Notes under the pieces: generated by a model
What the model was told of the DNA's origin: nothing
What the model saw: only the letters and a program-made list of their open reading frames with translations
Databases searched by the model: none
Part shown: positions 1-64,000 of the stretch, in pieces
How the letters are laid out: every line of letters begins with the position of its first letter
How positions within the stretch are numbered: the stretch's first letter is position 1
Assembly (NCBI GenBank): GCA_023954375.1
Contig: JAMLIC010000002.1
Location: 124,001-188,000 of the forward strand
DNA: 64,000 nt
Direction of reading: 5' to 3'
From: Planctomycetota bacterium
GTDB lineage: Bacteria > Planctomycetota > J058
Program-made: the position numbers and the translations under genes

Positions 1-415
1 TGAAGTGGTCGGCGACGGGGATGAGCTTGCCCTCCTCGGCGTCGATCACCATCACGGGCGCCTCGCCGCCCTCGCCGCGCGAGGTGTCGAAGCAGAACAC
101 CTCGCCCGAGATCGTCGCCGCGAAGGCCACGAGGTGGTCGGGCACCTCGTCCTCGCGGGCGCGCAGGTTCAGGCGCACGAGGTCGAAGCCGTCGTCGCCC
201 GCGACGCCGTAGAGGCTCGTGTCGTAGACGCCGCCGCCGTTGTGGACGAGGAGGAAGGTCCGGAACGACGGCGGGAGCTTCACCCCGAGCGCCGCCTCGG
301 CCGCGGCGAGCTGGTCGGGGCTGGCCGGCCCCTCGAGCCCCTCCGGGTCCTGGCCCCCGGCCTCGAGCCCCGCGGCGAACGCGGCGATCGCGGCCCGCAT
401 CTCCTCGTCGCTCAT
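1..415 (-). CDS. SMI1/KNR4 (SUKH) family protein, partial
   Basis: The gene starts with ATG at 415 and runs off the left edge, so about 138 residues are visible. The central sequence LPPSFRTFLLVHNGGGVY is the hallmark of the SUKH/SMI1-KNR4 fold: a helix followed by a loop ending in HNGGG. The visible C-terminal part (VPDHLVAFAATISGEVFCFD, then VMVIDAEEGKLIPVADHF) follows the usual beta-rich order of the family. Its ATG overlaps the argH stop codon as ATGA, so it is probably translated by coupling from the argH message. SUKH proteins are known as immunity or protein-interaction domains; no toxin is visible here, so the role is undefined. The family call is secure and the function is not. Confidence 0.75.
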   Translation of the reverse strand, partial: MSDEEMRAAIAAFAAGLEAGGQDPEGLEGPASPDQLAAAEAALGVKLPPSFRTFLLVHNGGGVYDTSLYGVAGDDGFDLVRLNLRAREDEVPDHLVAFAATISGEVFCFDTSRGEGGEAPVMVIDAEEGKLIPVADHF

Positions 416-1791
416 GCCGCACCTCCGGCCGCCTCGCGCTCGAGCGCCTCGAGGCAGCCCTCGAGGGCGGCGCGCGCGTCGCGCGCCCGCGCCTCGAGCT
501 CGCCGAGCCGCCCCGCGGCGTCGTCGAGCCGCAGGTCGCCCGGGCTCCCCTCCGTCGCGTAGGCCCGCCGCACCGCGTCCAGGTCCGTCGGGCGCGCGAG
601 GGCCCCCCGGGCGACCTCGTCGCCCACCTGCCGGTAGGCGTCCCGGAAGGGGACCCCCCGCGCCGCGAGCTCCAGCGCCCGGTGGGTGGCGAAGGCCTCC
701 GTGGCCACCGCCGCCTCGGCCCGCTCGCGCTCGACCTCCAGCCCCGACACCGTCAGCTCCATCGCCCGCGCCATCGCCCGCGCCAGCCGCAGCCCCTTCA
801 GCACGGGCTCCTTCGTCAGCTGGTAGTCCCGATGGTAGCTCGACGGGAGCCGCCCGGCGACGAGCAGGATCCGCTCGAGGTGCGCGTGCAGGACGCCCGC
901 CTGGGCGCGCGTCAGCTCCAGCACGTCGGGGTTGCGCTTCTGCGGCATGATGCTCGAGCCCGTGGCCACGTCCGGCGCCAGGCGGAAGAAGCCCAGCTCG
1001 GGCCCGGTGTAGAGCTGCAGGTCCCAGGCCAGGCGCGCCAGGTCGTTGCCCAGGAGCACGGCGGCGAAGAGGGCCTGGGCCTCGGGCTTGCCGCGGCTCG
1101 ACTGGACCGCCTGGGCGTTGACCTGCAGGCGCGTGAAGCCGAGCAGCGCCGCCGTGCGCCGCCGGTCGAGCGGCAGGGGCACCCCGAACCCGGCCGCGCT
1201 CCCCAGCGGGCAGCGGTCGCAGGCGCCGTAGGCCTCGAGCAGCGCCTCGACCGAGTCGGCCACGCACTCGGCGTGGCCGCCGGCCCACAGGCCCACGCTC
1301 GAGGGCATGGCCTGGCGCATGTGGGTGTAGCCGGGCATGACCACGGCCTCGTGGTCGCGCGCCAGGTCGAGGAGCGCCCGCGCCAGCGCCAGGCCGGCGT
1401 CGGCCGCGTCGAGCAGCCGCCGGCGGGCGAACAGCCGCACGTCGACGAGCACCTGGTCGTTGCGCGAGCGGCCCGTGTGCAGGCGCCGCCCCGGCTCGCC
1501 CACGCGCTCGGCCAGCCGCCCCTCGACGGCCGTGTGGACGTCCTCCTCCTCGGGGCTGATCCGCAGCGCGCCCTCGCGGTGGAGCGCCAGCACCTCGAGG
1601 AGCCCGCGCGCGATCGCGCGCCGGTCGTCCGGGGAGATGATCCCGCGCTCCTCGAGCATGCGCGCGTGGGCCAGGCTCCCCCACACGTCCTCCTCGACCA
1701 GCTCGAGGTCGAGGACGTGGTCGTCGCCCACCGTGTAGGCCAGGATCTCCGGGTGGAGCGCCTCCCCCTTGTCCCAAAGCCGTCGCGCCAT
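412..1791 (-). CDS. argH: argininosuccinate lyase
   Basis: Argininosuccinate lyase of the fumarase/aspartase superfamily cleaves argininosuccinate to arginine and fumarate, the last step of arginine synthesis, in the cytoplasm. The 459-residue length is normal. The superfamily signature GSSIMPQKRNP, carrying the flexible-loop catalytic serine, is near residue 280, and the N-terminal substrate-binding motif HTGRSRNDQV is present. The ATG at 1791 is followed by the typical RLWDKGEALHPEILAYTVGDD start of the family. It is divergent from the sigma54 activator, with a TAGGAT hexamer (minus strand, 1825-1830) as a possible -10. Its stop overlaps the start of the SUKH gene downstream. No other arg gene adjoins it; an ArgG-like protein lies 37 kb away. 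Confidence 0.96.
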   Translation of the reverse strand: MARRLWDKGEALHPEILAYTVGDDHVLDLELVEEDVWGSLAHARMLEERGIISPDDRRAIARGLLEVLALHREGALRISPEEEDVHTAVEGRLAERVGEPGRRLHTGRSRNDQVLVDVRLFARRRLLDAADAGLALARALLDLARDHEAVVMPGYTHMRQAMPSSVGLWAGGHAECVADSVEALLEAYGACDRCPLGSAAGFGVPLPLDRRRTAALLGFTRLQVNAQAVQSSRGKPEAQALFAAVLLGNDLARLAWDLQLYTGPELGFFRLAPDVATGSSIMPQKRNPDVLELTRAQAGVLHAHLERILLVAGRLPSSYHRDYQLTKEPVLKGLRLARAMARAMELTVSGLEVERERAEAAVATEAFATHRALELAARGVPFRDAYRQVGDEVARGALARPTDLDAVRRAYATEGSPGDLRLDDAAGRLGELEARARDARAALEGCLEALEREAAGGAA

Positions 1792-1903
1792 CGGCCGTGC
1801 CCACCCCGCTCGTGGAAGGGGCGCATCCTATCACCGGACCTGGCCGGGGCGAGCCGTCCCGTCCCCCGGTGCGGGTGGAGGGGCATCGGCGGGGGTGGCT
1901 ATC

Positions 1904-4900
1904 ATGCCCGGCCCGGGAGGGACCCTGAGCCTCACGCATCTGGGCGAGGTCAACCTGCGCAAGGCCGAGGCGGCGGCCGACGAGGGCAACCTGCCGCGCG
2001 CGCGGGAGCACTACCTCAAGGCGCTGTCCTGCTACGCGGCCGACGACCCCATGGCGGCGCAGGCCTGGGTGGGGCTGGCGTCCGTCCACGCCGAGCTCGA
2101 CGAGCTCGAGCAGGCCTGGGACGCGCTCGAGCGCGCCCTGCCCGTCCTCGAGCGCACGGGCGACGCGGCGGGGCGGGCGCGGGCGATCAACCAGCAGGGC
2201 CTGATCCGGCGGCGCCAGGGCGACCTCGACGCGGCCCGGGCGCTGCACGAGCAGGCGCGGGCGGTGGCGGCGGACGCGGGCGACCTGCGCCAGCAGGCGG
2301 TCGCCCTCCGCAACCTCGCCGGGATCGACCGCGCGAAGGGCGACCTCGCCCGGGCCGTGGCGCGCCTGACGGAGGGGGCGGAGCTCCAGGCCGCCGAGGG
2401 CGAGGGGCGCAGCGTGGCGCTCGTGTGGCGCCAGATCCGCACGATCGAGCTCGAGCGGGGCGAGCTCGAGCGGGCCCACGAGGCCGCCCGGCGCGAGCTG
2501 GCCGTGCGCGAGCGCCTGGGCGACGAGGGGGCGATCGCCGCGACGCTCCAGGAGGCCGCCGAGGTGGCGCGCCTGCGCGGCGACTACGCCGAGGCGGAGG
2601 CCTGGCTGGCCCGCGCGGCCGAGCTGCGCGCGCACATGGGCGACCTCCTCGGCGCGGGGAAGGCCCTCCTGGCCACCGGGCAGGCGCTCCTCGAGGCCGG
2701 GCGCCCGCGCGCCGCGCGCCGCAAGCTCGAGGCGGCGCGCGACGGGCTGGGCGAGCACGGGCCGCTCGACCTGCGCGCCGAGCTGTGGCGGGCCTTCGCC
2801 GAGACCGACCTGGCGGTGCTCGACGCCTACGTGCACGAGGACGCGCCCCACCTGCGCGTCGACCCCGAGCCGACCGACGCCGAGCTGGCGACCGAGGCGG
2901 GCCTCGCCGAGCGCCAGCTCGCGCGCCGGGCCCGCGAGGAGGCCGAGGAGGCCGTGGTCCTCTGCCGCCAGTCGAGCGCGGCGGGGCTCCTCGCGCCGGC
3001 GCTCTGCGCGCTCGCGCGGGCGCTCGCCCATCACGGCCAGCCCGAGGCGGCGCGCGACCACTTCCGCCAGGCCGTCCGCGCGGCCGAGGACGCGCCGGCC
3101 GAGCGCCACGCCCTCGGCGGGCGGCACGCCGCCTACCTCGCCTACGGCTTCTGGCTCGGCCGCCAGGCCCAGCAGACGGGCGACGCGACCGACCGCCGCG
3201 CGGCCGTCGACTACCTGGAGCGCGCGGCCACCCTGGCCGACGAGGCGCGGGCGACGGGCGTCACGGGCGACCACGCCGTGCGCGCGCGCGCGGCGCTCGC
3301 CGGCCTGCACCTCGCGTTCGGCGAGCGCGACGCCGCCCGGGCCGAGCTCGAGCGCGCCGGCGAGGTCCTCGGGCCGCCGATCGAGGAGCCGGGGGCCCCG
3401 CGGGCGCGCCTGCGCCGCGCCGTCCAGCGCCTCCTCGAGCTGGCCGCGGGCGAGCCCCTCGCCCCGCGGCGCCTGGTCCAGGACGCCAGCGAGGCGGCGC
3501 GGCGGCACCTCTCGCGCCTCTCGCCCGACGACCTGCGCGACGCGGTCTTCGAGCTGCGCCGCCTGCAGGAGCTGACGAAGGCGCTCAACAGCGAGCTCGA
3601 CATCGACCGGCTCCTCGACCTCGTGATCGACGCGGCGATCGAGCTCGTCGGCGCCGAGCGCGGCTTCCTCATCCTGATGGCGCCGGGGTCGGGCGGGGAG
3701 GGCGCGGTGGCCTTCCGCGCCGCCCGCAACGTCGAGCGCACCGAGGTCGAGCGGCCCGACCGCAAGGTGTCGAACACGATCGCCCGCCAGGCGATCGCCT
3801 CGGGCCAGCCCGTCGTCACCGGCGACGCCGGCAAGGACGACCGCTTCGTGGGCGCGCTGAGCGTGGTCGAGCAGCGGCTGCGGAGCGTCGTCGCGGTGCC
3901 CCTCTCGGTCAAGGGGACGGTCACCGGCGCGCTCTACCTCGACCACCGCTACAAGGAGGGCCTGTTCGGCGCGCGGGCGGTCGAGCTCCTCGAGACGCTC
4001 GCCGACCACGCGGCCATGGCGCTCGACAACGCCCGGCTGCTGCGCGAGAACCAGGAGCGCGCGGCGGCGCTCGCGGGCGAGCGCGAGCGCCTGCGCTCGC
4101 AGGTGCAGAGCCAGACGATCGAGCTGGCCGACGTCAAGGAGCGCCTGGCCGAGATGGGGCGCGAGGAGCGATCGCGCTACCGCTACGACCAGCTCATCGG
4201 CCGCTCGACGGCCATGGACAAGGTCTTCCGCCTGCTCGACAAGGTCGTCGAGAGCAACATCCCCGTGTTCATCCACGGCGAGAGCGGCACGGGCAAGGAG
4301 CTGATCGCGCGGGCGATCCACTTCAACTCGCCCCGGGCGGCCGGGCCCTTCGTGTCGGAGAACTTCGCGGCGATCGTGGACGAGCTGCTCGAGAGCGAGC
4401 TCTTCGGCCACGTGAGGGGGTCGTTCACCGGGGCGATCGCCGACAAGAAGGGCCTGTTCGAGCGGGCCAACGGCGGGACGATCTTCCTCGACGAGGTGGG
4501 CGACCTCTCGGAGCGCATGCAGAAGGAGCTCCTGCGCGTGCTCGAGGAGCGCGAGGTGCGCCCGATCGGCGGCAACGAGACGATCAAGGTCGACGTGCGC
4601 GTCGTCTCGGCGACGCACCGCGACCTCAAGAAGATGGTCGCCGAGGGCACGTTCCGGCAGGACCTCTTCTACCGCCTGCACGTGTTCGCGATCGGGCTCC
4701 CGCCCCTGCGCGAGCGGCGCGACGACATCGCCATCCTCGCCGAGCGGTTCCTCGAGGACGCCGCGCGGGAGAACAAGACGACGCCGCGCCGCCTCGACCC
4801 CGAGGCCATGCGCAAGCTCACGGCCTACCACTGGCCGGGCAACGTGCGCGAGCTGAAGAACTTCGTCGACCGCACGGTGCTCCTCACGCGGGGCGACGTC

Positions 4901-5218
4901 ATCCGGGCGGAGGACGTCACGTTCGACGCCGAGTCGACGCCGCCCCAGGCGGGCGTCGACGAGCTCGCCCACCGGCGCTGGGCCGAGGCCAAGGAGGCCT
5001 TCGCCCGCGGCTACCTGACGGCCGTGCTCTCGCGCGTCGGCGGCAACATCTCGCTCGCGGCCCGCGAGTCGGGCATGCTCCGGCAGGCCTTCCAGCGCCT
5101 GCTCAAGCGCCACGGCATCGACCCGAGCGGCTTCCGCAAGGGCGGCGGGCTCGACCGCGACGACGTGAGCAGCGAGTCGGACGTGGGGGACACGGGCGAC
5201 GTCGACGACGACGACTGA
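1904..5218 (+). CDS. TPR-GAF sigma54-dependent transcriptional activator (Fis-type HTH)
   Basis: A cytoplasmic enhancer-binding protein of 1104 residues that would activate sigma54 promoters in response to a signal sensed by its N-terminus. Residues 1-500 are alpha-helical TPR-like repeats, about 560-720 form a GAF domain (GAERGFLIL), followed by a short coiled linker. The AAA+ domain starts near 763 with Walker A GESGTGKE (about 792), sigma54 loop GSFTGA (839-844) and Walker B GGTIFLDEVGDL. The last 70 residues carry a Fis-type helix-turn-helix (NISLAARESGMLRQAFQRLL). The loop has Ser instead of the usual Ala of GAFTGA. No phosphoreceiver is present, so input is probably a ligand or protein partner. 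ATG 1904 is chosen because upstream residues are not conserved-looking; a TATCAT hexamer overlaps it. The histone-like gene follows 38 bp downstream. Confidence 0.9.
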   Translation: MPGPGGTLSLTHLGEVNLRKAEAAADEGNLPRAREHYLKALSCYAADDPMAAQAWVGLASVHAELDELEQAWDALERALPVLERTGDAAGRARAINQQGLIRRRQGDLDAARALHEQARAVAADAGDLRQQAVALRNLAGIDRAKGDLARAVARLTEGAELQAAEGEGRSVALVWRQIRTIELERGELERAHEAARRELAVRERLGDEGAIAATLQEAAEVARLRGDYAEAEAWLARAAELRAHMGDLLGAGKALLATGQALLEAGRPRAARRKLEAARDGLGEHGPLDLRAELWRAFAETDLAVLDAYVHEDAPHLRVDPEPTDAELATEAGLAERQLARRAREEAEEAVVLCRQSSAAGLLAPALCALARALAHHGQPEAARDHFRQAVRAAEDAPAERHALGGRHAAYLAYGFWLGRQAQQTGDATDRRAAVDYLERAATLADEARATGVTGDHAVRARAALAGLHLAFGERDAARAELERAGEVLGPPIEEPGAPRARLRRAVQRLLELAAGEPLAPRRLVQDASEAARRHLSRLSPDDLRDAVFELRRLQELTKALNSELDIDRLLDLVIDAAIELVGAERGFLILMAPGSGGEGAVAFRAARNVERTEVERPDRKVSNTIARQAIASGQPVVTGDAGKDDRFVGALSVVEQRLRSVVAVPLSVKGTVTGALYLDHRYKEGLFGARAVELLETLADHAAMALDNARLLRENQERAAALAGERERLRSQVQSQTIELADVKERLAEMGREERSRYRYDQLIGRSTAMDKVFRLLDKVVESNIPVFIHGESGTGKELIARAIHFNSPRAAGPFVSENFAAIVDELLESELFGHVRGSFTGAIADKKGLFERANGGTIFLDEVGDLSERMQKELLRVLEEREVRPIGGNETIKVDVRVVSATHRDLKKMVAEGTFRQDLFYRLHVFAIGLPPLRERRDDIAILAERFLEDAARENKTTPRRLDPEAMRKLTAYHWPGNVRELKNFVDRTVLLTRGDVIRAEDVTFDAESTPPQAGVDELAHRRWAEAKEAFARGYLTAVLSRVGGNISLAARESGMLRQAFQRLLKRHGIDPSGFRKGGGLDRDDVSSESDVGDTGDVDDDD

Positions 5219-5256
5219 ACCGGCGGACCGCCGCGGGTCCGGAAGTGGGGGGGATC

Positions 5257-6459
5257 ATGGCGAAGAAGGCTCCGGCCGCCGGGAAGAAGAAGACCGCGTC
5301 GACGACCAGGAAGGCCGGGTCGAAGAAGGCTCCGGTCGCCAGGAAGGCCACCGCGAAGAAGGCCACCGCGAAGAAGGCCACCGCGAAGAAGGCCACCGCC
5401 AAGAAGGCCACCGTCAAGAAGGCCGCCGCCAAGAAGGCTCCGGCCGCCAAGAAGGCCCCCCCCGCCAAGAAGGCCCCGGCCGCCAAGAAGGCCCCGGCCG
5501 CCAAGAAGGCCCCGGCCGCCAAGAAGGCCCCGGCCGCCAAGAAGGCCCCGGCCGCCAAGAAGGCCCCCCCCGCCAAGAAGGCCCCGGCCGCCAAGAAGGC
5601 CCCGGCCGCCAAGAAGGCCCCCCCCGCCAAGAAGCCCGCCGCAAGGAGGGCGCCCGCCGCCGAGAAGCCCGCCGCGACGACGGCTCCCGCCGCGCTGGTC
5701 GCCAGGGAGTCCGCCCCCGCGGAGACGCTGGCGCCGATGCCCGAGAGCGTGCCCGTGGCCCCGCCGGCCTCGCCCTCGCCGAGGACCGTGGCGCCGACCG
5801 CCGGCGCGAACGTCGTCGAGCCAGGCGGCGCGCTCGGCACGACGACGGAGCGCTTCGGCCGCGACCCGTCCTCCGAGCTCCAGGCGATCCCCGACTTCGC
5901 GGCCGAGGCGGAGGGCGGCCTCCAGGCGGCGTTCCGCGGCGAGGCGGTGCCGGCGCCGCTCGAGGGGCTGCACCGCTGGTGGCTCGAGCGGCCGAACGAG
6001 TGGTTCTCCGGGCGCTTCGAGTTCACCCAGGACGGCGCCGAGGCCGCGCTGACGTGGTTCGACGGCGACGAGGTCGCGGCCGAGCAGGTCTACGTGTTCG
6101 GCCAGGACGGCGACGGCGCCCTCTACGCGTGCTGGACCTACGCCGCCCAGCCGCCGGAGGAGGCGCCGATCGTGTGCCTCGGCGGCCAGCGCCGCCTCGA
6201 GCTCCTGGCCTCGACCGCCCGCGACTTCCTCGCGCTCCTGGCGCTCGACGTCCAGCACCTCGGCGCCGGCGGCTGGCAGCGACCGATCCCGCTGAGCACG
6301 CCGGGGCACGAGGCGTTCCTCGCCTGGGCCCGCGCCCAGCACGACGTCGACCGCCCGGCCGACCCGACACGGATCGTCGAGCGCGCCCGCCGCGACCACC
6401 CCGACCCCGAGGCGTGGCTCGAGCGGCGGCGGCAGGCGGAGCGGGCGCCGGGGTCCTGA
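5257..6459 (+). CDS. histone H1-like Lys/Ala/Pro-repeat protein with SUKH-like C-terminal domain
   Basis: A 400-residue protein in two parts. Residues 1-125 are a basic low-complexity tail made of KKATA and then eleven KKAP(A/P)A units, like eukaryotic histone H1 tails and bacterial H1-like nucleoid proteins. A Pro/Ala linker follows. Residues 200-400 form a folded domain with FEFTQDGAEAALTWFDGDE, VYVFGQDGDGALYACWTY and STARDFLALLAL, a pattern resembling SMI1/KNR4 (SUKH). The tail would be expected to bind DNA or other polyanions; the C-terminal domain may recruit a partner. ATG 5257 follows a G-rich ribosome-binding stretch. It is probably co-transcribed with the sigma54 activator. The SUKH assignment is by pattern only. 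Confidence 0.7.
   Translation: MAKKAPAAGKKKTASTTRKAGSKKAPVARKATAKKATAKKATAKKATAKKATVKKAAAKKAPAAKKAPPAKKAPAAKKAPAAKKAPAAKKAPAAKKAPAAKKAPPAKKAPAAKKAPAAKKAPPAKKPAARRAPAAEKPAATTAPAALVARESAPAETLAPMPESVPVAPPASPSPRTVAPTAGANVVEPGGALGTTTERFGRDPSSELQAIPDFAAEAEGGLQAAFRGEAVPAPLEGLHRWWLERPNEWFSGRFEFTQDGAEAALTWFDGDEVAAEQVYVFGQDGDGALYACWTYAAQPPEEAPIVCLGGQRRLELLASTARDFLALLALDVQHLGAGGWQRPIPLSTPGHEAFLAWARAQHDVDRPADPTRIVERARRDHPDPEAWLERRRQAERAPGS
5341..5628 (+). repeat. in-frame tandem repeats coding KKATA then KKAP(A/P)A
   Basis: About six 15-bp units of the type AAGAAGGCCACCGCG (5341-5430) are followed by eleven 18-bp units of the type AAGAAGGCCCCGGCCGCC (5431-5628). Both unit lengths are multiples of three, so copy-number change keeps the frame. 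Near-identity between units indicates recent slippage expansion. Confidence 0.95.
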
Positions 6460-6478
6460 CGCCCGCTCGCGCCCCCGG

Positions 6479-8419
6479 TCACTCCGTCGCCGAGATCACC
6501 CCGCCCTTGCGCGCCAGCCAGTAGGCGAACGCGTAGTCCGGCGCCGGGCGCTGGACGTCGGTCGCCGGGTCGCCCGGGTCGAGCGGGGTCGAGCGCCACA
6601 CGTAGTTGCTCGGCTGCCCCATGAAGGTCGGGTAGGAGATCAGCCCCTGGAGCCGCCCGGGGTTGGTCATCCAGTCCATCTTCCAGGGCAGGCTCGGGTA
6701 GGGCGAGGCGACCCACTCGGGGTCGAGGCGGCGGTTCACCTCGTGCTGCGGCTTGGGGTAGGGGAACTCCCGCAGCCCCCAGAGCGTCGCCTCGCCGGCG
6801 CCGTCGCCCGTGCGCCGCAGGAGGCCCGCGCGCGCCGCGGTCCAGGGGAGCGTGCAGCGCGAGTACTTGCGCATCGCGCGCCAGCCCGCCTCGAGCGACA
6901 GCTCGAGGAGCGGCTGCCAGGGCGTGCGCAGGCGGCGGCCGAGCTCGACCAGCGCCACGCGGCTGCACACGCCGAGGTGCGTGCCGCTCCAGTCGGCGAT
7001 CCCGTAGGCCGAGAAGGTCCCCCCCGAGGCCAGCTCGAGCATGGCGAGGGGCTTCCGGATCGTCGACTTCCACAGCCGCTCGTAGGCGCGGTCGCCCGTG
7101 ACCCAGTGGGCGAGCATGCCGATCATGAGCTTGTTGCCCGAGGACGCGCGCCTCGTGCCGGAGGCCACGCCCGCGGCGGCGGTCGAGCCCATCCAGTGGT
7201 CGGCGAGGTCGCGCACGGCGGCCTGGATCCGCGGGCGCAGCGGGTGGCTCGCGGGGAGCACGTCCCAGGCGCCCAGGAAGCCGAGGACCATGCCCTTGAC
7301 CATGTCGTTGTTGCCGTTGTCGTGCCACGCCAGGTGCGCGAAGCGGCCCTGCCCGGCGTGCCAGCTCCCGCCCAGCGGCGCGCGGCCGATCGGGCGCAGG
7401 CTGCGCGCGAACTCGCCCGGGCGCGGGTCGATCTCGCTCAGGTCGCAGAGGAGCTCGGCCAGCTGCTCGACGTTCTGCAGCGCCGCCGCCTCACCGGTCA
7501 CCTGGTGGCGGAGCGCCTGCGAGTAGAGGTAGACGCCCGACCACAGGCACGTGCTCATGTCCTCGATGTGCTCGACGCCCGACGGCGTCTGGCGCGCGCC
7601 GGCGGCGATCAGCCCAGTCACGTCGCGCAGGGGGCCGTCGACGTCGCGGCCGTGCAGCGCCGCCTTCTCGTGGGCCCGCAGGCCGAACGCCTGCCGGCGC
7701 ACGTCGGCCTCGACGAGGCTGATCGCGTCGACGACCTGGTCGACGACGAGCAGCTCCTGCGGCCGGGCGCGCAGGTGCTCGAACCCGGTGCGGTCGATCA
7801 GCTGCTGGTGCACCGCCTCGCGGAAGCGCAGGTCGCGCGTGTAGGGGGCGACCTCGGGCTTGCCGTGGTAGCCGGCGAAGATCGCGAACAGCGCCGTCTT
7901 GAGCAGGGCCGGCGGCCGGGAGTGGAGCGGCTCGAGCCGCCGCTCGAGCCGGAGCAGCGGCGCCGCCCCGACCGCGCCGGCCGGGCGCAGGACGTCGGTC
8001 GCCGAGACGGCGCCGCCCGCCAGACCGCCCGAGAGGCCGCCCGTCGCGTCCGGGCGCAGGGTGCCCGAGACGACCAGCGGCGCCTGATCGGCGGTCGTGC
8101 GGGCGAGGCCGCCCGCGCGCGTGATCCAGCCGATCCGCTTGAGCGAGACCACCACCCGCAGGTCGCTCCCCTGCTCGGTGGCGCGCCCGGTCCACACGGT
8201 CGTCAGCGCGCGGCCGGCCTGCGGCTGCTGGTAGGTCACCTGCCGCACGTAGTCGTAGCCGCCGGCCCCGCTCGCGCGGAGCTCCACCTGCCCCGTGTAG
8301 GGGCCGAGCGCGGCGTCCGTGCCCTGGACGTCGTAGCGGCCGGCGCGGCCCTGGGCGGCGGCCGGGGCGGCCAGCGCCGGCAGGGCGAGGGCGGCCGCGA
8401 GGATCAGGCGCAGGTCCAC
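6479..8419 (-). CDS. exported protein of unknown function
   Basis: 646 residues starting with GTG 8419 and a clear Sec signal peptide (LILAAALALPALAAPAAAQG). Residues 25-150 form a beta-rich region. The remainder is helix-rich and contains Trp/His/Asn-rich stretches (HLAWHDNGNNDMVKGMVLGF, ASSGNKLMIGMLAHW, SGTHLGVCSRVALVELG), as seen in alpha/alpha-barrel carbohydrate-active enzymes. I do not recognise a named family. The GTG directly abuts the TGA of the upstream lipoprotein gene and uses a GGAGGA ribosome-binding site inside that gene's end, so the two are translationally coupled. A periplasmic or surface role is the only safe inference. Confidence 0.65.
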   Translation of the reverse strand: MDLRLILAAALALPALAAPAAAQGRAGRYDVQGTDAALGPYTGQVELRASGAGGYDYVRQVTYQQPQAGRALTTVWTGRATEQGSDLRVVVSLKRIGWITRAGGLARTTADQAPLVVSGTLRPDATGGLSGGLAGGAVSATDVLRPAGAVGAAPLLRLERRLEPLHSRPPALLKTALFAIFAGYHGKPEVAPYTRDLRFREAVHQQLIDRTGFEHLRARPQELLVVDQVVDAISLVEADVRRQAFGLRAHEKAALHGRDVDGPLRDVTGLIAAGARQTPSGVEHIEDMSTCLWSGVYLYSQALRHQVTGEAAALQNVEQLAELLCDLSEIDPRPGEFARSLRPIGRAPLGGSWHAGQGRFAHLAWHDNGNNDMVKGMVLGFLGAWDVLPASHPLRPRIQAAVRDLADHWMGSTAAAGVASGTRRASSGNKLMIGMLAHWVTGDRAYERLWKSTIRKPLAMLELASGGTFSAYGIADWSGTHLGVCSRVALVELGRRLRTPWQPLLELSLEAGWRAMRKYSRCTLPWTAARAGLLRRTGDGAGEATLWGLREFPYPKPQHEVNRRLDPEWVASPYPSLPWKMDWMTNPGRLQGLISYPTFMGQPSNYVWRSTPLDPGDPATDVQRPAPDYAFAYWLARKGGVISATE

Positions 8420-8872
8420 TCAGTCCTCCTCGGAGAGCAGCGACGGGTCGGCCTCGAGCGAGCCCATGGAGAGGAGCCGCTGCAGCGCCCCGGGGCCGAG
8501 GGTGGTCGGGTCGGTCTCGGCCTCGCGCAGGGTCACGTCGAGCGTGGCGGGGCCGGCCGAGAGGTCGAGCGCCCCCTCGCCCACGAGGCCGTCGGGATGA
8601 ACGACGACCACGTCGTAGACGTCGGCCGGGGCGTGGACGAGGTAGGCGCCGGTCGCGTCGGTGAACAGACCGGCGGCCGGCAGGTCGGGGGCCTCGCCCG
8701 TCGCGCGCGAGGCCAGGATCACGAAGGCGCCCTCCACCGGGGCGCCCTGGTGCGTGACCTGGCCCGAGGCGCGCACGCCCGGGGCGGGGCGGTCGTGCGT
8801 CTTGCCCCCGCCGTCGCAGCCGGCGGCGAGCAGGGCGAGGGGGACGAGGAGCGAGGCGACGAGGCGGCGCAT
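8420..8872 (-). CDS. lipoprotein with carboxypeptidase-regulatory-like (CnaB-type) domain
   Basis: 150 residues. The start ATG 8872 has GGAGG five bases upstream. A lipobox LLAAGC ends the signal peptide, so the mature protein is a lipid-anchored envelope protein. The body (ASGQVTHQGAPVEGAFVILA, then TDATGAYLVHAPADVYDVVV) is the beta-sandwich pattern of carboxypeptidase regulatory-like or transthyretin-like domains common in envelope lipoproteins. It forms an operon with the larger exported protein downstream. Confidence 0.75.
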   Translation of the reverse strand: MRRLVASLLVPLALLAAGCDGGGKTHDRPAPGVRASGQVTHQGAPVEGAFVILASRATGEAPDLPAAGLFTDATGAYLVHAPADVYDVVVVHPDGLVGEGALDLSAGPATLDVTLREAETDPTTLGPGALQRLLSMGSLEADPSLLSEED

Positions 8873-8951
8873 GGGCCCTCCGCCCACCCGCTGAGCAACC
8901 GGCTCACCGCGGCGGAAGTACCGGCGTCGCCTGCGCCGGGCTAGCCTGGAT

Positions 8952-8966
8952 CGGACGGGGCGTCCG
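8952..8966 (-). terminator. short hairpin after the membrane-protein gene
   Basis: CGGACG-GGG-CGTCCG forms a perfect 6-bp stem just past the stop of the gene ending at 8978 on the minus strand. No T tract follows. Confidence 0.3.
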
Positions 8967-8977
8967 TATCGGACGGA

Positions 8978-9652
8978 TCACCGGGCCGCTGCGCGCGCCT
9001 CCCGGATCGCCTCCACCCAGGGACCACGGACGGCCCGCCCGACGACGAAGCGCAGCGGCGGCCCGTCCACGAGGGCCACGTCGATGGCGGTGGCGATCGG
9101 GGTCCACTGCGGCGCCGGCTCGGCCTCCGCCACCTGCCGCAGGTCGACCGTCACCGGGCCGCCCAGGCCCAGGTTGTACCGGTGCGGGAGGAACACGAGC
9201 CGCCGGTCGGTGAGGAAGAGCCAGCCCCCGATGGCGGCTCGACCGTGCAGGTGGTTCGCAGGCCCGTCCTCGAGCAGTCGCTCGCCGGGGGCCAGCGCCA
9301 GCGGCCCTTCGCCCCGCAGCGCCGCGGCCGCGATCGCCCGCGCGCGCCGCTGGCCCCTGCCGATCACGAGGCCGAGCACGAGGGTCATCGCCCCCCCGAA
9401 CGCCACGCCGCCGCCGAGCCCCAGCAGGACCACCTTCCCGACGTCGGCGGCGGCGCGCTCGGGAGCGTCGACCGAGACTCCGCCCGAGGACTCCGGGACC
9501 ACGCGCACGAACGGGCCGCCCAGCCAGGCGCCCATGACCGCGCCGTACACGGCGCCCATCAGCAGCCCGGGCACGAGGAGGGCGCGCCACCCCTGCGGCG
9601 GGACCCGCCGGGGCGGGCTCGCCGGCGCACGGAGCGGATCGGGACGAGTCAT
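8978..9652 (-). CDS. two-TM membrane protein with GRAM/PH-like domain
   Basis: 224 residues from ATG 9652; an upstream in-frame start would add a 29-residue extension that is not protein-like. Two hydrophobic helices (LLVPGLLMGAVYGAVMGAWL and VVLLGLGGGVAFGGAMTLVL) flank a periplasmic loop. The C-terminal half contains GWLFLTDRRLVFLPHRYNLG, the strand pattern of bacterial GRAM/PH-like domains. Such proteins probably sense or organise membrane; the exact role is unknown. It stands alone between the lipoprotein operon and tRNA-Pro. Confidence 0.6.
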   Translation of the reverse strand: MTRPDPLRAPASPPRRVPPQGWRALLVPGLLMGAVYGAVMGAWLGGPFVRVVPESSGGVSVDAPERAAADVGKVVLLGLGGGVAFGGAMTLVLGLVIGRGQRRARAIAAAALRGEGPLALAPGERLLEDGPANHLHGRAAIGGWLFLTDRRLVFLPHRYNLGLGGPVTVDLRQVAEAEPAPQWTPIATAIDVALVDGPPLRFVVGRAVRGPWVEAIREARAAAR

Positions 9653-9792
9653 AGGGACCTCGAGAACTCCTCGCTCCGCCGCTCGTCCTCGATCCGCCAG
9701 AGCGAGCGTTGGGGAGGCGCGGAACGGGCCGAGCGCCATGGCCCGGGCACTTACGCCGATCGCGCCCCCCTCGCGAGCGCATCACTCATCGC

Positions 9793-9818
9793 AGGTCTGA
9801 GCTCGAGCTCAGTGACCT
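9793..9818 (-). terminator. hairpin downstream of tRNA-Pro
   Basis: AGGTC-TGAGCTC/GAGCTCA-(GT)-GACCT pairs as a 12-bp stem with a two-base bulge, 9 bp past the 3' end of the tRNA on the minus strand. It contains the perfect 16-bp palindrome CTGAGCTCGAGCTCAG (9797-9812). Confidence 0.5.
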
Positions 9819-9826
9819 CGGACGCA

Positions 9827-9898
9827 TCGGGCGAGGGGGATTCGAACCCCCGACCTCACGGTCCCAAACCGCGTGCGCTACCACTGCGCCACCGCCCG
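9827..9898 (-). tRNA. tRNA-Pro (UGG)
   Basis: Cloverleaf read on the minus strand. The acceptor stem is CGGGCGG with TCGCCCG, giving the C1-G72 pair typical of bacterial tRNA-Pro, and the discriminator is A73. The anticodon stem CGCGG/CCGTG encloses loop TTTGGGA, giving anticodon TGG (9864-9866). The T arm is GGGGG-TTCGAAT-CCCCC. CCA is not encoded. A TACCAT hexamer (minus strand, plus coordinates 9908-9913) 9 bp upstream may belong to its promoter. Confidence 0.95.
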
Positions 9899-9943
9899 TC
9901 GCCGGCCATGGTAGCAACGCGCCCTCGGCGGGCGAGAGGCCGC

Positions 9944-9973
9944 CCGACACCGCGCGTCGGCCCGCGGTAGACT
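9944..9973 (+). promoter_or_regulatory. sigma70-like promoter for the PPC-repeat gene
   Basis: CCGACA (9944-9949), 18-bp spacer, TAGACT (9968-9973). The -10 ends 7 nt before the GTG at 9981, so the transcript should be leaderless or nearly so. Confidence 0.4.
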
Positions 9974-9980
9974 CCTGCGA

Positions 9981-12134
9981 GTGGCGGAGCATGAGGCCGA
10001 GGTGCGGGACCCCTGCGACGAGACGGGCCCCATCCCCCCCTTGCCTCACGGCGAGCTCGACCGCGACGACGACCTGCACGACTCCGGCGAGGGCGAGGTC
10101 GACGAGCCCGACGAGGAGGACCTCGGCGACGAGCTCGTGGCGGAGCTCGAGGCGTCCCACGTCGCGGACCCCCCCGCCGACCCCGTCCTGACGGACGCGC
10201 GCGTCCTCGCGGACGAGGTGCAGCCGCCGCCCGCGGGCAGCACCGCGCGCGTCGACCCGCTGGCGGAGACGGCCGACCCCGACGCGCCGACGGCGCGCGT
10301 CGCGCCGGCGCCGCCGGCGAGCGGCGTCGACCGCCGCGCCGTGACCGCGCGGGAGCCGGCGCTCGACGACGAGCCGCCACCGTCCCCGGCGGCCCGGGCG
10401 TCGTCGGGTCGGCCGCCGCCCCCGCCCCGGCCGGCGCCGCGCGCGGCGCCCCTCGCGCTGGCGCTCGGGGCGGCCCTGCCGGTCCTCGCCCTGGCGGCGC
10501 TCGCGCTCGCCGGCGCGCCGCAGGCCCTCCTCCACCGCTGGAGCGAGCGCGACGGCTTCGAGCCGAACGACCGGCTCGAGCAGGCGGCGCCCCTGCCCCT
10601 CGGCCGCACCGACGGGCTCTCGTGCGGCCCGACCGACGTCGACTGGTTCCGGCTCGAGGTACCGGCAGGCCGCGCGCTCGTGGTCGAGGTCGGCGCCTCG
10701 TCCGGGCGCGTCGGGGGCGGCGCCGCGCTCCACGCGAGCGACGGGCGGCGCCTCGCGGCGACGGCGGCCCGCGGCGGCGCGGAGCGGCTCGTCTCGCCCC
10801 CGGCGGGCGCCGCGCCCGAGGCCGTGCTCCTGGTGGTGTGGGGGGGGCTGGGCCCCTACCACGTCGAGGCGCGCGCCGTCGACCCGCCCGGCCGCTTCGA
10901 GCCCAACGGCCGGCCCGAGGACGCGGCGCCGCTCGCGCCGGGGCGCGCGGCGGGCGTCGGCTGCGACGGCGAGGACTGGTTCTCGGTGCCGGTGCCCGCC
11001 CACCACCGGGCGCGCGCGCGCCTGGTCGCCGCGCCGCCCGGGTTGACGGTCGCGTGGGGGTGGACCGGCGAGGCCGCCGCCGCGGCGACCGCGCCCGCGG
11101 TCGCGCTCGACCGGCACGCCCTCCTGCGCGTGAGCGGCGCGGCCGGCGCCTACGACCTCGACGTCACGCTCGAGCCGGCCCCCGTCCCCGCGCCGCCGGG
11201 CGAGCCGCCGCGCCTCGAGCCCGGCCTCTACCCGCGCCTCGTCAGCGCGGGGAGCGACACCTGGCGCCTCGAGGTCCCGGCCGGCCACGTCCTGGAGGTC
11301 GAGGCGCGCGGCCCCGACCGCTGGGGGCCGCACCTCGCCGTCCTCGACGACGCGTGGACCCCGCTGAAGGCCGACCTCGCCTTCCTCCAGGGCGGGTCGC
11401 GCCTCACCTTCGAGGCCGAGGCGGTCGTCGACGCGCTCCTGCAGGTGGGCGGGGCCCCCGGGGAGTACGCCCTCTCGGTCGCGCTCCGCCCGCGCGCCCC
11501 GGCGGCGGTGACCCCCGCCGCCGGCTGGCCGCCCACGGAGGACGCGACGCCGCTGCGCCCGGGCGAGCGCCGCGAGGAGGTGTGGGGCGAGGCGTGGTAC
11601 GTCCTCCACGCCGATCCGGGCCAGGTGGTCTCGCTGCGCGTGGAGGCGGCGCCGAGCGCCGAGCTGACGGCGCGGCTCTTCGAGGGGCCAGGCCGCGCGT
11701 CCGCCCCCGTCGCCGGGGTCCAGGGCCAGCTGACGCTCGAGCACGTGGCCGCGGGCGACGGGCCCCTCTACCTGCACCTGTCCACGCACCAGGCGCTCGC
11801 GCGCTGCACGCTGACCCTGGCGCTCGACGGCGTCGCCGGGCCGCCGACCCTCGCCCCCGGCCGCCACGTGGGGCTGCGCTGCCGGGGCGAGGCCCTCTTC
11901 CTCCTCGTCGTGCCCGGCGGCCGCCGCGTCGTGGTCGAGGCGCGCTTCCGCTCGGCGGAGGGCGACCTCGACCTCGAGCTGCTCGACGCCGGGGGGCAGG
12001 TGGTGGCGGCGTCGGACTCGCTCGACGACGTCGAGCGCGTCGCCTACGCCCCGCCGACCGACGAGCAGCTCACGCTCCGCGTCCACAACGCCGCGAACCG
12101 CTTCGACCTCGAGGTCCGGCTCGAGGAGCCGTGA
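9981..12134 (+). CDS. membrane-anchored protein with multiple PPC-like beta domains
   Basis: 717 residues from GTG 9981. Residues 1-155 are acidic and Pro/Ala-rich without a signal peptide, so they are probably cytoplasmic. One TM helix (LALGAALPVLALAALALAGA) is near 160-180. Outside it follow about five repeats of the bacterial pre-peptidase C-terminal (PPC) type, marked by FEPNDRLEQAAPLPLG, DVDWFRLEVPAGRALVVEV, FEPNGRPEDAAPLAPG and EDWFSVPV, and ending with SAEGDLDLELLDAGGQVVAA. PPC domains usually accompany secreted peptidases; here no catalytic domain is attached. It ends 24 bp from the convergent kinase gene. A cell-surface adhesion or scaffolding role is inferred. Confidence 0.75.
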   Translation: MAEHEAEVRDPCDETGPIPPLPHGELDRDDDLHDSGEGEVDEPDEEDLGDELVAELEASHVADPPADPVLTDARVLADEVQPPPAGSTARVDPLAETADPDAPTARVAPAPPASGVDRRAVTAREPALDDEPPPSPAARASSGRPPPPPRPAPRAAPLALALGAALPVLALAALALAGAPQALLHRWSERDGFEPNDRLEQAAPLPLGRTDGLSCGPTDVDWFRLEVPAGRALVVEVGASSGRVGGGAALHASDGRRLAATAARGGAERLVSPPAGAAPEAVLLVVWGGLGPYHVEARAVDPPGRFEPNGRPEDAAPLAPGRAAGVGCDGEDWFSVPVPAHHRARARLVAAPPGLTVAWGWTGEAAAAATAPAVALDRHALLRVSGAAGAYDLDVTLEPAPVPAPPGEPPRLEPGLYPRLVSAGSDTWRLEVPAGHVLEVEARGPDRWGPHLAVLDDAWTPLKADLAFLQGGSRLTFEAEAVVDALLQVGGAPGEYALSVALRPRAPAAVTPAAGWPPTEDATPLRPGERREEVWGEAWYVLHADPGQVVSLRVEAAPSAELTARLFEGPGRASAPVAGVQGQLTLEHVAAGDGPLYLHLSTHQALARCTLTLALDGVAGPPTLAPGRHVGLRCRGEALFLLVVPGGRRVVVEARFRSAEGDLDLELLDAGGQVVAASDSLDDVERVAYAPPTDEQLTLRVHNAANRFDLEVRLEEP

Positions 12135-12158
12135 CAGGCCGACCGGCGCGCTCGCTGC

Positions 12159-14765
12159 TCAGCGCGCGCCCGACTCGATCAGCGGTCGCACGAGCAGCTC
12201 GCGCAGCTCGGCCGCGCCGGAGCCCGTCACGGCCGCCTCGAGGCGCGGCGGCGCGCACGGGCTCCACGCGAGCGCCGTCGACCCGACGAGGTCGCCCTTG
12301 CGGCGCACGACGAGCACCGCGCCGTCCCAGTCGGCCGTGAGGAAGACCGGCCCGGCGGGGAGCGGGTGTCGGGCGAGCACGTCGAGCGGCTCGCCGCCGG
12401 GGCCGCGCAGGCCCAGGTAGGCCTCTCCCCGGGCGACGCCGACGACGGCCGCGCGGCCGTCCTCGTCGCGCAGGAGGCGCACCTCGGCCGCGCCGTCGTC
12501 GGGCGCGAGGCACTCCCACTCCAGGCGCCACGGCCCCTCGAGGCACCCGAGGCGCGTGAGCGGGTCGGTGAGCTCGCGCTCGGCCCTCGCCCAGACGCGG
12601 TCGGCCTCGCCCCGGAGGGCGGCGCGCTCGGGCACGGCCGCCCACTGGCCGGCGAGGACGCGCCACTGCTCGAGGACGGGGCGGCGCGGCGACCACACCG
12701 GGCGGGCGCGCTCCTTGTCGCCGACCAGCGGCCGGGCGGGCTGCGGGTCGAGCCGCAGCGGGAGGCGGCCGGGGGCCTGGACGTCGATCGTGCGCGTGAG
12801 GACGAAGTGGCCGGGCGCCTCGGCGACGACCTCGTGCGCGCCGACGAGCAGCCGGCCGGTCCAGGTGCCCGCCCCGACGGCGCGGCCGTCGACCTGCAGG
12901 GCGGCGCCCTCGACCGACGGCGCCAGCGTGACGAGGGGCGCCTGCGCCTCGGCCGCGGCGAGGCGCGCCCGCGCGTCCGCCAGCGCCGGGCTCCAGGGGA
13001 AGCGCGCGGCGAAGCCCTCGAGCGCCTCGACGACGGCCAGCGGGTCCGACGCCGCCGCGGCGCGTGCCCAGGCGGCGCGCTCGGCGCGCCCCTCCTCGCC
13101 GGCGGCGAGCGCGGCCGTGGCCGCGAGCGCCTGGAGCCTGGGCGGGACCTCGCGCCCGAGCAGGATGTAGGTCTCGAGCGTGCGGTCGACCGCCGCGGCG
13201 AGCGCGGCGTAGTCGGCCGCGGCCAGCCGCGCCTCCAGGGTCTGCGTCCGCACCGGCTCGAGGGCGTCGAGCGCCCGGCCGACGACGCTGGCCAGCTGCA
13301 GCTCGAGGGCCGGGCGCTCGTCGGGCGGGGCGCCCTGCACGAGGTCGAGGACCTGGCGCAGGCGGCCCGGCTCGAGGGCGTCCGACGGGGCGAGGGCGCC
13401 CAGCGCGGTGATGGCGGCGGCCGCCGCCCCCGCGCCCGGGGCGGTCGGCGCCTCGCCGCCCGGGATGGCGCGCATGGCCAGGCCGATCGACACCAGCCCC
13501 GAGATGACGACGGCGCCCGCGACGACCGCGGCGGCCACGACGCCGCTCGACGGGCCGCGGCCGGCCGCGGGCGAGGCGACCCGGGCCGTCGGCCGCAGCG
13601 GCCCGAGCGTCAGGCTCGACGCCTGCTCGGGGACGAGCGGCGCCAGCGGGTCCTCGCCGCGGAGCACCCGCTCGAGGTCCTCGATCAGCGCCTCGTAGCT
13701 GGAGTAGCGGTCGCCCGGCGGCCGCGCCATGCAGCGGTCGATCACCCGCACGGCGCCGTCGCCGAGGCGCGGGGACAGGGCGCGCGGGTCGTCGAGGCGC
13801 TGGGTCTGCTTCTTGACGATCACCTGGATCGCCGACTCCGCCTCGAAGGGCGGGCGCCCGGTGACGAGGTGGTAGAGCGTCGCCCCGAGCGCGTAGATGT
13901 CGCTGCGGAAGTCGGCCGGCTTGCCGTCCGCCTGCTCGGGCGCCATGTAGGAGGGCGAGCCGAGGATCGTCCCGGCGCGCGTCGTCTGGCCGTCGCCCGG
14001 GGCGCCCTGCTGCTGCCGCGCGAGCCCGAGGTCGGTGACCTTCGCCACCCAGCGGTCGTCCGGGCCGGGCTTCTGCCGCGGGACGAGCAGGAGGTTGGCC
14101 GGCTTGACATCGCGGTGGATGATCCCCGCCGCGTGGGCGTGCCCGAGGCCGATCGCGGCGTCGCGGGCGATCCGCAGCGCCTGCGCCTCGCTCATGGGGC
14201 CGCCCTGGCGCAGGGCCTTGTAGGCGTCGTCGCCCTCGACGAACTCGAGCGCCAGGTAGACGCGCCCGGCCGCCTCGCCGTAGTCGTAGACCTGGACGAT
14301 GTTCGGGTGGTTCAGGCGCGCCAGCGCCAGCGCCTCCTGGTTGAAGCGGCGCAGGTAGTCGGGCTCGCGGGCGGCGCCCGGGTTCACCACCTTGAGGGCG
14401 ACCACCCGGTCGAGGCGCTTCTGGAGCGCCTTGTAGACGACGCCCATGCCGCCGCGGCCCAGCTCGCCCAGGACGCGGTAGCCGGGGACGAAGTCGTTCT
14501 TCGCCTCGTCCTCGAGCTCGGCCGCGACCTTCGCGGGGACGCCGCGCGAGAGGAGGTTGGCGACGACGACCGACCCCTCGCCGCTGGCCGCCAGCGCCGG
14601 GTTGCCGCCCGGCGGCGTGGCGCAGGAGTCGAGCAGCTCCCGCGCCTGGACGGCCGAGATCAGCCCGCGGCGGATCGCCGCCTCGACGAGCCGCTGGTCG
14701 AGCTCCGACGGCCCGTCGCCCGCGTCGGCCGGGGGCTCCACCACGGTCGGGTCGTCGGGGCGCAC
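12159..14765 (-). CDS. transmembrane Ser/Thr protein kinase with PEGA and LamG-like ectodomain
   Basis: 868 residues from GTG 14765, 5 bp after the stop of the thioredoxin-like gene. Residues 20-90 are a helical N-terminal module, and 95-375 the Hanks-type kinase: glycine loop GRGGMGVVY, Lys125, HRD at 217-219 and TDLGLAR with DLG (245-247) instead of DFG, then GSPSYMAPEQ. A single TM helix (VVAAAVVAGAVVISGLVSIG) leads to an outside region of helices, a PEGA domain (ALQVDGRAVG...LLVGAHEVVAEAPGH) and a C-terminal beta-sandwich resembling LamG/DUF1080. All catalytic residues are present, so it is probably active. The ectodomain suggests sensing at the envelope. Confidence 0.9.
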   Translation of the reverse strand: MRPDDPTVVEPPADAGDGPSELDQRLVEAAIRRGLISAVQARELLDSCATPPGGNPALAASGEGSVVVANLLSRGVPAKVAAELEDEAKNDFVPGYRVLGELGRGGMGVVYKALQKRLDRVVALKVVNPGAAREPDYLRRFNQEALALARLNHPNIVQVYDYGEAAGRVYLALEFVEGDDAYKALRQGGPMSEAQALRIARDAAIGLGHAHAAGIIHRDVKPANLLLVPRQKPGPDDRWVAKVTDLGLARQQQGAPGDGQTTRAGTILGSPSYMAPEQADGKPADFRSDIYALGATLYHLVTGRPPFEAESAIQVIVKKQTQRLDDPRALSPRLGDGAVRVIDRCMARPPGDRYSSYEALIEDLERVLRGEDPLAPLVPEQASSLTLGPLRPTARVASPAAGRGPSSGVVAAAVVAGAVVISGLVSIGLAMRAIPGGEAPTAPGAGAAAAAITALGALAPSDALEPGRLRQVLDLVQGAPPDERPALELQLASVVGRALDALEPVRTQTLEARLAAADYAALAAAVDRTLETYILLGREVPPRLQALAATAALAAGEEGRAERAAWARAAAASDPLAVVEALEGFAARFPWSPALADARARLAAAEAQAPLVTLAPSVEGAALQVDGRAVGAGTWTGRLLVGAHEVVAEAPGHFVLTRTIDVQAPGRLPLRLDPQPARPLVGDKERARPVWSPRRPVLEQWRVLAGQWAAVPERAALRGEADRVWARAERELTDPLTRLGCLEGPWRLEWECLAPDDGAAEVRLLRDEDGRAAVVGVARGEAYLGLRGPGGEPLDVLARHPLPAGPVFLTADWDGAVLVVRRKGDLVGSTALAWSPCAPPRLEAAVTGSGAAELRELLVRPLIESGAR

Positions 14766-14770
14766 CGGCG

Positions 14771-15427
14771 TCAGCTCCCGCCGCCGGCGACGGCCCGGAG
14801 CTCCTCGACGACCCGGTCGACCGCGGGCCGCTCGTCGGGCGCGCTCCCCACGTAGGCGTAGCGGAGCACGCCGGCGCGGTCGAGCACGAACGTCGACGGC
14901 CGGGTGATGTCGCCCGTGAGGTTGAAGCGCACCGTCGCCGCCAGGCCGCGGTCGAGGAACACGGGGAAGGGCAAGGCGTCGCCCCCCTCCTCCTCCAGGA
15001 TCTCGTTGACGGCGTCGGCGAACTCCAGCACGCGGGCCTCGTCGGCGTCGCGCGTCGGGTAGACGAGGAGGACCTCGCCGCCGAGCGCGCGGATCTCCTG
15101 GTAGCGCGCCGCGAGCTGGGCGGTGTAGGTCGCGCAGTAGGGGCAGACGAACCCGGCGAAGCCGCGGTTGAAGACGAGGATCAGCGGGCGCCCGCGGTAG
15201 TCGGAGATGCGCACCACCCGCCCGTCCGGCGCCGTCAGCTCCGCGTCCTCGCCGGGGAGCGGCGTGCCGACCTCGCGGTTCGACGGGGCCTCGGCCTGGA
15301 AGGCGTAGCGGTGGAGGCGGCTCTTGCGCGGCGGCGGCGGCGGCGGCTCGGGGCGTGGAGCGGGCTCGTTGCCGCTGCAGCCCGCGAGCGCGAGGACGAC
15401 GACCAGGCCGACCAGGGCCCGACGCAT
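14771..15427 (-). CDS. thioredoxin-like (AhpC/TSA-type) lipoprotein
   Basis: 218 residues. ATG 15427 has GGAGGTG five bases upstream. The lipobox LALAGC gives lipidated Cys17, then a Pro-rich spacer. The thioredoxin fold carries CPYC at 95-98 in FAGFVCPYCATYTAQLAARY and a conserved DITRPSTFVLDRAGVLRYAY C-terminal strand. CPYC is the glutaredoxin-type redox pair, while the overall pattern fits the peroxiredoxin-like AhpC/TSA family. It probably reduces peroxides or disulfides at the envelope. It is the first gene of a two-gene unit with the kinase downstream. Confidence 0.8.
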   Translation of the reverse strand: MRRALVGLVVVLALAGCSGNEPAPRPEPPPPPPRKSRLHRYAFQAEAPSNREVGTPLPGEDAELTAPDGRVVRISDYRGRPLILVFNRGFAGFVCPYCATYTAQLAARYQEIRALGGEVLLVYPTRDADEARVLEFADAVNEILEEEGGDALPFPVFLDRGLAATVRFNLTGDITRPSTFVLDRAGVLRYAYVGSAPDERPAVDRVVEELRAVAGGGS

Positions 15428-15493
15428 GGGCACCTCCGGCGTCAAACGATACTGGCCAGGCGCGGCGGAAGGAAGCGGGGCGAGGGGTGACGG

Positions 15494-17521
15494 CTAAGCG
15501 TGCACGAACGGTGCGCGGGCGCGGGGGCCCTGCTCGAGGAAGGTCGTGATGCCGATCCTCATGTCCTTCAGGTTCACGCACTCGCCGAAGAGGCGCGCCT
15601 CGAGGCGCAGCCCCTCGTCGAGCGGCAGGCGCGCCCCCTCGAGGATCGCGCGGCAGAGGACCTGGTCGACGGCGCGGCTCAGGTGGCCGAGGTCGACGTC
15701 GGGCAGGCTCGCCGGGACGTCGGGCAGGGGGCCGGCGGGCAGGGGGGCCAGGGCGACCTCGCCCTTGGCCGCGCGGCGCACGAGGTCGACCGCGGCCGCG
15801 ACCAGGGCGTCGCGCTCGACCTCCTCGCGCACGAGGCCCAGCGTCACCGCGTCGGCCGACGAGATCGGCTTGCCCGTGCGCAGGAGCCGCGCGGCCGCCT
15901 CGACGCCGATCAGGCGCGGCAGGCGCTGCGTGCCGCCGGCGCCGGGGATGATCCCCAGGTTCGGCTCGGGCTGGGCGGCGAGGACCTTGAGGCCCTTCAC
16001 GCACAGCCGCGCGTGGCAGGCCATCGCGAGCTCGTTGCCGCCGCCGAAGGCCAGGCCGTTCATCGCGCACACGACGGGCTTCTTCAGCGCCTGGATCGTG
16101 TTCAGCGGCCGCTGCGAGTCGAGGCAGGTGCGGTCGCCCTGCTCGGGGGTCTCGATCCGGGCCAGGAAACCCACGTCGGCGCCCGAGACGAAGGCCTTGG
16201 CGCCGAAGCCCGTGATCACCGCCCCGACGACCGAGGCGTCCGCCGCGATCGCCTCGGCGTGGCGCTGGAGCTGGGCGAAGACCTCGGCGTTCAGCGCGTT
16301 CAGCACCTTGGGGCGGCGGATCGTCAGCACGGCCACGCCGTCCCGGTCGTCGCGCGTGATGAACGGCACGTCCCAGGACGCCTTCGCCTCGCCCTTCTCC
16401 ACCAGGCAGCGCGCGACCGGGAAGCCCGGCTGCTCCTCGGCGACCCTGCGCACGAGGGCCAGCGCCCGGTCGGTGCCCAGGCGGTCCATGGCCTGGAACG
16501 GCGCCTGGATGTCGAGCGACATCTCGAGCGCCAGGTCGTAGTCGGCGACGTTCGTGATCCCGCTGTCGAGGACCTCGCAGACGAGCCCGTAGTAGGTGCC
16601 GAGGAGCGCGTCGGCGATCCGCGCGGCGCGCTCGGGGGCGACGTCGACCTGCTCGCCGCGGCCGGGGACCTCCCAGTCCTGCTTCGCCGCCACCTTCTCC
16701 AGGAGCGACGGCGGCGGCTGGAACCAGGGGTGGACGCGCTCGTGGAGCTGCTCGAGGCCCTCGGCGGTGATCGGGTTGCCGCCGGTCAGGTTGTGGGCCG
16801 TGAACGGCCCGACGCCGAGGCCCAGGGCCTTCTTCGCCACCGCGTCGACCTCCTTGGTCGTCGCGTGGCCCTTCTCGACCAGCCAGCAGGAGGTCTGCAG
16901 GAGCCCCTCGAAGATCGGGTCGATCGCGTAGCCGTAGCGGCTGCCGATCCGCACCGGGACCTTGCCGATCGCCTCGTAGAAGCCGAGCAGCCAGCGGGCG
17001 GTCGCGTCGGCCGTGTCCTTCCCGGGGACGACCTCGACCACGTAGTTGCGCTCGGCGGGGAAGAAGTAGTGGACGACGGCCGTGCGCGAGCGGTCGGCGA
17101 TCCCGGCGAAGATCCGCTCGGGCTCGAGGTGCGACGAGTTCGAGAGCAGCAGGGCGTCCTTCGAGCAGGCGGCCTCGAGCTGGGCGAAGATCTTGCCCTT
17201 GATCCGCTCGTCCTCGGTCGCGGCCTCGACGACGAGGTCGGCGCCGGCGAGCGCCGCGTAGTCGCTCGTGAAGGTCACGCCCTCGAGCATGCGCGCCGCC
17301 TCGTCGGGCGCGAAGGCCTTCGACTCGACGCCCTTCTGCACCTTCTTCTCCAGCTTGGCGCGGCCGCGCTCCAGCGCCTCGGCGCTGATGTCGACGACGA
17401 CCACCTGGGTCTGGTGCTCGGCGAGGACCTTGGTGAAGTGCAGGGCGATGTCGGGGCCGATCTGGCCGGAGCCGATCACGCCGACCTTGCGCAGGGTCTT
17501 GCCGGAGAAGGTGAAGGGCAT
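15494..17521 (-). CDS. 3-hydroxyacyl-CoA dehydrogenase / enoyl-CoA hydratase fusion
   Basis: 675 residues, a bifunctional fatty-acid or acyl-CoA beta-oxidation enzyme. Residues 1-390 are the dehydrogenase: the NAD loop is VIGSGQIG (15-22) and HYFFPAERNYVVEVVPG is the catalytic His segment. Residues 395-675 are the crotonase domain with oxyanion-hole motif FVSGADVGFL, the GGGNELAMACH segment and LGIIPGAGGTQRLPRLIG. The order dehydrogenase-then-hydratase is opposite to FadB and matches archaeal-type fusions. The NAD loop has GSGQIG instead of GAGxMG. ATG 17521 has GAGGAG nine bases upstream. No thiolase or acyl-CoA dehydrogenase is nearby. Confidence 0.9.
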   Translation of the reverse strand: MPFTFSGKTLRKVGVIGSGQIGPDIALHFTKVLAEHQTQVVVVDISAEALERGRAKLEKKVQKGVESKAFAPDEAARMLEGVTFTSDYAALAGADLVVEAATEDERIKGKIFAQLEAACSKDALLLSNSSHLEPERIFAGIADRSRTAVVHYFFPAERNYVVEVVPGKDTADATARWLLGFYEAIGKVPVRIGSRYGYAIDPIFEGLLQTSCWLVEKGHATTKEVDAVAKKALGLGVGPFTAHNLTGGNPITAEGLEQLHERVHPWFQPPPSLLEKVAAKQDWEVPGRGEQVDVAPERAARIADALLGTYYGLVCEVLDSGITNVADYDLALEMSLDIQAPFQAMDRLGTDRALALVRRVAEEQPGFPVARCLVEKGEAKASWDVPFITRDDRDGVAVLTIRRPKVLNALNAEVFAQLQRHAEAIAADASVVGAVITGFGAKAFVSGADVGFLARIETPEQGDRTCLDSQRPLNTIQALKKPVVCAMNGLAFGGGNELAMACHARLCVKGLKVLAAQPEPNLGIIPGAGGTQRLPRLIGVEAAARLLRTGKPISSADAVTLGLVREEVERDALVAAAVDLVRRAAKGEVALAPLPAGPLPDVPASLPDVDLGHLSRAVDQVLCRAILEGARLPLDEGLRLEARLFGECVNLKDMRIGITTFLEQGPRARAPFVHA

Positions 17522-17612
17522 GGCGGGCGCTCCTCTGGGGCCGCCGTGTATACCCGACCGGGCGGCGGCGCGGGAGCCCTCGCCGGCCCGCGCGCCGGGC
17601 CGGCCGGGTCGC

Positions 17613-17618
17613 TATGAT
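17613..17618 (+). promoter_or_regulatory. TATGAT -10 element before the ion-channel gene
   Basis: TATGAT matches the sigma70 -10 in five of six positions. It overlaps an ATG at 17614, which therefore cannot be the start of the transcript. The GTG at 17659, with AGGGG just upstream, is the better start. Confidence 0.4.
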
Positions 17619-17658
17619 CCTCGCCCGTCCCCGGGGCAGCGGGGGCGGCAGGGGTCCC

Positions 17659-19287
17659 GTGGCCGAGCGACCGCTCAAGGAGCGCCTGGGGGCGTTCGTC
17701 TACCACCCGGCGGTCAGCGTCGCGGTGGTGGTGCTGATCCTGATCTCGGTGGGGCTGGTGCTCCTGCACCTTTGGCTGCCCCCCGACGACCACCGGCAGC
17801 ACACGATCGAGCTGATCCAGACGGTGATCACCGTCGTGTTCGTGCTCGAGATCGGGCTCAAGTACCACGTCGCGCCCGACAAGCTGCGCTTCCTGGCGCA
17901 GTACTGGGTCGACATCCTGGCGATCATCCCCTGGGCGCAGAGCCTGCGCGTCCTGCGGATCCTGCGCCTCCTGCGCGTGTTCCGCGCGGCGATGATCCTC
18001 TCGCGGCGCGTGCGCTTCATGTCGGCGCTCTTCCGCTCGGCCGTGGGGGAGTACCTGGTCCTCGGCATGATCCTCGTCACGCTGCTGACCGTGGGCAGCT
18101 TCGTGCTCTCCATGAGCGAGCTGCACGAGCGGCAGCGGGCGCGGGCGGCGCTCGAGGCGGAGCCGGACCCGGCGACGCTCGTCCAGGCCAAGGTCGAGGG
18201 CGGCCGGGTGAACGAGGTCGTGCTCAGCCCGGCGGCGCTCGCCGACCGCGACGCCCTGCCGGAGCGGATCGCGGAGGCCGTGAACTGGGCGCTCGACCAC
18301 GAGCGCGCGGCCGACCTGCCGCCGCCGCAGGAGGACCTGTCGAACCCCTGGAACGCCGCCTGGGCGACGGTGTTCTTCATGGTGGCCACGGAGCCCATGA
18401 TCGGCCTGCCGCGGACGACGGTCGGCAAGGCCGTGACCCTCGCCGTCATGTTCGGCGGCATGACGACCTTCGCCATCTTCACGGGCGTCGTGACGGCGCT
18501 CATGGTCAACCGGCTGAAGCGCCGCATGGAGATCGACGACATGGACCGCTTCCACCTGACCGACCACCTGGTCCTGTGCGGCTGGAACAACCTCGTGCCG
18601 CTGATCGTCGAGGAGCTGAAGCTCAACGAGGAGGGGGCGCCGTCGGTCGTGATCGTGGCCGAGCTCGAGGAGCTCCCGCCCGAGATCACGCGCATGGACA
18701 TCGCGGCGCGCGTGTTCTTCGTCCCGGGCGACTACACGACGCCCGAGGTGCTCGAGCAGGCGCGGATCATCCACGCGCGGCGGGCGATCATCGTCGCCGA
18801 CACGACGAAGCCCCGCAGCGACCAGGACCGCGACGCCCGCACGGTGCTCGCCGCGCTCATGATCGAGCGCATGAACCCGCAGATCTACACCTGCGCCGAG
18901 CTGCTCAACCGGGCGAACGAGCCGCACCTGCGGGCGGCCGGGATCGAGGAGGTCATCACGACGTCGGAGGCGGGCGGGCACCACCTGGCCATGGCCGCCA
19001 TGCACCCCGGCCTGGCCAACGTCGTGAGCGAGCTCCTGACCTCGAAGGCGGGCGAGACGCTGCAGAAGCAGCCCGTGCCCGACAAGCTCGTCGGCAAGAC
19101 CTTCATCGCGGCGATCGAGCAGCTCAAGCGCGAGAAGAACGCCCTGCTCGTGGGGATCGAGGCGCTCGGCGCCGACGGCCCGCGCACGCCCGGCTACGCC
19201 ATGCGCGTCAACCCGCCGCCCGAGACCGTGATCGGCCCGCGCGACCACCTGGTCATCATCGTCCAGGGCGGCAACGGCAAGGCCTGA
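17659..19287 (+). CDS. six-TM voltage-gated-like ion channel with RCK/TrkA-N domain
   Basis: 542 residues. S1-S4 are visible, with S4 carrying Arg every third residue (RVLRILRLLRVFRAAMILSR), like a voltage sensor. S5 is EYLVLGMILVTLLTVGSFVL. An unusually long extracellular loop of about 85 residues precedes the pore helix (NPWNAAWATVFFMVATEPMI) and S6. The TVGYG potassium filter is absent; the aligned segment reads ATEPMIGLPRTT. The cytoplasmic C-terminus has a TrkA-N/RCK nucleotide-binding domain (LVLCGWNNLVPLIVEEL) and a TrkA-C-like end. It is probably a regulated cation channel of unknown selectivity. The thioesterase gene follows after 11 bp. Confidence 0.85.
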   Translation: MAERPLKERLGAFVYHPAVSVAVVVLILISVGLVLLHLWLPPDDHRQHTIELIQTVITVVFVLEIGLKYHVAPDKLRFLAQYWVDILAIIPWAQSLRVLRILRLLRVFRAAMILSRRVRFMSALFRSAVGEYLVLGMILVTLLTVGSFVLSMSELHERQRARAALEAEPDPATLVQAKVEGGRVNEVVLSPAALADRDALPERIAEAVNWALDHERAADLPPPQEDLSNPWNAAWATVFFMVATEPMIGLPRTTVGKAVTLAVMFGGMTTFAIFTGVVTALMVNRLKRRMEIDDMDRFHLTDHLVLCGWNNLVPLIVEELKLNEEGAPSVVIVAELEELPPEITRMDIAARVFFVPGDYTTPEVLEQARIIHARRAIIVADTTKPRSDQDRDARTVLAALMIERMNPQIYTCAELLNRANEPHLRAAGIEEVITTSEAGGHHLAMAAMHPGLANVVSELLTSKAGETLQKQPVPDKLVGKTFIAAIEQLKREKNALLVGIEALGADGPRTPGYAMRVNPPPETVIGPRDHLVIIVQGGNGKA

Positions 19288-19298
19288 CAGGAGCTCCC

Positions 19299-19715
19299 GT
19301 GCCCGACCTCGCCCCCGACGACCCGCGCCGCGCCCTCTTCGGCCAGCTCGGCTTCGACCGCTCGCTGGCCGGCATGACGCTCGAGGCGGTCGAGCCGGGC
19401 CGCGCCGTGGTGGCCCTCCCCGTGACCGACGCGGTCGTGAACATGGTCGGCACGCTGCACGGCGGGGCGATCGCGACGCTCGTCGACGACGCCGGGACGA
19501 TCGCGATCATGAGCGCGGACCAGGACGGCCGGCCGGGCGTCACGACCGACCTCAACGTCTCCTACTTCGCCGCCGCCCCCCAGGGCGAGACGGTCAAGGC
19601 CGAGGCTCGCTGCCTCAAGGCCGGGCGCACGCTGGCCTTCGTGGAGGTGGACATCAAGAGCGCCGAGGGCAAGCTCCTGGCCCAGGGCCGCATGACGAAG
19701 TTCATGGGGCGCTGA
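19299..19715 (+). CDS. PaaI-type hotdog-fold thioesterase
   Basis: 138 residues from GTG 19299, with AGGAG six bases upstream. The hotdog motif MVGTLHGGAIATLVDDAGTI contains the HGG and downstream Asp typical of PaaI/YdiI acyl-CoA thioesterases, followed by TTDLNVSYFAAAP. It would hydrolyse acyl-CoA esters in the cytoplasm. It sits 11 bp after the channel gene and is probably co-transcribed with it; no functional link is obvious. Confidence 0.88.
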   Translation: MPDLAPDDPRRALFGQLGFDRSLAGMTLEAVEPGRAVVALPVTDAVVNMVGTLHGGAIATLVDDAGTIAIMSADQDGRPGVTTDLNVSYFAAAPQGETVKAEARCLKAGRTLAFVEVDIKSAEGKLLAQGRMTKFMGR

Positions 19716-19726
19716 CCCGCGGTTCG

Positions 19727-19755
19727 TTGACGCTCCCCGGGACAGCCGTTACGAT
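19727..19755 (+). promoter_or_regulatory. sigma70 promoter of tRNA-His
   Basis: TTGACG (19727-19732), 17-bp spacer, TACGAT (19750-19755). The predicted start is about 20 nt before the mature tRNA. Confidence 0.7.
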
Positions 19756-19780
19756 CCCCGGCCGTCCCTCACGGGACTGG

Positions 19781-19853
19781 GCAGCCATAGCTCAGCTGGT
19801 AGAGCGCCTGACTGTGGATCAGGAGGTCAGTGGTTCAAACCCACTTGGCTGTA
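19781..19853 (+). tRNA. tRNA-His (GUG)
   Basis: Acceptor GCAGCCA with TGGCTGT. D arm GCTC...GAGC. Anticodon stem CCTGA/TCAGG encloses loop CTGTGGA, giving anticodon GTG (19814-19816). T arm AGTGG-TTCAAAC-CCACT. The discriminator is A73 (19853) and CCA is not encoded. A G lies at the -1 position (19780), but the usual C73 partner is missing and pair 1-72 is G-U, which is unusual for tRNA-His. Confidence 0.95.
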
Positions 19854-19861
19854 TGAGTTAA

Positions 19862-19894
19862 CGACGGGGCGCGGTCACGACCGGCGCCCCGTCG
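19862..19894 (+). terminator. strong hairpin downstream of tRNA-His
   Basis: CGACGGGGCGC (19862-19872) pairs perfectly with GCGCCCCGTCG (19884-19894). Inside the loop GGTC-AC-GACC extends the stem past one bulged base. It lies 8 bp past the tRNA. Confidence 0.7.
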
Positions 19895-20150
19895 CGCTTC
19901 CGGAGCCCGTCGTGCGCCGACGCCACGACCGACGCCACATGGACCGGGGGCGGGGCGACGAAGCTCGACGGATCCGCGAGTTCGAGGTCACCGAGCGAGT
20001 CGCTCGCGGTGCAGTGATCCGGGTCACCAATCTGCTGGCCACGCGGAATTGGCGCGACGGCCGACGTCGAGCTGGACGACAATGGGGCCCTGCCCCGACT
20101 GCCGGGTCGGCGCAGCCGCGTTGATGCGGAGGCCCGGCAGGAGGCGGAGC

Positions 20151-20603
20151 ATGACACGTGCAAAGAACGAGGACCTCTCGCGCGCGCGAGCCCAGGCGGA
20201 CGCCGCGGAGTCGCGCCGGCGGTCGGCCGACGACCGGGCTCGGGCGGAGGAGGATCTCGTCACCGACGGCAAGCGGCAGACCGCGCGCGGCGGCGCTCAG
20301 GGCCGCAAGAGCCGCGACCGGGAGCGCGCGCGCGAGGCCGAGCGGCGCCAGGCCGAGCGCGGGCGCGCAGACGACGCGCTGAGGGCGGAGCGGCGGTCCG
20401 GAGACGAGGCGGTCCTGGCCGTCGTTACCCTCCTCGCGGAGCAGACCCTGGCCCTCGAGTCGAGCCAGGCGGAGCTCGTGCGGCTGGGCAACGAGCTGGC
20501 GCGGAGCCGCGCGGCCATGTCACGCGCGCAGCAGATGCTGAGCGACCTAGGACGCGTCGCGTCGCGCTCGGACCGGCCATGCCCGCCCGAATCCTCTACG
20601 TAG
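20151..20603 (+). CDS. coiled-coil protein, Arg/Ala/Glu-rich, unknown function
   Basis: 150 residues. ATG 20151 has GGAGG/CGGAG upstream. Most of the protein is a charged helix without proline up to its C-terminal end (SRARAQADAAESRRRSADDR, AREAERRQAERGRADDALRA), then ALESSQAELVRLGNELARSR, consistent with a long coiled coil. There is no signal peptide or membrane segment. Its last 25 bases overlap the diguanylate cyclase start, so the two are translated together and may form one signalling unit. Intervening bases 19895-20150 show no gene. Confidence 0.6.
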   Translation: MTRAKNEDLSRARAQADAAESRRRSADDRARAEEDLVTDGKRQTARGGAQGRKSRDRERAREAERRQAERGRADDALRAERRSGDEAVLAVVTLLAEQTLALESSQAELVRLGNELARSRAAMSRAQQMLSDLGRVASRSDRPCPPESST

Positions 20604-21493
20604 AGGGCGACGCCGAGGCGCGGGCCAGAGTGACCGTGAGCCTCTCGCGGCTCGGCTACGCCCTCGTATGCGTCGACGACGGCCCCGCGGCGCTGCGGGC
20701 CGTCGAGACGGCTCCGCCCGATGCCGTGCTCCTCGGGCTGCGGCTCGTGGGCATGGACCCCATCGAGGTGTGCTCGCGCCTCAAGGCCCTGGCTACGGCG
20801 TTCCTGCCCGTGCTGTACCTGACCACGGAGTCGGACGTCGACGAGAAGGTGCGGGTCCTCGAGGCGGGGGGGGACGACTTCTGCGTCGAGCCCATGCGTG
20901 TCGCCGAGCTCGACGCCCGGATCCGCGTCCTCTTGCGCATGCGCGAGCGCGAGGGACGGCTGACTTCGCAGTCGAACCGCTTCCGGCTCATCGCCTACGT
21001 CGACGCCCTCACCGAGGTCGGCAACCGGCGCGCGTTCGACCGGGCCTGGACCGAAGCATGGGCAGCCCTTGCCCCTGGCCGCCGCCTGGCCCTGCTCATC
21101 ATCGACATCGACCACTTCCGACGCGTCAACCAGCTGCACGGCCACGCCGGTGGCGACGGCGCGCTGCGAGCGGTTGCGAGGACCCTGCAGACCGCCGTGC
21201 GGCACGGGGACGAGGTCTTCCGCTTCGGCGGCGAGGAGTTCGCCGTCATCGCAATCAACGCCGACCGTGCGGGCGCGCTCGCCATGGGCGAACGCATCCG
21301 CGAGGCGGTGGCGCGGTCGGACGGTCCCATCGCCCTCACCGTCTCTGTGGGCGTCGCGGTGGGCGACCTCGGGCTCGTCGGCGGCGCCGCAGCGCTCTTC
21401 GCCGCGGCCGACGGTGCGCTGCACGACGCCAAGGCGAGAGGGCGCGATCGCGTCGCGCTCGCGGAGGAGCGCGCCGGCCTCGCCGGAGTGTGA
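20579..21493 (+). CDS. diguanylate cyclase with degenerate receiver domain
   Basis: 304 residues. Residues 1-120 follow the CheY receiver fold, but the phosphoacceptor Asp is replaced by Gly53 (DAVLLGLRLVGMD) and the conserved Lys by Glu104, so phosphorylation is unlikely. Residues 135-295 are a GGDEF domain with GGEEF at 217-221 and an RxxD inhibitory site (RHGD, 208-211) exactly five residues before it. It should make cyclic di-GMP from GTP with product inhibition. Control probably comes from the overlapping coiled-coil partner rather than a kinase. Codon third positions are less strictly G/C than in neighbouring genes. Confidence 0.9.
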   Translation: MPARILYVEGDAEARARVTVSLSRLGYALVCVDDGPAALRAVETAPPDAVLLGLRLVGMDPIEVCSRLKALATAFLPVLYLTTESDVDEKVRVLEAGGDDFCVEPMRVAELDARIRVLLRMREREGRLTSQSNRFRLIAYVDALTEVGNRRAFDRAWTEAWAALAPGRRLALLIIDIDHFRRVNQLHGHAGGDGALRAVARTLQTAVRHGDEVFRFGGEEFAVIAINADRAGALAMGERIREAVARSDGPIALTVSVGVAVGDLGLVGGAAALFAAADGALHDAKARGRDRVALAEERAGLAGV

Positions 21494-21912
21494 TAGGTCC
21501 ACCCCCGGGAGGTCGGGCACTTCTCCGCGTCTGCTCTGATCGGCGCCGCGGAGCTTGGTCCTGTTGACCCACACGCGCCACGACTGCCTGGCACGTTGAC
21601 GACACAGGCACACCAGCAGCCAGCCGAGCCAGGGCGGGTGCTCATGGACCTCGACGGGAGCGCCCATGAGGGCGTGCTCGATGCGGTCGATCAGGTCCAC
21701 ACGAGCGAGCGTGCCGAGGAACCAGAGTTCGGCAAGAAGCAGAGCCGAAGGACGAACGGGCATGCCCCTCAGGCGGCGCTCGGTCAGAGCGGCCGGAGGT
21801 GCGCCGCGATCTCCCGGATCCGCGCGGCACGACACCCGACCGCCTTCGCGAGCGCGCGCCACGCCGACACGGCCTCGTTCACCTGCTCGACGACCCGCCG
21901 AGGTGAGGAGAC
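21494..21912. other. 419 bp without a convincing gene
   Basis: No frame has a clear ribosome-binding site or a recognisable domain. The only protein-like stretch is on the minus strand from ATG 21763 (VRPSALLLAELWFLGTLARV, then DLIDRIEHALMGAPVEVHEH), which runs on into the antisense of the cyclase gene. It could be a decayed gene. No transposase motif, terminal inverted repeat or copy of the tRNA-His end was seen. Confidence 0.4.
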
Positions 21913-23136
21913 TCACTCGCCCCCCGCGAGGAACGCCGCCACCTCCCCCTTCCCCTCCTCCCGGGCGATCTCGAGCGCCGTGCCGTTCGGCGACCCGGCG
22001 CGGACGTCCGCGCCGGCCTCCACGAGCGCCTTCACCGCGTCGAGCCGCCCCAGCGCCGCGGCGATCTGCAGGGCGGTGTGCCCCCGGCCCGTGCGCGCGT
22101 CGACCTCCAGCCCGAGGCCGAGGAGCCAGGGGATCGCGCCGGCGTTGCCCACCTCGGCCGCCGCGTGGAGCGCGCCGTAGCCGTCGGCGTTGACGGCCCG
22201 GGGGTCGGCGCGGCGCGCGAGCAGGGCCTCGAGCGCCTCGCGCGGCGCGCCGTGGACGACGCCGATCCCGAGCGGGAAGTTGCCGCGGTCGTCGCGCGCG
22301 CCCGGGTCGGCGCCGAGGTCGAGGAGCGTCCGGACCATCGCGACGTCGCCGCGCACGAGGGCGATCGCCAGCGGCGTGTAACCCGCGAACGTGGTCGGCG
22401 GATCGACCGCCTCGCCCCCGGCGACCAGGTCCCGGACGGCCTGCGCGTCGCCGCGGCGCACGGCCATGAGGACCGCCCCGTCGGCGCGGAGCGGCCGCGA
22501 GGGCGGCGGCGGCGCCCACCGGCGGGCCGCGCAGACGAGCCTCGAGCCGAAGACCGAGAAGCCCGCCAGGGGCGCCCGCTCGAGGGAGGCCGCCGCCTCC
22601 TCGCTGACCGGCAGGGGGAGGAGCTCGCCCAGGGCGTGGCTCCGGACCAGCCAGTCGAACACCTCCACGGCGTCTCCGAAGGAGGCCAGGTTGGCCTCCT
22701 CGCTGACCCGCAGCGCGTGCAGGACGAGCAGGTCCCCCTCCCGCCGGGCGCGGGCGCTGGCGAGCACGGCGCCCGTCCAGCTCCGCGCCGCCAGGACCTC
22801 GCCGGCCCGGTGCACGAGGACCCACTTCTCCTCCATCGCCCCCGGCGTGAAGAGGAGGCCGTCCGGCAGGACCCGGGCCGCCGGGTAGCGCAGGTCGCAC
22901 GCGATCGGCGCCAGCGACTCGACGGCGGCGGCGTCGAGCTCCAGGCCGATCGACGTCCGGCCCCACGAGACGGCGCGCGCGGCCACCTCCGGGTTCGTCG
23001 AGGCCGAGGTCAGCTCGGCGAAGACCGGCGTGAAGTCGAGCACCGGCATGCCGAACCGGTTCGCCGTGGCGTCGACCCAGACCGGGACCGCCGGCGAGGG
23101 CTGCTCGCGGCCGGACGCGGGGTCGTCGTGGGTCAT
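21913..23136 (-). CDS. ankyrin-repeat protein
   Basis: 407 residues. ATG 23136 has GGAGGAG six bases upstream. The N-terminal half is a mixed domain of unknown type (VLDFTPVFAELTSASTNPEV, GAMEEKWVLVHRAGEVLAAR). From about residue 240 there are five ankyrin units with the usual TPLAIALVRGD, GYGALHAAAEVGN and GHTALQIAAALGRLDAVKAL signatures, ending LEIAREEGKGEVAAFL. It has no signal peptide. Ankyrin repeats bind proteins; bacterial examples often act as immunity or anti-toxin factors. It is divergent from the DUF4261 gene 90 bp away. Confidence 0.85.
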   Translation of the reverse strand: MTHDDPASGREQPSPAVPVWVDATANRFGMPVLDFTPVFAELTSASTNPEVAARAVSWGRTSIGLELDAAAVESLAPIACDLRYPAARVLPDGLLFTPGAMEEKWVLVHRAGEVLAARSWTGAVLASARARREGDLLVLHALRVSEEANLASFGDAVEVFDWLVRSHALGELLPLPVSEEAAASLERAPLAGFSVFGSRLVCAARRWAPPPPSRPLRADGAVLMAVRRGDAQAVRDLVAGGEAVDPPTTFAGYTPLAIALVRGDVAMVRTLLDLGADPGARDDRGNFPLGIGVVHGAPREALEALLARRADPRAVNADGYGALHAAAEVGNAGAIPWLLGLGLEVDARTGRGHTALQIAAALGRLDAVKALVEAGADVRAGSPNGTALEIAREEGKGEVAAFLAGGE

Positions 23137-23226
23137 CCGGGCTCCTCCCCCCTCGGATCCTGGCAGCTCCCGGCCCCCCGCGCGCGGGCGTGCGGCGCAG
23201 GCGATCATCACCCCCCGGAGGCGAGG

Positions 23227-24438
23227 ATGCAGGAGGCCGAGCAGGCGACGCCGGAGCAGGGGAGCGGGGCCGCGGTCGCGTTCGTGCTCACCTCGGCCCC
23301 CGGGTGCCTGACGGCCGAGGCCGTGCGGACCGCCCATGCGACGATCGCCCCGGCGGGGCCCGCCCTCGTCCTGCAGGAGGGAGAGGGCGACGTGCTCATG
23401 TTCGCCCTGGAGGGCGTCGGGACCGTCTTCGTCGCCGCCATGCCGACGCCCGTGCCCGGCGGCGAGGCGGAGGCCGCCGCGCAGCACAGCCTCTGCGCCC
23501 TGGGCACCGGCTGGGAGCTGCCGCCCCACGCCGCCCACCTGATCGTCGGCCTCTCGCCGGAGGCGAGCGCGCCGGGCGCGCGGGGCCTCCTCGCGCTCAC
23601 CCGCGTCGTCGCGGCCGTCGCCGAGGCGAGCCAGGCCGTCGGCGTCTACTGGGGCGCGGGCGGCGTGGCGCATCCGCGCGACTTCTTCGTCGACTCCGTC
23701 CGCGAGCTCGGCGACGACGACCTCCCGCTCCCCCTCTGGCTCGGGGTGTCGGTCGCCGCCGAGGGGGACGAGGTGAGCCTCCTCAGCCGCGGCTTCCGCG
23801 CGCAGTTCGGGCTGCCCGACCTGCTCCTGTGGGCCCCACGCGGCGCGGGCGGCGACGGGCTCGAGCTCCTGTTCGACCTGCTCCTCTACGTCGCCCGCCG
23901 CGGCCAACCGATCCCGGCCGGCGAGACCGTGGGGCGCACCGAGGAGGAGCGGCTCCCGGTCGAGGTCGTCCCCTCGCCGATCGACCCGGCGACGGAGGTC
24001 TGGTCGGTCCGCTTCCCTGGAGCGGCCCCCCGCCTCGGCGACCTGCGCCTCCGCGCCCCGCGCACCCTCGAGGAGCTCTCGGGCGGCGCCGTCGCCCGCT
24101 CGTGGGACCTCGCCGAGTGGGCGCCGACCGTCGTCACCGGCCGGCGCTGGGGCTGCGCCGCGCTCACCGCCGGGCTGGCGACCGGGCTCGTGTTCACGGC
24201 CCTGAGCCGCGCCTGGCCCTGGCTCGCGCTGGCCGTCCCTTTCCTCGTCCTCGCCCTCCTCCTGCTCGCCGCCCTGCGCGAGAAGCGGTGGCTCGTGCTG
24301 CGGCGCGGCGACGAGCAGGTCGTGCTGCACCTGTGGCACGCGGGGGAGGGCGAGCCGGCGCTCGCGGCGTTCGTCGCCACGGTGCTGAGCGCCTCGAACA
24401 CCGGCGGCGACGAGCCGAAGCCGAACGGCGAGCCGTGA
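23227..24438 (+). CDS. DUF4261-like protein with C-terminal membrane segment
   Basis: 403 residues. ATG 23227 has CGGAGGCGAGG upstream. Residues 15-240 resemble DUF4261 (VFVAAMPTPVPGGEAEAAAQ, HAAHLIVGL, AVGVYWGAGGVAHPRDFFVD, LPLWLGVSV). Residues 325-365 contain a hydrophobic hairpin (WPWLALAVPFLVLALLLLAA) followed by a positive stretch, so the N-terminal domain is probably cytoplasmic at the membrane. DUF4261 has no established biochemical role. The next gene starts 22 bp downstream. Confidence 0.65.
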   Translation: MQEAEQATPEQGSGAAVAFVLTSAPGCLTAEAVRTAHATIAPAGPALVLQEGEGDVLMFALEGVGTVFVAAMPTPVPGGEAEAAAQHSLCALGTGWELPPHAAHLIVGLSPEASAPGARGLLALTRVVAAVAEASQAVGVYWGAGGVAHPRDFFVDSVRELGDDDLPLPLWLGVSVAAEGDEVSLLSRGFRAQFGLPDLLLWAPRGAGGDGLELLFDLLLYVARRGQPIPAGETVGRTEEERLPVEVVPSPIDPATEVWSVRFPGAAPRLGDLRLRAPRTLEELSGGAVARSWDLAEWAPTVVTGRRWGCAALTAGLATGLVFTALSRAWPWLALAVPFLVLALLLLAALREKRWLVLRRGDEQVVLHLWHAGEGEPALAAFVATVLSASNTGGDEPKPNGEP

Positions 24439-24460
24439 GCCGCGGTATCCTGCTCACACG

Positions 24461-24921
24461 GTGGACCGGTGCGGTCACCACCTCCAGCTCCTCCTCTGCG
24501 AGCGCGGCGTCCACCAGGTGACCGCCCCGGCGCGCGCGTCCGTCCTGTCCGACGCGGCCGGCCGCGCCGCCTGGGGGCGGATCCGCGCCCTGACGCCGGA
24601 GGAGGCGCTTCAGGACGTCGTCACGCGCTTCGCCGCCACGCCGGGCGACGACACCTGGCCGTTCGAGGACCCGCCCGTGGTCACGACGCGGCAGGTGATC
24701 GAGGGCGAGGCCGTGCTGCTCGTCACGCACGACGACGACGGCGCCTGGCAGCTCCACGCCGGCGGGCCCGCGGCCCGGGCCGACGCGCGCGTCGTGGGCC
24801 TGGGCCAGCTCGTCCGGCGCGACCCGACGCTGGCCGAGGTCGCTCGCCTGCCGCAGGGCTGGTGGCTGAGCGCGACCGGCCGGGCGCGCCGTGGCGCTGG
24901 CGGCGCGACCCCGACCGCTGA
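24461..24921 (+). CDS. hypothetical protein, interrupted by a one-base frameshift
   Basis: About 153 residues if repaired. The first frame from GTG 24461 runs well to LAEVARLPQGWW near 24870 (with TWPFEDPPVVTTRQVIEGEA and WQLHAGGP before it). The sensible end, VAERDRPGAPWRWRRDPDR then stop, is in the next frame. Adding one G to the GG run at about 24871-24872 joins them. A TATCCT hexamer (24446-24451) ends 9 nt before the GTG with no ribosome-binding site, so the transcript may be leaderless. Function is not recognised. Confidence 0.55.
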
Positions 24922-24971
24922 CGGCGACAGCCGCCGCCCCCGCCCCGGTCCTGGCGCGGAGCGGGGCCTTC

Positions 24972-25463
24972 ATGCGCGCGCCGATCGTCGTCCGCCTGAC
25001 CCTCCCGCTCCTGCGCCGCGGCGACCTCGCGCTCGCCCGGGCCGCCGGGGCGCGCCGCGGCGACGTCGCCGCGGTCCGGCGCGCGCTCGCCTGCAGCGGC
25101 CCCGAGCGGCGCTTCGCCCGGGCCCTCCTCGAGCGCCGGACCCACCTGTGGCTGCTGCGCGCCGACCAGCGCGCCTTCGCCGGGGACTTCGTCGTCGTCG
25201 ACCTCTCCCCGCCGCGCCTCGAGCGCCGCGCGGCGCTCGTGCTCGAGCTGAAGCAGGGGGCCTCCCTGGTGCGGGCGGGGTCGACGCGGCATCAGGTGCA
25301 GCACGCGGCGGCCGTCGTCGCGGCCGCGGCGCGCGCGACGGGCGCGCTCGCGCCGGCGGCGCCCTTCGAGGTCCTCGTCGGCGACCCGACGGCGTTGCTC
25401 GCCTGGCTCGGCGCCGGCGATGCCCTTGCAACGCGCGCCGCGCGGCCTACCATCCCCGGGTGA
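24972..25463 (+). CDS. hypothetical protein with possible PD-(D/E)xK-like core
   Basis: 163 residues from ATG 24972, with CGGAG about ten bases upstream; an in-frame GTG at 24891 is possible but would overlap the previous gene. The centre reads RAFAGDFVVVDLSPPRLERR, then ALVLELKQGA: an Asp on a strand, then E-x-K on the next. This spacing recalls PD-(D/E)xK nuclease-like folds, although the same motif occurs in uncharacterised myxobacterial and planctomycete proteins. Its TGA overlaps the proposed GTG start of the histidine kinase as GTGA. Confidence 0.5.
   Translation: MRAPIVVRLTLPLLRRGDLALARAAGARRGDVAAVRRALACSGPERRFARALLERRTHLWLLRADQRAFAGDFVVVDLSPPRLERRAALVLELKQGASLVRAGSTRHQVQHAAAVVAAAARATGALAPAAPFEVLVGDPTALLAWLGAGDALATRAARPTIPG
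25426..25453 (+). promoter_or_regulatory. promoter before the histidine kinase
   Basis: TTGCAA (25426-25431), 16-bp spacer, TACCAT (25448-25453), ending 6 nt before GTG 25460. It lies inside the 3' end of the upstream gene. Confidence 0.4.
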
Positions 25464-27378
25464 AGGGCAGCGCCGGGAGCGACGTCACCTGACCTTGCGC
25501 GAGGACGCCCTCCCGCGCCTGGCGCGGCTCGCCGCCAGGGCGCTCGCGGCCCCGGCGGGCCTGGCGCTCCTGACCCTGCCGGGCCGCGCCGAGGAGGAGG
25601 CCAGCGTCGGCCTGACCGGCGCGGACCTGGAGGCCGCCCGCGCCCTCGCCCGGGAGGCCCTCGTCGCCGAGACCTCGTTCGCGCGCTCCGACGCCCCGGC
25701 GCTCGCGGCCGCCGCCCTGCCCGGCGGCGCGGGCGCCGTGGTCGCCCTCGACCCCGGCCCGCGGGCCTGGGGCCCCGACGATGCGGCCGCCCTCGCCGAC
25801 GTCGCGGCGACCGCGGCGGCGCTCTGCGCGCGCGCTGACGAGGCCGACCAGCGCTACCGCATGGCCCTGCGCGGCTCGCCGGTGGTGCTCTTCGAGCAGG
25901 ACCTGGACCTGCGCATCACCTGGTTCGAGAACCCGCCCCCGGGCTTCGACGCGGCGCGCGTCCTCGGCAAGACCGAGGCCGACCTCTTCTCGCGCCCCGA
26001 CGAGGCCGCCCACGTGACCGAGGTCAAGCGCCGGGTGATGACCACCGGGCGCTCCGAGCGCATGGAGGTGACGGTCTGCCTGGACGGGGTCGAGCGCGAG
26101 TACGACCTCGTCGTCGACCCGCGGCGCGGCCCCGACCGCCGAGTGATCGGCGTGATCTGCGCCGCCGTCGACGTCACCGACCACCGCCGGGCGCAGCGCC
26201 GCCTCCAGATCCTGGCCGACGCCGGCCTCCGCCTCGCCGCGCCCCTGGCCCTCGAGGACCGCCTGCGCGGCCTCGCGCGCCTCGTCGTCCCGCGCGTGGC
26301 CGATGGCTGCGTCGTGTCGCTGACCACCGACGGGGGCGGCCTCGAGACGCTCGAGGTCGCCGCCGCGGCCGACGACGCGCGGCGCGCGCTCGAGGCCTTC
26401 GTCGCCGAGGCCGGGGCCGTCGCGCTGCTCGAGCGCGCCGTCGCGGGCGGCGAGGCCGTGCGCGTGGCCGACCCCGCCGTGGGCGACCTCCACGGCCCGG
26501 ACGTCGCCGCGCGCCTCCGGCCGCGGTCCCTCGTGATCGCGCCCATGGCGGCGCGCGGGCGCACGCTCGGCGCCCTGACCTTCGTCCACACCGCCCGGTC
26601 GGGGCGCCTCTTCGACGAGGACGACCTGGCGCTCGCCCGGGCGCTCGCCCTGCGCGCGGCGCTGGCGATCGACAACCTGCGCCTCCTCGACGAGGCCACG
26701 CAGGCGGTCGCCGCCCGCGACGAGGTCGTGCGCATCGTGGGCCACGACCTGCGCAGCCCGCTCCAGGCGATCGCGCTCACCGTGCAGCGCCTCCAGGCGC
26801 TGCAGGCCACGCCGCCGCCCGACGCCCTCGCCCTCCTCCTGCGGACGACCCTGCAGATGGACCGCCTCGTGTCCGACCTCCTCGACGTGTCGACGATCGA
26901 GGCCGGCGGCCTGACGGTCGACCCCGCCGCCACGCCGCCCGCGGCCCTCGCCCGCGCCTCCGTCGAGCCGCTCCTGCCGATCGCCGGCGCCCGCGAGGTG
27001 GCCCTCGACGTCGACGTCCCGCCCGACCTGCCGCCGGTGCTCGCCGACCGCGAGCGCGCCCTGCAGGTGCTGCAGAACCTGCTCGCCAACGCGATCCGGT
27101 TCACGCCGGCGCGCGGGCGGGTCGCCGTCCGCGCCCGGCGCGCGGCGGACGGCGTGCGCTTCTCCGTCGCCGACGCGGGCCCCGGCGTCGACCCGGCGCA
27201 CCGCCCGCACCTCTTCGACCGCTTCTGGCAGGCGCGCCGCGGCCGCGGCGCCGGCGCGGGCCTCGGGCTGGCGATCGCCCGCGGGATCGTCGAGGCCCAC
27301 GGCGGCCGCCTCGTGCTCGAGGAGTCGAGCGGGCCGGGGGCGATCTTCTCCTTCACCCTCCGGGCGGCGCGCCCGTGA
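25460..27378 (+). CDS. PAS-GAF sensor histidine kinase (frameshift near the start)
   Basis: About 640 residues, cytoplasmic. A PAS domain (GSPVVLFEQDLDLRITWFEN) begins near residue 135, a GAF domain follows near 250-405, then HisKA with H-box IVGHDLRSPLQAIAL (His codon near 26742), and HATPase with N-box LQVLQNLLANAIRFTP, G1 VADAGPGVDP and G2 GAGLGLAIARGIVEAHGG. GTG 25460 is preferred as start because it sits 6 nt after the -10 and overlaps the upstream stop. Its frame stops at 25492 unless one G is restored to the GGG near 25475, which gives VKGSAGERRHLTLREDAL. Otherwise the first usable start is TTG 25495. No response regulator is adjacent. Confidence 0.88.
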
Positions 27379-28250
27379 TGGACGTCCCCGGCCTCCTCGA
27401 CGACCCCGAGGCGCCCCGCGCGCCCGTCGAGCACCCCGTCGTCGACGCGCACGTCCACCTGTTCCCCGACCGCCTGTTCGAGGCGCTGTGGGGCTGGTTC
27501 GACCGCCACGCCTGGCCGATCCGCTACCGCCTCCGCTCGGAGCAGGTGATCGAGTTCCTGGCCACGCGCGGCGTCGACCGCGTCGTCGGCCTCCACTACG
27601 CCCACAAGCCCGGGATCGCCGCCGACCTCAACCGCTACGTCCTCGACCTCGCGCGCCGCTTCCCCCAGGTGATCCCCACGGCCACCGTCTTCCCCGGCGA
27701 GCGCGGCGCGCGCGACCTCCTCCGCCGCGCCCTCGGCGAGGGCGCGCGCGGGGTGAAGATCCACTGCCACGTGCAGAAGATCGCGCCCGACGACCCGCGC
27801 CTCGACGAGGTCTTCGAGGAGGCCGCCGCCGCCGCCGTCCCCGTCGTCATGCACGCCGGCCGCGAGCCCGCGAGCGACGCCTACGGCGTCGACACCCGCG
27901 CCCTCTGCTCCGTCGACGCCGTCGACCGCGTCCTCGCCCGCCACCCGGGCCTGACGCTCGTCGTGCCCCACCTCGGCGCCGACGAGTTCGACGAGTACGA
28001 GGCGCTCCTCGACCGCCACCCGCGCCTGTTCCTCGACACGACCATGGCGATCGCCCGCTACCTCCCGGGCGGCCCCGACCTCTCCGTCCTCGCCCGCCGC
28101 GCCGACCGGCTCCTCTACGGCTCCGACTTCCCCGACCTGCCCTACGCGTGGTCGCGCGAGCTCACCGTCGTGCGCGACGCCGGCCTCTCGCCCGGCCAGG
28201 CCCGCGCCCTCCTGGGGGCGACGGCGCGGCGCTTGTTCCTGCCCCCGTGA
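27378..28250 (+). CDS. amidohydrolase family 2 (TIM-barrel metal-dependent hydrolase)
   Basis: 290 residues. ATG 27378 overlaps the kinase stop as TGATG. The metal-binding signatures of the amidohydrolase_2 family are all present in order: DAHVHLF (His25, His27), GVKIHCHVQ, VVMHAGREP, VVPHLGAD and LLYGSDFPDLPYAWSRE, which supplies the catalytic Asp. Members decarboxylate or hydrolyse aromatic or cyclic acids; substrate cannot be told from sequence. It is translationally coupled to the histidine kinase, but a functional link is not evident. Confidence 0.88.
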   Translation: MDVPGLLDDPEAPRAPVEHPVVDAHVHLFPDRLFEALWGWFDRHAWPIRYRLRSEQVIEFLATRGVDRVVGLHYAHKPGIAADLNRYVLDLARRFPQVIPTATVFPGERGARDLLRRALGEGARGVKIHCHVQKIAPDDPRLDEVFEEAAAAAVPVVMHAGREPASDAYGVDTRALCSVDAVDRVLARHPGLTLVVPHLGADEFDEYEALLDRHPRLFLDTTMAIARYLPGGPDLSVLARRADRLLYGSDFPDLPYAWSRELTVVRDAGLSPGQARALLGATARRLFLPP

Positions 28251-28269
28251 GGACTTGCGGCGCGGAACT

Positions 28270-28298
28270 TTGACGCGCGGCCGCGCGTGGACGAGACT
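28270..28298 (+). promoter_or_regulatory. sigma70-like promoter, leaderless geometry
   Basis: TTGACG (28270-28275), 17-bp spacer, GAGACT (28293-28298), ending 6 nt before ATG 28305. Confidence 0.45.
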
Positions 28299-28304
28299 GC
28301 CCCC

Positions 28305-29531
28305 ATGCGCGCGCGCCCCGCCCTCGCCGCCCTCGTCGCCCTGACCGCCTGCACGTCGGCCGGCCCGCCGCCGGGCGAGGCCGTCGACCTGCACGACGCC
28401 GCCGACCTCCCCCTCCTCGAGGGCGCGCGCGCGACGCTGCGCAGCGACCTCCCGCCCGGCGAGGACGAGGACGTCCTGCGCACGCTCGAGGCGCTCGAGG
28501 GCGCCCTCGACGTGGCCTTCCCCTTCCTCCCGCCGCCGGCGGCGCCGCCGCGCACGGTGGTCCTGGGCGACCCGGCCCGCTTCGCCCTCCACGCGCGCGA
28601 GCACGGCCTCGGGCAGCGGCCGGCCGGGGCGTTCCTCTGCGCGAAGGGCGAGGTCTTCTCCCTGCACGAGCCGGGCCCGCTCCCCGACGACGTGGCCGTC
28701 CCCACCGAGCCCGTGATCCGGCCCCTCGCCTCGGCCGTCTTCCGCCGGCGCCTCGTCGCCGGCCTCGGCGCCGACCTGCCCGAGACGTGGCTCGAGGAGG
28801 GGCTGGCGATGGTCTTCGTCGAGGTCGTCGCGCCCGACCGGGCGACGTTGCGCCTGCGCGTCCGCGCCCGCGAGCGCCTCCTCGACGCCTACCTGCCGCT
28901 GTTCCTCGGCGGGCCGCCGGCCCTGACGACGACCGTGGCCACGGTCGGCCCCGAGGAGAAGCGCCGCCGGGGCTCGCGCGCGCTCGCCTGGGCCGCCTGC
29001 CGCTTCCTCCTCGACGACGCCGAGCGCGCGCCGCTCCTGGTCACGGCGCTCCGCCGCGCCGCGGGCGCCCTCGAGCGCCCGGCCGACTGGGACGAGGCGC
29101 GCGCGCGCCTCGAGGCGCTCGAGCCCGCGTTCGAGGCCTGGCTGCGCCACGCCGTGCAGGAGGAGGTCCTCGTCGCGCTCGCCCTGGCGCCCACGCCGGT
29201 CGACCGCTGGGAGGCGGCCGCCGCCCTGCGCCTGCTCGCGAACATCGACCTCGACCCCGACCAGCCCGACGACGAGCGCGCCCGCGCCGTGGCCGCGACG
29301 CGCGAGATGCTCGCCGAGGACCCGGGCCCGCCGCGCTTCCTCGCCCTGTTCGAGCCCGACCTCGCCCGCGTGCGCGCGGCGCGCTCGAAGCTCCAGGCCA
29401 TGTCGCGCGTCCACGCCGCCGCCCGCAAGGAGCTCGAGCGCCGCTCGCAGGGCTACGGCCACCCGGCGGTCGAGGCCGCCCGCAAGGGGCTCGGGCCGGC
29501 GCTCCAGCGGGCCCTCGACGCGGGCGGCTAG
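28305..29531 (+). CDS. lipoprotein with degenerate gluzincin-peptidase-like domain
   Basis: 408 residues. ATG 28305 gives a proper lipoprotein signal (ALAALVALTAC); an upstream GTG would spoil it. The middle region reads IRPLASAVFRRRLVAGLGAD, then LPETWLEEGLAMVF. The second part is the conserved WLxEGLA segment found after the HExxH helix of DUF1570/peptidase-MA-like enzymes. The HExxH itself is replaced (LASAVFRRR), so zinc binding and catalysis are probably lost. The C-terminal third is helical. It is an envelope-anchored non-catalytic relative of peptidases. A perfect hairpin follows the gene. Confidence 0.65.
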   Translation: MRARPALAALVALTACTSAGPPPGEAVDLHDAADLPLLEGARATLRSDLPPGEDEDVLRTLEALEGALDVAFPFLPPPAAPPRTVVLGDPARFALHAREHGLGQRPAGAFLCAKGEVFSLHEPGPLPDDVAVPTEPVIRPLASAVFRRRLVAGLGADLPETWLEEGLAMVFVEVVAPDRATLRLRVRARERLLDAYLPLFLGGPPALTTTVATVGPEEKRRRGSRALAWAACRFLLDDAERAPLLVTALRRAAGALERPADWDEARARLEALEPAFEAWLRHAVQEEVLVALALAPTPVDRWEAAAALRLLANIDLDPDQPDDERARAVAATREMLAEDPGPPRFLALFEPDLARVRAARSKLQAMSRVHAAARKELERRSQGYGHPAVEAARKGLGPALQRALDAGG

Positions 29532-29573
29532 TGTGATCGCGGCTGCGGCCGAGGATGGCGGGCGCTGCGGTGC

Positions 29574-29600
29574 GTCGGGGCCGACTTCGTCGGCCCCGAC
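29574..29600. terminator. 12-bp perfect hairpin between convergent genes
   Basis: GTCGGGGCCGAC-TTC-GTCGGCCCCGAC: a 12-bp stem with a 3-nt loop in the 228-bp gap between convergent genes. There is no T tract, so it may be a bidirectional factor-assisted terminator or RNA-stabilising structure. The rest of the gap shows no gene. Confidence 0.65.
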
Positions 29601-29759
29601 CGCTCAGGCTCGGTCGGCGGCCCACGGCCGCCCTCCCTCGCCTTCCGCCGACACGCCCTGCCCTCCTCGGCCTCGCCTGAGGCTCCTGCTGCGAAGGCGC
29701 GGTGAGGTGTGTTCGGAGGCGGCTCGGCCGTCTGCCAAGACGGGTTCGAGGACAGGCCC

Positions 29760-32552
29760 CTAGTCCTCGCCCTCGCCCGGCGTCGGCACGAGCGCGCGCG
29801 TGAGCTCGTCGACGAGCGCGCCGCGGTCGGCCCCCGTCTCGTCCCACTGCGCCCGGAGGGCCTGGTGCAGCGGCGACGCCTCGACCGCGCGCCAGTAGTT
29901 CGGGTCGGCGCGGAGCCGCTCCCGCAGGGCGACGTCGCCCCTCGCCAGGACCGCCGCCTGCACCAGGCTCCGCGTCAGCTCGTGCGGGTGGACGAGGGCG
30001 CGCCGGGCCGGGTGGTCGTGGCCACCGGCCGCCAGCTCGACCAGGTACTCGGCCGCCGCGAAGGCCAGCCCCGGGGTCGCCTGCGCGTTGCTGACGATGG
30101 CCACGAGCTGCCCGGCCAGGGGCTCATGGGCGTGGAGCGCCAGGTCGATCAGCGCCGCGCGCAGGGCCACGTCGCTCGTCCCGGGCAGGAGCTCGACGAG
30201 CGCGTCGGCCGCCGCGGGGTTCCGGGCGAGGGCGGGCCGCAGCGCCCGCACGGCGGCGGCGGTGGGCGCCTGCACGAGCGCGGCCACCAGCTCGGGCGCC
30301 GCGCCGGGCGCGATCGTCAGCCAGCGCGTCCGCCGCGCCAGCCGCTCGAGCAGCTCCCCGGCCGCCTCGCGCGCCTCGGGCGAGCCGCCCTCGAGCAGCG
30401 GCCGCAGCGCGGCCTCCGCCTCGGGCCGGTCGGCGAGCGCCTGCCAGGCGGCGAGCCGCCGCCGCCAGTCGGGGTCGTCGAGCGCGGCCACGAGGCGTTC
30501 GACGGGCGCGGCGGCGGCCAGCGCCGTCCCGCCGCGCGCGGCCGCGCCCGGCGAGAGCAGGGCGAGCCCGTCCGGCGCCCAGGCCAGGACGTGACCGTCC
30601 GGGCCCGCGATCAGCCGCCGGCGCCCGGCGGCCCCCGGGGCGAGCGGCCAGTCGACCTGCCCGACCACGTCGCCGTCGACGAGGTCCACCACGACGACCC
30701 CCTCGGCCGCAGGGACGACGAGCGCGCGCCCGCCCACGACCACGCCCGGGCCGACCGGGCGCGCCGGGCCGTCGAGGGTCGCCGCTCCGCCCGCGGCGAC
30801 GACCGCGCCGCTCGCGGCCGGCCGCGCCAGGACCGGCGGCGCCGGCGCGAGGACGAGCGCGTCGGCCTCCCAGCCGCCGGGCGGCGGCAGGAGCCGCCCG
30901 TCGAGCGGGTCGACCCGCACGAGGAGGCCGGCGGCCGTCACGACCTCGACGGCGTCCGCGCGCGCCCACAGGCTCACGAACACGCGCCGGCCGGCGACGC
31001 CGAGGCCCGGGCCCCGGTCGAGCGCCCACAGGACCTCGCCGCGCTCGAGGCCGAGGGCCGCGACCAGGCCGTCGCACGTGAGGAGCATGCGGTCGCCGAG
31101 GCTCGCCAGGCGCCCGTCGTCGCCCGCGGCCCTCGGGTCGTCGCGGTCGGCGACGAGGCGCACGGCCGGGACGTCCGGCTCGGCGTCGTGCCCGCACACG
31201 GGGCAGCGCACCCCGCGCGCGAGCGGGGTCCCGCAGGGCGAGAGGCCGTCCTCGCCCGGCGCCGGGCAGGTCGCCCGCCGCCCCGCGTCGCCGCCGGCGC
31301 CCGCCGCGACCGTGACGACCCGCCCGTCGGGGCTGACCGCGGCGACGTGCGCGGCGGCGCGGCGCGCGCGGACGCCGACCACGGCCTCGCCGTCGCGCGC
31401 CGGCCAGAGCGCCGTCGACCAGCGGGCGACCCCGTCGCGCCGCAGGCCCACGACGCGCCGCGCGCCGCCCAGCGTGACCAGCGCCACGAACCCGTCGGGC
31501 GCCGCGGCGGCGGCCACGACGCGGTCGAGCGGGTCGTCGGCGGCGCCGGCGCGCAGGGCCTCGAGCGGCAGCGACCAGGCGAGCGCCCCGCCGTCCGACG
31601 CGCGCGCCTCGAGCGCGCCGCGCCCGGCGCGCAGGACGAGGCCGTGGCCGAGCGCCACGCGGGCGTCGGGGTCCGGGTCGACCGCGGCGGCCCAGGCCAC
31701 ACGGCCCGAGGCGAGGTCCAGGGCGACGAGGCGCTCGCTGAAGGCGGCGAACGCCCGCGCCCCGTCGCAGGCGACGTCCGACGGCGCCCCGGCCGCGCGC
31801 CGCGCCCAGCGCACTCCGAGCGCGCCGGGGCGCGGCGGCGGCGGCCCGAGCGGACCGCCAGCGCGCGCGCTCAGCGCCAGGCGGCGCGCCTCGAGCGCCC
31901 GCGTCGCCGCCGGCGCCGGGCCGAGCGCCAGGGCGCGGCGGAAGAGGAGCAGCGCGTCCTCGACCTCGCCCCGCTCGAGGCACCGCTCGCCCAGCCAGCG
32001 CGCCGCGGCCGCCGCGGCCGACGCGCCCGGGTGCCCGCTCAGGACCTCGCGCGCCTGCGCCTCCGCGCCGAGGCGGCCGAGCCCCGCCGCCTCGACCTCG
32101 GCGTCCCACCCCGCCGCGGCGGCGGCCAGGAGCGAGGCCGGCAGGCCCTCGAGCAGGCGCCGCCGCGCGGCCTCCTGCGCGCCGAGGAGCGCCGCTCCCC
32201 CGCGCGGGTCGCGGACGAGCCGCGCCCGCAGGAGCGGGTCGAGCGCCCGCGCCCGCAGGGCGGCGGCCAGCTCCGACGTCCGGCCCGCCTCGGCCAGCGC
32301 GCCCGCCTCGCGCTCCCAGCCGGGCGGATCGACCTCGAGGAGCAGGGGCAGCGGCCCGTCGTCGTCGGGCGGGCCGAGCGGCCGCGGGAACCTGCCGGCG
32401 GGCGGCGGCGCGGCCCGCCGCGGCGGCTCGTCCCAGGCCCGGTCGGCGGGCGGGTCGGTCGCGGCCGCCGGCCAGGCCGGGGCGAGGAGCGCCAGGCCCA
32501 TGAGGGCCTGCGCCGCCCGGAGGCACGGTCTCGACCGGGGCTCTGGCGCCAC
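29760..32552 (-). CDS. exported beta-propeller (PQQ-like) protein with zinc ribbon and HEAT repeats
   Basis: 930 residues from GTG 32552 with a signal peptide (LMGLALLAPAWPAAA). Residues 70-230 are helical. Residues 245-680 are PQQ/WD-like beta-propeller blades (RLVALDLASGRVAWAAAVDP, LVAALGLERGEVLWALDRGP, GVVVVDLVDGDVVGQVDWPL). The propeller is interrupted near 427-455 by four cysteines (CPAPG...CGTPLARGVRCPVCG) like a zinc ribbon. The last 230 residues are HEAT-type helical repeats. It is probably a periplasmic scaffold. A TAGAAT hexamer ends 6 nt before the start codon. Confidence 0.8.
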   Translation of the reverse strand: MAPEPRSRPCLRAAQALMGLALLAPAWPAAATDPPADRAWDEPPRRAAPPPAGRFPRPLGPPDDDGPLPLLLEVDPPGWEREAGALAEAGRTSELAAALRARALDPLLRARLVRDPRGGAALLGAQEAARRRLLEGLPASLLAAAAAGWDAEVEAAGLGRLGAEAQAREVLSGHPGASAAAAAARWLGERCLERGEVEDALLLFRRALALGPAPAATRALEARRLALSARAGGPLGPPPPRPGALGVRWARRAAGAPSDVACDGARAFAAFSERLVALDLASGRVAWAAAVDPDPDARVALGHGLVLRAGRGALEARASDGGALAWSLPLEALRAGAADDPLDRVVAAAAAPDGFVALVTLGGARRVVGLRRDGVARWSTALWPARDGEAVVGVRARRAAAHVAAVSPDGRVVTVAAGAGGDAGRRATCPAPGEDGLSPCGTPLARGVRCPVCGHDAEPDVPAVRLVADRDDPRAAGDDGRLASLGDRMLLTCDGLVAALGLERGEVLWALDRGPGLGVAGRRVFVSLWARADAVEVVTAAGLLVRVDPLDGRLLPPPGGWEADALVLAPAPPVLARPAASGAVVAAGGAATLDGPARPVGPGVVVGGRALVVPAAEGVVVVDLVDGDVVGQVDWPLAPGAAGRRRLIAGPDGHVLAWAPDGLALLSPGAAARGGTALAAAAPVERLVAALDDPDWRRRLAAWQALADRPEAEAALRPLLEGGSPEAREAAGELLERLARRTRWLTIAPGAAPELVAALVQAPTAAAVRALRPALARNPAAADALVELLPGTSDVALRAALIDLALHAHEPLAGQLVAIVSNAQATPGLAFAAAEYLVELAAGGHDHPARRALVHPHELTRSLVQAAVLARGDVALRERLRADPNYWRAVEASPLHQALRAQWDETGADRGALVDELTRALVPTPGEGED

Positions 32553-32558
32553 CGCGGC

Positions 32559-32564
32559 ATTCTA
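32559..32564 (-). promoter_or_regulatory. -10 element TAGAAT, leaderless geometry
   Basis: TAGAAT on the minus strand ends 6 nt before GTG 32552; no ribosome-binding site is present. It is divergent from the promoter of the VOC gene. Confidence 0.4.
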
Positions 32565-32575
32565 CCGGAGTCGCC

Positions 32576-32605
32576 TTGACCTCGGCCGCGCTCGATCGCT
32601 AGAGT
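32576..32605 (+). promoter_or_regulatory. sigma70-like promoter of the VOC gene
   Basis: TTGACC (32576-32581), 18-bp spacer, TAGAGT (32600-32605). The gene has a leader with a GAGAGGAG ribosome-binding site. Confidence 0.55.
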
Positions 32606-32638
32606 CCGCGCCCCACCCCACCCGAGAGGAGTCCCCCC

Positions 32639-33043
32639 ATGGGCACGAGCACCCAGGACATGACCGCCACCGAGACCGCCACCACCCCGCAGGCGGGCTC
32701 GATCGTCCACGTCGAGTTCACCACCCCCGACCTCGCCAAGGCCAAGGCCTTCTACGGCGATTTGTTCGGCTGGGAGTTCCAGCCGTTCATGGAGACGGAG
32801 TGGTACTTCCAGACCCCGAAGGGCTGGGGCCCCTGCGGCTGCGTGATCCAGGGCCCGGCGGCGGGCGACGCGCGGACGATGCTCTACGTCAACGTCGACG
32901 ACATCCCGCAGACCCTCGCCCGCGCCGCTGCGCTCGGCGCGACCACGGTCAAGGACAAGACGGAGATCCCGGGCGGCCACGGCTGGTTCGCGCAGATGAA
33001 GGCGCCGGACGGCAACGTCTGGGGCATCTACTGCCGGGCGTAG
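32639..33043 (+). CDS. VOC (glyoxalase/bleomycin-resistance) family protein
   Basis: 134 residues with a single VOC module pair: IVHVEFTTPDLAKAKAFYGD, LFGWEFQPF, then MLYVNVDDIPQTLARAAALG and GHGWFAQMKAPDGNVWGIY. The AKAFYGDLFGWEF pattern and the C-terminal DPDGN-like loop (APDGNVWG) place it with glyoxalase-like small VOC proteins. Metal ligands and substrate cannot be fixed. ATG 32639 has GAGAGGAG at good distance. A 12-bp hairpin terminates the unit. Confidence 0.9.
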   Translation: MGTSTQDMTATETATTPQAGSIVHVEFTTPDLAKAKAFYGDLFGWEFQPFMETEWYFQTPKGWGPCGCVIQGPAAGDARTMLYVNVDDIPQTLARAAALGATTVKDKTEIPGGHGWFAQMKAPDGNVWGIYCRA

Positions 33044-33066
33044 CCCTCCCTCCGCGCGATCGCGAG

Positions 33067-33094
33067 GCGGCCAGGCCCACCCGGGCCTGGCCGC
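33067..33094 (+). terminator. 12-bp perfect hairpin after the VOC gene
   Basis: GCGGCCAGGCCC-ACCC-GGGCCTGGCCGC: a perfect 12-bp stem with a 4-nt loop, 24 bp after the stop. No T tract. Confidence 0.65.
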
Positions 33095-33131
33095 TGGCGT
33101 TCCGGAGCCCCGGCTGACACGATCCCCTCCC

Positions 33132-36100
33132 ATGACCCCCGACCTGGAGCGGGCCGCGGTCCAGCACGCCCTCGCGCAGGGCTGGCTGGCCGCGCCGCGG
33201 CTGCGCGAGGCGCTGCTCCTCCGCGAGCACCTGCGCGCCACCGGCCGCCCCGCGGAGCTCGTGCCGCTCCTCTGCGCCCGCTTCCTGCGGCCGGAGCAGG
33301 CGCGCGAGCTCGAGCGGCGCCTGCTCGCCGCCTCGACGCCGGCGGCCCTCCCCCCGCCGCCGCCCGTCACGGTCCCGGACCTCGAGCGCAGCGCCGACCT
33401 CGCCGCGCGCCCGGCCGACCAGGACCCGGCGCCGGTGCGCCAGTTCCTGGCGTCGCTCCCCGGCCTGGCCCCGATGGCGCGCGACGCCACCGTGTCGATC
33501 GTCTCCCCGGCGCGCGGGCCCGCGCCGGCGCCGCCCGGCCCCGCGCAGGGGATGCCGCGCACGCTCGGCCCCTACGAGGTCGAGCGCCAGCTGGCGCGCG
33601 GCGGGATGGGCGCCGTCTACATCGCGCGCCACCCCGCGCTCGACCGGAAGGTCGCGATCAAGGTCGTCCTCGGGATGGACCCCGGCCGGCTGAAGCGGTT
33701 CGAGGTCGAGGCGCGCGCGACGGCGAAGCTGCGCCACCCGAACATCGTCCCGATCCACGAGGTCGGCGAGGAGGGCGGCGTCCGCTACCTGGTGATGGAC
33801 CTGATCGAGGGCGAGTCGCTCAAGGACCGGATCGAGCGCCTGGGGCCGCTCGACCCGCTCGAGGCGGCGCGCGTGACGGAGAAGGTCGCCCGCGGCCTCG
33901 ACTACGCCCACCGGCGCGGCGTCCTCCACCGCGACATGAAGCCGTCGAACGTGCTCCTCGACGGGGAGGGCGAGCCGCTGATCACCGACTTCGGCCTGGC
34001 GAAGGAGGTCGAGGGCGAGGAGCGGCTCACGGTCACGGGCCAGCTCATCGGCACCCCGGTCTACATGCCGCCGGAGCAGGCCACGGGCGCCCGCGGGAAG
34101 GTCGACGCGCGGAGCGACGTCTACTCGCTCGGCGCGACCCTCTACGAGATGCTCACCGGGGCGCCGCCCTTCCAGGGCGACCACCTGATGAACATCGTCG
34201 TCGCGATCGTGCGGGAGCCGCCGGCGCCGCCGTCGAAGGCGCGCCCGGGCCTCGACCCCGACCTCGAGGCGCTCTGCCTGCGCTGCCTGGAGAAGGACCC
34301 GGCGCGCCGCTTCGAGAGCGCGGGCGCCCTGGCCGAGGGCCTGGCCGCCTGGCTCCGCGCGCGCGCGGGCGGCGCGGCGCCGGCGCGCCGGCCGGCGTCG
34401 AGGCCGGCGCTCGTGGCGGCCGCCGCGATCGCCCTCGCCGGCGTCGCCGCGGCGGGCTCGGCTGGCGCGAGGTCGCCCGGGCCCGCGCCGCGCGCCTGGA
34501 CGAGGCGCGCGCCCTGGCCCTCCTGGCCGCCGCGGCGCCGGGTCCGCCGACGAGGCCGCCGCGCTCGCCGCCCTCGACGCGGCCCTCGGGCGCGCCCCGA
34601 CCTCGTCCTCGCCCGCGCGGCCCTGGCCCGCGCCGCGCTCGAGGCCGAGCGCCCCGACGAGGCCGAGCGCCTGCTCGCGCCCGTGGCCGACGACCCCCGC
34701 GCCGCCGCCGTCGTGGGCCGCCTGGCCGAGGCGCGCGGGCGCGAGGTCGAGGCCCTGCGCGCGTACGAGGAGGCCGCGGCCGGCGGCCTGCACGACGCCG
34801 ACCTGGCGCGCCGCCTCGCCCTGGCGCGCGCGCGCGACCGCGAGGCGCGCGACCTCCCCGCCTGGGCCGAGGCGGCCCGGTGGGAGGCCCTGCGCGCGGC
34901 GCCGCTCGACGCCGCCCCGCTGGTCGCGATCGCCCGCGCGCGCCTCCTCGCCGACGACGTCGAGGGCGTGGGCCGCCTGTGGGAGGAGGCCCACCGCCAG
35001 GTCGGGCGCGACGGCGACCCCGACCTCCAGCAGCGCGGCCGCGCCGAGGCCCTCGCCGTGGCCCGCAGCCTGCGCGACCTGTCGCGGCCCGCGGCGGAGC
35101 GCCTGCGGGCGGCGGTCGTCGCCGCGGGCCACCTCCGCGACGAGGTGGTGCAGGCCCTGCGCGACCTCGCCGCGGGCGAAGCGACCTCCTGCGCGAGGCC
35201 GCCCGGGCCGCCCTCCTCGCCCAGGGGGCCGCGCCCGGCGCCGGCGCGGCGGCGCGCCGCGGCGCCTTCGCCGCGTGGAGCGCGGCGGCCCTGGCGGACG
35301 ACCTCCCGCACGAGGGCGCGCTGGCCGCGGTCGCCCTCCTCGAGCACGCGCCGTGGCTCGGCCCCGACGACCGCGAGGCGCTCGAGCGCCTGGCCCGCGC
35401 GCGTGCGCCGCTCGTGCGGGCCGCGCTGGCGCTGGCCCTGGCCGTCAGCGCCACGCGCGACGAGGGCGTCGCTCGACGCCGCCCGGGCGCTCCTGCGCGG
35501 GCTCGGCCGCGACGACGACCCGCGCGTGGCGGAGCGCGCCGGGCGGCGCTCGGCGCGCTCGACGCCCTCGCGCCGGGGACCGAGGGCGCGGCGCCCGAGG
35601 TCGCGGCGCCGGCGCTCCTGCTGGCGCGGCGGCTCGCGCGCCTGCCCGGGCTGGCCCACACGCTCCGGCGCCCGGGCCACGGGCCGGCCCTGGCGCGGGC
35701 GCTCGAGCGCCGGCCGACGCCGGCCCTGTGGACGGCGCGGGCCTGGGACGACGTCGAGCGCGGCGACGCGGACCAGGCCCTCGCGGCCGTCGAGCGCGCC
35801 CTGGCCCTCGACGCCGCGTGGCCCGACGCCCTCGAGCTCCGCGCCCAGCTGGCGCTGGTCCGGGGCGAGCGCGCCGCGGCGGCCGACCCGCTGGCGGCGG
35901 TGCTCGACCCGGCGGCGGCCGACGCCGCCCGGGCGCGGGTCGAGTTCACCCGGCGGTTCGGCGTCCCGGCCCTCCCGGCGGCGGCCGGCGCCCTGCGCGC
36001 CGTCGTCGCCCTCCGCCCGGGCGCGCAGGCGCGGGGGACCGCCCACGCGCTCGTGCTGAACGACCCCGAGCAGGCGCGCGTCACCCCGCAGGGCCTCGAG

Positions 36101-37147
36101 ACGCGCGCGGCGATGTTCGTGCGCACCCGGTTCGCCTTCCGCGCCTGGCACGGGGTGCGGGTCGAGGGCGCGTCGTGGGGCCAGGAGAAGAACATGGTCT
36201 ACCTGGGCGCCCCGCACGACGGCGGCCGCGGCGGCGGGCTGCTCCTCCACGTCTTCCCGCCCGCCGGCGACGCGTTCATCTCGATCGACCGCGTGCACCT
36301 CGCGGAGTGGCGCCACGGCGACCGCGGCGGCCGCGAGGCGATCGAGGGGGCCTGGACGCGGTCGTTCGCCGCCACCTGGCTCGACGGGCGCCTCCTCGGC
36401 CGGGTCCACGTGCCCGCCCGCGACCGGGCGTCGGCGGGCACCGGCTTCACGGAGCACGGCTGGGGCGGCGGCCGCCTGAGCGCGCTCGTCTACGAGGGCG
36501 TCTGGGACCCCCGCGCCGGGGAGCCGGCCCCGCTGGACCCGGCCCGGCGCCGCGCCCTGGAGGCCGCGCTCGAGCCCCTCGACCCGCGCGCGCGGGTCGT
36601 CAGCGAGAACCGCCAGGCCCAGGAGCCGCACGACCTCGCCGGCCTGCGCGCGCAGCAGCTCGTGCTCTTCGCCCGCAACCGCTGGCTCATGTGGGACCGC
36701 TGGGCGGAGTGCGCGTGGGTGCCGGAGGTCTCGGGCGACTTCGAGGTGCGCGTCCAGGTGACCTTCCCGGCCTCGGGCGGGTGCCAGGCCGGGATCGCCC
36801 TCCGCCCCTCGCGCGACCAGGGCGACGCCCTCTGGTTCGGCCCCGGCGGGGCCGCCGACAACTACGTCGTGCAGGTGTCCTCGCAGCGCGACATGACCTG
36901 GGAGAAGCCCCTGCGGCGCCGGCCGTGGACCCCCGAGCGGCCCGTCCTGCTCGTGCTCCAGCGCGTCGGCGACTGGGTGACGCTCCGCTTCGGCCCCGAC
37001 CCGGCGCGGCTCGAGGACCTCGGCGAGCCGCTCTACTTCCCCTTCGACGGGCCGGTCGACGTGGGGCTCTCGGCGCGCAACTACAACCAGCAGCAGCCCT
37101 ACCTGGCGGCCCGCTTCGACGGGTTCGACGTGCGGGTCCGGCGCTGA
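33132..37147 (+). CDS. transmembrane Ser/Thr protein kinase with helical-repeat ectodomain; frame broken six times
   Basis: About 1338 residues when repaired. A helical N-terminal module (residues 1-65) is followed by an intact kinase domain (148-410): ARGGMGAVY, Lys177, HRD 266-268, DFG 286-288, GTPVYMPPEQ. A TM helix (LVAAAAIALAGVAAAG), TPR-like helices and a C-terminal beta domain (FRAWHGVRVEGASWGQEKNM, CQAGIALRPSRDQGDALWFG) follow. Frame changes are needed near 34457, 34541, 34598, 35182, 35468 and 35542. Five fit loss of one base in or beside a G or C run; the fifth fits a gain of one or a loss of two. Protein sense continues on both sides of each. Sequence error in a weak patch is more likely than a true pseudogene. 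Confidence 0.75.
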
Positions 37148-37188
37148 CCCTCGCCGCAGCCTTCCTGGTGGGTGTGGGTGCCGATTGG

Positions 37189-37194
37189 TACCCT
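37189..37194 (+). promoter_or_regulatory. -10-like TACCCT, leaderless geometry
   Basis: TACCCT ends 5 nt before ATG 37200; no ribosome-binding site and no clear -35 are visible. Confidence 0.3.
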
Positions 37195-37199
37195 ACGGC

Positions 37200-38147
37200 A
37201 TGGTCTTCTCCATCGGTCCATCGGTCGAGCGCGTCGTCGGGACCATGCTCGACGCCCTGGGCGGCGCGCGCTTCCAGCTCGACCTCGACGTCGAGAACCG
37301 GAAGGTCGAGCGCCTGTACACGATCGCCAAGCGCGACCAGTGGAACCTCGACGACCGACGGGCCCACTTCTTCCCCCCGCGCGACGCCGGCACGGACGTC
37401 AACGCCTGGCTGAACGTCACCGACGACCAGCGCAAGGCCGCCGCCCGCTGCTTCAGCTCGGTCTACTACGGCGAGCAGGGGGCCAAGGTCATCTCCGCGC
37501 AGCTGACGACCATGGCGCCGACGAACGAGGCGTCGAAGTTCCTCGCCACGCAGGTCATGGACGAGGCGCGCCACGTCGAGGTGTTCGAGGGGATCCTGCG
37601 GTTCATCGACCAGGTCCACGGCATGAACCCGTTCCTCAACGCGCTCCTCACCGATATCGCGCGCACGCGGCACCGCGAGGAGAAGCTCATCGGCATGAAC
37701 CTCCTCGTCGAGGGCCTCGCGCTGGCCGCCTTCAAGGCCACGCTCAAGGGGCTCCGCGAGCTGGGGATCTCGGAGCAGGGCTACCGCGCGGTGGGCGAGC
37801 CGATCGAGGGGATCATGCGCGACGAGTCGCGCCACGTCGGCTTCGGCGTCGTCGTGCTCCCCGACCTGCTCCGCGGCGCGTCGCGCCGGCGCAAGGTGGA
37901 GATCCGCCTGCGGCAGCTGGCCTGGCTGGGGCTGCTCTACGGGTCGATCAAGTACCACCAGCGCGACCAGGAGACGATGGGCGTCGACCACGTCGCGCTG
38001 CTGATCGACCTCCTCTCCGACCACGAGCGGCGCGTGGCCGAGTGCGAGGCCACGGTGCTCGTGTCGACCGAGCGCATGCAGGCGCTGATCCCGAGCGTCG
38101 ACCGCGTGGTCGACGCGGTCCTGCGCCGCGAGCGCCGCGCCGGGTAG
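37200..38147 (+). CDS. ferritin-like diiron protein
   Basis: 315 residues, all-helical. The four-helix diiron ligand set is complete: Glu92 (YYGEQGAK), E122xxH125 (MDEARHVEVF), Glu171 (LLVEGLAL) and E209xxH212 (RDESRHVGFG). Two ExxH motifs with two single Glu residues define the ferritin-like carboxylate-bridged diiron superfamily, which includes ribonucleotide reductase R2, R2-like oxidases and AurF/desaturase-type enzymes. The length suits an oxidase or oxygenase rather than a storage ferritin. ATG 37200 is 5 nt after a -10-like hexamer. No reductase partner is nearby. Confidence 0.85.
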   Translation: MVFSIGPSVERVVGTMLDALGGARFQLDLDVENRKVERLYTIAKRDQWNLDDRRAHFFPPRDAGTDVNAWLNVTDDQRKAAARCFSSVYYGEQGAKVISAQLTTMAPTNEASKFLATQVMDEARHVEVFEGILRFIDQVHGMNPFLNALLTDIARTRHREEKLIGMNLLVEGLALAAFKATLKGLRELGISEQGYRAVGEPIEGIMRDESRHVGFGVVVLPDLLRGASRRRKVEIRLRQLAWLGLLYGSIKYHQRDQETMGVDHVALLIDLLSDHERRVAECEATVLVSTERMQALIPSVDRVVDAVLRRERRAG

Positions 38148-38184
38148 CGGGTCGCCCTGCTCGTCGCGCCCTGCTCGTCGCGCC

Positions 38185-39393
38185 CTACTCGTCGCGATCG
38201 ACGGGCGCCGCCGCGTCGCGCGCCCGCTCGTCGCGGCGGCGGGCGAGGCGCCCGGAGAGGGCCACCACGCGGGCGAAGCCGCCCGCGTCCCGGGGGTCCA
38301 CCGCCTCGGCCTCGGCCCACGCCTCGGGGCCGGCCAGGCCGGCGGGGCTGCGCACGCCGACGACCTCGACCGCCCCGCGCTGGAGGCGCACCCGGACCGC
38401 GCCCGTGACCACGCGCTGGGTCGAGTCGAAGAAGCGCTCGAGGTCGCGCATGAGCGGCTCGTGGAAGAGGCCCCGCTGGAAGAGGTCGCCGTAGGTGCGC
38501 GCGAGCCCCTCCTTGGCGGCGAGCTGCCGCCGGGTGAGGACCAGGCGCTCGAGCTCCGCGTGGGCGCGCACGATCACCGCCGCCGCGGGCGCCTCGTAGG
38601 CCACCCGGCCGAGCACGCCGAGCGCCCCCTCGCCCAGGTGCACGCCGCGCCCGACCCCGTGGCGGCGCGCGATCTTGCCGACCTGCCGGGCGAGGTCGGG
38701 CCCCTCGAGGGCGGCGCCGCAGCTCGAGGTCGGCAGCCCCTGCGTGAACTCGACCTCGAACTCCTCGGCCAGGGCCGCCGCCTCCGAGGCCGGCGGCACG
38801 GTCGGGAACGCGTCGTCCTCGGGCGATGCCCACGGGTCGTCGAGGTCGCCGCCGCGGGCGGTCGCCCCCCACACCCCGGACCGCACCTCGGGGCCGCCGA
38901 GGTCGCGGCGCGCGGCGTCGCCGAGCCGCCCGAGGAGCCCGTGCTCCTCGAGCCAGGCGCGCGCCTGCAGCGGGGCCGCCGGCAGGTCGAGCAGGCGCAG
39001 GTCGGGCGCGACGGCGCGCAGGGCCGTCTCGAGGAGCACCCGCTCGTCGCCGCCCGCCGCGTGCGCCACCTCGGCGGCGCCCTGGCGCCGCGCGTGCGTG
39101 ACCAGCAGGTCCAGCTCGGCGTAGCGCTCGGCCGTCGGCCACGGCGGGTAGCCGCCGCCGAGGATGACGCCGCCCTTGATCAGCCAGGCGACGTAGCGCT
39201 CCCACACGTGGTCGCTCACGTCGACGACCACGTGCTCGTCCGCCCCGAGCGCCCGCGCCGCCGCCCCGAGCGCCTGGGCGTCCTGGCCCACGTCGGCGGT
39301 CACCGCGACGACACGTCGCCCCTGCCGCGCGTGCGTCGCGACGAGGTAGGCGTCGAGGAGGTCGCCGGAGAAGGCGACGACGAGGGGGGCCAT
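38185..39393 (-). CDS. argininosuccinate synthase homologue with degenerate active site
   Basis: 402 residues, the normal ArgG length, and the family order is clear: VVAVTADVGQDAQALGAAAR, GVWGATARGGDLDDPW, then YEAPAAAVIVRAHAELERLV, AAKEGLARTYGDLFQRGLF and TQRVVTGAVRVRLQRG. Key catalytic motifs are altered. The ATP PP-loop SGGLDTS reads SGDLLDAYL, the HGxTGKGNDQ segment reads HAAGGDERV, YEGxYPLxT reads GGGYPPWPT, and VENRFVG is lost. The canonical ATP and citrulline sites are therefore missing. It may be a paralogue with a different ligand. argH is 37 kb away and a normal argG is not in the window. Confidence 0.82.
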   Translation of the reverse strand: MAPLVVAFSGDLLDAYLVATHARQGRRVVAVTADVGQDAQALGAAARALGADEHVVVDVSDHVWERYVAWLIKGGVILGGGYPPWPTAERYAELDLLVTHARRQGAAEVAHAAGGDERVLLETALRAVAPDLRLLDLPAAPLQARAWLEEHGLLGRLGDAARRDLGGPEVRSGVWGATARGGDLDDPWASPEDDAFPTVPPASEAAALAEEFEVEFTQGLPTSSCGAALEGPDLARQVGKIARRHGVGRGVHLGEGALGVLGRVAYEAPAAAVIVRAHAELERLVLTRRQLAAKEGLARTYGDLFQRGLFHEPLMRDLERFFDSTQRVVTGAVRVRLQRGAVEVVGVRSPAGLAGPEAWAEAEAVDPRDAGGFARVVALSGRLARRRDERARDAAAPVDRDE

Positions 39394-39410
39394 GAGGGGA
39401 TCTTAGTCGC

Positions 39411-40385
39411 TCAGGGGCCGCGCGCGGCGATGAGCTCGGGGAGCAGCCGCACGAGCACCGCGTGGCTCTCCCCCGAGCGGCTCAGGCGGACGGGCAGGTC
39501 CCCGCGGTCGCTCGTCACCTCCAGGCGCGCGCCGCGGTCGATGGCGCGCGCCGTCGCCCAGGGGACCTCGTCAGGCGACGGCTCCGGTCCGCGGCGGACA
39601 CCCGTGGGGGAGAGGGTCATACCGCCGCCCTGGAACGAGACCCCCAGCTTCACGCCGGCGAGCCCGGCGGCCATCAGGAGGGCGCCGGCGACGACCGGGT
39701 GCAGGTCGCCGGGGCCGGGGCCGCCTCGCTCGAGCGCGTTCAAGGCCACCAGCCCCAGGATCAGGGCGCCCCACGCCCCGGAGAGCGCGCCGAGCACGAG
39801 GGACGCCGCCGCGAACCCGAGCGGCTCGCGGAAGGCGACGGCCTCTCCCTGCCGAAGCGCCGCCCGGTAGCGCTCGGCCAGCGCCGGGACCAACGCGCGT
39901 TCGAGCGCGGTCCGGATGACGTCGATGTCCCAGTGCCCGCGCCGCAGCGACACCTCGCCGCCGCCACGGAGGCGCAGGACCACCCGGTCGAGCTGGTCGC
40001 TCGTATGGAGCAGCAGCAGCCGGTCGACCTCCTCCCAGGACCAGACCTCCACGCGCCGCCCGATGCGCTCGAGGCGGTCGGGCCACAGCCGGAGCTCCCG
40101 CCCCGCCCCCGCGCGGTAGGCCCTCCAGCCGGCGCGAGCGACGAAGCCCATCGCGGCCAGGCCGGCGCTGCCGGCGCAGAGCACGACCACGACCAGGCCG
40201 GCCGCTCCGGCCTGCCGCTCGTCCCCCAGCAGCGCGATGAGCGCCGCCGCCACGAGCGGCCCTGCGAGCAGCCCCGAGCCGAGCGCGATCAGCGGCGTCG
40301 CGAGCGCGTAGACGACCGCCCCGAGGACCCGGTCCGCGAGCGGCCGGACGAGGGTCACGGGCCAGCGGCCGGCGGCGTCGTTCAT
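39411..40385 (-). CDS. multi-TM membrane protein with PH-like central region
   Basis: 324 residues. ATG 40385 has GGAGA seven bases upstream. Two TM helices come first (VLGAVVYALATPLIALGSGL, GLVVVVLCAGSAGLAAMGFV). A soluble beta stretch follows (ELRLWPDRLERIGRRVEVWS, WEEVDRLLLL), of the PH-like type seen in bacterial YdbT/DUF304 proteins. Two further helices (LGFAAASLVLGALSGAWGAL, VVAGALLMAAGLAGVKLGV) and a C-terminal beta tail complete it. The function is unknown. It is 17 bp after the ArgG-like gene on the same strand and transcribed towards it. Confidence 0.6.
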   Translation of the reverse strand: MNDAAGRWPVTLVRPLADRVLGAVVYALATPLIALGSGLLAGPLVAAALIALLGDERQAGAAGLVVVVLCAGSAGLAAMGFVARAGWRAYRAGAGRELRLWPDRLERIGRRVEVWSWEEVDRLLLLHTSDQLDRVVLRLRGGGEVSLRRGHWDIDVIRTALERALVPALAERYRAALRQGEAVAFREPLGFAAASLVLGALSGAWGALILGLVALNALERGGPGPGDLHPVVAGALLMAAGLAGVKLGVSFQGGGMTLSPTGVRRGPEPSPDEVPWATARAIDRGARLEVTSDRGDLPVRLSRSGESHAVLVRLLPELIAARGP

Positions 40386-40500
40386 CCCTTGTCTCCCCGC
40401 GCCTCGTCACGGGCCCGGCCAGGCCGTTGTATGCGACGCCGCCGACCCCATCCATTCGGCCCCGCCGTTCGGGTTCCTTCCCCCTTCGCCCCCCGACGGC

Positions 40501-40506
40501 TACCCT
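40501..40506 (+). promoter_or_regulatory. -10-like TACCCT, leaderless geometry
   Basis: TACCCT ends 8 nt before ATG 40515; no ribosome-binding site is present. Confidence 0.3.
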
Positions 40507-40514
40507 GGTGCACC

Positions 40515-41510
40515 ATGACGAGAGCTGCTGCCTGTCGACTCCTCGTCCTCCTGGCCCTCGGGGCGCCCGGCTGCGCCATCGAGTCGTTCCGCCTGGGCGA
40601 CCACCCGCGGCCGACCGCCGAGCTCACGCCGGAGGTCGCGGCGCGGTTCGACTACGCGCCGCTGGAGCCCGCCCGCCTCGAGCGGCTGGCGGTCGACGAG
40701 CCGGCCGCGCGGGTGTGGAGCGGCTCCCTCAGCGTGCGGCTGCACGACGACCCGGAGCCCGTGCCGGTGCAGTTCGAGTACTGGCAGGCCCGCTCGGTGC
40801 GCCGCGGGCAGAAGGCCCCCGCGATCGTGATCACGCCGATCCTGGGCGGCGGCCGCAGCCTGGCCGTGTCGCACTGCCGCGCCTTCACGGAGGCGGGCAT
40901 GCACGCCGTCCTCGTCGAGCGCGGGACGAAGGTCCTGAGCAAGGGCTGGCAGGTGGAGGAGGTCGAGCGCCAGGTCCGCCGGGCGGTGGTCGGGCGGCGC
41001 GGGATCGTCGACTGGCTCGAGCGCCAGCCGGAGGTCGATCCGGAGCGCATGGGCGCCTTCGGGATCAGCATGGGCGGGATCCTCACGAGCGTGCTCCTCG
41101 CCACCGAGCCGCGGCTGGCGTCGGGCGTGATCGCGCTGGCCGGCGGCGACGTGCCGGGGATCATCAGCCGCTCCGAGGAGGGGCGCCTCGTCACGTGGCG
41201 CGAGACGAAGTCGCGCGAGCTGGGGGTCGACGAGGCCGGGGTCGAGCGCCTGCTCCGGGCCGCGCTCGCCTCCGACCCGGCCTCCATGGCGCCGTTCGTC
41301 GACCCGCGCCGCGTCCTGTTCGTGAGCACGCGCTGGGACGACGTGGTGCCCTCGAGGAACCAGGTCCTCCTGTGGGAGGCGCTCGGGCGGCCGCAGCGCT
41401 ACGACCTCCCCGCCGGCCACTACTCGGGGATCATCTTCCTCCCCTGGGTGATGAACCAGGCCGTCCGCTGGCTGGACCGGCGCTTCCGGTTCGCCGGCGG
41501 CGCGACCTGA
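40515..41510 (+). CDS. alpha/beta-hydrolase lipoprotein
   Basis: 331 residues. A signal peptide ends in the lipobox-like GAPGC. The alpha/beta-hydrolase fold shows the nucleophile elbow GISMGG (Ser near 184), the acid in STRWDDVVPSRNQ and the His in AGHYSGIIF, so the triad is complete. The region AIVITPILGGGRSLAVSHCR precedes it. It is probably an esterase or acyl hydrolase anchored to the envelope. A promoter-like TACCCT lies 8 nt upstream, with no ribosome-binding site. Confidence 0.85.
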   Translation: MTRAAACRLLVLLALGAPGCAIESFRLGDHPRPTAELTPEVAARFDYAPLEPARLERLAVDEPAARVWSGSLSVRLHDDPEPVPVQFEYWQARSVRRGQKAPAIVITPILGGGRSLAVSHCRAFTEAGMHAVLVERGTKVLSKGWQVEEVERQVRRAVVGRRGIVDWLERQPEVDPERMGAFGISMGGILTSVLLATEPRLASGVIALAGGDVPGIISRSEEGRLVTWRETKSRELGVDEAGVERLLRAALASDPASMAPFVDPRRVLFVSTRWDDVVPSRNQVLLWEALGRPQRYDLPAGHYSGIIFLPWVMNQAVRWLDRRFRFAGGAT

Positions 41511-41542
41511 CGCCATCCATGACGCGGCGCGCCGCGGGGCGC

Positions 41543-41548
41543 TAGAAT
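41543..41548 (+). promoter_or_regulatory. -10 element TAGAAT
   Basis: TAGAAT lies 20 nt before GTG 41569, which has a GAGGAG ribosome-binding site, so this gene has an ordinary leader. Confidence 0.45.
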
Positions 41549-41568
41549 CTCCCCACGAGGAGCAGCAC

Positions 41569-42435
41569 GTGGCCAGCGTCTCGATCCTGATCGTGGCCTC
41601 GCCCGGCGACGAGGAGCGCGCCCGCGGGGCGCTCGCCTCGGCGCGCGCCCAGGCCGGCGAGGCGGAGCTCCTGCTCGTCGGCGACGTCGACCTCGGCGAG
41701 GACGCCGCGGGCCTGCGCCGCATCGTCCCCTCGCCCGGCGCCGCCCCGGCGTCGGCCCGCAACGACGCGCTCGAGGCGGCCGCGGGCGACCTCGTCCTCG
41801 TCGTCGAGGCGCACGAGCGCCTGGCGCCCGACGCCGTCGCGCGGCACCTCGCCGCGCTCGAGGCCGCGCCGGACGCCGTGGCCTCCTACGGGCGCACGGC
41901 GATCGAGGAGGAGGGGCGCGTGCGCCTGCGCCCCGACGCGGGGCGCAGCGGGCGCGTGCTGGCGCGACTGATCCACGACAAGCACCTCATCGCGGCCTCC
42001 GCCTGCGCCATGTGGCGCAAGGCGGCGCTCGGCCCCGCGCCCTACCCGGAGACCTACCGGAGCGTGCCGGCCCTGCGGCTGGCCATGGCCCTGCGCGCCG
42101 CCCAGGCGGGCGAGTTCGTGTTCCACCCGACCGTCGTCGCCGAGCGCGACGCCGAGAAGAGCGACCTCGCCGGCCTCGAGGAGCTCGTGCGCGTGTTCCT
42201 GGGCGTCCTCTACGCGCCCGAGCGCCTGGAGGAGAAGGCCGAGCACCGCGCGCGCATGCGCCTGGCGCGGCAGCTCGTGGCGATCGGCAAGCACCACTTC
42301 CGCCAGGGCGACCACCGCCGCGCGGGCAAGTTCTTCGACGAGGCCGTGAAGGCCGCGCCGGCCTACTTCAAGGGCCGCCGCTACCAGTTCATGAACTTCG
42401 TCGCCCGGAACGTCCTCACGCGCAGCCGCGCGTGA
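41569..42435 (+). CDS. glycosyltransferase family 2-like protein, DxD motif degenerate
   Basis: 288 residues from GTG 41569. The N-terminal Rossmann-like order fits a GT-A fold (SVSILIVASPGDEERARGAL, then SARNDALEAAAGDLVLVVEA). Where GT2 enzymes have the metal-binding DxD (DaDD), this protein reads VEAHERLAPDAV, so catalysis is doubtful. Later segments (HDKHLIAASACAMWRKAALG, PYPETYRSVPALRLAMALRA) follow the GT2 acceptor region. The C-terminus is helical and TPR-like (HFRQGDHRRAGKFFDEAVKA). Its stop overlaps the next gene's start as GTGA. Confidence 0.65.
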   Translation: MASVSILIVASPGDEERARGALASARAQAGEAELLLVGDVDLGEDAAGLRRIVPSPGAAPASARNDALEAAAGDLVLVVEAHERLAPDAVARHLAALEAAPDAVASYGRTAIEEEGRVRLRPDAGRSGRVLARLIHDKHLIAASACAMWRKAALGPAPYPETYRSVPALRLAMALRAAQAGEFVFHPTVVAERDAEKSDLAGLEELVRVFLGVLYAPERLEEKAEHRARMRLARQLVAIGKHHFRQGDHRRAGKFFDEAVKAAPAYFKGRRYQFMNFVARNVLTRSRA

Positions 42436-43634
42436 GGTCGCTCGGCGCGCTCCCCCTCTACCCGCTGCTGGCCAGCGCCCTCCTCGCGGCGCCCGCGGCG
42501 GCGACCACGATCGACGTGCACGACGACGAGGGCCTGCGCGCGGCCCTGCGCCGGCTGGGCCCCGGGGTGACCGTGCGCCTGGCGCCGGGCGAGTACCGCG
42601 GCGGGCTCCACGCCGCCGACGTCGCCGGGGCGCCGGACCGCCCGGCCGTCCTCGAGGCGGCCGACCCCGAGCGCCCGCCGGTGATCGTCGGCGGCCAGAA
42701 CGGCCTCCACCTGTCCCGTCCGGCGCACGTCGTCGTGCGCGGGCTCGTCCTGCGCGGCGCGACGGGCAACGGCCTGAACGTCGACGACGGCGGCCGCCTC
42801 GACGGGGGCGCCGTGGGCGTGGTGCTCGAGCGCCTGCGCGTCGAGCGCGTCGGCCCGACCGGCAACCACGACGCGATCAAGCTCTCCGGCGTGACCCGCT
42901 TCGTCGTCCGCGGCTGCGTCCTCGAGGGCTGGGGCGGCTCAGGGGTGGACATGGTCGGCTGCCACGACGGGCTGATCGAGGGCTGCCGGTTCGAGGGCCT
43001 GCCGGGCTGCTCGCAGGCGAACGGCGTCCAGGCCAAGGGCGGCACGAGCCGCCTCGTGGTCCGCCGCTGCACGTTCGTCGACGCCGGGCCGCGCGCGATC
43101 AACGTCGGCGGGAGCACCGGGCTCGAGTACTTCCGCCCGCCCGACGCCGACTGCGAGGCGCGCGACATCACCGTCGAGGGCTGCCGGTTCCGCGGCTCCG
43201 ACGCGCCGATCGCCTTCGTCGGCGTCGACGGCGCGCTCGTGCGCCGGAACACATTCGTCCGCCCGCGCCGCTGGGTGCTCCGGATCCTGCAGGAGCGGAC
43301 GGAGCCGCGCTTCGTCCCCTGCCGGGGCGGCCGCTTCGAGGAGAACGTCGTCGTCTTCCGCCGCGACGAGCTCTCGACCTTCGTCAACGTGGGCCCGGGC
43401 ACCGCGCCGGAGACCTTCCGCCTGGCCCGCAACGCGTGGTTCGCGGAGGACGCGCCGGCGCGCAGCCGCCCCGACCTCCCGGCGCCGCTCCCGCCCGAGG
43501 AGGGCGGGACGTACGGCGTCGACCCGCGCCTGCAGGAGGACCTGACGCTGGACCCCCGCAGCCCGCTCCGGCGCCTGGGCGCGGACGCCTTCGTCGCGCC
43601 CGACGAGCCGCGCCCGCCGCGCCGACGGCGCTGA
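42432..43634 (+). CDS. exported right-handed parallel beta-helix protein
   Basis: 400 residues from GTG 42432. The signal peptide (LYPLLASALLAAPAAATT) is followed by TIDVHDDEGLRAALRRLGPG and VRLAPGEYRGGL, the usual start of a pectin-lyase-like fold. Repeated rungs (FVVRGCVLEGWGGSGVDMVG, LIEGCRFEGL, LVVRRCTFVDAGPRAINVGG, ITVEGCRFRGSDAPIAFVGV) show the 20-25 residue periodicity of right-handed beta-helices. Members bind or cleave polysaccharides; catalytic residues are not identifiable. It is translationally coupled to the glycosyltransferase-like gene. Confidence 0.85.
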   Translation: MRSLGALPLYPLLASALLAAPAAATTIDVHDDEGLRAALRRLGPGVTVRLAPGEYRGGLHAADVAGAPDRPAVLEAADPERPPVIVGGQNGLHLSRPAHVVVRGLVLRGATGNGLNVDDGGRLDGGAVGVVLERLRVERVGPTGNHDAIKLSGVTRFVVRGCVLEGWGGSGVDMVGCHDGLIEGCRFEGLPGCSQANGVQAKGGTSRLVVRRCTFVDAGPRAINVGGSTGLEYFRPPDADCEARDITVEGCRFRGSDAPIAFVGVDGALVRRNTFVRPRRWVLRILQERTEPRFVPCRGGRFEENVVVFRRDELSTFVNVGPGTAPETFRLARNAWFAEDAPARSRPDLPAPLPPEEGGTYGVDPRLQEDLTLDPRSPLRRLGADAFVAPDEPRPPRRRR

Positions 43635-43640
43635 CCGCGG

Positions 43641-44198
43641 TCAGGCGCCGCGCCAGGTCCAGACCGTCAGCCGGGCGAGGAGGACGAGGAGGACGAGGCG
43701 CGCCAGCCACTCGGCGCGCGAGGCCCAGGAGCCCTCGGCCGCCACGGCGCCCGGATCGCGCAGGCGCACGAGCCAGCCGACCACCGGCGGCGCGACGGCG
43801 TAGGCGACGAGCAGCAGGACGAACTCCTTGCGCGCGAGCGCGCCGAGGAGCTCCTCGCGGGCCCCGCCTCTGGCGCTGGTCACCCAGAGCGTCTCGGTCC
43901 ACAGCCGCTCCGATGTCAGGAGCAGCCCGCCGGTGACCAGCGCGAACGGGAGCGCCAGGGCCCAGGCGACGGCCTCGCGGCGCGCCAGCCGCCCGACCTC
44001 GCCGGTGGGCGCGGGCGCGCCGCGCGTCAGCGGGGTGAACAGGGCCGCGCCGCAGGCGCAGCGCCCGCCGGGCTCCACGCAGGCGGGATGCCGGATGGCC
44101 GCGCACCGGCCGCAGCGGGCCGGCGGCTCGGTGAGCGGCCCGGCGCACGCGGCGCACACCGGCCCGCGCTCGTCGCGCTCCCCCGCGCGCTCGCGCAT
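43641..44198 (-). CDS. small zinc-finger membrane protein (prokaryotic RING-like)
   Basis: 185 residues. The N-terminus has eight spaced Cys/His ligands (CAACAGPLTEPPARCGRCAA, then IRHPACVEPGGRCACGA), the cross-brace type pattern of prokaryotic RING-finger domains. Two or three hydrophobic helices follow (VAWALALPFALVTGGLLL, EFVLLLVAYAVAPPVVGWLV, LARLVLLVLLARLTVW). It is probably a membrane protein with a cytoplasmic zinc domain; the role is unknown. It converges on the beta-helix gene with a 6-bp gap. Confidence 0.6.
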   Translation of the reverse strand: MRERAGERDERGPVCAACAGPLTEPPARCGRCAAIRHPACVEPGGRCACGAALFTPLTRGAPAPTGEVGRLARREAVAWALALPFALVTGGLLLTSERLWTETLWVTSARGGAREELLGALARKEFVLLLVAYAVAPPVVGWLVRLRDPGAVAAEGSWASRAEWLARLVLLVLLARLTVWTWRGA

Positions 44199-44264
44199 GA
44201 ACGGCCTCCCGGAGGCATCCAGGCAGGCCCGACCGACCCGGGCCAGGGCCCGGCGCGCGCGGGG

Positions 44265-44855
44265 TCAGCCGCGCAGGACCCAGGCGACCAGGTCCTCTCG
44301 CACGGCGGCCGCCAGGGCCGCCGCGTCGGGGGCGCCCTCGCGCAGGGGGCGCAGCGCCACGCCGAGGAAGTCGCGCGCGTCGTGGCCTGCGCCGGCGAGC
44401 GAGGCCGCCTCGGCGGCGCGCAGGGCGGCCTCGACGTAGGAGCCGCGCAGCCCGAGGGCGAACTCCGGCACGGCGCTCAGGCGCCGCGCCTCCTCCGCGT
44501 GGCGCGGGCAGGGGCAGTCCGTCCACGCGCGCGCCGCCTCGAGGCGCCCCTGGCTGATCGGGTCGGGGTCTTCGGGGGCGAGGCGGGCCACGCCGAGGAC
44601 GATGGCGCGCACGGCCGACGCCGCGTCGTGGGCCGCCGCGGCCGCGACCACGTCGTCGAGCGTCCGCGACGCCGGGCCCTCCGGAACGCCCGTCGCCGCC
44701 AGGGCGGCCGGGTCGCCCAGGGCGGCCGCGACGGCCAGCCGCTCCGGCGCGAGCCGCCCCGCGCGCACCCGGGCGGCGAGCAGGCGGCCGGCGCTCGTCG
44801 GGTCGGGGTCGCCCGCCGCCTCCCGCTCGCGCGCCCTCAGCTCCGCGTCGCCCAC
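44265..44855 (-). CDS. helical hypothetical protein
   Basis: 196 residues from GTG 44855, all-helical and Ala/Arg-rich. The N-terminal segment (TSAGRLLAARVRAGRLAPER, LAVAAALGDPAALAATG) resembles the start of many uncharacterised planctomycete and myxobacterial proteins. Four residues CPCPRH-like (WTDCPCPRHAEEARR) are present mid-protein. There is no signal or membrane segment. A TATGGT hexamer ends 6 nt before the start. I cannot assign a function. Confidence 0.5.
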   Translation of the reverse strand: MGDAELRAREREAAGDPDPTSAGRLLAARVRAGRLAPERLAVAAALGDPAALAATGVPEGPASRTLDDVVAAAAAHDAASAVRAIVLGVARLAPEDPDPISQGRLEAARAWTDCPCPRHAEEARRLSAVPEFALGLRGSYVEAALRAAEAASLAGAGHDARDFLGVALRPLREGAPDAAALAAAVREDLVAWVLRG

Positions 44856-44861
44856 GCATCG

Positions 44862-44867
44862 ACCATA
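44862..44867 (-). promoter_or_regulatory. -10 element TATGGT, leaderless geometry
   Basis: TATGGT on the minus strand ends 6 nt before GTG 44855; no ribosome-binding site. Confidence 0.35.
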
Positions 44868-44930
44868 CCCCGCGCCGGCGGACGTGGCGCGAACGGCGGG
44901 CGTGGGTGATCATCGACGTGGGAGGGCGCC

Positions 44931-45356
44931 ATGCTCAAGCAGCTCGCGGCGGAGTGGATGACCCGGCAGGTGCTCCAGGTGCGCCCCGACGCGCCGGTCT
45001 TCGCGGCGCTCGAGGTCATGGCCGAGCAGCGGGTGCGCCACGTCCTCGTGATGACCGACGAGGCGCTGGTGGGGATCGTCTCCAACCGCGACGTCGTGCG
45101 CGCCGCCCTGCTCCACCCGGAGCGGCGCCTCGACCTGCACCAGGCGCGCGTCGCCGACGTGATGACCCCCGTGCCGCTCGTGACGACGTGGCCGGGCGCG
45201 ACGCTGGCCGAGGTGGCCGAGGCCATGCGCTCGAAGCGGGTCAGCGCCCTGCCCGTGTTCGACGGCGACAAGGTCGCCGGGATCATCACGACCGACGACA
45301 TCCTCGCCGCCGTCGCCGCGCCCGACCCCGCGCCGACGCGACGCCCGGACCTGTGA
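44931..45356 (+). CDS. tandem CBS-domain protein
   Basis: 141 residues made of two CBS motifs: MTRQVLQVRPDAPVFAALEV, MTDEALVGIVSNRDVVRAAL, then DVMTPVPLVTTWPGATLAEV and LPVFDGDKVAGIITTDDILA. The pair forms a Bateman module that binds adenosyl nucleotides and senses energy state or acts as a regulator. No catalytic or DNA-binding domain is attached. ATG 44931 has GGGAGG six bases upstream. A hairpin repeat element follows. Confidence 0.93.
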   Translation: MLKQLAAEWMTRQVLQVRPDAPVFAALEVMAEQRVRHVLVMTDEALVGIVSNRDVVRAALLHPERRLDLHQARVADVMTPVPLVTTWPGATLAEVAEAMRSKRVSALPVFDGDKVAGIITTDDILAAVAAPDPAPTRRPDL

Positions 45357-45406
45357 CAGCGTCCGCCAGTTGATGTGGTGGAGGGCCGACCGTGTGGGCT
45401 CACATG

Positions 45407-45500
45407 GGACACGGAGGCAACGAAGGTCCACGAAGGTCATGGAGGTCTTGTCCTTACATCTCCTCCGTGACCTCCGTTGTTCTCCGTTGCCTCCGTGTCC
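45407..45500. repeat. long imperfect inverted repeat, copy 1
   Basis: 94 bp beginning GGACACGGAGGCAACG and ending with its exact reverse complement CGTTGCCTCCGTGTCC. Further in, the arms stay largely complementary to a centre near 45451. Each arm is built from a roughly 9-bp unit around ACGGAGGTC. It lies in the gap between the CBS gene and the convergent kinase gene. A related copy is at 61444-61527. Confidence 0.8.
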
Positions 45501-45562
45501 AATGAAGAGCCAATCCGTGGAAGTCATCGATCAAATCATGCGGGCGCCGCTGTGACCTCCGG

Positions 45563-47791
45563 TCACGGGTCCTCGAGCGCGACCTCCACCTCGTAGACGG
45601 CGCGCGCGCCCAGCTCCGGGCGCCCCTGGAGGGTCGTGGTCCAGGTCTCCTTGTAGGTGGCCCGCGCGACGCGGTCGCCGGCGGGCGTGAGCGTCGCGCG
45701 CCCCCGGATGAGCCGCTCCACCGTGCCCTGGGCCTCGGGGAGGAACGGCGGGCGGAACGTGCCCGTGCGGGCGCCGGTCCAGGTGACCGCCCCGTCGGCC
45801 CCGCGGCTGAGCTCGACCTCGGCGTGGACGCCCTGCGGCCAGTAGGGGCCGGCGATCTCCGGCTCGCGCCGGCGTGACCAGGCGCGACGCGGCAGGTCGC
45901 CGGGCGGCGGGAGGACGAACAGGCCGCCGTTGAGCGCCTCGCGCAGGGCGTGGCGGTCCGCGAGCAGCGGGACGCGGTAGGGGGACGGCCGCCCGCGCCG
46001 ACCGGGCTGCGGCTCGTCCTCCGGCGCGTCCTCCCGGGCCCGCTCGGAGACCCGCGCCAGCGCCTCCTCCGCGCCGGTCACCTCGAGCACCTGCCCCGTC
46101 GCGACGTCGAGGCGCAGGCGCAGCGGCGCGCCCAGGAGCGCGGCGAACGGGGAGTCCGCCGCGTCGGGCTCCGCCGGGTCGTAGGTCACCTCCCACCTGA
46201 CCGGGCCCTGCGCCGCCCGGCCGATCGAGTGGTAGGAGAAGCCGTCGATCGTCGCCTGGACCGCCGCCACCCCGTCCTCGACCCCGACCACGTCCCAGCG
46301 CATGTCGAGGCGCTGGCGGAGCTCCAGCCGCACCCGCTGGAAGAACTCCTGGTACTCGCCCTCGACGTTCGTCGTGAGCGCGCAGCGGCGGCGCTGCCCC
46401 GCCGCCCACGCGGGCGCCGGCGCTTCCACGACGGCCGCGTCCGGCTCCGATGGCGCCGCGGGCGCCGGCGCCCCCACGACGTCCGCGACCGCCTCCGGCG
46501 GCGCCGCAGGGCGCGGCGCGAGGGCCAGGGCGGCGACCGCCAGGAGCGCCGTCGCCACGGCGAGCGCCGCGAGCGCCGGCAGGAGCCGCCCGCGCGGGGC
46601 CGGCGGGGGCGCCCCCGGCTGCGCCGCCCGGGCCGCGTAGGCCTCGAGCGCCTCGGCCGCCTCGGCCGGGGAGGGGCGCTGGCGCGGGTCGCGGCGCATG
46701 AGCGCGCGGCACAGGGCGTCGAGCTCGGCCGGGACGTCGCCGCGCAGGGCGCGCGGGGCGGGCGCCTCCTCCTCGGCCACGCGCGTGATCACCGAGAGCG
46801 AGGTCACCCCGTCGAACGGGGGCTGGCCGGTGAGCAGGAACAGCAGCACGCCGCCGAGCGCCCACGAGTCGGTCCAGGGGCCCAGCTCGTCGTGGCGCCC
46901 CATGGCCTGCTCGGGCGCCATGTAGGCCGGCGTGCCGAGGACCTCGCCCGTGAGGGTCAGGCGGTCGGCCCCGGCGAAGCGCGCCAGGCCGAAGTCGACG
47001 AGCTTGGGCGCGCCCGCGGCGTCGAACAGGACGTTGCTCGGCTTGAGGTCGCGGTGGAGGACCCCTCGCCCGTGCATGTGGGCCAGCCCGCGCGCGATCC
47101 CCGCGGCGATGCGGGCGGCCTCGGGCCACGGCGGCGTGCCGCGCTTGACCCGCTCCTCGAGGTTGCCGCCCTCGACGAGCTCCATGACGAGGTAGAGCCG
47201 CCCGTGCGCCTCCCCCATCGAGTGGACGCGCGCCACGTTCGGATGCCCGTCGACCTTCGCCTGCGCCTCCCCCTCGCGGCGGAAGCGCTCGACGAGGGCG
47301 GGCTCGGCCGTGGTGCGCAGCGTCTTGACGGCGTGGCGGCCGCCCGTGTGCACGTGACGGGCGACGAACACGACCCCCATGGCGCCCGCGCCCACCTGCC
47401 GCTCGAGGACGTGGTCGCCCACGCGGCCGCCGGGGCGCCAGAGCTCCGGCCGGTCGCCCGCGGCCCGGGGACCGTGCGACGCCTCGGACGGGCGCACCTC
47501 CCACGAGCCCGAAGGGCGCGCCGTCATCCGGCCGGTGGGCCGGTGCGCCGGCGGGGGCTGCACGGCCGGCAGCCGCCCCGTCGACGGCGGCGCGAGCTGC
47601 GCCAGGAGCGGCGCCAGCTCGGCCTCGGTGACGAGGCCGCGGTCGACCAGCACGCGGGCGAGCGTGGAGCCGGCGCCGCCGCGCCCTCGCCGGGCCTCGT
47701 CCAGGCTCCCGCGGAGCGCGGCCAGGTCGAACCGCTCGGTGCGGTGGAGCAGGCGCGCGAGCTCCGTGTCGAGGCCTGGACGATCCAGCAC
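45563..47791 (-). CDS. transmembrane Ser/Thr protein kinase with unique ectodomain
   Basis: 742 residues from GTG 47791, with GGAGGG upstream. Residues 1-70 are a helical module (TLARVLVDRGLVTEAELAPL) like that of the other kinases. The kinase (125-400) has VGAGAMGVVF, Lys156, HRD 246-248, DFG 266-268 and [13 protein letters not shown] helix (LPALAALAVATALLAVAALA) follows, then a 270-residue outside domain (VEGEYQEFFQRVRLELRQRL, GFSYHSIGRAAQGPVRWEVT, LRLRLDVATGQVLEVTGAEE) resembling DUF6263-like lipoprotein domains. It should be catalytically active. It is divergent from the SRAP gene. Confidence 0.9.
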   Translation of the reverse strand: MLDRPGLDTELARLLHRTERFDLAALRGSLDEARRGRGGAGSTLARVLVDRGLVTEAELAPLLAQLAPPSTGRLPAVQPPPAHRPTGRMTARPSGSWEVRPSEASHGPRAAGDRPELWRPGGRVGDHVLERQVGAGAMGVVFVARHVHTGGRHAVKTLRTTAEPALVERFRREGEAQAKVDGHPNVARVHSMGEAHGRLYLVMELVEGGNLEERVKRGTPPWPEAARIAAGIARGLAHMHGRGVLHRDLKPSNVLFDAAGAPKLVDFGLARFAGADRLTLTGEVLGTPAYMAPEQAMGRHDELGPWTDSWALGGVLLFLLTGQPPFDGVTSLSVITRVAEEEAPAPRALRGDVPAELDALCRALMRRDPRQRPSPAEAAEALEAYAARAAQPGAPPPAPRGRLLPALAALAVATALLAVAALALAPRPAAPPEAVADVVGAPAPAAPSEPDAAVVEAPAPAWAAGQRRRCALTTNVEGEYQEFFQRVRLELRQRLDMRWDVVGVEDGVAAVQATIDGFSYHSIGRAAQGPVRWEVTYDPAEPDAADSPFAALLGAPLRLRLDVATGQVLEVTGAEEALARVSERAREDAPEDEPQPGRRGRPSPYRVPLLADRHALREALNGGLFVLPPPGDLPRRAWSRRREPEIAGPYWPQGVHAEVELSRGADGAVTWTGARTGTFRPPFLPEAQGTVERLIRGRATLTPAGDRVARATYKETWTTTLQGRPELGARAVYEVEVALEDP

Positions 47792-47872
47792 GAGGCGCCC
47801 TCCGGGACGCGGGTTCCGCCGCCCCCGAACGTAGCCTTTCTCGCCGCGGGTCGCACGCGATGCAGGGCCGAA

Positions 47873-47878
47873 GATAAT
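47873..47878 (+). promoter_or_regulatory. -10 element GATAAT, leaderless geometry
   Basis: GATAAT ends 6 nt before ATG 47885. No ribosome-binding site; the -35 is unclear. Confidence 0.4.
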
Positions 47879-47884
47879 GGCGGC

Positions 47885-48631
<747 letters not shown>

Positions 48632-48632
48632 G

Positions 48633-49712
48633 TCAGCGGCCGGTGACGACGCGCGGGCGCACGACGATGACCACGTCGCTCGTCCCGTCGTCCTCGACGC
48701 CGCGGGCGGCGAACACCAGCACGCCGGCGCCGGCGGGGACCTGCGCCGAGGTGCGCACGGAGTCCATGCTCACGCGCGGCGTCGTGAGCGGGCCCCAGGG
48801 CGTCGCGCGGTCGACGAACGTCAGGGGCGCGCTGCGGGCGAAGCGGACGTCGAGCGCCACGCGCGGGCCGCCCTCGCCCTCTTCGATCACCGTGGGGCGG
48901 ACCTCCAGGGCCAGGCCGGTGCGCAGGACCTCGACGATCGGGTCGGGCACGGTCTCGGCCACCGCCCCCGTGCCGCCCGACGAGCGCTCGTAGTCGGCCA
49001 CGTAGGCGCGCTCGTCGCCCTGATGAAGGTAGACCCGCTGCTCGCTCAGCGCGGAGAGCGTCGCCATGCCGGTGAGCCGCGCGGCGCCGGCGCGCACGGC
49101 GCCGTCGAGCCGCGCCAGGAGGGCGGCGTCGAGCACGCCGCCGGCCTCCAGGGCCGCCTTCCTCACGGCGAGCTCGAGCTGGGGCGGCAGGTGGTAGAAG
49201 CCCACGTCGAGCTGCACCGCCTGCGTGGTGCGCCGGGCGAGGTCGTCGAGGAGCCGGCGCACGCGGGCGTGGCCCACGGGGGTCTGCCGCACGAGCAGGA
49301 ACCCGCGGTGCACCTCGAGCGAGCAGGGCTCTTCCCACGCGTCGTCGCCCACGGCGGCCTCGACGAGCTCGGAGAGCCGGTCGGCGTCGAGGCAGGCCGG
49401 CTCGTCGTGGCCGTGGAAGCAGAACGAGAGCACGCCGCCGGCGCCGCGGGCGGCGCGGAAGCCGGCCGCCTCGGACGGGACCCACAGGCTCGGCGCCGCG
49501 CGGTCGGCGGGTCGATGCACGAGGTGGCGCACGTCGTGCTGGACGAGGGTCACGGGCGGGCGCGCCAGGCGGTCGAGCGCCTCGAGGGCCGCGTCGACGC
49601 GGGCGAGCATGGCCTCGAGCTCGGCGACCTCGCGGGCGCGCGGGTCCTGGGCGGCGGCGGCGGCGGCGGCGAGGAGCAGCGCCAGGGGCGCCAGCGTGGA
49701 CGAGCGGATCAT
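48633..49712 (-). CDS. exported secretin-like domain protein B
   Basis: 359 residues. The signal peptide (STLAPLALLLAAAAAAAQ) is followed by a coiled segment and PPVTLVQHDVRHLVHRP. The C-terminal part (VQLDVGFYHLPPQLELAVRK, GLALEVRPTVIEEGEGGPRV, TSDVVIVVRPRVVTGR) matches the end of the type II/III secretin beta-domain, as does its neighbour. It lacks the full pore-forming region. ATG 49712 overlaps the upstream stop as ATGA. It is the last gene of a three-gene operon. Confidence 0.65.
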   Translation of the reverse strand: MIRSSTLAPLALLLAAAAAAAQDPRAREVAELEAMLARVDAALEALDRLARPPVTLVQHDVRHLVHRPADRAAPSLWVPSEAAGFRAARGAGGVLSFCFHGHDEPACLDADRLSELVEAAVGDDAWEEPCSLEVHRGFLLVRQTPVGHARVRRLLDDLARRTTQAVQLDVGFYHLPPQLELAVRKAALEAGGVLDAALLARLDGAVRAGAARLTGMATLSALSEQRVYLHQGDERAYVADYERSSGGTGAVAETVPDPIVEVLRTGLALEVRPTVIEEGEGGPRVALDVRFARSAPLTFVDRATPWGPLTTPRVSMDSVRTSAQVPAGAGVLVFAARGVEDDGTSDVVIVVRPRVVTGR

Positions 49713-50983
49713 CGGCCCCTCCCGGGCTTGCCCGCGATCAGGCGCGGGCGGACGTAGACGACGCAGGTGAGCGCGTCCTCGGGCTCGGCGCCGGTGCGCA
49801 CGACGCCGCCCAGGAGCGCGCCGCGCCCCAGCGGCACGATGCTGGAGGCGCTCGTGCGGGCGATCCGCAGGCGCGGCAGCTCGAGCTCGAGGTCGACCAC
49901 CTTGGCGGTGGGCACCGGGTCGGCGACGCGCGAGAGCGTCAGCGACACGTCGATCAGGGCCAGGCCGCGGGCGCGATCGACGACGGGGCGGGCCTCGACC
50001 ACGAGGCCCTCGTTGATCACGGCGACGACCGGGTTGAGGACGGGGACGACGCCGGTCTGGTTGACCTCGACGTCGGCCAGGTAGGAGCGCGAGCGGCCCC
50101 GCCAGACGTGCACCCGCTGCCCGTCGTGCGCCGTCACGTGGTGGGTGGCGAGCAGGGTCACCCCGTCGCCGCCCTTCGCCAGGCGGGCCTCCGCCTCGTC
50201 GCTCAGGGCCCCCTGGTCGCGGAGGGCCGCGTAGGCGGCGGCGTCGAGCTCGTAGACGCGCACCTCGAGGTCGACGAGGCCCTCGCGCCCCTGGCGCAAG
50301 GTGGCGAGCAGGGCGTCGACCCGGGCGGCGGCCGCGGGCCGCAGGCGCGCGATCAGGCGCCCGCCCCGGACCTCGATCGAGTCGTCGTCGGCGAGCGGAC
50401 CGGCTGCGTCCGTGACGAGCTCGACGAGCATGTGGGCCTCGAGCCCCACCCCGGGCGTCTCCTCGCCCTCCGCGTCGAACGCGCCGCTGCGGTCGAGCCC
50501 GGCGCCCAGCCCCGTGTTCGGGGCCACGTGGTCCACCGGGACGACCAGCAGGTCCTGCACGTCCAGCATCCGCAGGGTCGGCCGCGGCGCCGTGCCCGGG
50601 TCGTCGTCCTCGTCCTCGTCCGCCGCGGCGTGGCGCTCGGGCGCGAGCGCGCGGAGGCGCGCGGCGATCGCCTCGCGCAGGCCCGCGAGCTCGCCGCGCG
50701 CCGCCCGGGGCTCGAACGGCGGCGCCCGCCGCCGCGCCCGCGGGGCGGTCAGGGCGCGGCGGGCGCTCGCAGCGCGGCGGCCCGCGGCCGCGTCGCCGAC
50801 GGGGGCGCCGCGGCCGTAGGCCTCGACGAGCCGCATGGCCTCGGCGTGGCGAGCCTCCGCGGCGGCGAGCGCCGCGCGCAGGGCCACCTCCTCGGGCAGG
50901 TCGTCCTGCGCCCGCGCCGGGCCGGCGAGGCCCAGGGCGAGCGCCAGCGCCGCGGCCAGGCCGCGGACGGGGGGCGGGGTCAT
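49709..50983 (-). CDS. exported secretin-like domain protein A
   Basis: 424 residues. ATG 50983 has GGAGGAG upstream. The signal peptide (LAAALALALGLAGPARAQ) is followed by an Ala-rich helix and an acidic linker. The later region is arranged as in protein B: LRMLDVQDLLVVPVDHVAPN, VDLEVRVYELDAAAYAALRD, VHVWRGRSRSYLADVEVNQT, GLVVEARPVVDRARGLALID, ALTCVVYVRPRLIAGKPG. These match secretin C-domain strands and suggest duplication of an ancestral gene. Both are probably periplasmic, with function unknown. Confidence 0.65.
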   Translation of the reverse strand: MTPPPVRGLAAALALALGLAGPARAQDDLPEEVALRAALAAAEARHAEAMRLVEAYGRGAPVGDAAAGRRAASARRALTAPRARRRAPPFEPRAARGELAGLREAIAARLRALAPERHAAADEDEDDDPGTAPRPTLRMLDVQDLLVVPVDHVAPNTGLGAGLDRSGAFDAEGEETPGVGLEAHMLVELVTDAAGPLADDDSIEVRGGRLIARLRPAAAARVDALLATLRQGREGLVDLEVRVYELDAAAYAALRDQGALSDEAEARLAKGGDGVTLLATHHVTAHDGQRVHVWRGRSRSYLADVEVNQTGVVPVLNPVVAVINEGLVVEARPVVDRARGLALIDVSLTLSRVADPVPTAKVVDLELELPRLRIARTSASSIVPLGRGALLGGVVRTGAEPEDALTCVVYVRPRLIAGKPGRGR

Positions 50984-51055
50984 GGCTCCTCCGGGGGGTG
51001 CGCGGCGGGGGGGGCCGCTGCAGGGGACACGCGTCCGGAGGGGGGGAGGTTCCCG

Positions 51056-53832
51056 CTACCTGAGCCGCCCCACGTACTGCCGCCAGTCGGCCTCCATGCG
51101 CTCGAGGTCGAGCGGGGCGAACACGCGGTCGAAGGCCTTCTCCAGGTCGAGCCCCTCGCGCAGGGCCTTGAAGTACTCGCGCAGGAGCTTCTGCCCGCCC
51201 GGCGACGAGCCGAGGTAGTGCACGAACGACCAGGCGTGCGCGTAGTTGACCCCGGCCTGGGCGCCGCGCATGAACGTGCGGTGGTCGGCCGTGAGCAGGC
51301 GCTGGAGCGGCAGGGGGCGGGGGTACTCGCCGGAGAGGGAGAGCTTGATGTCGTGAAGCCGGCTCGGCGGCGCCTGCGGCACGAGCCCGTAGCGCAGCTC
51401 CGTGCGGCCGAGCTCGCTCATGCCGAAGTACTCGGCCAGCCCCTCGTCGAACCAGCGCGGGGCGTCCTCGACGTAGAGGTCGAGCCACTGGTGGAAGGTC
51501 TCGTGCAGGAGCGTCTCGAGGGTGCTCTTCGAGACGAGCCCGCCGCCCTTCCGGAGCCCCTCGTCCTGGTCGTAGAAGACGAGGAGCCGGTAGGGCGGCC
51601 AGTAGTAGCCGAGCGTGTTCTCGGTCGAGCCGACCTGGAGCCGCGCGGAGTAGGTCTCGAACTGCCCGCGGTCGGAGAAGACGATGACGGTCGGGACGAC
51701 CTCCCCCGGGCGGTCGGGGCCGAACAGCTTGTCGTAGGCCTTGTAGGCCTTCTCCATGACCTTGCCGAGCTCGTCGAGGCCCTTGTGGCGCCGGCGCGCG
51801 CGCTCGACCTGCTCGAGGCGCTTGCCGGCGTCGCCCTCGGCCTGGAGGCGCTGCTCGAGCTGCGCCAGCTCGGCGCGGCTGAGGCCCAGGTCGGTGATCA
51901 CCCGGTAGTGGCCGTCGTCGGTGCGCCCCTCGAGCACGTCGGCGGCGCGCTCGTAGCGCTGGCGGAAGGGCCCGTCGACGACCAGGCGGAGGCGCGTGTC
52001 GCGGAGCGCCTCGTGGTCGAGGAGCTCGCGCACGACGTCGAGCCGGCCGAGGTAGAGCGCGGCGAAGGCGCGGTCGTGCACCGCCTGGAGCGTGACGTCG
52101 CCGGCCCGGGTCAGCGCCTCGAAGGCCTGGCGGTACTCGCGGGCGTCGAAGTGGAGGAGCCCGCGCGCGGCGAAGACCTCGGGCACGTCGCCGTGCTCCT
52201 CGAGCTGCCGCTGGAGGGCCAGGACGCCTGCCATGTCCTTCTTGCGGAAGCAGTCGTAGAGGCGCAGGAGCAGCGGGCGGGCCGGCGACGCGGCGACCGG
52301 GCGCGGCGCGACGCGCACGACGGGCCGCTCGTCGTCCTCGTCGTCAGAGACGTCGGGCTTCTGGTCGGCCGGCGCGGGCGGGCTCCACGCCTCGGGCTCG
52401 TCGTCGTCCGGAGCGGGCGGGGCGGGAGCGGGCGCCGGGGCGGGCTCGCGCGGCGCGCGCGGGGCCACGGCGACCGGGCGGGGCTCGGCCGGGACGGTCG
52501 GCGCCGGGGCGGGCTCGGGGTCGCCGGCCGCCAGGGCGACGAGCGCGTCCTGCGCGCCGCGCACGACGGCGCGGGCGGCGACCGGCGCGCCGGCGGCGGC
52601 CTCGACGTCGCGGGCGACCGCGGCCAGGCGCGCCTGCGCCTGCGTGTGCCCCTCGCGGGCGGCGACCCGCCAGGCGCGCGCCACCTCGTCGTGCGCCCAC
52701 GCGTGCCAGTGCTCGGGCGAGCGCTCGTTGCGCGGCACGAGCCCGGCCCGCTCGGTGGACGGGGGCGGCGCGGCCACGGGCGCCGGCCCCGGCCCCGCGG
52801 CGACCTCCGGCGGCGGCGGCGCGGGCGCGCGCAGGACCTGCACGGCCAGCGTGCCCAGGACGCCGACGGCGAGGCCGATCCCGACCAGCAGGAGCGGCGT
52901 CCCGCCGAGCGCGGCCGGTCGCCGCTCGAGGCGTTCGGTCCCGCGCCGCGGGGCGCGGCCCGAGGCGACGGCCTTGAGGTTCTTGCTGCTCGGCGTGGGC
53001 GACGCCGCCGCGGTCTGCGCCGGCGTCGTCGCGCGCGGCGGCGGGGCCGCCGTCTGGGGTCGGGGCGCCGCGCCGGCGACCGGCGCGACGGGGGCGGCCG
53101 GTCGCGGGGGCAGGGTCGGGGCGGGCGGCGGCGCCGCGATCGGGCGCGGCGGCGGCGGCGGCGGGGCGTGCGCCGGGGCGCGGCGGCGGCGACGGCCGGC
53201 CGCGGCGGCCCGACGGGGACCGGCCCGGCCGGGCCCGGCGCCGACGCGAGGCGCGGCGTCGTCGACGGCGCGCCCGGTCGGGGGGCCGGGATCACCACGC
53301 GAGGGCCCGCGGCGGTGGCGACGATCCGCGGCCCCGCGGTCGCGGGCGGAGCGGCAGCCGCGGGCGGCGGCGACGCCACGGCGTCGGGGGGAGGCGACGC
53401 CGGGATCTCGGGGGCGCCGGTCGAGGGCTGCGCCGGCGGGGCGGCGTTCGCGTCGGGGGGCTCGCCGGACGCGATCGGCACGACCTCGGCGGCGGGCGGC
53501 CCGTCGACGGCCGGCGCGGGCGGCGGCTCGCTCGCAGCCGCCCCGGGCGTCCCCTCGGCGGCAGCCGCGGCCGCTTCGCCGGTCGGCGAGCCGCTCGGGG
53601 TCAGCCCGGCCGGGTCGTTCGGGGCCGTCGCCGACTCCGCGGCCGGGGGGGCGGGCTCGGGCGCGCCGGGGGCCGCGTCAGCCGGGGCTGGTGAAGGACT
53701 CGCGGCCTCGGCGCTGGCGCCCTCCGGGGCGGAGGAGCCGGGAGGCTCCTGCGACGCTGCGCTCGGGGGCGCTTCCGGTTCGGTCCCGGGGGACGGCGAG
53801 GGGGACGAAGGGTCGAGGATCGGGTCGGTCAC
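51056..53832 (-). CDS. membrane-anchored DUF1570-type metallopeptidase-like protein (one frameshift)
   Basis: About 925 residues after repair. The start is GTG 53832 with AGGGG upstream. Residues 1-215 are Pro/Ala-rich and the sense then moves to the next frame near 53186, where one base is missing. After a TM helix (TPLLLVGIGLAVGVLGTLAV) come helical repeats and a C-terminal DUF1570 domain with gluzincin motif LLHETFHQWLDLYVEDAPRW and FDEGLAEYFGMSELGR, an intact HExxH plus the downstream Glu. The peptidase probably acts outside the cytoplasm. Bases 50984-51055 separate it from the two secretin-like genes of the operon. Confidence 0.75.
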
Positions 53833-54168
53833 GGGCACCCCTGCGAGTCGCCCATCAAAACCATGCCGTGCTTACGTGGCAAGGTCGTTTTTGCCAACGT
53901 GGTGAATGGGAGACGGGCGGCCGGGCGCCCTCCACCCCTGTCGACTGCCGCCTGAAGGCGGCTCGTAGCGGGCCGCGTCTCGACCCAGGGGCCGGCGTGG
54001 GCTCCGCCTCTGCCGGTGTTCGCGACCAACGACATGTGGCGGAGCACACCAAGACAGATCCGCGATCGCCGCGTCGAGAGATGACGTCGCGGTTCTCGCC
54101 GCGAGGGACGTCACCGGCGCGACCTTTGCGCTCCTGAGGCCGGGGCGGGGAACCTGGAGGAGTCCGCC
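53833..54168. other. 336-bp intergenic region, slightly richer in A/T
   Basis: No gene is visible. It contains short inverted repeats TGGCAA...TTGCCA (53878-53899) and GCCGCC-TGAA-GGCGGC (about 53946-53961), and A/T-richer stretches than elsewhere. It probably holds the promoters of the divergent peptidase operon and the miniprotein gene. Confidence 0.35.
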
Positions 54169-54360
54169 ATGCCGCACCCCATCGGAGAGCGTCTTCACTG
54201 CGACGACTGTGGCGCCGAGATCGAGTTCGTGAAGGCCTGTGACTGTCCGGAGCGGCTGCCGAGGACCCACTCGAACCTGTGCTGTGGCAAGGAAATGCGC
54301 AGCCTCGGCGTCACCCGGGAGGAGCAGCCCGCGCGGTCCGCTCCGGCCACCCGACGCTGA
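54169..54360 (+). CDS. desulforedoxin-like small metal-binding protein
   Basis: 63 residues. ATG 54169 has GGAGGAG seven bases upstream. It carries two cysteine pairs in the order CDDCGAEIEFVKAC...LCCGKEM. The CxxC...CC-G-x-x-M pattern matches the desulforedoxin (DX) domain at the N-terminus of desulfoferrodoxin, which binds one iron or zinc with four Cys. Two extra cysteines (ACDCPE) are atypical. It is probably a small redox or metal-binding protein. It stands alone; 54361-54529 has no visible gene. Confidence 0.7.
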   Translation: MPHPIGERLHCDDCGAEIEFVKACDCPERLPRTHSNLCCGKEMRSLGVTREEQPARSAPATRR

Positions 54361-54529
54361 GCGGGCGTCGTCGCCACGCCGCGGCCGGGGCCTTCGCTGG
54401 CCCGCGACCCGGGACCCGGCGGTCTCGTCGGGTCCCCGGTCGTCGAGGCAGCCGTGCCCGCGCCTCGTCGCTCGGATCGCGGTCTGCGAGCGAGACCTCG
54501 CGTCGAGGGCCCGCTCACCCTCGTGAGGT

Positions 54530-55579
54530 TCACCTCAGGAGCATGGCGTCGCCGTAGCTGAAGAAGCGGTAGCCGCGGGCCACCGCCTCGGCGTAAGCGC
54601 CGAGGATCGCCTCGCGGTCGGAGAAGGCGGAGACGAGCAGGAGGAGCGTGCTCCTCGGCAGGTGGAAGTTGGTGATCAGGGCGTCGACGAGCCGGAAGTC
54701 GAAGCCGGGCGTGATGAACAGGTCCGTCTCGCCCTCGGGCGCGCCCGTGCGCGCGTAGGCCTCGAGGGCGCGCACGACCGTCGTCCCGCACGCCACGACC
54801 GGGGCCCCGCGCGCGCGGGCCGCGGCGAGGCGCTCGCGCGCCGCCGCGGGCACCTCGTAGCGCTCGGCGTGCATGACGTGCTCCTCGACGCGCTCGACGC
54901 GCACCGGGCAGAAGGTGCCGAGGCCCACGTGGAGGACGACGCGCGCGACCTCGACGCACTTGGCCTCGAGCGCGGCGAGGAGCGCCGGCGTGAAGTGGAG
55001 GCCGGCCGTCGGCGCGGCGATCGCGCCGGGGACCCGGGCGAACACGGTCTGGTAGGCCTCGCGGTCGCCGGGGTCGGGGCCGACGGCCGGGCGCTTGATG
55101 TAGGGCGGCAGCGGCATGCGCCCGAGCCGCTCGGCGACCTCGAGCGACGCCGCGCCCGGCGGGAAGCGCACGACGTAGCGGCCGCCGCCGAGGGCCTCGT
55201 CGAGGGCCAGGCGCACGTCCGTCGGCGCGCCGCTCCCGGCCTCGAGGAGCGTCAGCGCCTCGCCGGGCGCGCGCAGCCGACCGCCCGCGTTGACGATCGC
55301 CTCCCAGCGCTCGTCGCCGAGCGGGCGGACGAGGAGCACCTCGACCTTGCCTCCCGTGTCGCGGCGCCCCGCCAGGCGCGCGGGGATGACGCGCGTCTCG
55401 TTGAGGACGAGCAGGCTCCCCGGGTCGAGCAGGTCGACGACGTCCGAGAAGACGCGGTGCTCGAGCGGCGCCTGGCCGCGCCGGTCGACGACGAGCAGGC
55501 GGCACGCGGCGCGGTCGGTGAGCGGCGCCTGGGCGATGAGCTCGGGGGGGAGGGGGAAGTCGAAGTCGGAGATGTTCAC
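54530..55579 (-). CDS. queA: S-adenosylmethionine:tRNA ribosyltransferase-isomerase
   Basis: 349 residues, full length. QueA transfers and isomerises the ribosyl part of AdoMet to 7-aminomethyl-7-deazaguanine at tRNA position 34, making epoxyqueuosine. Family motifs are clear: FDFPLPPELIAQAPLTDRAA, LLVLNETRVIPARLAGRR, GAIAAPTAGLHFTPALL, VVLHVGLGTFCPVRVERVEE, ITNFHLPRSTLLLLVSAF and YRFFSYGDAMLL. The start is GTG 55579, one base after the anti-sigma stop, with GAGGTGA as ribosome-binding site. It is thus the third gene of the sigma unit. No tgt or queG is in the window. Confidence 0.97.
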   Translation of the reverse strand: MNISDFDFPLPPELIAQAPLTDRAACRLLVVDRRGQAPLEHRVFSDVVDLLDPGSLLVLNETRVIPARLAGRRDTGGKVEVLLVRPLGDERWEAIVNAGGRLRAPGEALTLLEAGSGAPTDVRLALDEALGGGRYVVRFPPGAASLEVAERLGRMPLPPYIKRPAVGPDPGDREAYQTVFARVPGAIAAPTAGLHFTPALLAALEAKCVEVARVVLHVGLGTFCPVRVERVEEHVMHAERYEVPAAARERLAAARARGAPVVACGTTVVRALEAYARTGAPEGETDLFITPGFDFRLVDALITNFHLPRSTLLLLVSAFSDREAILGAYAEAVARGYRFFSYGDAMLLR

Positions 55580-55580
55580 G

Positions 55581-56534
55581 TCACCTCGGGCCGTCGCCGG
55601 GCGCCCGGTCGTGGCGCTCGACCAGGCGCAGGAGCTCGCGCAGGAGCGGCCGCGTGGCCGTGATCACCAGCCCGTTCGCTCGCGGGTCGAGGGCCACCCG
55701 CGCCGGCGGGTCACCCTCCTCGGTCAGCTCCTCAGCGGCGCGCTCCAGGAGCGCCACGAGGACGTCGGCCTCGGCGCCGCCGACGTGTCGCAGCGGCACG
55801 ACCTCGGTGACGCGCTCGGCCTGGATCGTGCTGCGGGCCACGGCGCGCAGGAGGCCGTCCGCCTCCTCCACGAGCTCGAACGCGCCCGCGGCCTGGACGA
55901 CCGCGTTCATCGCCCGGAGCCAGTGCACGTCGGCGAGGTCGACGCTCACGGTCCCCTGCACCTCGGGCGCGAGGATCAGGCGCTGGCCCTGGCCCTCGGC
56001 GAGGTCCAGGAGGACCTGCCGGACGTCCGCGTCGTCCACCCGCACCGAGACGATCGCCCCGGGGGCGTCGCCGGCGGCCGTCCGGTCGTGGCGCTCGACC
56101 AGGCGCTGGAGCGCGCGCAGGAGCGGACGCGTGGCCGTGATCACCAGGCCGTTCGCCGCGGGGTCGAGCGCCACCTGCGCCGGCGGGTCGCGCGCGTCGC
56201 GGCGCTGCTCCGCCGCGAGCCGGAGGAGGCGCGCGAGGGCCTCGGCCTCGACGCCGCGGACGTGGCGCAGCGGGAGGAGCTCCGTGTGGAGCATGGGCTC
56301 GAACGACGACGTGGGCACGATGCGGAGCAGGTCGTGCCTCTCCTCCACGATCGTGAAGTCGCCCGCGGTCCTCACGATGGCGTGCATGGCCTGGAGCCAG
56401 TGCACCTCGTCGACATCGACGGTCACCGTGCCCGTCAGCGCCGGGTCCAGGATCAGGCCCACCCCCTGCGGCTCGGCGAGGTCCACGAGGACCTTCCGGA
56501 GGTCGGCGTCGCGCACCCGCAACGAGACGGTCGC
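55581..56534 (-). repeat. in-frame tandem duplication of a 477-bp coding unit
   Basis: The two copies (about 56058-56534 and 55581-56057) code secretin N-domain units. Near-identical stretches occur at 55606 and 56083 (CGGTCGTGGCGCTCGACC), 477 bp apart and in frame, so the duplication is fairly recent. Confidence 0.75.
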
Positions 56535-57308
56535 CGCGCGGTCGATCACGAGCGCGCCGGTGTCGAGCACCTCGACCGAGCAGCGCAGCAGGAGGGCCAG
56601 CTGGTCGAGCACCTCGCGCCAGGGGCCCTCGCCCGAGAAGCTCACGCGGTCGGCCACGCGGCACGTGATCGGCCGTCCGGCGGCCGCCGCCAGCCGGGCG
56701 AACACCTGCTCGGCGGGGGCGTCGCGCACGTCGACCCGCACGCGGTCGCCCGCCGTCCCCGCGGCGAGCGGCTCGACCACGAGCGCGGGGCCGGCCGGCG
56801 CCGCCGCGCGCGGCGGCGTCAGCGCCGCGACGGCGGCGACCGCCCCGGCGCCCAGCAGGCCGACCCAGGGCGCCCAGCGGCGCCGCCGCGCCGGCGCCGG
56901 TCCCTCGGCCGCGCGGACCCGCCGCGTCTCGCCGCAGCCCGGCGCGCTGCAGCGCCCGTGCTCGGCGAAGCACTCGTCGTGGTGCGGCGCCAGGCACGCC
57001 CCGCAGAAGGTCGCGGCCGCCCGCTCGAGCGCGTCGCGGCAGAACGAGCAGGCGAGCGCCACCCGCGGCCCGCCGCGCCGGTCGCGCTCGGCGGCGATCC
57101 GCGCGGCCAGCCCCTCCCAGCCGTCGGGCGCCGCGGCCGCCGGGGGGAGGGTCAAGGCGTCGAGCAGCGCCGCGACCCGCCCCTCGGCGGCGCGGCGGCA
57201 CCCGTCACAGGCGGCGAGGTGCGCCTCGACCTCGGCCTCCGCCGGGGGCTCGAGCAGGTCGAGCCCGCGGGGGAGGAGGAGGGGGGCGATCTCCGGGCAG
57301 GCGGTCAC
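55581..57308 (-). CDS. anti-sigma-like zinc-finger protein with secretin/STN periplasmic domains
   Basis: 575 residues from GTG 57308, overlapping the sigma stop as GTGA. Residues 20-50 carry the anti-sigma zf-HC2 motif (EVEAHLAACDGCRRAAEG). Residues 85-125 are a RING/B-box-like cysteine-histidine cluster (CSFCRDALERAAATFCGACL, then HHDECFAEHGRCSAPGC). One TM helix (WVGLLGAGAVAAVAAL) crosses the membrane. The outside part has an STN-like domain and two copies of a 159-residue unit with VSLRVRDADLRKVLVDLAEP / VSVRVDDADVRQVLLDLAEG and LDPAANGLVITATRPLLRAL / LDPRANGLVITATRPLLREL, both of secretin N-domain type. It probably holds the sigma factor until a periplasmic signal. Confidence 0.8.
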   Translation of the reverse strand: MTACPEIAPLLLPRGLDLLEPPAEAEVEAHLAACDGCRRAAEGRVAALLDALTLPPAAAAPDGWEGLAARIAAERDRRGGPRVALACSFCRDALERAAATFCGACLAPHHDECFAEHGRCSAPGCGETRRVRAAEGPAPARRRRWAPWVGLLGAGAVAAVAALTPPRAAAPAGPALVVEPLAAGTAGDRVRVDVRDAPAEQVFARLAAAAGRPITCRVADRVSFSGEGPWREVLDQLALLLRCSVEVLDTGALVIDRAATVSLRVRDADLRKVLVDLAEPQGVGLILDPALTGTVTVDVDEVHWLQAMHAIVRTAGDFTIVEERHDLLRIVPTSSFEPMLHTELLPLRHVRGVEAEALARLLRLAAEQRRDARDPPAQVALDPAANGLVITATRPLLRALQRLVERHDRTAAGDAPGAIVSVRVDDADVRQVLLDLAEGQGQRLILAPEVQGTVSVDLADVHWLRAMNAVVQAAGAFELVEEADGLLRAVARSTIQAERVTEVVPLRHVGGAEADVLVALLERAAEELTEEGDPPARVALDPRANGLVITATRPLLRELLRLVERHDRAPGDGPR

Positions 57309-57874
57309 GAGCGACCTCCCTCGAGCAGCTTGCGGGTCAGGCGGTCCAGGGCGGCCTGCAGGCGGTTGCGCACCGTGCGCTCCGTGCAGCCGTACACCGC
57401 GGCCAGGTCGTCGAGCTTGAGCCCCAGCCCGTGGCGCATGACGAGCAGCGCCCGGTCGTCGTCGTCGAGCGCCGCCAGGGCCGCGCGCGCCGCCCGCGCG
57501 TCCTCGCGGGCGGCGGTGTGGCGCGCCACCCGGTCGCTCACCGCGCGCTCCGGCTCGTCCTGCGGCGGCGCGCATGCCTTCCTCCGGGCCCGGAGGGCGT
57601 TCAGGGCCACGTTGCGGGCGATCGTCAGCAGCCAGGGGCGGAAGGGGCGGCCGGCGTCGTAGCGGTCGAGGTGCTCGTGGACGCGGAAGAACGTCTCCTG
57701 CAGGGCGTCCTCGGCGAGGGCCGGGTCGTCGAGCAGGCGCAGCAGGAGCCCGTACACCGGCCCCCGATGACGCTCGTAGAGCGTCCGGAACGCGGGCCCT
57801 CCCGGGTCCTCGCGGGCGAGGAGCGCCAGGCGCGCGTCCGGGGCGGCCTCGGTGCCTTCTTCCATGACGATCAC
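57305..57874 (-). CDS. ECF-type RNA polymerase sigma factor
   Basis: 189 residues. The start is GTG 57874 with GGAGGG four bases upstream; ATG 57865 is a possible alternative. Sigma region 2 (FRTLYERHRGPVYGLLLRLL, LAEDALQETFFRVHEHLDRY, FRPWLLTIARNVALNALRAR) and region 4 (LLVMRHGLGLKLDDLAAVYG, CTERTVRNRLQAALDRL) are intact. It should direct transcription of a stress or envelope regulon under control of the co-encoded anti-sigma protein downstream. The 86-bp gap from thiI leaves room for its own promoter. Confidence 0.95.
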   Translation of the reverse strand: MIVMEEGTEAAPDARLALLAREDPGGPAFRTLYERHRGPVYGLLLRLLDDPALAEDALQETFFRVHEHLDRYDAGRPFRPWLLTIARNVALNALRARRKACAPPQDEPERAVSDRVARHTAAREDARAARAALAALDDDDRALLVMRHGLGLKLDDLAAVYGCTERTVRNRLQAALDRLTRKLLEGGRS

Positions 57875-57960
57875 GCGTCCCTCCGACCTCTCTACACGGC
57901 CGGCGGTCGGAGCGGAAACCAGGCGCGAGGGGCGTTGCAGGCGAATGACTTACGGCGGCG

Positions 57961-59175
57961 TCAGGCGCGCTCCGTCGGCCCCCCGCGCGCCGTCCGCCAC
58001 GTCTCCAGCCCCTCGAACGCCTCCGCCTCCAGCTCCGCCAGGGGCAGGCCGGCCTCGGCCTCGAGGCAGCGCTCGACGGTCGCGTGGGTCGCGGGTCGGC
58101 GCGGGGCGAAGAGCGAGCAGCAGTCCTGGTAGGGGAGGATCGACGTCTCGTAGGTGCCGATCCGCCGGGCGACGGCCACGATCTCGCGCTTGTCGAAGCC
58201 GAGCAGCGGGCGCAGGACGAGGACGTCGGGGACGACCGCCTCGACGCAGAGCAGGTTCTCGGGCGTCTGGCTGGCGACCTGCCCCAGCGACTCGCCCGTG
58301 ACGAGCGCGACGTGGCCGCGGGCGCGCAGCACCTGGCGCGCGAGGCGGTACATCGAGCGCCGCAGGAGGACGACGCGCAGGTCCTCCTTGGGCTGGCGGG
58401 CGAGCTCGTCCTGGATCTTCGTCGTCGAGAGGACGTTCACGTGCATGGTCGCGGGCGCCCAGCGGCTCAGCGCGCGGCCGAGCGTGAGCACCTTCTCGAG
58501 CACGCGGTCGCCCGTGTAGGGGAAGGCGTGGAAGTAGCAGTGGTCGACGTGGAGGCCGCGCTTGAGGGCGTACCAGGCGGCGACCGGGCTGTCGATCCCG
58601 CCCGAGAGCAGGTTCAGCGCCGTCCCGGCGACGCCGACCGGGTAGCCGCCCGGGCCGGTGACGCCCTCGGTCGCGGCGACGAGGCGCTCGGGGCGGACCT
58701 CGAGCGTGATCACCACCTCCGGGTGGTGCACGTCGACCTTCAGCTCGGGGACGGCGCGCGCGATGCTCCCGCCGACGCGGCTCGAGACCTGGAGCGACCC
58801 GATGGCGAAGGCCTTGTCGGCGCGGTTGGTCTCGACCTTGAACGTGCGCTTTCCGCCGAGCGCCGCCTCGCGGGCCAGGTCGACCGCGACCGGCTCGAGC
58901 CGGGCGAGCTCGGCCTCGGCGCCGGCGTCGGGCGTGCGCGGCAGCTCGTGGCCCACCTGCGCGTGGGCCACGCCGAAGGTGCGCGTCACGGCGTCGAGGA
59001 GCGGCGCCGGGTCCTCGCCCTCGGCGACCGTGATCGCCAGCCGCCCCGGCGCGCGCTCGATCCGCTCCTGCGGCAGCCCGCTCAGCGCGGCGAGGTTCTT
59101 CCGCAGCAGGCGCTCGTAGTAGCCGCGCTTGCCGCCCTTGAGGGCGATCTCGTCGTACCGCACGTGGATGAGCAC
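57961..59175 (-). CDS. thiI: tRNA 4-thiouridine synthase (no rhodanese domain)
   Basis: 404 residues. ThiI adenylates U8 of tRNA and inserts sulfur to give 4-thiouridine; it may also serve thiazole synthesis. An N-terminal ferredoxin-like and THUMP region (FKVETNRADKAFAIGSLQVS, VHHPEVVITLEVRPE) precedes the PP-loop SGGIDSPVAAWYALKRG and the later QVASQTPENLLCVEAV. The C-terminal rhodanese domain of the E. coli enzyme is absent, so sulfur must come directly from the desulfurase. GTG 59175 lies 3 bp after the stop of the cysteine desulfurase gene. Confidence 0.95.
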   Translation of the reverse strand: MLIHVRYDEIALKGGKRGYYERLLRKNLAALSGLPQERIERAPGRLAITVAEGEDPAPLLDAVTRTFGVAHAQVGHELPRTPDAGAEAELARLEPVAVDLAREAALGGKRTFKVETNRADKAFAIGSLQVSSRVGGSIARAVPELKVDVHHPEVVITLEVRPERLVAATEGVTGPGGYPVGVAGTALNLLSGGIDSPVAAWYALKRGLHVDHCYFHAFPYTGDRVLEKVLTLGRALSRWAPATMHVNVLSTTKIQDELARQPKEDLRVVLLRRSMYRLARQVLRARGHVALVTGESLGQVASQTPENLLCVEAVVPDVLVLRPLLGFDKREIVAVARRIGTYETSILPYQDCCSLFAPRRPATHATVERCLEAEAGLPLAELEAEAFEGLETWRTARGGPTERA

Positions 59176-59178
59176 GGG

Positions 59179-60321
59179 TCAGCTCCGCCGGCCGGCGCCC
59201 TGCGCCAGCGCGGCCAGGGCGCCCTCGAGCGCCGCCAGCGCCTGGCGCACGTCCTCGTCGGTCGTCTCGCGCGAGAGGCTGAATCGCACGGCCGAGGCCA
59301 GGCGCTCCTCCGGCAGGCCCATCGCCCGCAGCGTCGGGCTGCGCTCGGCGCGCTTGCTCGCGCACGCCGACCCCGTCGACGCGACCACGCCGCGCTCCTC
59401 GAGGGCGTGGACGAGCGGCTCCGCGGCGACGCCCGGGAACGACGCGTTGACGGTCGTCGACACGGCGCCGGGGGGCGAGTTGATCACGCCGCCCAGCGCC
59501 TCGATCCCCTCGCGCATACGGGCCGCGCGCGCGGCGCCGTCGCGCAGGAGCGCGGGCCGGGCCTCCACGGCCAGGCGCGCGGCGACGCCGAAGCCGACGA
59601 GCAGGGGCACCGCCTCCGTGCCGCCGCGCAGGCCGTGCTCCTGCCCGCCGCCGGGGACGAGCGGCACGACCCGCGCGGGCCGGCGGACGACCAGGGCGCC
59701 CGCCCCCTTGGGCCCGTGCACCTTGTGGGCGCTCACCGTGTAGAGGTCGACGGCCTTGCCGGGCGGCGCGACCTTGCCGAGCGCCTGCACGCCGTCCGAG
59801 TGGACGACGACCTTCTGCGCGCGCGCCTTCACGCGCCGCGCGATCGCGTCGACCGGGAAGACGGCGCCGGTCTCGTTCTGCACGTGCATGACCGAGACGA
59901 GGATCGTCCCGTCCTCGACCGCGGCGACGACCTCGTCCGGGTCCACCTCTCCCGACGGCCGCGGCGAGACGCGCGTGACGCGCAGCCCCTCCTGCTCGAG
60001 CGCGCGCAGGACCTCGCCGACCGACGGGTGCTCGACGGCGGTCGTGACGACGTGGTCGCCGCGGCGCCGCAGCGCGGCCACGGCCCCGCGGATCGCCAGC
60101 GTGTTGGCCTCGGTGCCGCCGCTCGTGAAGACCACCTCGCCGGGCGCCGCGCCGAGCGCCCGGGCCACCGCCTCGCGCGCCTCGTCGAGCCCCCGCGCCG
60201 CCTCCGCGCCGAGGCGATGGAGGCTCGACGGGTTGCCGAAGCGCTCGCCGAACCACGGCAGCATGGCGGCGAGCACGTCCGGGTGGACCCGGGTCGTGGC
60301 GTTGTTGTCGAGGTAGATCAT
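59179..60321 (-). CDS. iscS: cysteine desulfurase (IscS/NifS group)
   Basis: 380 residues. A PLP-dependent enzyme that takes sulfur from cysteine. YLDNNATTRVHPDVLAAMLP is the typical start. The PLP lysine is in SAHKVHGPKG (near 200), the active cysteine in STGSACASKRAERSPTLRAM (near 320), and VEHPSV and HSDGVQALGK supply PLP contacts. Group I length and loop type suit IscS or NifS. It is coupled to thiI, so it is probably the sulfur donor for tRNA thiolation. ATG 60321 is divergent from the agmatinase gene. NifS or a dedicated ThiI partner are alternatives to IscS. Confidence 0.93.
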   Translation of the reverse strand: MIYLDNNATTRVHPDVLAAMLPWFGERFGNPSSLHRLGAEAARGLDEAREAVARALGAAPGEVVFTSGGTEANTLAIRGAVAALRRRGDHVVTTAVEHPSVGEVLRALEQEGLRVTRVSPRPSGEVDPDEVVAAVEDGTILVSVMHVQNETGAVFPVDAIARRVKARAQKVVVHSDGVQALGKVAPPGKAVDLYTVSAHKVHGPKGAGALVVRRPARVVPLVPGGGQEHGLRGGTEAVPLLVGFGVAARLAVEARPALLRDGAARAARMREGIEALGGVINSPPGAVSTTVNASFPGVAAEPLVHALEERGVVASTGSACASKRAERSPTLRAMGLPEERLASAVRFSLSRETTDEDVRQALAALEGALAALAQGAGRRS

Positions 60322-60400
60322 CGCGGCCCTCGAATGGTACCCGATCCGTCACCCTCGACGGCAGCCGCATCTGGTATCTGTCGTCGGCAGGAGGACCCCC

Positions 60401-61426
60401 ATGACCTTCGACCCCGGCGCCGCCGCCCGCCCCGACTCGGGGATCTTCGGCCTCGATGCGACCCCCGACGACGCGCGCGTGGTCCTCGTGCCGGTGCCGT
60501 TCGAGGCGACGGTCTCCTACGGCGGGGGCGCCTCCAACGGCCCGGCGGCCATCCTCGCGGCCAGCCGGCAGATCGACCTGTTCGACCTCGAGACCGGCCG
60601 CCCCTACGCGCAGGGGATCGCCATGCTGCCCGAGGCGCAGGAGGTCCGCGCCTGGAGCGAGGAGGCGCGGCGGCTGGCCGAGCCCGTGATCGCCGCCGGT
60701 GGCCCGGGCGACGACCCGGCCCTCCGCGCCGCCTGCGCGCAGGTCGACGCGCTCGGCGACCGCGTGAACGCCTGGCTCGAGGCGCAGGTCGCGCCGCTCC
60801 TCGCGCGGGGCAAGCTCGTCGGGGTGATCGGCGGGGACCACTCGGTGCCGTTCGCCTCGATCGCCGCCCACGCGCGGCGCCATCCGGGGCTGGGGGTGCT
60901 CCACATCGACGCGCACGCCGACCTGCGGCGCGCCTACGAGGGCTTCCGCTGGTCGCACGCGTCGATCATGTGGAACGTGCGCGAGCACGTGCCCGACGTG
61001 GCGAAGGTCGTGGGCGTCGGCTTCCGCGACCTCTCCGAGGAGGAGCACGCGATCCTCACCGACGACGAGCGCTTCGAGGCCTTCCACGACCCCTGGCTCG
61101 AGCGCCGCCAGCAGGACGGGGCGCCGTGGACCGAGGTCGTGGCCGAGGTCGTGTCGCGCCTGCCGAGGGAGGTCTACGTCAGCTTCGACATCGACGGCCT
61201 CGACCCGGTGCTCTGCCCGAGCACCGGGACGCCCGTGCCGGGCGGGCTGTCGTTCTCCGGGGCCACGTCGCTCTTCCGGGCCGTCGCCGAGAGCGGGCGG
61301 CGGATCGTCGGGTTCGACCTCGTCGAGGTCGCGCCCGACCCGTCGGGCCGCTCGGAGTGGGACGGCAACGTCGCGGCGCGGATGCTCTACAAGCTGATCG
61401 GGTTCGCGTTGCGCTCGCTGAGGTGA
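60401..61426 (+). CDS. speB: agmatinase/arginase family ureohydrolase
   Basis: 341 residues. ATG 60401 has AGGAGG seven bases upstream. The binuclear manganese site is complete: GGDHS (146-150), LHIDAHADLRRAY and SFDIDGLDPVLCPSTGTPVP. The sequence begins with SGIFGLDATPDDARVVLVPV and VSYGGGASNGPAAILAAS, as in agmatinase and other family members. It hydrolyses a guanidino substrate to urea and an amine. Agmatine is the usual guess, but formiminoglutamate or guanidinobutyrate is possible. Confidence 0.88.
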   Translation: MTFDPGAAARPDSGIFGLDATPDDARVVLVPVPFEATVSYGGGASNGPAAILAASRQIDLFDLETGRPYAQGIAMLPEAQEVRAWSEEARRLAEPVIAAGGPGDDPALRAACAQVDALGDRVNAWLEAQVAPLLARGKLVGVIGGDHSVPFASIAAHARRHPGLGVLHIDAHADLRRAYEGFRWSHASIMWNVREHVPDVAKVVGVGFRDLSEEEHAILTDDERFEAFHDPWLERRQQDGAPWTEVVAEVVSRLPREVYVSFDIDGLDPVLCPSTGTPVPGGLSFSGATSLFRAVAESGRRIVGFDLVEVAPDPSGRSEWDGNVAARMLYKLIGFALRSLR

Positions 61427-61443
61427 GCGGGTCGCTCCAGATT

Positions 61444-61527
61444 GGACACGGAGGCAACGGAGGTCAACGAAGGCCAGGGAGAGATGCACCTCCGTGGTCT
61501 CCGTTCACCTCCGTGGCCTCCGTGTCC
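61444..61527. repeat. long imperfect inverted repeat, copy 2
   Basis: 84 bp starting GGACACGGAGGCAACGGAGG and ending CCTCCGTGGCCTCCGTGTCC. The arms are mostly complementary and use the same ACGGAGG unit as copy 1 at 45407-45500. It lies in the gap between convergent genes (agmatinase and the zinc-ribbon gene). Confidence 0.8.
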
Positions 61528-61559
61528 CAAGCTGGTTCGACACGGGGCGCGCGAGCAGT

Positions 61560-61832
61560 TCAGAAGCTCGCGTTGCAGTCGGGACACACGTACATCCCCG
61601 TCCGCAGGCTCATCGGGCTCGCCGCGTTGCACTTCGGGCACGGCGGCGAGAACGCCCCCGCGTCGAGCGCGAAGCCGTCAGGGATGCTCTCGCGCGCGGC
61701 GTCCAGCCCGCCGACCTTCTTCATCAAGGTGCGCTCGGGGTAGATCTGCCACACCTCGGCCGCGGAGCCGTCGCCGGCGACCTCGATGACGCGCCCGTCC
61801 TGGTGGCGGTAGAGCAGGACCACCTTGCTCAT
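61560..61832 (-). CDS. small zinc-ribbon protein
   Basis: 90 residues. ATG 61832 starts a small beta domain (KVVLLYRHQDGRVIEVAGDG). The C-terminus has a treble-clef-like zinc ribbon CPKCNAASPMSLRTGMYVCP ending DCNASF. Two CxxC pairs separated by 15 residues would bind one zinc ion. The role is unknown. Confidence 0.7.
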   Translation of the reverse strand: MSKVVLLYRHQDGRVIEVAGDGSAAEVWQIYPERTLMKKVGGLDAARESIPDGFALDAGAFSPPCPKCNAASPMSLRTGMYVCPDCNASF

Positions 61833-62011
61833 CTAGGTCCTCGGATTCATCTGCAGGCGTCCTCTTCGGCGCCCCGGGTGACGGGCGGGACCAGAGTATA
61901 CGGTGTGTGCCGGCGCGCCACACGGAGCGGGTCCATGGGGCCAACCTGCTCCCCCCGAAGCGGTTCCGCACCTTGACACCCGCCCGACGCCGGGACTAGG
62001 GTGGCGCCCGC

Positions 62012-63439
62012 ATGCGCGTCGCCCTGGTCATCCCGCCCGAGACCCACTCGATCGAGTCGTCCGTCCCCAGGGGGCTGGAGAGCGGCAAGGGCGTCTACCC
62101 CAAGCTCGGGCTCCTCTACGTCGCCGCCCACCTCGAGGCCAGGCGGGGGGTCTCGCCGCGCGTCATCGACTGCCCGGCCGAGGGCCTCGACCACGACGGC
62201 CTCGCGGCCCGCCTGCGCGCCGAGGCGCCGGACCTGGTCGGCGTGACCACGCTGACCTTCAACCTGATCGACGCCTGGAAGGCGGTCCGCACGGCCAAGC
62301 GCGAGCTCCCCGGGGCGAAGGTGTGCGTCGGCGGCCAGCACGTCACACTCTACCCCGAGGAGACGCTCGGCCTCGAGGGCGTCGACTTCATCGTCCACGG
62401 CGAGGGCGAGCGGACCTTCACCTGGCTCGTCGAGGCGCTCGAGCGCGGCGACGGCCCCGACGCCCTGGCGCGGATCCCCGGGCTCGGGCTCAAGGACGGC
62501 GCCGCCCTGCGCGTGAACCCGGTCCAGGACCGGATCGACGACCTCGACCAGCTCCCCATGCCGGCGCGGCACCTCGTCGACCTCGCCCGCTACGACCACG
62601 TGGCCGCCCAGGGCGAGCGGCTGGCGACGATGCAGACCTCGAGGGGCTGCCCGGCCAAGTGCCTGTTCTGCGACATCCGCATGACGAAGTTCCGCAAGCG
62701 CTCGGCCGACGACGTGATCGCCGAGCTGCGGCACCTCGTCGACCAGGGGATCGACGACTTCTTCTTCGTCGACGACACGATCACGATCGACAAGAACCGC
62801 CTCTTCGAGCTGTGCGAGATCATCGAGCGCTCGGGCCTGCGGATCCACTTCAAGATCTCGGCGCGCGTCGACACGGTGAAGCCGGCGCTGCTCGAGGCGC
62901 TGGCCCGCGCCGGCTGCTACCGGATCCACTACGGCGTGGAGACCGCCACGCCGCGCCTCCTGCGCTACCTGCAGAAGCAGACGACGCCCGAGAAGGTCGC
63001 CCAGGCCTTCCGCTGGACGCGCGACGCGGGGATCGGCACCTTCGCCTACTGCATGATCGGGATCCCCACCGAGACGCGCGAGGAGATGCTCAACACGGTC
63101 GACTTCGCCATCGCGCTCGACCCCGATTACGCGCAGTTCTCGATCTGCACGCCCTACCCGCGCACGGCGCTCTACGAGAGCATGCGCGCGGCGGGGATCA
63201 TCCCCGACGACTACTGGCGCGAGTTCGCCCGGAACCCCACCGAGGACTTCCGCGTGCGCTTCTGGAACCGCGACTTCTCGGAGGAGGAGCTGCGCGCGCT
63301 CCAGGGCGAGTGTCACCGCCGCTTCTACTCGCGCCTGGGCTACATCGCCCGGCAGGCCCGCCAGGTGCGCAGCTGGCAGGACCTGCGGATGAAGGCCAAG
63401 CTCGGGGCGAAGATCCTCCTGCGCACGCTCGACCGCTGA
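62012..63439 (+). CDS. B12-binding radical SAM protein
   Basis: 475 residues. An N-terminal cobalamin-binding Rossmann domain ([40 protein letters not shown]) is followed by the radical SAM domain with the [4Fe-4S] motif C213, C217, C220 in [40 protein letters not shown] and [20 protein letters not shown] follow the family. Such enzymes do methylations, ring closures or rearrangements; substrate is unknown. TTGACA (61973-61978) and TAGGGT (61999-62004) lie upstream, 20 bp apart, so the fit is weaker than for the other promoters. ATG 62012 comes 7 nt after the latter. Confidence 0.88.
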
Positions 63440-63441
63440 GG

Positions 63442-64000
63442 TCAGCGCCCCCGCAGGCGCGCGGCCAGGCGCTCGAGGCGGGCGCGCACGTCGGGACGGG
63501 GCTCGACCCGGAGGGCGGCCTCGACGTGGGGCAGGACGCGGGCGTCCTGGCCCAGGGGCGCGAGGGCCGCCGCCAGGAGCTCCAGCGTCTGGGCCTCCCG
63601 CGGCGCGAGCTCCAGGGCGCGCCGGGCATCGGCCACGGCGCCCTGACCGTCGGCCTCCTGCTGCCGGAGCAGCGCCCGCTCGGCCCAGGCCAGGGCGCGA
63701 CCGGGGTCCAGCTGTCGTAGCGGGCGCCGGGCTCCTTCTCCAGGCACTTGAGGACGATCGTCTCCAGGTCCCGGTCGACCTCCGGACGGAGCCGCCGCGG
63801 CGGCTCGACCGGCTCGTCCACGACCTTCGCCATGACGGCGATCGCGCTCGCCGCCTGGAAGGGCGGCCGGCCGGTGAGCGCCGCGTAGAGGGTCGCGCCG
63901 AGGCCGTAGACGTCGGCGCGGCGGTCGACGCGCTCGTTGTCGCCGCGCGCCTGCTCGGGCGCCATGTAGGCCGGGGTGCCGAGCACCTGGCCGGTCATCG
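63442..64000 (-). CDS. Ser/Thr protein kinase, partial and frameshifted, ending in TPR
   Basis: The gene enters from the right edge within the activation segment. The first frame has [40 protein letters not shown] and [18 protein letters not shown], i.e. kinase subdomains VIII-XI. Near 63715 the sense moves to the next frame: [40 protein letters not shown], a TPR unit, then stop at 63442. The usual final kinase helix and a membrane helix are missing between the two, so more than one base may have been lost. It converges on the radical SAM gene with a 2-bp gap. Confidence 0.7.

Follow-up and report, generated by a model that had tools for sequence, protein, structure and literature searches.

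A probable ArgG-derived pseudoenzyme retained under purifying selection in a genus of Planctomycetota

The window, the whole 64,000-nucleotide stretch of DNA that was analysed, carries on its minus strand an open reading frame with an ATG start, 402 codons and a stop codon whose product belongs to the ArgG family; its boundaries are those of the initial annotation. Below, G000 denotes the window genome, G001 a sister species in the same genus and f1 their family. The features discussed are:

574..1713, minus strand: argH (TIGR00838, 308 bits, cut-off 279.5; G000:C28:124574-125713)
37185-38147, plus strand: convergent neighbour, a ferritin-like di-iron protein weakly resembling R2-like ligand-binding oxidases (below cut-offs)
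38185..39393, minus strand: putative ArgG-family pseudoenzyme of clade C, 402 aa (ORF, profile matches, AF2 model, fold matches)
38248..38874, minus strand: retained C-terminal ArgG domain, residues 174-382 (PF20979)
39040..39063, minus strand: degenerate substrate motif, residues 111-118, HAAGGDER, with a two-residue deletion (clade norm HGSTGAGNDQ; alignment)
39139..39141, minus strand: codon of Trp85, a derived residue common to degenerate copies (column comparison)
39349..39372, minus strand: degenerate PP-loop, residues 8-15, FSGDLLDA (clade C norm [FY]SGGLDTS; alignment)
39411-40385, minus strand: gene with no Pfam match, between the argG-like gene and the hydrolase gene in G000
40527..41510 (start approximate), plus strand: alpha/beta-hydrolase, divergent neighbour of clade-C argG and synteny marker (G000-G004)

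Both ArgG domains were recognised above the Pfam cut-off of 27 bits, the N-terminal HUP domain (PF00764) at 44 bits and the C-terminal domain (PF20979) at 144 bits. Together with the retention of 36 of 48 conserved C-domain columns, this bears out the earlier description of a full ArgG-family frame with a conserved C-terminal region. The protein nevertheless missed the equivalog threshold, scoring at best 178.9 with the NCBIfam ArgG models (cut-off 334). It is also no member of NF038212, the "argininosuccinate synthase-related protein" family (62.6 bits, cut-off 425), which is likewise related to ArgG yet separate from it. Homology to clade C, the ArgG group defined below, spans the full length of the protein (27-51% to remoter members and 92% to the sister species). 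A search for related loci starting from the window recovered the sister species alone (1 of 62 stretches), on contig JAHBXY010000008.1 (Planctomycetota bacterium isolate ACE_PLA31).

Of the four motif changes that drew attention to this protein, two were confirmed and two call for correction. Human ArgG numbering is used throughout for comparison with the human enzyme, and the ATP, aspartate and citrulline contact roles that we take these positions to have follow UniProt. The PP-loop SGGxDT[ST] is absent, SGGLDTS having become SGDLLDA, or AGDLLDA in G001; relative to human ArgG the window protein shows G14D, D16L, T17D and S18A. The motif corresponding to TGKGNDQ, which binds aspartate and citrulline and reads (S)TGAGNDQVRF(D) in the clade, has become AAGGDERVLLE, with two residues deleted relative to the protein's own clade; at T119, N123, D124, R127 and S180 the window protein has a gap, D, E, L and E. 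The nearest intact relative, G002, has the clade residue at every position changed in the window protein. Among 90 columns at least 90% conserved across the 35 intact members of the clade, the window protein retained 23 of 42 in the N-domain, as well as the 36 in the C-domain, while G002, itself among the 35, retained all 42 and 48. The reported change of YEGxYP to GGGYPPW stands in part: Tyr87 and Pro88 are kept and the segment is close to the clade's RGGVYPL, but Trp85 is new. The supposed loss of VENRFVG has to be withdrawn; HLGEGALG is the clade state, and we rejected this change as a sign of inactivation because intact clade-C enzymes carry it too, as HLGDTILG.

A search of 98 genomes, 80 of which had a match, gave 119 ArgG-family proteins from Planctomycetota, and trees were built from 116 of them (three short fragments were left out; the midpoint root served for drawing only). 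The window protein was placed within clade C, which comprises 40 proteins from 40 genomes, 35 intact and five degenerate. SGGLDT[ST] was readable in 34 of the 35 intact proteins; in G010 the start of the PP-loop is unreadable in the draft, and this protein was scored as intact because LDTS and the remaining motifs are present. All five degenerate copies (G000, G001, G003, G004 and G006) come from family f1. The sixth f1 member of the clade is the intact protein of G002, placed on a short branch beside them, and the draft genome of G005, also f1, gave no clade-C match. The f1 members are monophyletic (support 0.999; 99) and the degenerate copies group together (support 0.98; 95), on long branches that leave the details within the group uncertain. 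Synteny agrees: the hydrolase gene adjoins clade-C argG in G000-G004, thus tying degenerate copies to intact G002 (in G006 the top hydrolase match lies on a separate contig). Clade C supplies the sole ArgG-family match in 21 of the genomes searched, so argininosuccinate synthesis is very probably the job of the clade and its ancestor very probably a working ArgG.

If the altered motifs were conserved among close homologues, as the initial annotation proposed to check, they should recur in the other degenerate copies. Judged by the annotation's criterion for decay, a lack of conserved replacement motifs, the outcome is split. The PP-loop replacement is common within the genus only (SGDLLDA/AGDLLDA, against AGRLEDC and SGGVGSS in relatives), but two other residues are shared: all four degenerate proteins compared (G000, G003, G004, G006) carry Pro200 and, within the citrulline loop, Trp85, both of which are absent from all 35 intact proteins. 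Trp85 is found in G001 as well.

In ten neighbourhoods read (G008, G010, G014, G016, G024, G035, G052, G061, G072 and G097), clade-C argG stands first in a cluster running argG, a P-loop protein gene, argC, argD, AOTC (N-acetylornithine carbamoyltransferase), argB and argE, except that G016 has no P-loop gene there and the contig of G008 stops within argB. The AOTC of G008 scored 368.8 against a cut-off of 288. The clade-C argG of G012 and of G047 lies apart from those operon genes. AOTC exceeded its cut-off in 34 of 35 genomes with an intact clade-C protein and in two of five with a degenerate one (G000, G001), and ArgJ accompanied none of the 35 intact and two of the five degenerate proteins (G004, G006). 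The Xanthomonas campestris enzyme and NCBIfam PRK04527 are presumably of this AOTC-operon type. At human positions 191, 270 and 282, intact clade-C proteins have Gly, Gly and Phe (34, 35 and 34 of 35) in place of the Glu, Glu and Tyr of canonical ArgG, in which we take Glu270 and Tyr282 to be citrulline-binding residues. As judged from these residues and gene order, clade-C enzymes with AOTC in their operon may use N-acetylcitrulline directly.

The window gene shares with these enzymes the HLG(D/E) C-terminal signature, the fold and traces of an ancestral neighbourhood (the hydrolase and, in G001, the P-loop gene, which starts a few bases after the degenerate argG). It differs from them in lacking the PP-loop and the NDQ-R motif, in lying away from the arginine genes and in coexisting with a canonical ArgG. 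The operon genes found in G000 sit on other contigs, argD, AOTC, argB and argE being clustered on contig 61 and the P-loop gene lying on contig 14. By profile match, the arginine pathway of this genome continues past ArgG, with argH present in the window itself. Because the hydrolase is the only conserved neighbour still beside the gene in G000, genomic context is silent on its role. The gene at 39411-40385 was considered as an operon partner and rejected, as it is absent at the syntenic site in G001; on the sequences compared, this difference is an insertion or deletion that followed the G000/G001 split.

The P-loop protein of the arginine operons is itself unnamed (L059:6796-7866, plus strand; G000:C14:196-1251). 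It had no Pfam or NCBIfam match at default threshold, on which ground we rejected it as a transcarbamylase, and one of three members examined had a sub-threshold match to DUF1611. Its model (pLDDT 91.8) resembled, in VIA, the DUF1611 proteins 2g0t (Z 17.3, the top row) and 2obn (15.7), the N-acetyltransferase DgcN (7xrj, Z 15.1) and many other P-loop proteins, such as CTP and dethiobiotin synthetases, at Z 14-16; because so many score alike, the fold alone singles out no function. Among the 98 genomes, 35 had a strong match to this protein, 32 had ArgJ over its cut-off, one had both and 32 had neither, a near-exclusion with a Fisher p of 8e-7 when phylogeny is ignored (weaker matches, two at 154-174 bits and others near 20, were left out of the counts). 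AOTC is present in 32 of the 35 genomes with a strong match. The linear AOTC pathway requires an enzyme that N-acetylates glutamate, and no other was seen in these operon clusters; the P-loop protein is therefore a candidate for a new N-acetylglutamate synthase.

The window genome has three ArgG-family genes, the window gene being the third. A canonical ArgG was sought elsewhere in the genome, as had been suggested, and found: ArgG-A, on contig 25, scored 518 bits and has SGGLDTS, TGKGNDQ and every other motif intact. ArgG-B, on contig 50, is a second odd paralogue, with SGGHGT and AAKSNDQ. Together with 29 further proteins, ArgG-B (G000:C50, L002:1459-2709) forms a phylum-wide ArgG paralogue group (FastTree support 0.88). 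The loop Asp is missing in 17 of the 29 members with a readable PP-loop, usually beside another, intact ArgG, and SGGxGT is the PP-loop of most members in the window's order. The group-B protein of G000 scored 393 against the NCBIfam ArgG cut-off of 334 and would thus be named ArgG.

The window gene is not decaying freely. Between G000 and G001 it has no indels, and the differences at the three codon positions number 18, 9 and 109 (109 of 136 at third positions). By a simple counting method applied to this one species pair, at a third-position G+C of 0.99, dN/dS was 0.118 for the exact ORF and 0.128 from stop to stop. Four of the five other frames gave 3.1-7.2 and one antisense frame, with six stops, 0.265, so that the real frame was the lowest of those compared. 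Values for other genes of the same pair were 0.146 for ArgG-A, 0.111 for ArgG-B, 0.070 for the P-loop gene, 0.053-0.222 for arg genes, and 0.167 and 0.238 for two neighbouring genes, the hydrolase and a glycosyltransferase. A pseudogene is rejected by the dN/dS and the frame controls. The earlier argument that a coherent frame of normal length speaks against decay thus reached a conclusion that dN/dS, the lack of indels and the frame controls support, though length by itself is weak evidence at 77% G+C, where frame openness proves little because the antisense frame is open too. The G000/G001 comparison shows constraint, not what causes it. Against G002 dN/dS was 0.82, a value unusable because of large divergence and unreliable synonymous counts. 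The ratio of N-domain to C-domain dN was 1.93 for the window gene; a first comparison of the two domains against ArgG-A and ArgG-B gave a Fisher p of 1e-5, but the difference is not decisive given the spread among four pairs of intact clade-C genes (1.48, 0.72, 0.80 and 1.12).

An AlphaFold2 model built on an alignment of 38 clade-C proteins reached a pLDDT of 92.5. The best Foldseek rows were solved ArgG structures, at TM 0.84-0.86 over nearly the whole chain, and VIA aligned 362 residues with Legionella ArgG (Z 43.5, rmsd 2.2). The ArgG fold of the protein is therefore predicted to be complete. The model also resembles ArtA (9leh, 9lei; VIA Z 40.2), for which both the PDB title and a reference within PMC13060819 use the name ArgG-like nitrile synthetase; going by those titles, ArtA is a case of the ArgG fold serving another purpose. 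By sequence ArtA matched at E 2.8e-4, below every bona fide ArgG chain among the matches listed; the likeness is one of fold, with no specific sequence link.

There are several possibilities for what such a protein does. It could still be an active argininosuccinate synthase with altered motifs, for it keeps Ser12, Gly13, Tyr87 and Arg95 (human numbering) and a complete fold; with the PP-loop Asp, Asn123, Asp124 and Arg127 all replaced and a canonical ArgG in the same genome, we regard this as barely plausible. A synthetase or ligase for another substrate, as the initial annotation had offered, would fit the intact fold and the Trp85 that degenerate copies share in the citrulline loop, and ArtA illustrates a switch of reaction within the ArgG fold. 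Such new chemistry is nonetheless distinctly unlikely: the losses reach beyond the substrate residues to the pyrophosphate loop itself, which has been replaced differently in each lineage. The gene might instead be a relict in decay, its function gone with the takeover by ArgG-A and its frame held open chiefly by very high G+C. The three other degenerate lineages (G003, G004 and G006), with different PP-loops and shortened C-termini, look like a loosening of constraint at the family level, and no clade-C copy turned up in the G005 draft. Decay is still unlikely for the window gene given the evidence above, including a dN/dS below that of its two neighbouring genes.

We favour, as the probable reading, an ArgG-derived pseudoenzyme left over after ArgG-A took over and kept for a non-catalytic role. 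Pseudoenzymes are known from many protein families; no ArgG pseudoenzyme was found described in the literature searched. Catalytic residues have been lost and purifying selection acts on the gene, and the fold is predicted to be kept, from which inactivity would follow. The ancestor would have been the clade-C ArgG of an arginine operon with N-acetylornithine carbamoyltransferase. Once a canonical ArgG-A had taken over argininosuccinate synthesis in family f1, the clade-C copy, relieved of catalysis, could have lost both the ATP pyrophosphate loop and the aspartate/citrulline motif, on the simplest view a single time at the base of a subclade, with rapid divergence. Purifying selection would then have retained a folded protein in the genus of the window, most likely acting without catalysis. 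As selection protects the altered protein, a second, non-enzymatic use is probable. Of the "non-catalytic regulator" once suggested, the non-catalytic part holds, both ATP and aspartate/citrulline motifs being lost, and no result shows a regulator. A structural or ligand-binding role might be played through the retained C-terminal (oligomerisation) domain and the remodelled citrulline loop. More tentatively, the protein could serve arginine metabolism as a pseudoenzyme that binds a ligand or acts as a scaffold. Having lost ATP chemistry once in the family and gained a Pro-x-Trp that is conserved in the citrulline loop, it would be held by selection, possibly to sense or hold a molecule resembling (acetyl)citrulline or arginine, or to assemble with a pathway protein.

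On this reading, the steps of an enzyme displacement are visible within one family: an intact relative, broken copies that are under selection in one genus, the replacement enzyme and the ancestral operon. The locus is also a warning for annotation, in that ArgG-like matches in Planctomycetota include copies unlikely to be the arginine enzyme.

Follow-up and report, generated by a model that had tools for sequence, protein, structure and literature searches.

A Planctomycetota ECF anti-sigma factor with an outer arm of PilQ-type secretin domains

In the current study, a 575-aa protein encoded beside an ECF sigma factor in a Planctomycetota genome was found to carry, in this order, a zf-HC2 domain, a helical linker, a RING domain, an RRRRW stretch with a membrane helix, an STN domain and two N0-N1 pairs. 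Its architecture, its pairing with the sigma factor and the origin of its outer arm, as well as the pil operon and M50 genes discussed below, were deduced by sequence and structure comparison, from which it appears that the arm was taken over from PilQ, the type IV pilus secretin of the same lineage, before its N0-N1 pair was doubled. The most likely role of this arm, to which we assign a probability of roughly 45%, would be to report the assembly of the secretin/pilus machine, whereby a change in its contacts would lead to proteolysis of the anti-sigma factor and release of the sigma factor.

The window analysed here is a stretch of 64,000 nucleotides, in which the genes of the locus all lie on the minus strand:

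57305-57874 (-): ECF sigma factor, 189 aa, with Sigma70_r2 and r4_2 domains
57305-57308 (-): GTGA stop/start overlap (4 nt) of the sigma and anti-sigma genes
55581-57308 (-): anti-sigma gene, 575 aa, GTG start
54530-55579 (-): queA, whose GTG start lies one base after the anti-sigma stop (TGA-c-GTG)

The original prediction, made from the DNA sequence alone, had placed an ECF sigma factor and a fused membrane anti-sigma here, with a GTGA overlap and queA coupled behind them, and the gene order bears out each of these points. An ATG at 57865, 9 bases downstream of the listed sigma start, is a possible alternative start. In a genome of the same genus (L038), queA again directly follows the copy of the anti-sigma gene.

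The domains of the 575-aa protein are encoded as follows:

57189-57308 (-): class I anti-sigma (zf-HC2/ZAS) domain, residues 1-40, ligands C4, H30, C34 and C37
56928-57053 (-): Prok-RING_1-type C4HC3 zinc domain, residues 86-127
56817-56873 (-): single membrane helix, residues 146-164, preceded by RRRRW, N-in and C-out
56535-56750 (-): STN domain, residues 187-258
56073-56531 (-): unit A, an N0-N1 pair, residues 260-412
55593-56060 (-): unit B, an N0-N1 pair, residues 417-572

In Pfam searches with the 575-aa protein alone, zf-HC2 (1.2e-3, residues 17-38), Prok-RING_1 (7.6e-5, residues 86-127) and STN (4.2e-5) all matched under their curated cut-offs; Secretin_N (2.9e-12) and GspD N0 (3.9e-9) each matched in two stretches, the PilQ model TIGR02515 of NCBIfam matched twice (3.5e-23), and the secretin barrel domain PF00263 had no Pfam match in the protein. 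The profile search of the outer part, which had been proposed together with structure prediction, recovered Secretin_N, GspD N0, STN (below cut-off) and PilQ alike, and AlphaFold gave five beta-alpha-beta domains (residues 187-246, 260-332, 340-412, 419-491 and 499-567) with pLDDT values mostly of 70-90 that were low only at the linkers and the membrane segment; the low overall pTM of 0.26 means that the model fixes the single domains and not their arrangement. All 46 Foldseek matches at E<=0.001 were secretin periplasmic domains, and the view that the outer part consists of secretin N-domain modules only is accordingly upheld, as is that of a single membrane helix. The tandem unit of 159 residues is also real, units A and B being 61% identical in that register, with the additional STN domain preceding both. 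Regarding the second zinc cluster, described originally as RING/B-box-like, the RING half of the description stands while a B-box identity was ruled out by the match to Prok-RING_1 (C4HC3).

The weak zf-HC2 and RING matches of the single protein were accepted because members of a wider family match both models and keep the ligands invariant. In this genome and its relatives, many ECF sigma factors turned out to be paired with anti-sigmas that have this cytoplasmic part; Prok-RING_1 was matched by all 14 members scanned (E<=0.1) and zf-HC2 by 12 of the 14, while H30, C34 and C37 together with the RING ligands C87, C90, C102, C105, H110, C113, C120 and C125 are invariant in 15/15 family sequences and C4 is nearly so. 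On this comparative footing both assignments can be regarded as solid, and the zf-HC2 residues proved to be conserved in homologues, as the original prediction demanded. Among class I anti-sigmas of known structure, RsiW (1.8e-5) and ChrR (4e-4) are also hit by the family profile; the Hx3Cx2C motif thus lies in a helical domain at the N-terminus that has homologues among solved anti-sigmas, as is required of class I. The family is present in nine of ten genomes of the order, whereas among 382 other genomes sampled from the phylum three gave one weak match each, to the RING part only; the relatives that carry a name are MAGs of Planctomycetota, a few of them going by 'bacterium' only. This ECF/anti-sigma family, with its shared HC2+RING module and differing outer parts, is order-restricted.

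Exactly 4 nt of sigma/anti-sigma overlap is seen in 15 of the 16 other family pairs (L067 being included by taking a GTG start 6 nt further in) and 1 nt in the sixteenth. Distances among the sigma factors correlate with those among the N-terminal parts of the anti-sigmas, with r=0.87 over 17 pairs and r=0.72 over the 15 that are left once near-duplicates are removed (Mantel p 0.0002). For comparison, the published correlation is 0.82 for true pairs, while negative controls gave 0.5-0.6 (PMC7406223); shared ancestry of the genomes may account for part of the present signal. The 575-aa protein is, in our assessment, a probable anti-sigma factor paired with the co-encoded ECF sigma and predicted to bind it.

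As in RsiW and ChrR, the HC2 domain is N-terminal by profile and the protein is co-encoded with an ECF sigma factor; unlike in these class I zinc anti-sigmas, a RING is inserted ahead of the membrane helix and the outer part is secretin-derived. The presence of two zinc clusters with invariant ligands, and of the same RING in many other membrane proteins of the genome, would be in keeping with a redox or zinc sensor of the ChrR/RsrA kind in which the outer arm is a mere anchor. We consider this improbable, as the arm is conserved across two N0-N1 units and is 86% identical to the same-genus copy, and as many membrane-bound class I anti-sigmas possess a zinc motif for which a structural role has been proposed (PMC7406223).

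Concerning the origin of the arm, the four top-scoring PilQs of the same family gave 93-97 bits with a profile of the tandem units, and two further ones gave 81-83 bits. Most PilQs from other Planctomycetota reached 41-73 bits, and the other secretins examined from its own genome stayed at or below about 12 bits. In a maximum likelihood tree, the A and B units of this genome and of its congener, four in all, cluster with the seven PilQs of the family (support 97/92), apart from 20 other PilQs; the branch leading to the units is long (1.48), which makes their placement inside this clade approximate. It is this grouping with the bacterium's own family of PilQs that argues for capture from PilQ, and a type II secretion (GspD) origin was rejected on the same bit scores. 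Since unit A of one species groups with unit A of the other, and B with B, the duplication is older than the split of the two species. The protein shares with PilQ the STN-N0-N1 order and sequence (TIGR02515 and the tree), and differs from it in lacking the secretin barrel, in its inner- rather than outer-membrane location, in the doubling of N0-N1 and in the absence of the Gly-rich N1 insert. Nine Secretin-domain matches in the genome would leave room for an arm that communicates with another secretin system of the cell, be it type II secretion or similar, but there is only a slim chance of this in view of units so PilQ-like and so little akin to the other secretins of the genome that were examined.

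An STN domain on the anti-sigma itself, rather than on a receptor only as the original prediction assumed, is already known from the FecR-class anti-sigmas PupR and FoxR: the periplasmic C-terminal domain of PupR comprises a juxta-membrane subdomain and an STN domain, both of which are needed for binding the receptor STN (PMC7186176), and the periplasmic part of FoxR likewise ends in STN (PMC11637429). The features that are new here are the PilQ-derived N0-N1 cassettes, the RING module and the absence of a receptor; a search of open PMC papers turned up none describing an anti-sigma that bears either a RING or secretin domains of the N0-N1 kind. In common with FecR, PupR and FoxR, the protein displays ECF pairing, one membrane helix, a periplasmic STN fold and presumed regulated proteolysis, whereas a zf-HC2 class I domain and a RING replace the FecR domain (no FecR-family Pfam match at E<=1) and the outer part numbers five secretin-type domains including two N0-N1 pairs. 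Foldseek matches of a paralog model include PupR (6ovk), FecA and a Bacteroidetes anti-sigma, which share the STN fold and could be taken to favour FecA/FecR-type cell-surface signalling, in which the STN of a TonB-dependent receptor contacts that of the anti-sigma. The original prediction correctly observed that no receptor is adjacent; moreover, no STN-Plug receptor was found in the whole genome (10.1 Mb, about 90% complete), whose one Plug domain match lies on a contig without an STN match. Taken with the missing FecR domain, this led us to reject a FecA-type receptor partner, and this mode of signalling is very unlikely here and largely refuted. The 575-aa protein and the CSS anti-sigmas may nevertheless share a principle, namely that a secretin-type domain of the anti-sigma meets a secretin-type or docking domain.

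In the mechanism that we infer, comprising sigma binding, partner, signal and proteolytic release, the HC2 domain would sequester the sigma factor and the RING would act as a second structural or docking zinc module. The arm would engage envelope partners through contacts of the N0/N1 type, candidates being free subunits of a secretin, further copies of the protein itself, and proteins akin to PilP or to GspC/GspB; a changed contact would then expose the arm to proteolysis, and a membrane protease would cut the anti-sigma and free the sigma factor. The genome possesses a PilM-N-O-PilP-like-PilQ operon (G000:C57; here PilN and the PilP-like gene were recognised from where they lie and from their shape rather than from a Pfam match), several M50 membrane proteases and 64 Sigma70_r2 matches. 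The protein at the PilP position (L058, 3966-5306, minus strand) has 447 aa, with TPR-like repeats followed by a short C-terminal beta domain, and differs from the short PilP lipoprotein of Proteobacteria.

In Neisseria, the C-domain of PilP binds the PilQ N0 domain at its first strand and helix (beta1-alpha1) (PMC3441751). This contact face is just 9/23 identical between the arm and the bacterium's own PilQ, as against 29/57 for the rest of N0, and inherited PilP binding is for this reason unsupported; the face was consequently not accepted as evidence that PilP binds. When unit A is compared with unit B, the face is the more alike part (16/23, versus 28/57 for the rest of N0), which, small as these numbers are, hints at a constraint of its own. 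The divergence of the face from PilQ, the distance of the anti-sigma gene from the pil genes and the freely varying outer parts of the family would all be expected of a general envelope sensor, whose arm contacts no secretin machine but self-associates or binds wall or ligand, with proteolysis controlled as in RseA/RsiW. These outer parts encompass STN arrays, STN with beta-propeller-like repeats, HEAT and PDZ domains, and a low-complexity or disordered tail; paralogs with propellers, HEAT-PDZ or disordered tails on the same cytoplasmic part count against the pilus reading, and it follows that the pilus is not the general signal of the family. Such a general sensor is somewhat unlikely as an overall explanation, the PilQ-type STN-N0 and PilP-like tail of certain paralogs pointing to secretin-machine partners. 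Compared with the self-contained sensor suggested in the original prediction, a partner in the pilus/secretin machinery is at least as likely because the outer part derives from PilQ.

Two of these anti-sigma paralogs, L059 (5594-7627, plus strand) of the same genome and L094 (3-2012, plus strand) of another genus, carry a PilQ-like STN-N0 pair and additional copies of STN, and end in an all-beta domain reminiscent of the C-terminus of the lineage's PilP-like protein. Their STN-N0 pairs are 51-52% identical to PilQ (that of L059 being 51% identical to its own PilQ), and in an STN-N0 tree a 97/95 clade of other PilQs excludes the sequences from this lineage, both anti-sigma and PilQ. The C-terminus of L059, modelled as an all-beta domain at 615-674, resembles that of the PilP-like gene beside pilQ (iE 1.3e-4 in a small database) and Pfam T2SSB (0.0015). 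An HR fold was considered for it and set aside, with weak sequence support and none in a PDB sequence search or the top 50 Foldseek matches. Because L059 combines the PilQ-like STN-N0 with a PilP-like/T2SSB-like C-terminus, parts of the pilus alignment complex would seem to recur among HC2+RING anti-sigmas. The broader proposal, that a family of ECF anti-sigmas is built from such parts (PilQ STN-N0-N1 in the 575-aa protein, PilQ STN-N0 plus a PilP-like tail in the paralogs) and monitors pilus/secretin assembly through its docking contacts, is put forward tentatively. An apparently secreted protein, L071 (3412-5631, plus strand), has STN/N0 repeats and an L059-like C-terminus without a RING, and joins L059 in the STN-N0 tree.

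The complete architecture was seen in one assembly; in the same genus, the 86% identical copy runs into a contig end at residue 182, and its N-terminal half was not found in that assembly at E<=1e-10. An assembly artefact is an unlikely source of the fusion, as family members are collinear across the HC2-RING-membrane-STN junction. For the outer part, dN/dS was 0.77 by NG86 and 0.16 by YN00, values on which the methods disagree, with GC3 near 0.98, and which were therefore set aside.

These findings extend the use of STN in anti-sigmas from receptor contact to whole N0-N1 cassettes of the cell's own pilus secretin, and suggest how the condition of a surface machine might be sensed directly by the cell, a piece of the pilus pore possibly serving as the sensor that informs genes about that same machine. 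According to published work, members of one anti-sigma group mostly keep the same outer domains (PMC7406223); in contrast, one conserved sigma-binding/RING module has here been swapped onto many outer domains inside a single Planctomycetota order.

The RING also occurs well beyond this family, with about 87 Prok-RING_1 matches in the whole genome (G000; e.g. L063, L065, L066, L074 and L075). Several of the proteins inspected consist of a RING, one membrane helix and an outer part that differs from case to case, with TPR and VWA-like domains among the types seen, and many are without a sigma partner; the 575-aa protein resembles them in its cytoplasmic C4HC3 followed by one membrane helix, and differs in being joined to an anti-sigma domain and a sigma gene. 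The RING-helix unit is, judging from these proteins, probably a lineage-specific general membrane-protein module. At L063 (4019-6120, plus strand), an ECF sigma factor is followed by a RING-membrane-TPR protein without the HC2 motif, possibly a zinc-free anti-sigma variant. Within the window, 51056-52843 on the minus strand encodes a large Pro/Ala-rich protein with a zinc-peptidase-like motif (HETFH...E).
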